A stretch of 23,010 bases of DNA from a virus, in the IMG/VR virus record IMGVR_UViG_3300028706_000601, positions 1 to 23,010 of that record; one strand, given 5' to 3'. Each line of letters opens with the position of its first letter. Position 1 is the first letter of the stretch. Shown here one piece after another: positions 1-23,010 of the stretch. Below the pieces are notes generated by a model. The model did no database searches. It was not told the DNA's origin and saw only the letters and a list, made by a program, of their open reading frames with translations. A program made the translations under genes and the position numbers.

Positions 1-309
1 AGGTATGCTTTTAAATTGTTGCAAGACATAATTCACAAACTGACTCTTATCATATGACAACATCAACATTCCAATCTCTCGTATTAAATGTCGGCCGTCG
101 ATAACACCTTCAGCACCATCTCCTACCCACTTTAATGTGGTTCTTTTAACGTTGTCGTAATCTAATTGAGAATTAAGTTGCAGTAATGATTTACATTGCT
201 CATGTATAGGATCAGCAAATGAAACTTTAGTAAAGTTGTGCTTGCGAACTAGAATGTCCGCGAAAGTGTCTTTGCCTGCTCCTTTATCACCTGTTAATGC
301 TATAATCAT
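1..309 (-). CDS. Deoxynucleoside monophosphate kinase, T4 gp1-like (C-terminus beyond window)
   Basis: The first 103 residues of a P-loop kinase are present; the rest lies beyond the left edge. The N-terminus reads MIIALTGDKGAGKDTFAD, so the Walker A motif GDKGAGKDT lies at residues 7-15. Further on, a GRHLIREIG segment followed by MLMLSYD resembles the dNMP kinases of T4-like phages (T4 gene 1 type). Such enzymes phosphorylate dNMPs, including modified ones, for phage DNA synthesis. The ATG at 307-309 overlaps the TGA stop of the upstream dpdA-like gene (ATGA), so the two are probably translationally coupled. It is the last visible gene of the 7-deazaguanine operon. The kinase fold is clear; substrate specificity is inferred. 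Confidence 0.85.
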   Translation of the reverse strand, partial: MIIALTGDKGAGKDTFADILVRKHNFTKVSFADPIHEQCKSLLQLNSQLDYDNVKRTTLKWVGDGAEGVIDGRHLIREIGMLMLSYDKSQFVNYVLQQFKSIP

Positions 310-1127
310 TTAATCAAATCATTAATGTAATTAATATTATATATTATAGACTCTTTTTGTTGAGAAGTCAACACTTTATTGTAACTAAAGTCAACTTCCT
401 TTTCGAATTTACCATCAATAAGGCCTGTTGGACTAGTGTCAAAGTGCAGGTTATGTATACCAGCCCAAATAGCTGCGCTAGAATCCCAACTATAAATGTA
501 TGGATGAAATTCCGTTAGAAGTTCTACCTCTTTCGGTCCATCCACCATACCTAAACAATGGAATTTTTTAATTGTGTGATCATCTACGGGACGACGTTCT
601 TTGAGTAACCTGAAAATTTCCCGTCTCGATAAATATCGTTGTAATCTGTTAGAGTGCGATACATCAAATGCGTTTGGTGTACTGAGAATACTTAGTCCTA
701 TGAGGTCAACACCAGCGTCTATGCCCCACTCAATTGAATCTAATAGGTCATCAACACACCCCAATTCGGCTTGTGGTACATAAAAAGTTTTAAATCCTGC
801 TTCTTTAATAGATGGTATTAATTTTTCTGCGGCTTCAGCAGTTTTTTTCCAAGGTTCTGCAGGATAATCGGACATGACAATATATTCTGCATTGCAAGCT
901 TTTCCCATTTGTATCAGCTTGTCAGACTGATACATTGGTTTTTTCTGCTTCCACATCTCAAAAGCAGAATTATCCATGATTTTTGGAAAACTGGTATTTA
1001 ATGTGGAATAAAAATCTCTATATGTTGAGCAACTCTCAACAAGATGAGCTAGTATTAAATGTGCAGTGTTGAATTGTGAAAATTGTGATAGATAAAATGT
1101 AGGGCATATGTGAGCAAATTTGATCAT
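306..1127 (-). CDS. dpdA: DpdA-like DNA-guanine transglycosylase (TGT superfamily)
   Basis: A 273-residue TIM-barrel-type protein resembling phage DpdA enzymes, paralogues of tRNA-guanine transglycosylase that exchange guanine in DNA for a 7-deazaguanine base. Supporting segments are MDNSAFE (residues 51-57), the acidic IVMSDYPAEPW (83-93), VPQAE (117-121), LGMVDGPKEV (192-201) and YSWDSSAA (212-219). The aspartates near 52, 87 and 214 are candidates for catalytic and base-recognition roles. I see no four-ligand zinc site like that at the C-terminus of bacterial Tgt, as expected for the DNA-acting branch. Context is the strongest argument: folE2, a YhhQ-type transporter and queD lie upstream in the same operon. 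An unusual tRNA-type TGT cannot be excluded. The start ATG is at 1125-1127, after a 70-base gap holding a strong hairpin. Confidence 0.78.
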   Translation of the reverse strand: MIKFAHICPTFYLSQFSQFNTAHLILAHLVESCSTYRDFYSTLNTSFPKIMDNSAFEMWKQKKPMYQSDKLIQMGKACNAEYIVMSDYPAEPWKKTAEAAEKLIPSIKEAGFKTFYVPQAELGCVDDLLDSIEWGIDAGVDLIGLSILSTPNAFDVSHSNRLQRYLSRREIFRLLKERRPVDDHTIKKFHCLGMVDGPKEVELLTEFHPYIYSWDSSAAIWAGIHNLHFDTSPTGLIDGKFEKEVDFSYNKVLTSQQKESIIYNINYINDLIK

Positions 1128-1148
1128 AATAAATTTAACTGTAGGTTG

Positions 1149-1178
1149 TTAGTTAGCAGGGTTAGGTCTGCTAACTAA
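1149..1178 (-). other. 11-bp perfect inverted repeat ahead of dpdA
   Basis: An arm TTAGTTAGCAG (1149-1159) and its exact reverse complement (1168-1178) flank an 8-base loop. It lies in the 70-base gap between the small hypothetical gene and the dpdA-like gene, about 20 bases before the start codon. No T-run follows on either strand, so an ordinary intrinsic terminator is unlikely. RNA processing, mRNA stabilisation or translational control of dpdA are possible. I could not match it to a preQ1 riboswitch consensus. Confidence 0.6.
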
Positions 1179-1197
1179 TTAAAGTGTGTATGTGGAA

Positions 1198-1470
1198 TTA
1201 TTTTAATCTATACTGTCTCAAAACACTCTTTATTCCAGGGGTAGTCTTCATGATTGTCAATGTCCCCTTATCAAGATCGAGTTCATAATCACCTTTATCT
1301 ACATCTAATCCAGCAGATTGTAAATCCCATTCTAAATCATCGAGCATAGACTCATCATCCATAAATTTGCTCAACCCCTTATAAACCTTCTTACCTTCTT
1401 GTATTGGATTTGAATCAGTCACTGCGTTTTTTACAGATGAAACTAGTGACTGCATTTGTGAAGTTTTCAC
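1198..1470 (-). CDS. Small acidic hypothetical protein, GTG start
   Basis: A 90-residue protein I do not recognise. It has an amphipathic N-terminus (KTSQMQSLVSSVKNAV), an Asp-rich middle (MDDESMLDDLEWDL, roughly residues 37-50) and a basic end (LRQYRLK). No membrane segment or cysteine motif is visible. The start is GTG at 1468-1470, one base after the queD stop. An AGGAG about nine bases upstream, inside the end of queD, supports this start; an in-frame ATG at 1455 is the alternative. Its place between queD and the dpdA-like gene suggests a role in the same pathway, but nothing in the sequence shows one. Confidence 0.7.
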   Translation of the reverse strand: MKTSQMQSLVSSVKNAVTDSNPIQEGKKVYKGLSKFMDDESMLDDLEWDLQSAGLDVDKGDYELDLDKGTLTIMKTTPGIKSVLRQYRLK

Positions 1471-1471
1471 T

Positions 1472-1855
1472 TTATTTTTCTCCTAAAAATTCTATTAAAC
1501 AACCATTTTCCTCATCTTCCGAGACATTTATAACCACATCTCGTCCGACAAACTTTTCCTGGATGTACATATGTAAATTTTCAGCTATCATTTCGCATGA
1601 CTGAAAATTTAATTTCAAAACACCCCCATCATAAAGCCCTTCCAATTCTCGTTTAAATTGTATAAACTCTATTTCTCGATCATCATGAAACACTTCAATT
1701 TGAACTTTAAAGTGAAAAATGTGTCGATGAGGATAACCTAAAAAGCTCACATCATCCAAACCGCCTGTGGCTAATGCTGGATCCGTTAATGCTTGAGGAT
1801 ATTTATGTATACCTTCTTTTTGGAACGTAACCCATATCCATCTTTTCATAGTCAT
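1472..1855 (-). CDS. queD: QueD-like 6-carboxytetrahydropterin synthase (divergent PTPS family)
   Basis: A 127-residue protein of the 6-pyruvoyl-tetrahydropterin synthase/QueD family. QueD converts dihydroneopterin triphosphate, the product of FolE or FolE2, to 6-carboxytetrahydropterin in preQ0 synthesis. Candidate zinc-binding histidines are in GIHKYP (residues 15-20) and the PHRH segment (about 42-45). The rest of the family pattern appears as DDREIEF, SCEMIAENL and the C-terminal SEDEENGC. This HRHxFH/SCExIAE version differs from canonical E. coli QueD, where the catalytic Cys lies just before an HGH motif, so the exact reaction should be treated with some caution. Its ATG overlaps the transporter stop (ATGA), which implies coupled translation in the 7-deazaguanine operon. 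Confidence 0.78.
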   Translation of the reverse strand: MTMKRWIWVTFQKEGIHKYPQALTDPALATGGLDDVSFLGYPHRHIFHFKVQIEVFHDDREIEFIQFKRELEGLYDGGVLKLNFQSCEMIAENLHMYIQEKFVGRDVVINVSEDEENGCLIEFLGEK

Positions 1856-2583
1856 TTTTTAGTTTTCGTTGCAGTTTTCTTTTTTGACTTTGTAGGTGTC
1901 GATTTTGACTTTGTAGGTGTCGATTTTGACTTTGTAGGTGTCGATTTAACCTTAGCAGGTTTTTTAACTTGTTCATCAACAATATTCATTTTACTAGATA
2001 TTGTTCTCAACAACAACCCATATGCTGGTAGAAATACTAACAACCCAACCGACATCTTAAGCAGAGTTTGCGAAGTAGCTATCTCCATCCAATTAGCGGC
2101 CATATATTCATCAGCTGAGTTAGCAAACGCTGTATAAAAGAATGTGTACGTGTCTATGATATTTGCAAAAACTGTTGATACTGCTGGAGCTAACCACCAA
2201 AAACTAAAGCGTTCTCGAATAGCTTGAAACACATAGACATCCAAAAGTGTCCCCAAAGCATAAGCTGTGGCACTAGCAAACCCTATACGCATAGCTACAG
2301 ATAAAGGAGCTCCTTCTGCGAGAATAACTAACATTGAACTGATAATTGCTATAGGATATGCTACAGCAATAGTGGCTCGTGCGACGTGTTTACCTAACAA
2401 CCTAATCGTCAAATCAGTTGCGACAACTACTAATGGAAATGTAAAAGCAGACCACGTTAGTTTTATTGTAAACAATTCAACTGGGAGATTTACTAAAGCG
2501 TTGGATACAGTAATAACTAAAATATGGAATCCAACCAATTTCCACAACATACTCTTATCTACATTTTTAAATATATTCATCAT
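1852..2583 (-). CDS. yhhQ: YhhQ/VUT-family 7-deazapurine (queuosine precursor) transporter with Lys-rich repeat tail
   Basis: A 243-residue integral membrane protein of the VUT/YhhQ (COG1738) family, which imports queuosine precursors such as preQ0 and preQ1. About six hydrophobic segments fill residues 12-205. Family signatures are visible: a charged ATDLTIRLLGKHVAR stretch, a GTLLDVYVFQAIRERF loop and an IDTYTFFYTAF segment. The C-terminus departs from the family: a hydrophilic Lys/Ser/Thr tail of about 40 residues ending in three STPTKSK copies, encoded by a perfect DNA repeat. Such a tail is presumably cytoplasmic. The gene sits between the B1 hydroxylase-like gene and queD, with an ATGA overlap into queD. 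Two adjacent ATGs (2578-2583) could serve as start; an AAAGG lies upstream. A phage-coded transporter suggests salvage of a free base to feed DpdA. Confidence 0.88.
   Translation of the reverse strand: MMNIFKNVDKSMLWKLVGFHILVITVSNALVNLPVELFTIKLTWSAFTFPLVVVATDLTIRLLGKHVARATIAVAYPIAIISSMLVILAEGAPLSVAMRIGFASATAYALGTLLDVYVFQAIRERFSFWWLAPAVSTVFANIIDTYTFFYTAFANSADEYMAANWMEIATSQTLLKMSVGLLVFLPAYGLLLRTISSKMNIVDEQVKKPAKVKSTPTKSKSTPTKSKSTPTKSKKKTATKTKK
1882..1944. repeat. Three perfect 21-bp tandem repeats in the transporter tail
   Basis: Copies run 1882-1902, 1903-1923 and 1924-1944 with no mismatch. In the transporter frame each encodes STPTKSK, making a basic Ser/Thr/Lys-rich tail. The unit is a multiple of three, so copy-number changes would keep the frame. 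The lack of synonymous differences points to recent expansion. Confidence 0.95.
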
Positions 2584-2639
2584 TTTAAATTTACCTTTTA
2601 TGGTTATTGTTTCTGGTGTATGATAACACTAATTTTTGC

Positions 2640-3293
2640 TTAAAGAATTTCTTTCATTTCCTTTCTTATGTGTTGTTTATAACTTTCATTAACTAGCCGA
2701 ATCCATTCGGGGTTGTTGTGATTTTGTTGAACTCCATGATATATCATATGAACCCTGTTCAACATTTGATCATTATGTATTATATAATGTTTGTTTGTAA
2801 GGTTTAACAATCTTGCTTCTCCTGGTCTCCAGGATATATTATAATCATTCAGATACGACTCTATTTTATCTGAATGAGACAAGCAAAAATTGACGGCTGA
2901 ATCTAGTTTGTTTGTTTTAGCATCTCTGTGTTCAATAATAAACCCGTTAGGCTCTAATAGCATGTACCGAATTCGTCGATATGGTTTACATGGGAAAGAT
3001 GTATTAAAAAAATGTTTAGCTACCGGTAACATATTCGACACTCCAGTCCAACCATATCCTGATACATCAGACGAATCATCAGATGTCGTAGTGGTTGAAT
3101 TTGCACCCCACAACGACAAACTCTTCCACCCTCTCCCATCCGTTGATCTGTGCTCAACAAAACGATCTAACAAAGGCGTAACTTCATCTAGCATAGCTTG
3201 ATAAGGTACAGTAAGATTTAAAATTAAATTTGTTAAACCAGATTTACAAATGTAGTCATATAAACCTAACTCACTTTGACTTAATCTCTCCAT
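2640..3293 (-). CDS. Aspartyl/asparaginyl beta-hydroxylase-like 2OG-Fe(II) oxygenase (cassette copy 1, B1)
   Basis: A 217-residue protein with the cupin-type pattern of Asp/Asn beta-hydroxylase-like dioxygenases. The core is RRIRYMLLEPNG (106-117), the metal motif HRD (122-124), a distal histidine at 169 and a 2OG-binding candidate R180, followed by HMIYHG. It is a clear paralogue of the 8086-8715 protein: both begin with a similar TEL/SEL-LxxxI segment and align to the same length, apart from a Ser/Thr/Asp-rich stretch near residues 65-80 here. The substrate is unknown. Its ATG lies 13 bases inside the end of the methyltransferase-like gene, so the two are probably co-translated. Placement within the 7-deazaguanine operon makes base, protein or glycan hydroxylation all possible. 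Confidence 0.75.
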   Translation of the reverse strand: MERLSQSELGLYDYICKSGLTNLILNLTVPYQAMLDEVTPLLDRFVEHRSTDGRGWKSLSLWGANSTTTTSDDSSDVSGYGWTGVSNMLPVAKHFFNTSFPCKPYRRIRYMLLEPNGFIIEHRDAKTNKLDSAVNFCLSHSDKIESYLNDYNISWRPGEARLLNLTNKHYIIHNDQMLNRVHMIYHGVQQNHNNPEWIRLVNESYKQHIRKEMKEIL

Positions 3294-4570
3294 GGAAACT
3301 CCTCTGCGGGTTGCTTTTGTATTTTTACATTTTCTGCTATAAATTTATTTGCGGGGTACCAACCTATAAAAAACGAAGTATCATGTGCACAGGAAAATAT
3401 CGTATTAAAAATGGTGTCTAACTCAGACAAACTCCTTTTGTGCCAATTAGCATAGTAATTCCCTACATTAGAAAAGTATAATATAGATTTTGGTTGACGA
3501 ATTAGTGGAATAATACTTTTCAAATCAAGCATATCCATTTCAGTTGTTAGAAGCTCAACTTTTCTACCATCGCGATATTGACCATCTCTCAAGGCATCCA
3601 TAATTTCTATCAGGTCAGGATTTCTATCTAACACATCAAAAAAATAATCATCTAATGAGTCCCTGCCCATTCTTGTCGTGTTCCACTGATAATTAGCATA
3701 CTCAGCTTGATCAAAACAAAAATCGCTATAGTTAGTTTTACGGTCCCAACCATGTATTAAGTTTTCTGTAAATCGCAAAGCATTAGGATTAGTATCAACA
3801 ATGTGTACAGTTTTAATGTGCTTGTTCACGTATAGCAAGGATTGCAACCCATTTCCACACCCTATAAAGTTTTTAAATGTTCCAGGTGTGTCATCTATGG
3901 AATATTGTTGTTCTGTTGTAAAAGGATAAATTCTATCAGATCGAGGATTTTGAAATTTTACAAGTTTTTTCACATCAACTTTTGAATTAAGAAAATCGAC
4001 ATATAAAAACTTTTTATCCTCGCGCACTTCATCAGAAAAAACCCTTATTTCTTTTCCTTGCCTTAGTAAATTCGATATTAGAAAAGAACTCGTGGCTGGA
4101 CTCTCACCAACCACATCAGCGTAAATAGGTATCTCACTACCGCCATCTTTGATCCAATGAGGAGTGTGTATGTGGTGAAAATTTTCAACTGATCTATCAA
4201 CTTTTCTAAAAGTTTTAGTGGGAGTCGGGTCATAATCCTTAACCTTCACTAACCAACATTGATCATGTAGATGAAAATACTTACGCTTGTTGTCAATGAT
4301 GTGTCCAACCAATGAAGCACCTTCTTGAAATGTGTCTACTATAACCCTTCTATTGAATCGGCTGCCAACTTTAAAAACTAAAACATATTCTGTAGTGCAA
4401 CTTAATATATCCTCATCACGTAAGGTTTGTACAAACTTCCAACCGCCCCTTTCAGTTTGTTGTTGAGCAAGTATATCTATGCAATTCAGCGCCTGCAGAT
4501 ATTCGACACTGTATTGTTTTAATTCAACGTTGTCTACAATAATATACGATAAACTACTTAAGCCCGCCAT
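3281..4570 (-). CDS. Two-domain methyltransferase-like protein (cassette copy 1, A1)
   Basis: A 429-residue protein. The N-terminal half (1-145) has a conserved block, GHIIDNKRKYFHLHDQC then TPHWIKDGG, whose family I cannot name. The C-terminal half has a Rossmann-type motif FIGCGNG (235-241) and an acidic strand end HIVDTN (256-261), which resembles class I SAM-dependent methyltransferases. The frame stays open to 4636, but the start is placed at the ATG at 4568-4570 because the first 18 residues then align without a gap to the paralogue at 8669-9961. That leaves a 17-base overlap with folE2. It ends in EEFPWRD just inside the B1 gene. SAM binding is inferred from one motif and the substrate is unknown. 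Confidence 0.7.
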   Translation of the reverse strand: MAGLSSLSYIIVDNVELKQYSVEYLQALNCIDILAQQQTERGGWKFVQTLRDEDILSCTTEYVLVFKVGSRFNRRVIVDTFQEGASLVGHIIDNKRKYFHLHDQCWLVKVKDYDPTPTKTFRKVDRSVENFHHIHTPHWIKDGGSEIPIYADVVGESPATSSFLISNLLRQGKEIRVFSDEVREDKKFLYVDFLNSKVDVKKLVKFQNPRSDRIYPFTTEQQYSIDDTPGTFKNFIGCGNGLQSLLYVNKHIKTVHIVDTNPNALRFTENLIHGWDRKTNYSDFCFDQAEYANYQWNTTRMGRDSLDDYFFDVLDRNPDLIEIMDALRDGQYRDGRKVELLTTEMDMLDLKSIIPLIRQPKSILYFSNVGNYYANWHKRSLSELDTIFNTIFSCAHDTSFFIGWYPANKFIAENVKIQKQPAEEFPWRD

Positions 4571-5567
4571 CAACACCTTTATATACCACGCAAACAGCGT
4601 TCCATGGATGTAAACTTTCGAAATGCTCCACAACAATACAAAAATCTTTTACTTGTTCCCACTCATCCAATGCCTTATATAGAATTTTACAAACATCTTC
4701 ACTAAACAAGAGATTCGACCCATTTAATTCAGCAAAAGCTTGTTCATCACGACGTTTAACAATTACCTGTACCTCTGTTGGTATATTTTTTCTGCACAAT
4801 TCAATAATGTCCTCAATCCACACCAGATCATCCGCTTTGTATTCTATAGTGACACGAGCTCTACTCCGCTGACTGTGAGCATTTGCCGCAACTCCACGTT
4901 TGTCGGTTGCATCTTTAGCCAACTCAAAAGAACATGGACACGTTGAACTGTATATATAATCTACTGTTAAATAATACTTATATGTTTCAACTCCTTCAGC
5001 ATCTTTATGCCATCTTCCCTCAAACTCTACATTGTAAGCTATATGACCTTTCAATTTCTCGTCTGATATCCATGTGCCATCTTCGATAAATCTCCCAGGC
5101 ATATCACCCACAACGTCAGATCCTTTAGGTCTAACCACCTTGCGAGTTCTGAGAGCATGTTGAAACCATGGATACTTAAATCGCAGTTTAACATATGCGT
5201 TATCTGAACCTTGTTTTTGCGCCATTTCATATAAAACATCTTGCATAGATCCTAAGGCATCTTTATTCGCCATCTTATCCATCATCAACAAATAAAATCG
5301 AGACAAATTTAAACCTTTAGCTTGTGGATCATCAAGGGAACAATACAAGGACGCTTGTGCCAAAACCTTATCCTCTACATCCATATTTTTTCGCTTAATA
5401 TAAATCGGCATGTCTACAGGAGCTATACCAACTTTTTGTATGGGTATAGTTGCTCCTGGTAAAATAGGATCTATTTGCGGATCTGGTAAACTTGCGTCAA
5501 TTGGATAGAAGTCAGCGTCATAATTAAAAATCAGATCCGACATTTTCTTTGAATAATCTATTCCCAT
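4554..5567 (-). CDS. folE2: GTP cyclohydrolase I, type IB (FolE2/MptA family)
   Basis: A 337-residue protein of the FolE2 family, which opens GTP to dihydroneopterin triphosphate, the first step towards pterins and 7-deazaguanines. Family signatures are VGIAPVDMPIYI (46-57), GLNLSRF (85-91, where bacterial enzymes often have GxHMSRF), the metal-site CPCS (210-213), AHSQRS (230-235) and a C-terminal VEHFESLHPWNA. It is longer than typical bacterial FolE2 because of N-terminal sequence and inserts around residues 140-195. AGGAA sits just before the ATG at 5565-5567. It is the first gene after the consensus promoter at 5603-5631, so it leads the 7-deazaguanine operon. FolE2 enzymes are often used in place of zinc-dependent FolE under zinc limitation. 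Confidence 0.9.
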   Translation of the reverse strand: MGIDYSKKMSDLIFNYDADFYPIDASLPDPQIDPILPGATIPIQKVGIAPVDMPIYIKRKNMDVEDKVLAQASLYCSLDDPQAKGLNLSRFYLLMMDKMANKDALGSMQDVLYEMAQKQGSDNAYVKLRFKYPWFQHALRTRKVVRPKGSDVVGDMPGRFIEDGTWISDEKLKGHIAYNVEFEGRWHKDAEGVETYKYYLTVDYIYSSTCPCSFELAKDATDKRGVAANAHSQRSRARVTIEYKADDLVWIEDIIELCRKNIPTEVQVIVKRRDEQAFAELNGSNLLFSEDVCKILYKALDEWEQVKDFCIVVEHFESLHPWNAVCVVYKGVDGGLK

Positions 5568-5602
5568 ATATTCCTGTCAATATTGTAGTTTTTAATAATA
5601 TT

Positions 5603-5631
5603 ATTATACATCATACACATGTAAATGTCAA
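5603..5631 (-). promoter_or_regulatory. Consensus sigma70-type promoter of the 7-deazaguanine operon
   Basis: On the minus strand TTGACA (5626-5631) and TATAAT (5603-5608) are separated by exactly 17 bases: a perfect match to the bacterial housekeeping promoter. Transcription would start near 5596, about 30 bases before the folE2 ATG. This suggests recognition by unmodified host polymerase, that is, early expression. Timing is inferred. Confidence 0.85.
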
Positions 5632-5744
5632 CGATAAATTGTTTTTTTATTCAGCGAGCAGCATTAAAGACGGAGTTGTTGGTTAGTCAAAAGCGAGTAA
5701 TTGAATATTACATTTCACGGGATTCATGATTATAAAGCAAAATG

Positions 5745-5773
5745 TTTAAACCCACTGGTTTTAATTTTGTCAA
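5745..5773 (-). promoter_or_regulatory. Possible second, weaker sigma70-type promoter
   Basis: Minus strand TTGACA (5768-5773), 17 bases, then TTTAAA (5745-5750), which matches four of six positions of the -10 consensus. It lies just after the small membrane-protein gene and upstream of the strong promoter. A short AAACC/GGTTT inverted repeat overlaps its spacer and -10. The remaining sequence of the 5568-5787 gap shows no gene. Confidence 0.35.
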
Positions 5774-5787
5774 TAGTTACCATTGAA

Positions 5788-6054
5788 TCAGTTGATATTA
5801 TTAGCGAGGTCTGATTCTTTTTGCTCAGGATCGTCCTTATCCTTAAACCAGTAATCTGTACTTTTTGCTAAAACAGCCACGTATGCTCCAACCATGATAT
5901 TAACTAAATCTCGGCTTTCGGCTGGCAATGCAGTAAAAAACAACAGCCACACTAAAAATAAAAATGTGCTAACTATCATCAATGACAACACAAAACGAGC
6001 CCACCAATTCATTTTTTTTCGGCGTTCAATATTTACATGTAGATCTATCTTCAT
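5788..6054 (-). CDS. Small two-segment membrane protein, possible holin
   Basis: An 88-residue protein with a basic N-terminus (ERRKKMNWW), a strong membrane segment at about residues 18-43 (FVLSLMIVSTFLFLVWLLFF), a weaker hydrophobic segment at about 51-66 (LVNIMVGAYVAVLA) and a charged C-terminal tail (KDKDDPEQKE). Size and layout fit small phage holins, and the NIMVGAYVAVL then YWF arrangement resembles such proteins in marine phages. It is not next to the SleB hydrolase, so the lysis role is tentative. AAGGA five bases before the ATG supports the start at 6054. A general inner-membrane protein of unknown function is the alternative. Confidence 0.6.
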   Translation of the reverse strand: MKIDLHVNIERRKKMNWWARFVLSLMIVSTFLFLVWLLFFTALPAESRDLVNIMVGAYVAVLAKSTDYWFKDKDDPEQKESDLANNIN

Positions 6055-6072
6055 ATTTTCCTTTGTTATATA

Positions 6073-6507
6073 TTATTCAAGGCACCACGCAACCAACGAA
6101 TATCTTACGCCACTTATTACTGGTGAAACCTTATGTTCAAGATTCTCAACTTTACTAAACGATACACAATCACCAATATTCAACTCAACATGTGGGCGGT
6201 TCCGGAATTCAAGCAGCCCTCCAGTAAACTCAGAGTTTAGTAAGATAATATTTGTTTGACATCTATTTAACCCATCCATGTGCCATGTATAATGGTCACC
6301 TACAATGTACTCAGCTAATTGCAATGATACCTTAGCGTCTGAAAATCTCAACTCCAAATCTTTATCATGGAACATGTGTGTTCGACAATTTCTAATATTT
6401 TTATTAACTTGATTTTTTCCTATAACAGCTTGCTGTAATTTAGCGTAATATTTTAAAATAATAGAATAGCATTCAATTTCGCTAAAAAAATATTCCTTAA
6501 CATGCAT
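6073..6507 (-). CDS. 2OG-Fe(II) oxygenase (prolyl-4-hydroxylase-like, short)
   Basis: A 144-residue 2-oxoglutarate/Fe(II) dioxygenase. The double-stranded beta-helix core shows HMD (76-78) as the first two iron ligands, GGLLEF (96-101), GDCVSFSK (112-119), the third ligand H125 in LEHKVSPV, and the 2OG-binding R135 in GVRYSLVAW. This is the PKHD/P4H-like pattern common in marine T4-like phages; substrates there are generally unknown. It is shorter than cellular relatives, keeping little beyond the catalytic core. It lies just downstream of the tmRNA, with only about 40 bases between, and is followed by the small membrane protein. The Shine-Dalgarno sequence is weak and the ATG at 6507 is the only obvious start. 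Confidence 0.82.
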   Translation of the reverse strand: MHVKEYFFSEIECYSIILKYYAKLQQAVIGKNQVNKNIRNCRTHMFHDKDLELRFSDAKVSLQLAEYIVGDHYTWHMDGLNRCQTNIILLNSEFTGGLLEFRNRPHVELNIGDCVSFSKVENLEHKVSPVISGVRYSLVAWCLE

Positions 6508-6550
6508 CAGCTTTAAATATTACAATTTAAGATGAAAAACTTGGTTCTAC

Positions 6551-6806
6551 TTGGGGCGATAAGGGGGTGTTTCTGTTACGAGGCACAACCCCATAAGCCC
6601 TACAGCAATTATGCGGCTAATGCCACACTCGCTGAATAATAATCGTTATTATTTGCGATTACTTTTTCGATGTTGGTCATCACCCATCCGTTCTCGCTGT
6701 TACTCTCACTAGCAATCGAATACCAAAACACCCCCAATTCGATTATAGTTGGTGGAGGTGACCAGAGTTGAACTGGTGTCTTACTTAGTTACCCTACAGG
6801 TCATCA
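6551..6806 (-). ncRNA. ssrA: Circularly permuted (two-piece) tmRNA, alphaproteobacterial type
   Basis: Reading the minus strand, the acceptor piece comes first. Its T-arm ACCAG-TTCAACT-CTGGT (6777-6761) is followed by the acceptor 3' strand CACCTCC (6760-6754) and an encoded ACCA ending at 6750. After 14 intervening bases the coding piece starts with GGGGGTG (6735-6729), which pairs with CACCTCC over seven pairs including a G3-U wobble, the alanyl-tRNA synthetase identity element. GGTATTCGA replaces the D-arm. The reading frame 6656-6609 starts at resume codon GCA and gives ANNNDYYSASVALAA then TAA, with the classic LAA degron. A TTGCTAGT/ACTAAGTAA pairing with one bulge can form the long interpiece helix. 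A GC-rich hairpin (about 6552-6600) follows the tag. Outer ends are approximate. Confidence 0.92.
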
Positions 6807-6810
6807 AACA

Positions 6811-6827
6811 ATTATATTCTATTTATG
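6811..6827 (-). promoter_or_regulatory. Candidate promoter for the tmRNA (TATAAT, with overlapping CATAAATA)
   Basis: Just before the acceptor piece the minus strand carries a perfect -10 hexamer TATAAT (6811-6816). The best -35-like hexamer is AAGACA at 19 bases, which is suboptimal. CATAAATA (6820-6827) matches seven of eight positions of the T4 late box TATAAATA. Transcription would begin near the presumed acceptor 5' end at about 6804. Which element, if either, is used cannot be decided from sequence. Confidence 0.45.
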
Positions 6828-6847
6828 CCTAATATTGTCTTCATTTT

Positions 6848-7456
6848 TTAGTTTGCATCTAACCACTTTTTATTGTAATTTGAAGTATATGCATTGGGGT
6901 ACCACGGCCCTCCTAAAGTATAATGTAGAGCTTTGATATCAGTTCTATCTTCTTCATATTCACCAACTAACCAATTCCAACGCAAATCAATCGACCCTAT
7001 ATGTTCATCATCAACCCACTGAAAGCTGTGCAAATATGATAATGGGGAATTGAAAACATCAACATCAGAATCAAATAATCCTTTATTCCAAAATATCAAG
7101 CTTGACCAATTTTTCCGATCATAATTCGTTTGTTTTCCAGACGACTTAACCTGCACTGATGATGTGTAATTCGGATGTTTACACACGTAAATTGATTTAG
7201 TATTGTCAAAATTACTCACGATCTGTTGAGGATCATCTAAAAATATAAAATCATCATCTACAAACGCCACCCATTCGTTGGTGCTCATATCTAGCTGAGG
7301 TGGTAAAAACCGTGTTCGTGTAAATGGTGTTGTTCCTTCTTCTTCAAATAATGATGGAAGCTGAAAACACTTTATATCAAACTGTGTGAGAGATTTGGCT
7401 GTTGCCTCAAATGCTTCTGGGTATTTGTGATTATACCCTATCCAAAAATTAACCAT
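6848..7456 (-). CDS. GT-A-fold glycosyltransferase-like protein
   Basis: A 202-residue protein with features of metal-dependent GT-A glycosyltransferases. EWVAFVDDDFIFLDDP (61-76) carries a DDD/DxD nucleotide-sugar motif at the end of a hydrophobic strand, and HYTLGGPWYPN near the C-terminus resembles the HxxGxxKPW metal-binding end of GT8-type enzymes. It would transfer a sugar from a nucleotide donor to an unknown acceptor. It is the last gene before the tmRNA and its ATG overlaps the exonuclease stop by eight bases. Neighbouring methyltransferase-like and hydroxylase-like genes suggest one modification module. The acceptor could be DNA, a virion protein or host surface glycan. Confidence 0.68.
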   Translation of the reverse strand: MVNFWIGYNHKYPEAFEATAKSLTQFDIKCFQLPSLFEEEGTTPFTRTRFLPPQLDMSTNEWVAFVDDDFIFLDDPQQIVSNFDNTKSIYVCKHPNYTSSVQVKSSGKQTNYDRKNWSSLIFWNKGLFDSDVDVFNSPLSYLHSFQWVDDEHIGSIDLRWNWLVGEYEEDRTDIKALHYTLGGPWYPNAYTSNYNKKWLDAN

Positions 7457-8111
7457 AATTTTGCACCGTTTCTTCTAATAGACTCCAATAATTTGGAGTT
7501 TGTTTAATAAATACTTGTGGAAGATCATTCTCAACCGCTACAACTATCACTATATTATCTATTGGAGTTTTAGTCAACTCTTCATATGCAATACTATAAA
7601 ATGTCCCTTGCAGAAAATAATCTTCTACCCACTCCTCTTTTTTATACTTTCCGGACGTCTTCCAATCTATAATAGACAATTTACCATTCCATTCGGCTAT
7701 ACAATCACACCTACCAGCCACACCGAGTTGTTTACTCCACAAAGGTACCTCTATTCCATGTATATTATCCATATTAGTATCTATAACAGATTTAATCGAT
7801 AAAAACATTTCTCGTACATTTGGGGTGGCATCGCCATAATAATCACATTCGTTGTTTATATACCGTTCAACAACTTTGTGCATTCCAGTACCACGGCGTG
7901 TAGCTCGAGTGGTAATTTTATTGGCTTCTTCCTCTCCTATTCGCTTCCTCCACTCCTTGAAGAATTTAGCTTTTTTCTTCCCCAATATCGTAGTGATAGA
8001 CGGGAAATTCCCATCAGGCGTCACGTATTTTCGCTTACCATTTATTGTTTCTGATTCTAACTCTGTAAAAGGTTGAATAGAATGTTTAAACCTTATATCC
8101 ATACTTTTCAT
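7449..8111 (-). CDS. PD-(D/E)XK exonuclease, MGME1/RecB-like
   Basis: A 220-residue nuclease with PD-(D/E)XK motifs in order: GTGMHKVVERY with H78, E121 in GIEVPL, GVAGRCDCIAEW with D136, and SIIDWKTS with D149 and K151. A YFLQGTFYSIAYEE helix carrying the usual Q follows. This is the MGME1/Cas4-like exonuclease type common in marine T4-like phages, probably acting in DNA processing, repair or host-DNA degradation. The first ATG (8109-8111) overlaps the end of the B2 gene by 26 bases; an ATG three codons later (8100-8102) is a plausible alternative. It separates the B2 hydroxylase-like gene from the glycosyltransferase. Confidence 0.8.
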   Translation of the reverse strand: MKSMDIRFKHSIQPFTELESETINGKRKYVTPDGNFPSITTILGKKKAKFFKEWRKRIGEEEANKITTRATRRGTGMHKVVERYINNECDYYGDATPNVREMFLSIKSVIDTNMDNIHGIEVPLWSKQLGVAGRCDCIAEWNGKLSIIDWKTSGKYKKEEWVEDYFLQGTFYSIAYEELTKTPIDNIVIVVAVENDLPQVFIKQTPNYWSLLEETVQNYG

Positions 8112-8715
8112 AACTATTTAATACTATACGTTGAAAATCTTTATCAGTTCGCAAACCCTTACCATGCAAAATCATATGCAGTCTACGCTCTTGTGAATTG
8201 TTAATAACAGTGTGTTTAAAATGTACATTCATAAGTCTAACGTCACCTGGCTTCCAAGGTATCGTTTGACCATTAATAATGAAATCGCAGTCTTTCGGTT
8301 GATTAATGCAAAAATTTATCGCACTGCATAATCGAGGGTAAGATATGTCGCTATGTAGTGGTATAGTTCCACCAGGCTCTAACAGCATAAATCTAATCCG
8401 ATCCACATCTCTAACAGGGAAATTTTTAAAATATTCAGTAGTCACATCAAGAATGTCAGCAAACTCAGTCCAATGTAACTCCGGATCACCTGGGTGAGAA
8501 TCACCAGGCCGGAACCAATGACTTCCTCTCAAACACAAACCTTTCCACATACCAGCCGCGGCTACGGGTCTGTGCTCTTTAAATTGATCTAAAAATGGAT
8601 AAATTTCATCATAAATTTCATTATATGGAAATGGTATATCCAACTTCATATTAGTTATATGAGAATTGTTAATCTCGTTGAAGAGCTTCAATTCGGTTTT
8701 TGTAATATGTGTCAT
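8086..8715 (-). CDS. Aspartyl/asparaginyl beta-hydroxylase-like 2OG-Fe(II) oxygenase (cassette copy 2, B2)
   Basis: A 209-residue paralogue of the 2640-3293 protein. The catalytic pattern is cleaner here: DRIRFMLLEPGGTIPLHSD (105-123) with the HSD metal motif at 121-123, distal H168 in HFKHTVINN, and R177/R178 before LHMILHG. SAINFCIN and WKPGDVRLMN match the family's beta strands. The N-terminus aligns residue for residue with B1 (TEL/SEL-Lx-I pattern), which supports the ATG at 8713-8715 even though it lies 47 bases inside the upstream gene. That large overlap arises because the upstream A2 protein has a C-terminal extension that A1 lacks. Substrate unknown; translation is probably coupled to A2. 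Confidence 0.78.
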   Translation of the reverse strand: MTHITKTELKLFNEINNSHITNMKLDIPFPYNEIYDEIYPFLDQFKEHRPVAAAGMWKGLCLRGSHWFRPGDSHPGDPELHWTEFADILDVTTEYFKNFPVRDVDRIRFMLLEPGGTIPLHSDISYPRLCSAINFCINQPKDCDFIINGQTIPWKPGDVRLMNVHFKHTVINNSQERRLHMILHGKGLRTDKDFQRIVLNSYEKYGYKV

Positions 8716-9961
8716 ATAAAGTTTTTCTCCAAGGAAGATCCAAAGCAGTATTCAATTGTAAATCTTTTTTGGTGTATACCTTTGAACCTCTAAACGGCAC
8801 CATACCCAAAAAAGCTGAATCATTATCCATGTGAGACAACACAAAACAAAACAACAAATCTGCGTCGATTGCGGAAATTGCATGGAACGTGTTTGCATAT
8901 GACAATATATTTGAATAGTATATAATTGTATTTGGCATCTTCAACGCATATAAGATCTTATAAACATCAAGCATGTCAGTATGCATAAAACTAGTATAGA
9001 TTCGCTTATTTCGAATATTATCTAGTGTCTCAAAAAAATCAGATTTTTTATCTATATGGTCTAAAAAATACTCATCAGGAGATATTTCTTTCTTGTGTAT
9101 AAAATTATCACCTGTATTAAATTTTTCCACAGCTTGTTCATATGTTTCATTGCGCCAGTTCCAATCATATATTATGTATTTTGTAAAGTTTATTGCATCA
9201 ATGTTTGTATCGAAGAAATGAATCGACTCTAAATTTGGATGAGCATACAATAAAATCTGTAATGCGTTAGCACAACCTACAAGGTTAGTATAATTTTCAC
9301 ATTTAATATCATATGTTTTTTCTGTGCTAATTGGGAACAATATTGGCGGTCTGTTTCGCACATTCTGAATATGGCTACTGACGTCATGTGGATAGATATA
9401 ACTTTTATCGTTCCGGATTGTTTGTGGAAAAGGCATTACAATCTTACCGCTCCGCAACAAGTTGGAAATTAGATCAGCTCCTTGAGGTTTTTGTGCTGTA
9501 CTTTCAAACTCTTCTCCTCCATCTTTGATCCACGTAGGCGTATATTGATCATGAAAGTTTTCATCAGATCTACATACGCGTCTATGAGTTTTATTCACAG
9601 TCACGTCATAATCTAACACTTTAACCAAATAGCACTGATCGTGCAATTCATAATATCCAGTATTCTTGTCTAAGATGTGTCCAATTAGAGAAGCTTCCTC
9701 CATCAAATTCATTACCATTAAAGTACTATTAAAAAACGTACCAATCTTAACTATCAAAGCGTGCGATGTTTCACATGAAGTAATATCATTACATGTCAAC
9801 GACGAAACATACTTCCACTTATAACACATTGTACCCTTATCACCTACATGATACCATACAATATGATCTATAATATTCAATGCTGTTTGATAACCAAAAG
9901 GGTGTTTTTTTAGTTCTAGATTATCAACTACAACAATGGTTATATTTTCTCGAGAAATCAT
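8669..9961 (-). CDS. Two-domain methyltransferase-like protein (cassette copy 2, A2)
   Basis: A 430-residue paralogue of the 3281-4570 protein. Shared blocks are VDNLELKK near the start, LIGHILDKN then YYELHDQCYLVKVLDYD (about 92-119), TPTWIKDGG (141-149) and a Rossmann-like core with HFFDTN (248-253). The glycine-rich loop, GCGNG in A1, reads GCANA here (229-233): two glycines are replaced by alanine, so SAM binding may be weakened or lost. After the shared PWR near the end it extends about 17 residues further than A1, running 47 bases into the B2 gene. Its ATG overlaps the FmdB-like stop (ATGA). Function is unknown beyond the methyltransferase-like fold guess. Confidence 0.68.
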   Translation of the reverse strand: MISRENITIVVVDNLELKKHPFGYQTALNIIDHIVWYHVGDKGTMCYKWKYVSSLTCNDITSCETSHALIVKIGTFFNSTLMVMNLMEEASLIGHILDKNTGYYELHDQCYLVKVLDYDVTVNKTHRRVCRSDENFHDQYTPTWIKDGGEEFESTAQKPQGADLISNLLRSGKIVMPFPQTIRNDKSYIYPHDVSSHIQNVRNRPPILFPISTEKTYDIKCENYTNLVGCANALQILLYAHPNLESIHFFDTNIDAINFTKYIIYDWNWRNETYEQAVEKFNTGDNFIHKKEISPDEYFLDHIDKKSDFFETLDNIRNKRIYTSFMHTDMLDVYKILYALKMPNTIIYYSNILSYANTFHAISAIDADLLFCFVLSHMDNDSAFLGMVPFRGSKVYTKKDLQLNTALDLPWRKTLYDTYYKNRIEALQRD

Positions 9962-10215
9962 GAAGGAATCATCATGTTTGATCCATAATGTGTTCTCTTA
10001 ATATCTTTCAAACGATCCCTAAACCCATCATCAACTTTTTTGGGATTATGCACCCACGGATCACCTGGAAAAGGAGACCCGACTACTGCGACAACTTCTC
10101 CACCACAATCAGTCTCAAGACATCCACGTTTAATAGGATCATGTCTTTCTGCAATGGACAACAAGTCTTCAAATTGGTTATTACATGATGTACATCTATA
10201 TTCGTATGTTGGCAT
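9958..10215 (-). CDS. FmdB-type zinc-ribbon protein
   Basis: An 85-residue protein with the N-terminal pattern MPTYEYRCTSC that defines the FmdB/putative regulatory zinc-ribbon family. The cysteines at 8, 11, 32 and 37 form the zinc ligands; the last pair is spaced CLETDC rather than the usual CxxC. The rest is a hydrophilic tail (PFPGDPWVHNPKKVDDGFRDRLKDIKR) that resembles phage versions of these small proteins. Role unknown: transcriptional or structural zinc-binding functions have been proposed for the family. AAGGGAA before the ATG at 10213-10215 supports the start. Its stop overlaps the start of A2. Confidence 0.8.
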   Translation of the reverse strand: MPTYEYRCTSCNNQFEDLLSIAERHDPIKRGCLETDCGGEVVAVVGSPFPGDPWVHNPKKVDDGFRDRLKDIKRTHYGSNMMIPS

Positions 10216-10227
10216 TCTGGTTCCCTT

Positions 10228-10791
10228 CTATTTGTAAAATATGTGTGTGTCTATAACTGCCGTTACCACCATAAACTTGCTCCACTTAGGTAAAATGTAG
10301 TTTGCATGATAAAACAATGCTCCATCTGTAGGATCACGCAGTTCTGTTCTTACCTTATAATAATACTCAGCTAACTGTTTAGTTTCTTTCCACACTACAC
10401 CATCATATGGAATGTCTGATAACCCATTACAATACCAACTAAATTGACAACGGTTTAAAATTGGTTTACCATTCGATAGATGTTGGCCATCATATATAAC
10501 ACCACACATTGTATCTGGAAACCTAGACGATTTCACTCTATTATAGGTAACATGAGCGACTGCTAATTTGCCAGCAGTGGATTCTACAGCCGCCTCAAAG
10601 TATATATTTTTCTGCAGACATTCTATCTCAACTATGTCTTCTTGCGTTAAACCTGGAGCAACCGCGGGTAGACTCTCGCGTACTGTATATATATTAGATT
10701 TTTCTATAACAACATTATCTGCATAAGTATTATGAATTTTATGTGGAAATAACGCAATCGCAGCGATAGCTATTAAAAATATTATTCTCAT
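10228..10791 (-). CDS. SleB-family cell-wall hydrolase with signal peptide (endolysin)
   Basis: A 187-residue secreted hydrolase. Residues 1-24 form a signal peptide (Met-Arg, hydrophobic IIFLIAIAAIALF, likely cleavage after TYA). The catalytic domain matches SleB/Hydrolase_2: IYFEAAVES (63-71) with the catalytic Glu66, AHVTYNRV (79-86), FPDTMCGVIY, CQFSWYCNG (115-123) and ALFYHANY (158-165). It would cleave peptidoglycan at lysis, and export through Sec would bypass the need for a large-pore holin. The frame continues to a TTG at 10797, but the ATG at 10789-10791, eight bases after GGAG, is the better start. The 75-base gap upstream shows no convincing promoter. Confidence 0.88.
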   Translation of the reverse strand: MRIIFLIAIAAIALFPHKIHNTYADNVVIEKSNIYTVRESLPAVAPGLTQEDIVEIECLQKNIYFEAAVESTAGKLAVAHVTYNRVKSSRFPDTMCGVIYDGQHLSNGKPILNRCQFSWYCNGLSDIPYDGVVWKETKQLAEYYYKVRTELRDPTDGALFYHANYILPKWSKFMVVTAVIDTHIFYK

Positions 10792-10866
10792 GTGCAATTC
10801 TCCAATAAATTAATCAAACAAATATAATTATCAGGAAAATAACAAAAAGTGTATGAAGGGTGGGAT

Positions 10867-11298
10867 TTAAGGCAACATATCCGGAAAAGTGTCTTGCACG
10901 AGTTTGTATGTCAATCCAGGCACGTTTAGTTTTTTATTTTTCATCTGAATTAACAAATCTGCTTCCTCTGGTGTTACTGATTCTAATACTTGTATGAACA
11001 TCTGTTCTTTTTTTAGACTGGATATATTACCATCATACTCATTAGTAAAGTACTTAATCATTCGGATTTGACCATATATCAGCTTTGAGTTTTGCGCTCC
11101 TTCTGCTAGTTTTTGATATGGTGGTGATCCTTTAGGCAATACAAACATAACCTCTGGATGGAAAGTATACCTTAGAAACTGTCTAAGATACGGAGAATCA
11201 TGTTCTATCAACATCTGCTTCCTAATCCGCTGAGTTTCAAAATTAGGTTTACCTGCTTTTCCGATATCACTAAACAAATCTACAAACGATATAGACAT
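10867..11298 (-). CDS. DUF6433-like conserved T4-type phage protein
   Basis: A 143-residue protein resembling the DUF6433 family of T4-like marine phages. Characteristic segments are LIEHDSPYLRQFLRYTFHPEVMFVLPKGSPPY (split as LIEHDSPYLRQ and FHPEVMFVLPKG, about 30-57), EQMFIQVLESVTPEEADLL and LLIQMKNKKL, followed by GLTYKLVQDTFPDMLP. No function is established for the family that I know of. It has no membrane segment or cysteine motif. An AGGAG eight bases before the ATG lies inside the end of the RNase H gene, two bases away, so the pair is likely co-translated and it may work with DNA replication. Confidence 0.75.
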   Translation of the reverse strand: MSISFVDLFSDIGKAGKPNFETQRIRKQMLIEHDSPYLRQFLRYTFHPEVMFVLPKGSPPYQKLAEGAQNSKLIYGQIRMIKYFTNEYDGNISSLKKEQMFIQVLESVTPEEADLLIQMKNKKLNVPGLTYKLVQDTFPDMLP

Positions 11299-11300
11299 AA

Positions 11301-12164
11301 TTAAAACTCCTGTATTGATTCAGTCAATTCACGCAACCGGTGTTTAATAAAATAGTTAAGCATTTTATTTCTACCAGTAAAATGATCTTTATTGTAATGT
11401 GTAATTATATTTATCTCCACCATTTCTGGCACGTAATCCAAGTCTATCATTTTTTGATTACGTTTAAAGTTCCGAAAATGCTCACCTTCTAACACAGCCT
11501 CTAAGTTATCCGCAGAAATCCACTCATCCAATTTCTTTTTCGTTAATTTTCGTTGACGCTGATTTGCAACAAATGTATCATCAGGAGACAGTACATTTGG
11601 AACACCATCACTTCTATCACCTTTCAAAATTAAATTAACTTTGAAATCATTTGGATTAGGAACTGTTAAGAAAGTTTTACTTAATGGTGACCACTGCGAA
11701 ACATTGTGATACTTATGAAGCTGTATAAAATCTTTATCACTTGATATTATTAGTATTTTGCCTGCTTTGTGATAATGTTTGCACAAAATGGCTATAATAT
11801 CATCAGCCTCGCATGCAAGGTTTGACATGACCTTGTATGGCAGTTCACTATCTATCTCAGATCTCACCTCATCCATTAACCTGAAAAGACTTTGCCAATC
11901 AATATTTTGAGGATTTTTTTCGCGATCTTTCTTTCGATTCGCTTTGTAGTGTTGAAAAATATCTTTTCGCCAATTATTTTTACCATCACAGCAAAATATA
12001 AACTCCCCCCATTCACTCTTGAACTTTCTACTTAACATTCTGACGTTAGTTAATATCATGTGTCGAAACAAGTGACCTCTCTCAACATCATCCACACTTT
12101 TAAAATGCTTTTGTAGCTGCATAAAATTAGCAATTACTAGTTGGTTATAATCTACAAGTATCAT
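11301..12164 (-). CDS. rnh: T4-type RNase H (5'-3' exonuclease, FEN-1 superfamily)
   Basis: A 287-residue 5'-nuclease like T4 RNase H, which removes RNA primers and adjacent DNA on the lagging strand. Metal-binding acids are visible in order: D5 in ILVDYN, D60 in FCCDGKNNWRKDIF, E119/D121/D122 in ACEADDIIA, D143/D145 in SSDKDFIQL, and D183/D186 in KGDRSDGVPN, the last being the helix-two-turn-helix entry. The basic arch YKANRKKDREKN follows residue 72. The ATG overlaps the stop of the upstream hypothetical gene (ATGA). Length is close to the 305 residues of T4 RNase H. Its partners here would be the gp61-like primase and host or phage polymerase. Confidence 0.92.
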   Translation of the reverse strand: MILVDYNQLVIANFMQLQKHFKSVDDVERGHLFRHMILTNVRMLSRKFKSEWGEFIFCCDGKNNWRKDIFQHYKANRKKDREKNPQNIDWQSLFRLMDEVRSEIDSELPYKVMSNLACEADDIIAILCKHYHKAGKILIISSDKDFIQLHKYHNVSQWSPLSKTFLTVPNPNDFKVNLILKGDRSDGVPNVLSPDDTFVANQRQRKLTKKKLDEWISADNLEAVLEGEHFRNFKRNQKMIDLDYVPEMVEINIITHYNKDHFTGRNKMLNYFIKHRLRELTESIQEF

Positions 12165-12892
12165 GTTTTTTTGCGTTTTAGTTTTGTTGTTGGATAAGCG
12201 ATTTTATTACACCCCAATAAGATTTCTTTGAGGTATTTTACAACCTTATTGCGTTCGACTGCAGTCATATATTGGTACGCCTCTTTAATATCTGGTTCAT
12301 TATGTACATTACCTATTTCATCGACACGATACTGAATTAACGGTATCAACAATCTGGCTACTGGTTTTTTTATTTTATGTATACGCGTAAAATCATTAAA
12401 AGTTACCTTAGATTTATAACCACTATCTAAAAACGAGTCAATTAAATCATCTACGTCAAAAATCAAACTTTCAGACCGTCTTAAAATACGACTTTGCACG
12501 GAAACGTATGTAACTTTTTTTGCTGCCGGCATCGAAGTTTTTCTCAGAGTTTTTAAATATTTTAACTTACTGTTAAAAATAACTTCATACTTTAACGACA
12601 GGTTTGGCAGACCTCGACTCAACATTCGACACAAGAATCCAAATCCTCGACCAATGGTATACATATCAGCAGTATTGAGCTTCTTAATATCTGATGTGGT
12701 ACGACTTGTGGTTTTTAAATACGTTACAACAAACTGTAAGCTGTCAGCATGATCGTGTTTGTGTGCGTACCACCTATAAGCTTTCTCAATTGCAGTATTT
12801 AATACACTATCATTCGTATCAGAGTCAACACTATCCCATGAAGGCTCTGGATCAATCTTAACAATTTTTCGCGGTACACGTTTCTTTAGCAT
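12161..12892 (-). CDS. Basic hypothetical phage protein
   Basis: A 243-residue, strongly basic protein that I do not firmly recognise. It has an acidic linker near residues 15-30 (EPSWDSVDSDTNDS), a helix with aromatic residues (KAYRWYAHKHDH), the block TIGRGFGFLCRMLSRG, which recalls uncharacterised T4-like marine phage proteins, and a Lys-rich end (TKLKRKKT). No catalytic motif is visible. The charge suggests nucleic-acid binding, which is inference only. AGGG, overlapping the stop of the upstream glycosyltransferase, lies seven bases before the ATG at 12890-12892. It overlaps RNase H by four bases (ATGA), so a role alongside replication or repair is plausible. Confidence 0.75.
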   Translation of the reverse strand: MLKKRVPRKIVKIDPEPSWDSVDSDTNDSVLNTAIEKAYRWYAHKHDHADSLQFVVTYLKTTSRTTSDIKKLNTADMYTIGRGFGFLCRMLSRGLPNLSLKYEVIFNSKLKYLKTLRKTSMPAAKKVTYVSVQSRILRRSESLIFDVDDLIDSFLDSGYKSKVTFNDFTRIHKIKKPVARLLIPLIQYRVDEIGNVHNEPDIKEAYQYMTAVERNKVVKYLKEILLGCNKIAYPTTKLKRKKT

Positions 12893-12901
12893 ACGGTTGC
12901 C

Positions 12902-13891
12902 CTAGTTCGATGAGTTTTTGTGCAACACAGATTCCATTAACTGGTTCCACTTATGTGCTCGTTGATCCCATGAATAAAATACATCAAAATAAGCTTTTTG
13001 CGTTTTTAAAATATTCTGCAATGAATCATTCCAATATTGATCTATCGCTCCTTTTAACAACTCAGAATAAACTTTGGCATGTTGATCTTTGTCATTAATA
13101 AAATTATACATCCAAGCAAAGTTTGCGCATGTTTCAGGTAAGGCTGCAAGATTTGGTACTAAACATAATAATCCTGCACTCATTGCTTCTATTACAGTAA
13201 TACACGATGTTTCTGGGTATATTGATGGGTATGCAAGAATATGGCTACGTTGCATAGCTTCACGAATAACATTGTTAGGCACGGATGGATGATATTCAAC
13301 ATTCTTCATGAACTTTGCTCTATCATAAAGCCCTTGAAACTCTTTGTTTTGTTCAGCTCGATCATATATGTCAAAACTTGAAAACACTTCTAAAACCGCG
13401 CGGGAATCATTAAGCTGTTCAAAAGCATCTAATAATACTTCTAAGCCACGATGTGGAGTAGAGGCATATATCAATCTAATTTTTCCATCCTTCGGTTTGT
13501 CATGAACTGGAAATGGTTCTATAGCATGTTGCATAACGACACCTTTTTCGTATGGAACACCCAAAAACATTGAGTATTGTTGTTGTTGCCAATGACTAAC
13601 AAACACAATAGCATCAAATAAATCAACCTTCCATGGTTCCCGTCTTAAAAATTGCACCTCAGGATCATCTGCTGTATCATGTACCCAAAAAATTCGAGGT
13701 TTATCTGTTTCTAGTTCACGTACTCGCGAACATATAATCTGTATTTGTTCATACAGACTTGGATCACAATGTTTTGTCATCCAATTATACATCAATTCAG
13801 TTCCACCAAACGCTTTGGAGTTTTTCACATCATATGGAGGTAGTGTATCATCTATAATATTTAAAGTAGGAGCATTAAAGTTTTTTGTCAT
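12902..13891 (-). CDS. GT4-family glycosyltransferase (GT-B fold)
   Basis: A 329-residue glycosyltransferase. The N-terminal domain includes FGGTELMYNW, matching the glycine-rich acceptor loop of GT4 enzymes, and IFWVHDTADDPEV. The C-terminal donor domain has IRLIYASTPHRGLEVLLDAF and the E-x7-E-like region YPSIYPETSCITVIEAMSAG followed by LLCLVPNLAALPE. It would use a nucleotide sugar; acceptor unknown. The frame extends to a TTG at 13906, but the ATG at 13889-13891 follows AAGGA at good spacing, so that start is used. It overlaps the end of the pyruvyl transferase-like gene by 17 bases, suggesting both act on the same glycan. Confidence 0.85.
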   Translation of the reverse strand: MTKNFNAPTLNIIDDTLPPYDVKNSKAFGGTELMYNWMTKHCDPSLYEQIQIICSRVRELETDKPRIFWVHDTADDPEVQFLRREPWKVDLFDAIVFVSHWQQQQYSMFLGVPYEKGVVMQHAIEPFPVHDKPKDGKIRLIYASTPHRGLEVLLDAFEQLNDSRAVLEVFSSFDIYDRAEQNKEFQGLYDRAKFMKNVEYHPSVPNNVIREAMQRSHILAYPSIYPETSCITVIEAMSAGLLCLVPNLAALPETCANFAWMYNFINDKDQHAKVYSELLKGAIDQYWNDSLQNILKTQKAYFDVFYSWDQRAHKWNQLMESVLHKNSSN

Positions 13892-14732
13892 TTCCAATCC
13901 TTTCAATTATCTTATAATAAAAATTTATATTAGCTTCTCGTGATTCTTCTTTTGCTTCTGGATATGTGGTTGGCGTTTTTATTTGTTGTAACCATTCTTG
14001 TGGTTTGCACAATACTGGTTTGTGTCTAAATCCCCAAAACTTTGAACACCACGGAAACGCTATAACCTTACGACCTAAAAGGGTTCCCCAATATGCACCA
14101 TGATACGAATTTGTGACTATAACTTCACCAGAAGCGAGATGGCGTATAACTTTATTAAAATCAGATTCATCATTCATCAAATGAGGATAATTCCAGGTTT
14201 CTTGTGGCATTCCATGAACGATATTAAGTGGTAACGTGCTGTGACTAAAGAACACTACTTCAGTTTCTATATTATATTGTACATCAAAAGCTTTATGCAT
14301 ACAACTAGCACATGGTACCCAAGATACATTTTTTACAACACTGCGTAACTCTTTGTAATCATCACGTATTCCTAACAAGTCAAAGTCTCTAATACATGCA
14401 GGATACTGTATAGGTGTGTTTGGAATATACTGTAACTGCTCATTTAAGCATATGTACGAATGATCACCAAGCCCCCATCCATATTGATTATAACCTTTTC
14501 TCTTTAAGATTTGCGTCATGTATGAAAGTGGTCGCATTTGTCCGATTAATCCACCTCCACCATAAATAACATTTTTATGTGGCGGTTCATATACAGTTTT
14601 CATTTTCCAAATATCAGCATCATGTGATCCAAGATCGAAATACTTGTTTGGAGCACTATACCAATCGCCAATGTTGGTTTCATCAGATCGATAAATATTT
14701 GTAGTGTATATTCGTTTTAGAGAGGGAAACAT
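13875..14732 (-). CDS. Polysaccharide pyruvyl transferase-like protein
   Basis: A 285-residue protein resembling the polysaccharide pyruvyl transferase family (CsaB/WcaK type). The N-terminal TNIGDWYSAP (19-28), the glycine-rich NVIYGGGGLIGQM, the strand pair YNQYGWGLGD and LLGIRDDYK, and above all VTNSYHGAYWGTLLGRKVIAFPW (quoted across residues about 206-228 as TNSYHGAYWGTLLGRK then VIAFPW) fit. Family members add pyruvate ketals to glycans, though many phage homologues are only GT-B-like. The start ATG at 14730-14732 shares two bases with the ATG of the divergent plus-strand gene. No good Shine-Dalgarno sequence precedes it, so a non-ATG start somewhat downstream is possible. Confidence 0.75.
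   Translation of the reverse strand: MFPSLKRIYTTNIYRSDETNIGDWYSAPNKYFDLGSHDADIWKMKTVYEPPHKNVIYGGGGLIGQMRPLSYMTQILKRKGYNQYGWGLGDHSYICLNEQLQYIPNTPIQYPACIRDFDLLGIRDDYKELRSVVKNVSWVPCASCMHKAFDVQYNIETEVVFFSHSTLPLNIVHGMPQETWNYPHLMNDESDFNKVIRHLASGEVIVTNSYHGAYWGTLLGRKVIAFPWCSKFWGFRHKPVLCKPQEWLQQIKTPTTYPEAKEESREANINFYYKIIERIGNDKKL
14690..14697 (+). promoter_or_regulatory. Candidate T4-late-like promoter for the plus-strand gene
   Basis: GATAAATA matches seven of eight positions of the T4 late -10 box TATAAATA and lies about 34 bases upstream of the ATG at 14731, inside the start of the opposite gene. No sigma70-type pair is convincing here. Confidence 0.35.
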
Positions 14733-15123
14733 GGATGAATTAAATGATTTTGGTTTTAGTACTATCAGTGAAGATGGGTTTAAATCTGAACAGATAGCCC
14801 CAACAACAAAAATTATCGAACAAGAAATTGAAAAAGCTAAGTCTAATCAAATAACAGGGGTAGAGAACCAGCTTAATAAAATATGGAATTTGTTGGATTA
14901 TCATTATCAAGATATAGACAAGCACAAAGAGGCTATTAACAAGGAATTTAAAAATAAAATGGGTGATCTGGAAAACCTTATAATACCACTACTTAACAAC
15001 TTAGCCAAGTCATCGAATAATGAATACATATACTGGCCTAATAGAAGAGATATTTTGGAAAAACACATAGAAAAGATAACAGCTCTTACACGCGATATTA
15101 ATATATTTACTGATGCAGACTGA
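14731..15123 (+). CDS. Coiled-coil-rich hypothetical phage protein, sole plus-strand gene
   Basis: A 130-residue protein starting MDELNDFGFSTISEDGF, a pattern I associate with uncharacterised T4-like marine phage proteins. A heptad-like helical region (about 40-90: IEQEIEKAKSN, IWNLLDYHYQDIDKHKEAI, FKNKMGDLENLIIPLLNNL) follows, then YIYWPNRRDILEKHIEKITALTRDI (cited in parts: YIYWPNRRD and LEKHIEKITALTRD). AGAGGGAAAC before the ATG at 14731 is a good Shine-Dalgarno match and excludes the earlier in-frame ATG at 14704. Both ends overlap minus-strand genes: two bases of the start codon are shared with the pyruvyl transferase-like start and 17 bases at the tail overlap the RuvC-like gene. Function unknown; complex assembly through the coiled coil is likely. 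Confidence 0.8.
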   Translation: MDELNDFGFSTISEDGFKSEQIAPTTKIIEQEIEKAKSNQITGVENQLNKIWNLLDYHYQDIDKHKEAINKEFKNKMGDLENLIIPLLNNLAKSSNNEYIYWPNRRDILEKHIEKITALTRDINIFTDAD

Positions 15124-15646
15124 ATCCATATTTGCAAATAAAATATGAATCTACTATATCCGAACCAGGGTTACCTAATTCCTGTACAAGTTGGAAACTT
15201 TCAGGCTCATTGTTCCACGACACTAACATGTCTTCTTTTTTACTGTTACCTTTACCTGTTGCGTATTTCTTAATAACAGTAGGCGGCACACTAATACAAG
15301 GAAAATTCTCCTCTTTAAGTTTATATTTGAGGATTCCCACATTCTCAGCTATATTAAACACACGTCCAACTGACCCATATGAATAATCTTCAATATAGAC
15401 CTGTTCAACTCTACCATCATACCACCGGATTTGTTCAATAACCCAATCAGCGAGAAATGAAAACTTTGCAACTTGGGTTAAATCTTTGGGCATTTTATAG
15501 CAATTTACATTGGAAAATTCGGACCACCTTGATCGCCACTTATCCAAAGCAAAAAAACTAAAATTACAGCTAGAAGGATTAAATTGTCCATGTTTATAAA
15601 TACATACGCTTGGAGAATTGATTGAGTAATCTATGCCGGCGATCAA
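15107..15646 (-). CDS. RuvC-like Holliday junction resolvase
   Basis: A 179-residue protein with the RNase H-fold pattern of RuvC-type nucleases: D6 in IAGIDYSIN, E86 in VYIEDYSYG, basic KKYATGKGNSKKEDM (126-140) and the acidic pair D163/D166 in GNPGSDIVDSYFI. It would cut branched DNA during replication and packaging, a task done by endonuclease VII (gp49) in T4. The start is a TTG at 15644-15646 overlapping the nucleotidase stop (TTGA), with AGGA very close upstream; no ATG is available in frame. Its last 17 bases overlap the end of the convergent plus-strand gene. Confidence 0.8.
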   Translation of the reverse strand: MIAGIDYSINSPSVCIYKHGQFNPSSCNFSFFALDKWRSRWSEFSNVNCYKMPKDLTQVAKFSFLADWVIEQIRWYDGRVEQVYIEDYSYGSVGRVFNIAENVGILKYKLKEENFPCISVPPTVIKKYATGKGNSKKEDMLVSWNNEPESFQLVQELGNPGSDIVDSYFICKYGFSLHQ

Positions 15647-16104
15647 TATCCTAACCTCTGCAATTCCTCTATCGCTTGTGATGGTGTTTTGTAATGAATA
15701 GAAACTCCACCTTTATTTGCCCACTCGTTACAATTTTGCTCGTTATCATCTATTAGAATATTCGGTGATAAAAATTCTCCGACAGCAAACAACTGCTTTT
15801 CTTCTCTATAAACAACATTTACATCCCACGGCAAAGCATTATAGTGTTTGCTCATCCATGCCATTTTATCTATTCGAGCTGTCGGACATTTATCGTGAGT
15901 AGGTATAGCTGTCAAAAAGCGAGGATAATATATTTGAACATAGTCCATCAAAGTGTCCGCACCTTCCATTTTATCTAATTGCATGAATACGTTATTATCT
16001 ATATCTGCCCATTTGCCATTCCACATACTCTTTGATTTGTATCGTTGCAGTATATAGCCATCAAAGTCTGCTAGCACACCATCCATATCAATAAAAATTA
16101 TCAT
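15643..16104 (-). CDS. HAD-family 5'(3')-deoxyribonucleotidase-like phosphatase
   Basis: A 153-residue HAD-superfamily hydrolase. Motif I is IFIDMDGVLADFD (3-15) with nucleophile D6 and acid/base D8. The C-terminal motif ILIDDNEQNCNEW provides the metal-binding acids, and a conserved-type lysine precedes in the middle (around TARIDKMAW). The DMDGVLADFD form and length fit 5'(3')-deoxyribonucleotidases (NT5C-like), which dephosphorylate dNMPs. It sits between ribonucleotide reductase and the resolvase in the nucleotide block. Acting on host- or base-specific dNMPs to shape the pool is inference. A broader phosphatase, or a polynucleotide kinase-phosphatase-like role, is possible. Confidence 0.8.
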   Translation of the reverse strand: MIIFIDMDGVLADFDGYILQRYKSKSMWNGKWADIDNNVFMQLDKMEGADTLMDYVQIYYPRFLTAIPTHDKCPTARIDKMAWMSKHYNALPWDVNVVYREEKQLFAVGEFLSPNILIDDNEQNCNEWANKGGVSIHYKTPSQAIEELQRLGY

Positions 16105-16131
16105 GATATAATACCTGTTTGTTATTTCGTT

Positions 16132-18090
16132 TTATAAATCAACTATTTCGCAACCACTTGCTGAACACGCTGCAGTTTGAGCGCCTGCTGTGTGATCATC
16201 TTTCTCAAAATCACTAAGAGACGTCCAATCTACATTTTTCGGCATCAACTTTGATACGCTTTTAAATTCTTCTTCTGTACAATCTTGATATGGAGCTTGG
16301 TGGTAAACGTGTTCACTGAAAGGTAAAAATGAAACGCCACTTATTGAATTAAAATTATCCCATACCCAACTACCAACTTCCATCCATTCATGCTCTTTAA
16401 CGGTAATAGTTACAGAAGGTTTGTGTTCACACCAACTATCTTGATACACCTTCCAAAGGCACAATTGCTCAATGGCTGTCACATCATTCCTACATATAGA
16501 ACTCTTAGGGCTTTTATGAGGAAAAGAAAAGACGGTTGTATGATCTGGTTTTGTTACATCCGGTTCGTTCGGAAACCCTGCTTCCTTCATAAAATTACAA
16601 AGAGGGTCTTTATTATCTGCTCTAACAGTTCGTAAATATACAGGATTGTGTCGAGCGTGTATTCCAGATGATGAATCTACTAACTGTGACACCGTTCCAC
16701 TCGGTTTTACACATGTTATAGCAGCCGCTCGTGGTATCCCTAACTTACTTGCCCACTCTTTATTGGTTGACACCGCAACGGCACGTAATTCAGCTAACAG
16801 TTCAGCAGTTTTTGCCAAACCCTTCTTCCCATTTGTTAGATTGTTATCCATGATGCCAGTAAGTGAAACACCTAACAACCGTTCATCGCTACAATTTTTC
16901 ATCCACTCGCGGGTTAGATATTTGAAGCTAACAAGTGTCGATTGCCACGTTCCCAAAATCGTCGCTTTCCTTACCTTATCCTTTAGGTCATCTTGAGTAT
17001 CAGTTCCTCGAATAACAACCTCCGATAAATTACAAAATTCACGTGATCTTAAAATTATCTCACTGCAAGGATTCGTTCCAAAGTCTAATTTTGGTTCTCG
17101 CCTTTTAACAAACTCTCCAGTTGCTTCATCCACCTCAGTTTGATTTAGGCGTTGGACTTGATTGAATGCAGATAAACTATTGTATATACCGCGCTCACCT
17201 GATCGCGAATCATACAGAGACAACCACTCTCTCATAAATGTACCAACGTCAGGCTTTTCTTTATAATTGACAGAATTATTAGCTAAGGCTCTCTGAACAT
17301 CTAACTTAAACCATTCCCCATGTTTAGCAAACCGCATTTCTCTATCATTTAAATCGCTTAAACTTATAAGAGCACTTCTACGAACTCCTCCCACAACAAC
17401 TATTTCAGCAGTTTTGCATATAATATCATGACACTCAATTGGTTTCAGTTTTCTTCCCGCAGCAGTTTTGAACATCTCTGTCACAAACCAAAACAGCTCA
17501 ACTAACGGCTCAGGTCCAGATGCTCTTCCACCAAAAGTTTTTAACGGGGATCCAGAGAGTCTTACCTTACTCACATCCCACTTAGGAATTAAACCTTGGT
17601 AAAGTAATGAAATTAGTTCTTTGTATGATCGAGCCCAACCTATTTTACTATCAGCGACTACTATAGTTGTATCTGTAGGATAGAAATCTTCTGCTATTAC
17701 TGGTAACTGTTTTGTGTATTCTTCTTCTACTGAAAACCCAACTCCTGTCCCATTCATTAACACATACATAATTTCATCAAACGATCGCGGCGAGTCGCAG
17801 TGAACATATGAACAATTATATCCAGCAACGTTTTCTTTTTTAAGGGCTTCACCTGCCGTCATCAAACAACGCATCGACGGCATAACGTCCAATTTTAATA
17901 TTGACTCACGCAACTCATTCATATCATTAACATCGACTTTATAGTCACATACAGCATCTAAATGATTGCTAAAGAAATCACAATACCTGTTGATGGTTTC
18001 ATCCCATGTTTCTCGACGCTGTTCTTTCCAAAGCCATCGCGCGTATCTTGATAGGTGTATAAATGATTGATATTCAGTTGGTAAATTCAT
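16132..18090 (-). CDS. nrdJ: Adenosylcobalamin-dependent (class II) ribonucleotide reductase
   Basis: A 652-residue monomeric class II ribonucleotide reductase, probably the triphosphate type. NCSYVHC (92-98) supplies the first redox cysteine (C93). MNGTGVGFSVE (112-122) is the family signature. NPCSEIILRSREFCNLSE (340-357) carries C342, E344 and C353, with the same spacing as C408/E410/C419 of the Lactobacillus enzyme. The tail SASGCEIVDL with C642 and C647 is the re-reducing pair. It makes dNTPs using B12, so it needs cobalamin from the host, and works without oxygen or iron. It is shorter than the roughly 740-residue Lactobacillus enzyme. ATGA overlap with thyX implies coupled expression. 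Confidence 0.93.
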   Translation of the reverse strand: MNLPTEYQSFIHLSRYARWLWKEQRRETWDETINRYCDFFSNHLDAVCDYKVDVNDMNELRESILKLDVMPSMRCLMTAGEALKKENVAGYNCSYVHCDSPRSFDEIMYVLMNGTGVGFSVEEEYTKQLPVIAEDFYPTDTTIVVADSKIGWARSYKELISLLYQGLIPKWDVSKVRLSGSPLKTFGGRASGPEPLVELFWFVTEMFKTAAGRKLKPIECHDIICKTAEIVVVGGVRRSALISLSDLNDREMRFAKHGEWFKLDVQRALANNSVNYKEKPDVGTFMREWLSLYDSRSGERGIYNSLSAFNQVQRLNQTEVDEATGEFVKRREPKLDFGTNPCSEIILRSREFCNLSEVVIRGTDTQDDLKDKVRKATILGTWQSTLVSFKYLTREWMKNCSDERLLGVSLTGIMDNNLTNGKKGLAKTAELLAELRAVAVSTNKEWASKLGIPRAAAITCVKPSGTVSQLVDSSSGIHARHNPVYLRTVRADNKDPLCNFMKEAGFPNEPDVTKPDHTTVFSFPHKSPKSSICRNDVTAIEQLCLWKVYQDSWCEHKPSVTITVKEHEWMEVGSWVWDNFNSISGVSFLPFSEHVYHQAPYQDCTEEEFKSVSKLMPKNVDWTSLSDFEKDDHTAGAQTAACSASGCEIVDL

Positions 18091-18932
18091 TTTAACATCT
18101 TTCTATTTAATTTTTCTAAAAATTCGGTACGTTCTCGTGTTGATAAATTAAACTCTGCACCCGTCATTACGTGTAATTTCTCAACAAGTTCGGAGTCATC
18201 AAAGTCCAATGTACATTTTATCATGTCTCTAATGATCTTCATCTCTTCTGCAGAAAATGTTTCAGCATTCAAATTATAATCCTCGAATGCTTCGCAACAT
18301 ATTGGAAAATGGGGTTTGACCAATTCATACATTATATTGGCGTAGTCTCGTATTTCTTGTTGAGCATGTGGACTGCTTCTCAACTTATAAAAATGGAAGA
18401 AGTTGTGTAAATCTATTTTCCAAACTACTTCGGTGTAGTTAGAAACAGGTAGGATTGTTCTAGCAAGTTCTCTGGCGAGTCCCCAGTCTAATAAGTTATG
18501 ATATGCGTGTGTTGCACCATCTAAAATTCTATAGATCTCAAATTCCACTTCGCCTGGATTGGGGAGAGTGTCTTCTCTTCCTTGTTTATTAGTAGTGGAT
18601 TGTGTTTTGAGGTCTTCACCTTTAGGGAAATAAAAATCATCACTCATTTCAGAATAGCGCCCAGAATATTCGTTAAGATTTGCCGTGCGATGGCGAACCA
18701 ACTGGCGCATGATGAAAATGGGTAATTTGATATGGAACTTGACTTCGCACATCTCCAACGGTGAGGTGTGTTTGTGTCGTATGAGATATCGTATCAGACT
18801 TCGGGTCTCACTGGATTTTCTTGTACCCTCCCCATAACTAATTCTGGCAGCATTCTCTACATCCTCATCACTGCCCATTGTATCTAATAATTTCACAAAA
18901 CCGTGTTCGTGAACTTTAACTTTTTCACTCAT
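18087..18932 (-). CDS. thyX: FAD-dependent thymidylate synthase ThyX
   Basis: A 281-residue ThyX. The defining motif RHRTANLNEYSGRYS (80-94) binds FAD and dUMP. Other family blocks are HKHTSPLEMCEVKFHIKLP, MRQLVR and ELARTILPVSNYTEVVWKIDLHNF (as ELARTILPVSNYTE, then DLHNFFHFYKLR). It methylates dUMP to dTMP using methylene-tetrahydrofolate, FAD and NADPH. Two starts are possible: ATG at 18944 or ATG at 18932. The latter gives the four-base ATGA overlap with the primase stop that is seen at several other junctions in this genome, and is preferred. It is coupled by ATGA to nrdJ downstream, so dNTP-supply genes form one unit. Confidence 0.94.
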   Translation of the reverse strand: MSEKVKVHEHGFVKLLDTMGSDEDVENAARISYGEGTRKSSETRSLIRYLIRHKHTSPLEMCEVKFHIKLPIFIMRQLVRHRTANLNEYSGRYSEMSDDFYFPKGEDLKTQSTTNKQGREDTLPNPGEVEFEIYRILDGATHAYHNLLDWGLARELARTILPVSNYTEVVWKIDLHNFFHFYKLRSSPHAQQEIRDYANIMYELVKPHFPICCEAFEDYNLNAETFSAEEMKIIRDMIKCTLDFDDSELVEKLHVMTGAEFNLSTRERTEFLEKLNRKMLK

Positions 18933-19927
18933 GTTCTTTTCCATTGATTAATTCTCAATCGGGCCTGTAACCCTTCAAACGTGTTGCTCTCAATAATGTT
19001 TAATATATAGCTCGGATCAATACCCCCAACAACCATATCATTAATATCTTTATGACATGTATCATTAGGCCACACCACAACTCGAAAACCTCTCTTCAAT
19101 GCTTTTAACATTTTATGATGAATTTCAGCATTCCGCCTTTCATTGTCATAAACAAATACAATGTTTTTGCCAAGAAATAAATCAACATCATCTAAATCAC
19201 TACCTGCCATAGCCATACAATTAGGAATAAACATCGAGTCAAACGGTCCCTCAGTTATATAAGCGAGACTTGTACTATTCCACCGCTCCAAACCAAATAT
19301 TTTTGGAGAATTTTTGTTTATTTTAATGGTGAAATAGCGAAAAGTGTTGTTTGTGATGCTACGACCTTGAGCAGCTATTAAATTCTTATCGCGATCAAAA
19401 AATGGTATAATTATTCTCGGATCATTGGCTATGAACCTAGAAGCTAACTCTGGATCATATGTTGTAATCCAACTTTTGAAACATTCAGTATAATACAAAT
19501 CGCTGTGTCGTTCCTGAGGAATACGTCGAGCCGTTACATATTTTACTGCTGGGTGATCATCACTCAAAAGTGATAATGATTTCAAATCGACATTTTTAAA
19601 TTTGGGAGGCTTAAACATTCGAACTGGTTCAGGGTGATCACGTACATTACTACGGTCTTTAAATTTTTCAAAAGTGTATTGCTTCGATAATGTTGGATCA
19701 AGTTGATCAATCAAATGTTTTAAGTTTCCAGCTGCACCACAATTATGACACTTGTATAATATGCTATTGTCCTTTACGAACGCATAACCTCTTGATTTAT
19801 ACTTGTTCTTCTTAGAGTCGCCACATATAGGACACCGAAAATTATATAATTCGCGAGATTTTCTCTTAAATAGACTCAGCCTAGATGACAGCAAGTTTAG
19901 ATATTTATGATCAATAAATGAAGACAC
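18929..19927 (-). CDS. DNA primase, T4 gp61-like
   Basis: A 332-residue primase. The N-terminal zinc ribbon is RCPICGDS (31-38) with C32/C35 and YKCHNCG (58-64) with C60/C63. The catalytic TOPRIM domain has YITEGPFDSMFI (223-234) with E226 and VFVYDNERRN (257-266) with D261. Length is close to the 342 residues of T4 gp61. It would make RNA primers with the replicative helicase. The start is GTG at 19925-19927, with only a weak Shine-Dalgarno match; no closer ATG precedes the zinc ribbon. It is the first gene downstream of the promoter at 19966-19994. Confidence 0.92.
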   Translation of the reverse strand: MSSFIDHKYLNLLSSRLSLFKRKSRELYNFRCPICGDSKKNKYKSRGYAFVKDNSILYKCHNCGAAGNLKHLIDQLDPTLSKQYTFEKFKDRSNVRDHPEPVRMFKPPKFKNVDLKSLSLLSDDHPAVKYVTARRIPQERHSDLYYTECFKSWITTYDPELASRFIANDPRIIIPFFDRDKNLIAAQGRSITNNTFRYFTIKINKNSPKIFGLERWNSTSLAYITEGPFDSMFIPNCMAMAGSDLDDVDLFLGKNIVFVYDNERRNAEIHHKMLKALKRGFRVVVWPNDTCHKDINDMVVGGIDPSYILNIIESNTFEGLQARLRINQWKRT

Positions 19928-19965
19928 GATATTCTTAGTGGAGGTGTAGTTAAATAATATATTAT

Positions 19966-19994
19966 ATTATAACACAATATCACAAAATAATCAA
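19966..19994 (-). promoter_or_regulatory. Sigma70-like promoter of the primase-thyX-nrdJ block
   Basis: On the minus strand TTGATT (19989-19994), a 17-base spacer and TATAAT (19966-19971), with an extended -10 TG placed one base upstream of the hexamer (TGTTATAAT). It lies between the terminator at 19996-20015 and the primase start. A start near 19959 would leave a leader of about 30 bases. Confidence 0.75.
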
Positions 19995-19995
19995 C

Positions 19996-20015
19996 AAAAA
20001 ACGCTATTGGCGTTT
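19996..20015 (-). terminator. Intrinsic terminator after the structural-gene block
   Basis: On the minus strand a six-base-pair stem AAACGC/GCGTTT with loop CAATA runs into six T residues. It lies about 15 bases after the stop of the 20031-20372 gene and immediately ahead of the primase promoter, so it separates two transcription units. The stem is short but the shape is standard. Confidence 0.75.
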
Positions 20016-20030
20016 AACACGTGAACATGA

Positions 20031-20372
20031 CTAAACTTTAAAAATTCTTACAATCTTAAGTATTTCAACACCCGCATTTAATGCGTCCTCAACACAAATT
20101 TCTATATTATAATCATCAACTATAATGCCACTCAAATCATATTCACTTTTCACAAAATCAACTAATTCAGAAAACTCATCATCATCAAGATCACCAACTT
20201 CCATCATAACGTCCTCTATATGATCTAACGCCGGACCTAGCTTTCTGATAGGTTCAATAAAATTAATCGCGTCAGACCACCCAATATCACCATCTTCTAG
20301 TGATAATGCTGTTGCTCGACCCAATGAAAACACAAAAGATAGCACTTCCTTAATCTCACTTATACCTGCCAT
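20031..20372 (-). CDS. Small acidic hypothetical protein
   Basis: A 113-residue acidic protein that I do not recognise by family. It looks largely alpha-helical: a hydrophobic N-terminal helix (ISEIKEVLSFVFSLGRATALSL), an acidic middle (MMEVGDLDDDEFSELVDFV) and a C-terminal helix (VEDALNAGVEILKIVRIF). No transmembrane segment is clear and there are no cysteine or catalytic motifs. AAGGA before the ATG at 20370-20372 is a good ribosome binding site. It is the last gene of the structural block, just before a terminator. Small helical acidic proteins at this place could be virion components or assembly factors, but nothing proves it. Confidence 0.72.
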   Translation of the reverse strand: MAGISEIKEVLSFVFSLGRATALSLEDGDIGWSDAINFIEPIRKLGPALDHIEDVMMEVGDLDDDEFSELVDFVKSEYDLSGIIVDDYNIEICVEDALNAGVEILKIVRIFKV

Positions 20373-20379
20373 TATTTCC

Positions 20380-21246
20380 TTATTTTTTATATTGTTTGGT
20401 TATATCTGAAACTGTTATTCCGGATATTTTTTTATTTTTCTTTCTAACTATTACAGTAGAATTATCACTACCAGTTCCTGCTACAGCTAAACCAGTAGCA
20501 TTAGCTGGTACTTCTTCGAGAGTCATTAATATTGATGGTAAAATCATTGATAATAGCGTTTGAATTTTTAGCGGATCAATACCTAAACCAACTGCTCTTG
20601 ATATTATAGCTTTCGCTTGAACATGATCTATTCCTAATTTTGTCATGTCACGTAGGTAGTTTTCTGGAAGATCAACTTGCTCTAAAAGGTCTTTAGAATG
20701 TTCGTCAAAAGATTGAACATTCTCCAAAATGGTGCTAGTTGTTACGGCATCTCGATGTCTTCCAATATCATACCCCAAAGCTGTCGGATCAGTCAGGGTA
20801 TTATAAAAAGATGTAAACTTAGCTTCTAGTCGCGACTCAACGTCGGCATCATGCATTTGAACATTTTTTCCTGCAATTATTTGACCGTTTTCCGTAAGCA
20901 CTGTCATTATAGATTCATGCCGAGCTTCCTTCAATAAAAATAATGCTGCTGCAAAAGACGCTAATCTCGTTCCACCAAATGGAACCTTACTCATTATCCT
21001 TTTTAAATTGAATATAAAGGTATCCATTAACGTATAAGCATTTTTTTCATCGCGAGTCTTTAGGTTTCGACGTTTTTTTAAAACCTTGCCTTTGTCATCA
21101 ATTATCCCTAATTTAAAAGCAGGGGACTCCTTAAAAGGAGTTGACAATCTTTTGATGAATGAATATAAAAAATAGATATCAGATCCCGTTTTAAGCATTC
21201 CTATGGGATCCATTGCAGGATTAACAAAACTTTTTAAGATAGACAT
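20380..21246 (-). CDS. Conserved phage protein, probably virion-associated
   Basis: A 288-residue protein with a block I associate with uncharacterised proteins of marine phages: DIYFLYSFIKRLSTPFKESPAFKLGIID (28-50 in parts: YFLYSFIKRLSTPF and AFKLGIIDDKGKVL), then NAYTLMDTFIFNLKRIMSKVPFGG and SFAAALFLLKE. The middle is helical; the C-terminus has an Ala/Gly-rich segment (VPANATGLAVAGTGSDNSTVIVRKK, quoted as VPANATGLAVAGTG and STVIVRKK). No enzyme motif is seen. It is one base apart from the upstream gene. A structural or internal-virion role fits the position next to other structural-type genes and is inference. Confidence 0.75.
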   Translation of the reverse strand: MSILKSFVNPAMDPIGMLKTGSDIYFLYSFIKRLSTPFKESPAFKLGIIDDKGKVLKKRRNLKTRDEKNAYTLMDTFIFNLKRIMSKVPFGGTRLASFAAALFLLKEARHESIMTVLTENGQIIAGKNVQMHDADVESRLEAKFTSFYNTLTDPTALGYDIGRHRDAVTTSTILENVQSFDEHSKDLLEQVDLPENYLRDMTKLGIDHVQAKAIISRAVGLGIDPLKIQTLLSMILPSILMTLEEVPANATGLAVAGTGSDNSTVIVRKKNKKISGITVSDITKQYKK

Positions 21247-21247
21247 T

Positions 21248-21640
21248 TTATATTTTTCTCAATTCTTGCACTGTTTTTTCGTCGAGCTGAATGTCGCTAT
21301 TTAAAATATCTTTACTATGAATGCCTGTTACTCGCAAAGGCATCATGTGTAAAAAAATAAGTAATGGTTTTAATATTGGCCAATAATTACTTTGCAACTT
21401 GAAAAACAATATTCGCGTAGCAGCTTTGTTGTTAAAAATATTATAAATCATTATGACGTGATTTAACAATAATCTCACTTTCAAAGTTTTTGTACTCTCA
21501 TACTGATTCAATAATCGTTTGATATATTTAAACCGCTTCATGTCGTTATGATAATCCTCAATAGATGTACACTGAGGATTATCATAATTATGCATACAAT
21601 ACAAATCAATATTTTCTGGTGTCAAATTTGTAAAGTCCAT
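21248..21640 (-). CDS. Conserved T4-like marine phage protein, unknown function
   Basis: A 130-residue protein beginning MDFTNLTPENIDLYCMHNYDN, with DMKRFKYIKRLLNQY, LLLNHVIMIYNIF and ATRILFFKLQSNYWPILKPLLIFL. This arrangement resembles a small conserved protein near structural genes in marine T4-like phages, for which I know no function. It is mostly helical with hydrophobic stretches that look buried rather than membrane-spanning. Its ATG follows directly on the stop of the coiled-coil gene and its stop is one base before the next start, so it belongs to a tight translation unit. Confidence 0.72.
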   Translation of the reverse strand: MDFTNLTPENIDLYCMHNYDNPQCTSIEDYHNDMKRFKYIKRLLNQYESTKTLKVRLLLNHVIMIYNIFNNKAATRILFFKLQSNYWPILKPLLIFLHMMPLRVTGIHSKDILNSDIQLDEKTVQELRKI

Positions 21641-21859
21641 TCAACGAGGTTCTTGTTTTTGATTGGATGCAATCACCTCATCATCTGCAATACACTCTTT
21701 TAAAAAATAATCTACCGTCTGTAAAGCTCCATCTATAGCGTTTAAGGTAGTTTTCAAATGTTCACGTTTTTTTGTTACGTCTATCAAATCAGCCTCAACT
21801 CTTTGTTGATCACGATGGAGCTTTTCTTTTTGCTGTAGAATCAATTTATGTTCAATCAT
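21641..21859 (-). CDS. Small coiled-coil protein
   Basis: A 72-residue protein dominated by a predicted coiled coil (residues about 5-50: KLILQQKEKLHRDQQRVEAD, then LIDVTKKREHLKTTLNAID), followed by ALQTVDYFLKE and an acidic/polar tail. No enzyme motif. Similar short coiled-coil proteins occur between structural genes in T4-like phages; chaperone, tail or assembly roles are possible. The Shine-Dalgarno match is weak (GGT eleven bases upstream). It abuts the next gene without a gap. Confidence 0.7.
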   Translation of the reverse strand: MIEHKLILQQKEKLHRDQQRVEADLIDVTKKREHLKTTLNAIDGALQTVDYFLKECIADDEVIASNQKQEPR

Positions 21860-21880
21860 ATATCATACCAATATTTTTAA

Positions 21881-22570
21881 TTAACTTAATGCGGAAAACA
21901 AAGCAATGTATCTAGTTGTGCCAGATACTTGAACTTTCAATGCTCCAGCAGACGTTGCTGCTGTTCCTGAAGTATATATGGGACCAGCATTTGCCCCTGC
22001 AGAAGCACCAAAACCTCCGCCAGGTATAATATCCATCACAAAGTTAACAGTATTGGATCCTGCGCCACTTGCATCAAGTTTCAAGAATGCTGATGCATTC
22101 ACTGACTGTGTTGCAGTATTGGCCACCTGTAAACTCATGCAATATACATTAGCAACGCTTGTTGGATTTGAAGCACTGTGTGACAATCTTGCAACTATTG
22201 CCGCACCTTCCGTGGTTATAATTGTATTAGCATCGTTGATGTGATTAGTAAACTCTGCAGTATACAATCTTCCAACGTTTCCGTCTGTAGTACCAGTGTG
22301 AGTTGCACTTGTATTAACTTGTAATGTTATTACATTATTATATACGTTAGTACTTGAGTTGTCAGAATCACCCACGTGAGCAATCTTCAACACAACTTCA
22401 TCGGTACCTGCTGAAGCTCCATTAGATGTGTGCGTTATTCCTCCTAAAAAACTTTTTACTGTTAATTTTTTATTCACAGGAGACCCATTAGGATCATCAA
22501 TTATATGAATTAGGTCTTCACTTGCCGCCTCAGAGGCTGCAGTCAACGCTGTTATTTTTTTATCGGCCAT
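21881..22570 (-). CDS. Phage structural protein ('MADKKITAL'-type, fibre or capsid decoration)
   Basis: A 229-residue protein with the N-terminal signature MADKKITALTAASEAASEDL and IHIIDDPNGSPVNKKLTV, common in phage virion proteins where it precedes a beta-rich body. The remainder is Ser/Thr/Ala/Gly/Asn-rich, low in charge and lysine, and lacks cysteine pairs, as in fibre or decoration proteins. AGGAG five bases before the ATG at 22568-22570 is the strongest ribosome binding site in the window, fitting high expression. It is preceded by a leader of about 100 bases with a T4-late-like promoter. Whether it decorates the head or the tail cannot be told. Confidence 0.8.
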   Translation of the reverse strand: MADKKITALTAASEAASEDLIHIIDDPNGSPVNKKLTVKSFLGGITHTSNGASAGTDEVVLKIAHVGDSDNSSTNVYNNVITLQVNTSATHTGTTDGNVGRLYTAEFTNHINDANTIITTEGAAIVARLSHSASNPTSVANVYCMSLQVANTATQSVNASAFLKLDASGAGSNTVNFVMDIIPGGGFGASAGANAGPIYTSGTAATSAGALKVQVSGTTRYIALFSALS

Positions 22571-22591
22571 TTATTCTCCTTGCTGGCTGTT

Positions 22592-22608
22592 GTGGTGGGA
22601 CTCACCAC
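22592..22608 (-). promoter_or_regulatory. Hairpin in the leader of the structural gene
   Basis: A six-base-pair stem GTGGTG/CACCAC with a five-base loop lies about 12 bases upstream of the strong AGGAG. No T-run follows, so it may stabilise the mRNA or position the ribosome site rather than terminate transcription. Confidence 0.45.
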
Positions 22609-22669
22609 CAGGTTGTTTATGCCAGGATTTGCTCTTTATGCAAAGGATTCATCCCGGACACTTGTTATG

Positions 22670-22677
22670 TATTTATA
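22670..22677 (-). promoter_or_regulatory. T4-type late promoter box TATAAATA
   Basis: The minus strand carries an exact TATAAATA, the T4 late -10 consensus (recognised in T4 by gp55 sigma). It overlaps the stop of the upstream fibre-like gene and would start a transcript near 22662, giving a 5' leader of about 90 bases for the structural gene. Confidence 0.6.
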
Positions 22678-23010
22678 AGATTAATCCTAACCTTATTAAC
22701 TCTGTTTTAAGATGGGAAACTGTTGTCATAGATCCTGAACTCGTGTTCTGAGTGACAGGATCTACACCATAAAAACCTAGTTTATTAGACGTGTTTCCAT
22801 AGGCTTGGTTTCCTATAACTTGTATGGTTGTCGTATTAGATGTTATATACATACTGCTATCTCCACCACCCTCTAACTTCAAATCTATTCCAGATTCTAG
22901 CTGTAAATGTCCTAGTTCAGAAAAATCTGGTGTTGAAGTAGATGTATCGTCAACTAACAAGAGTCCAGGACCAAAGTCTATTTTAGATGGCGGAATTGCT
23001 GTAATATACC
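22673..23010 (-). CDS. Fibre/virion structural protein, C-terminal part (N-terminus beyond window)
   Basis: The frame is open from the right edge, beginning YITAIPPSKIDFGPGLLLVDD, so a start inside the window is not needed. The visible 112 residues are beta-rich: LGHLQLESGIDLKLEGGGDSS, then TTTIQVIGNQAYGNTSNKLGFYG and VDPVTQNTSSG (cited in short pieces). The KLGFYGVDPVTQ stretch followed by a short helix (VSHLKTELIRLGLIL) is a common C-terminal ending of phage fibre-like and virion proteins. The length upstream is unknown. The stop lies within the late promoter box for the next gene. Confidence 0.72.
   Translation of the reverse strand, partial: YITAIPPSKIDFGPGLLLVDDTSTSTPDFSELGHLQLESGIDLKLEGGGDSSMYITSNTTTIQVIGNQAYGNTSNKLGFYGVDPVTQNTSSGSMTTVSHLKTELIRLGLIL

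Follow-up and report, generated by a model that had tools for sequence, protein, structure and literature searches.

The window analysed here, meaning the whole stretch of 23,010 bases that makes up this virus record, carries T4-type replication genes, among them a gp61-like primase (PHROG 47) and a T4 RNase H, and the virus is T4-like and marine. ARAGORN identifies a single permuted tmRNA gene on the minus strand (c6518-6846), whose tag ANNNDYYSASVALAA is followed by a stop. The minus strand from 6810 to 6609 matches the Rfam family RF04321 (tmRNA_permuted) over its full length (1-213) with 84.5 bits and an E-value of 3.6e-15, the gathering score of this family being 47 bits. A first-pass annotation, made from the letters alone, had described an intact, phage-borne, permuted two-piece tmRNA with its own tag and had suggested a covariance-model search as a check; the ARAGORN call, the RF04321 score of 84.5 against 47 bits and the covariation presented below all agree with that description. 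The tmRNA is indeed located in the interval 6551-6806 given there, but the gene is longer, the acceptor piece starting near 6810-6814 and the post-tag pseudoknot reaching about 6563-6553.

The permuted order is evident from the position of the acceptor half (CCA at 6752-6750), which is encoded upstream of the 5' half (GGGG at 6735) on the minus strand, with a 14-base spacer between them. The 5' part of the acceptor piece (6778..6810, from the Rfam start at 6810) includes the 3' strand of P2, AACTAAGTAAGAC, at 6790-6778. It is followed by the T-arm ACCAG-TTCAACT-CTGGT (6761..6777) and by the segment 6750..6760, which holds the acceptor 3' strand CACCTCC (6760-6754), the discriminator A (6753) and the encoded CCA; both are supported by reading, Rfam and covariation. 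The intervening segment ACTATAATCGAATT (6736..6749, from reading) is without an open frame and is expected to be excised during processing. The 5' end of the coding piece (6707..6735; reading, Rfam, covariation) comprises GGGGGTG (6735-6729), TTCGA and the 5' strand of P2, TTGCTAGTG (6715-6707). The acceptor stem GGGGGTG/CACCTCC has seven pairs, the third of which is G-U. The tag frame (6609..6656; ARAGORN, Rfam) opens at the alanine resume codon GCA and closes with VALAA-TAA, a ClpX-type LAA end. The 3' part of the coding piece forms the post-tag pseudoknot/hairpin GGGC...GGGGTTGT-GCCTCGTAACAGAA-ACACCCCC (6563..6600), whose stem covaries among relatives, its sequence being free to vary while pairing is maintained. 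In the window this stem contains a single U-C mismatch (6563-6592, GGGGTTGT/ACACCCCC), and in the closest relative, L122, the same stem is fully paired (GGGGTTGT/ACAACCCC). The encoded CCA, the T-arm, the seven-pair acceptor stem with its G3-U wobble, the 14-base spacer and the tag with its stop, all listed in the first-pass annotation, were thus recovered on the minus strand.

Relatives were drawn from IMG/VR by a permuted-acceptor pattern, a tag pattern and the neighbour proteins; the adjacent gene 6848-7456, used as a query, gave no usable loci. Over all loci, ARAGORN called 96 permuted genes with an NNxDY-type core in the tag (PANN) and 151 permuted genes bearing other tags (POTH). In 30 distinct PANN genes, the acceptor stem and the T-arm are paired in 357 of 360 cells (209/210 for the acceptor stem and 148/150 for the T-arm), compensatory changes are found at 7 of the 12 pairs, and slid controls are paired at 17-66%. 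Because pairing and compensatory changes are kept in 30 distinct relatives, the tmRNA is a real, selected RNA. The compensatory pairs anticipated earlier in relatives are therefore present, and with the gene intact and its locus conserved, the view that it is not a remnant of an attachment site holds. A captured gene persisting as a passenger or decaying copy, under no selection in the phage, might account for the mismatch in the post-tag stem and for the loss, in the window's lineage, of a microprotein frame described below; the conserved position, the compensatory changes and the intact tag make it highly improbable.

Two neighbours are kept with the tmRNA: upstream, a PD-(D/E)XK nuclease-like protein (7449..8111, minus strand; Pfam PF12705 and synteny) and downstream, an 88-aa protein of unknown function (5788..6054, minus strand; synteny). 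According to the ARAGORN placement, the tmRNA sits between these genes in 40 of the 49 loci that have both, a figure biased toward tmRNA carriers since the loci were mostly retrieved via the tmRNA itself. The remaining 9, retrieved by the tmRNA pattern, probably hold tmRNA genes missed by ARAGORN. The tmRNA region is also flanked by two alike two-gene modules (2640-4636 and 8086-9961, minus strand): judged by eye from the translations, 3281-4636 is similar to 8669-9961, and 2640-3293 (Asp/Arg hydroxylase-like, Pfam PF05118) to 8086-8715. Farther along the minus strand, the interval 306-5567 encodes a FolE2-type GTP cyclohydrolase (PF02649) and a Vut_1 transporter (PF02592), together with 306-1127 and 1472-1855, which look 7-deazaguanine pathway-like by eye and are without a Pfam match; these are possible DNA modification genes.

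Directly upstream of the acceptor piece lies a T4-type late promoter box, CATAAATA (6820..6827, minus strand), with one mismatch to the consensus TATAAATA. Taken alone, this one-mismatch box is not significant; among 55 distinct related genes, a late box within one mismatch is found in 48, with a mean of 16.9 and a maximum of 27 in shuffles, and it is exact in 23. Sigma-70 promoters show no excess over shuffles. The tmRNAs of marine phages of the OM43 phage Melnitz type (PMC9004378) are likewise permuted and belong to T4-like marine myophages, but the window differs from them by its late-type rather than early promoter box and by its SAR324-like tag and P2, and a search of the window against Rfam gave no match to a glutamine riboswitch.

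The tag points to a probable host group. The pattern ANNxDY then VALAA, with the VALAA ending required, was scanned in 84,980 bacterial and archaeal species, one genome each, and matched 11 contigs. Eight of them carry standard one-piece tmRNAs and all belong to one phylum group (titled SAR324 in six cases, Deltaproteobacteria in one and Proteobacteria in one). The other three hold permuted genes in Flavobacteriales, Chloroflexi and Saprospiraceae MAGs, and are probable misbinned phage. Such permuted SAR324-tag tmRNAs in MAGs of these groups are represented by L325, L329, L330 and MAG G009, the last having three permuted genes over the cut-off on what are probably misbinned phage contigs. Among the 52 SAR324-phylum genomes, 35 contain a standard tmRNA over the cut-off and none a permuted one; the tags read from this phylum are ANNADYTPARVALAA, ANNSDYAPAHAAIAA and similar. 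The window tag is thus of the SAR324 type and looks host-matched, on a gene that, unlike the SAR324 tmRNA, does not have the standard one-piece order.

Independently of the tag, the P2 stem points the same way. The motif AAGTAAGAC occurs in 35/96 PANN genes, 4/44 SAR324 tmRNA loci, 0/151 POTH genes and 0/26 other standard tmRNAs, and a longer P2 pattern is confined, in the SAR324 genomes, to tmRNA loci. The pattern TTCGATTGC[TA]AGTG is found in 4/96 related phage genes, 7/44 SAR324 loci and 0/151 other permuted genes. The SAR324 one-piece tmRNA (RF00023) has the same tag type as the window, ANN[AS]DY.P..VALAA, and the two also agree in the P2 stem, AACTAAGTAAGAC / TTCGATTGCTAGTG, which is identical to that of L331. 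Because tag and P2 are similar to those of SAR324, we infer that a SAR324 host would be the simplest reading. The phage primase has no match in the 52 SAR324 genomes, in a search that had no positive control and is not informative, and the related contigs hold no tRNAs that might serve as a host clue.

The first-pass annotation had proposed instead that the gene was captured from an alphaproteobacterium infected by the phage, with a tag that may differ from the host's and re-route degradation. Some related genes that share the window's tag type (L032, L350 and L396) do exceed the Rfam alpha_tmRNA cut-off, and SAR11 and OM43 phages are known with alphaproteobacterial-like permuted tmRNAs (PMC9004378). 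The window itself is under the cut-offs of both subfamilies: its best clan model is the beta one (RF01850), at 44.7 bits against a cut-off of 84, and the alpha model (RF01849), named in the annotation as the check to run, is not its best clan match, the window falling short of its 50 bits. RF01850 aligns the post-tag pseudoknot, and RF04321 is matched full length. Furthermore, the ANNxDY...VALAA tag was seen in 0 alphaproteobacteria among the 84,980 species genomes, its type being found, in bacteria, only in SAR324, whose tmRNA is one-piece, and the P2 motifs are present in 0/151 other permuted genes. The tag scan, the model cut-offs and the P2 motifs rule out alphaproteobacterial capture as the main reading, and we regard it as improbable. 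No sign of re-routed degradation was seen, and the SAR324 type of the tag makes matching the preferred interpretation, provided that SAR324 is the host, as the tag and P2 suggest.

How a SAR324-like tag came to stand in a permuted gene is addressed by the other parts of the RNA. Unlike the window, the SAR324 tmRNA has the standard order, a length of about 375 nt and further pseudoknots, and it lacks the post-tag motif CCTnGnAACAGAA, which is present in 86/96 PANN genes, 37/151 POTH genes, 0/44 SAR324 loci and 0/26 other standard tmRNAs. In the tag-excluded tree, the PANN genes form a single clade (100/99) among the permuted genes (97/98), with SAR324 separate; in the tree of the tRNA-like domain, most PANN rows fall inside SAR324 on a weak branch (87/82). 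AU tests reject neither the full-scaffold nor the tRNA-like-domain arrangement (p 0.18-0.36). One explanation is that a SAR324 one-piece tmRNA was permuted anew in the phage, which would make it an independent two-piece origin with a pseudoknot altered later and an unchanged function. The SAR324-specific tag type and P2 motifs and the tRNA-like-domain tree speak for it, but the full tag-excluded tree joins the phage set to the other permuted tmRNAs, CCTnGnAACAGAA is shared with these and absent from SAR324, and the AU tests do not decide for it; we consider such an origin possible, if rather doubtful. The favoured origin is a permuted viral scaffold that has received host-matched tag and tRNA-like parts.

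Parts are exchanged among the related genes. The acceptor piece, the spacer and the pre-tag region of the window are 95%, 93% and 92% identical to those of L122, respectively, but identity falls to 62% in the tag DNA and 76% in the post-tag region. L122 and L102 are 86% alike in the tag DNA and just 71-79% in the flanks. With a tag and a tRNA-like stem like those of SAR324, and a permuted order and a post-tag pseudoknot like those of other viral permuted tmRNAs, the gene is, from its sequence, clearly a mosaic whose modules recombine. The comparison of window 6656-6609 with L122 12954-13296 shows a tag cassette exchanged on a near-identical scaffold, and a 20-aa extended tag, ANF[NF]AAN[HN]SDYSPARVALAA, is common to L122/L056 and to L102/L258-type genes.

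We therefore propose, with reasonable but not full confidence, that this T4-like marine phage, whose host is probably SAR324, encodes a functional late two-piece tmRNA, which uses the host SmpB and adds a host-type tag. Two-piece tmRNAs mature by cleavage of a precursor at two sites, the CCA and the 5' GGGG, after which the pieces remain paired. Here, a single precursor would be transcribed late, as suggested by the promoter box, and the host tRNA enzymes would make both of these cuts, thereby excising the 14-base spacer; the acceptor and coding pieces would stay joined via the acceptor stem and P2. The host AlaRS would charge the RNA by reading the G3-U pair, and the host SmpB would carry it. 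The latter would be required because no SmpB was found in the window or in 12 other virus records, which are fragments in which absence is no proof. Ribosomes stalled on broken mRNA would then be rescued with the addition of ANNNDYYSASVALAA, and the tagged products would go to host ClpXP-like proteases, that is, to normal host proteolysis. Late expression, if the box is used, would suit rescue on decaying mRNA during assembly.

Mycobacteriophage tmRNAs (Bxz1-like, DS6A) are phage-encoded, as is that of the window, and the Bxz1 type is one-piece. The DS6A tmRNA is described as tag-less, and as interfering with trans-translation or with the host tmRNA, in PMC11915505. By analogy with such a tmRNA-like inhibitor, the phage RNA could compete with the host tmRNA or block trans-translation, and a two-piece RNA might suit a one-piece host poorly as a substrate. 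The related genes nevertheless retain a full host-like tag frame, a stop and an ALAA-type end, which would be needless in an inhibitor, and an interfering role seems unlikely to us.

The first-pass annotation called phage tmRNAs rare, which is fair, as 402 of 18,146 phage genomes have one; the two-piece form accounts for 53 of 133 unique phage tmRNA structures, 50 of these 53 being marine or aquatic (PMC9004378). Phage two-piece tmRNAs are thus already published (PMC9004378), and what is new here is the tag type, the probable host group and the visible swapping of tags. A DNA search of 50,697 phage records gave no match to the window tmRNA, and no isolate phage with a window-type RNA was found, the matches of locus L166 being T-arm stretches of about 30-35 bases. 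If our proposal is true, phages keep a ribosome-rescue RNA with a tag tuned to the host in an architecture unlike the host's, and the gain to the phage from trans-translation late in infection becomes testable. The tag and the P2 stem would also provide a sequence-based host clue for uncultured SAR324 phages.

The intervening segment adds a further dimension in sister genes. In many PANN genes it spans 95-150 bases, against 14 in the window, and all 36 distinct long PANN spacers (L358, L209, L204, L329, L359, L340 and L230 are among the carriers) contain an ATG-initiated frame whose hydrophobic segment would suffice for one membrane helix; of the 69 similarly long POTH spacers, 2 have a comparable membrane frame. 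A Shine-Dalgarno-like sequence lies immediately past the CCA in 28/36. The frame stops within the spacer in 33/36, mostly 1-9 bases ahead of the coding piece and most commonly one base before GGGG, and extends into the coding piece in 3/36. The predicted microprotein is mostly 27-33 aa long (e.g. MEKKLMWVAVMILLGLCLTYATLYFGYDFR), has no significant family match in Pfam or PHROG, and shows dN/dS values of 0.15-0.46 within families. Over all loci examined, the main family is found inside tmRNA genes in 26 of 27 matches, and the 27th (L335) adjoins a tag match uncalled by ARAGORN. Since the short-spacer group nests within long-spacer lineages on the tree, the window's lineage has probably lost the frame secondarily. 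It appears likely, then, that the tmRNA gene of this phage lineage is bifunctional, its spacer, a part ordinarily thrown away, being a translated late membrane microprotein gene that was lost in the window, and its tag being host-matched by cassette swapping. Our literature searches found no report of a protein gene nested in a tmRNA precursor, and this arrangement in the sister viruses is the likeliest surprise to specialists. Two genes with another tag, ANDELFAIAA (L229 and L282), also have a membrane ORF in the intervening segment, MDDDLTRFIIGFAIIVLILFVFL, preceded by the Shine-Dalgarno sequence TAAGGAG and ending with a stop one base before GGGG, which is perhaps a second, independent case.
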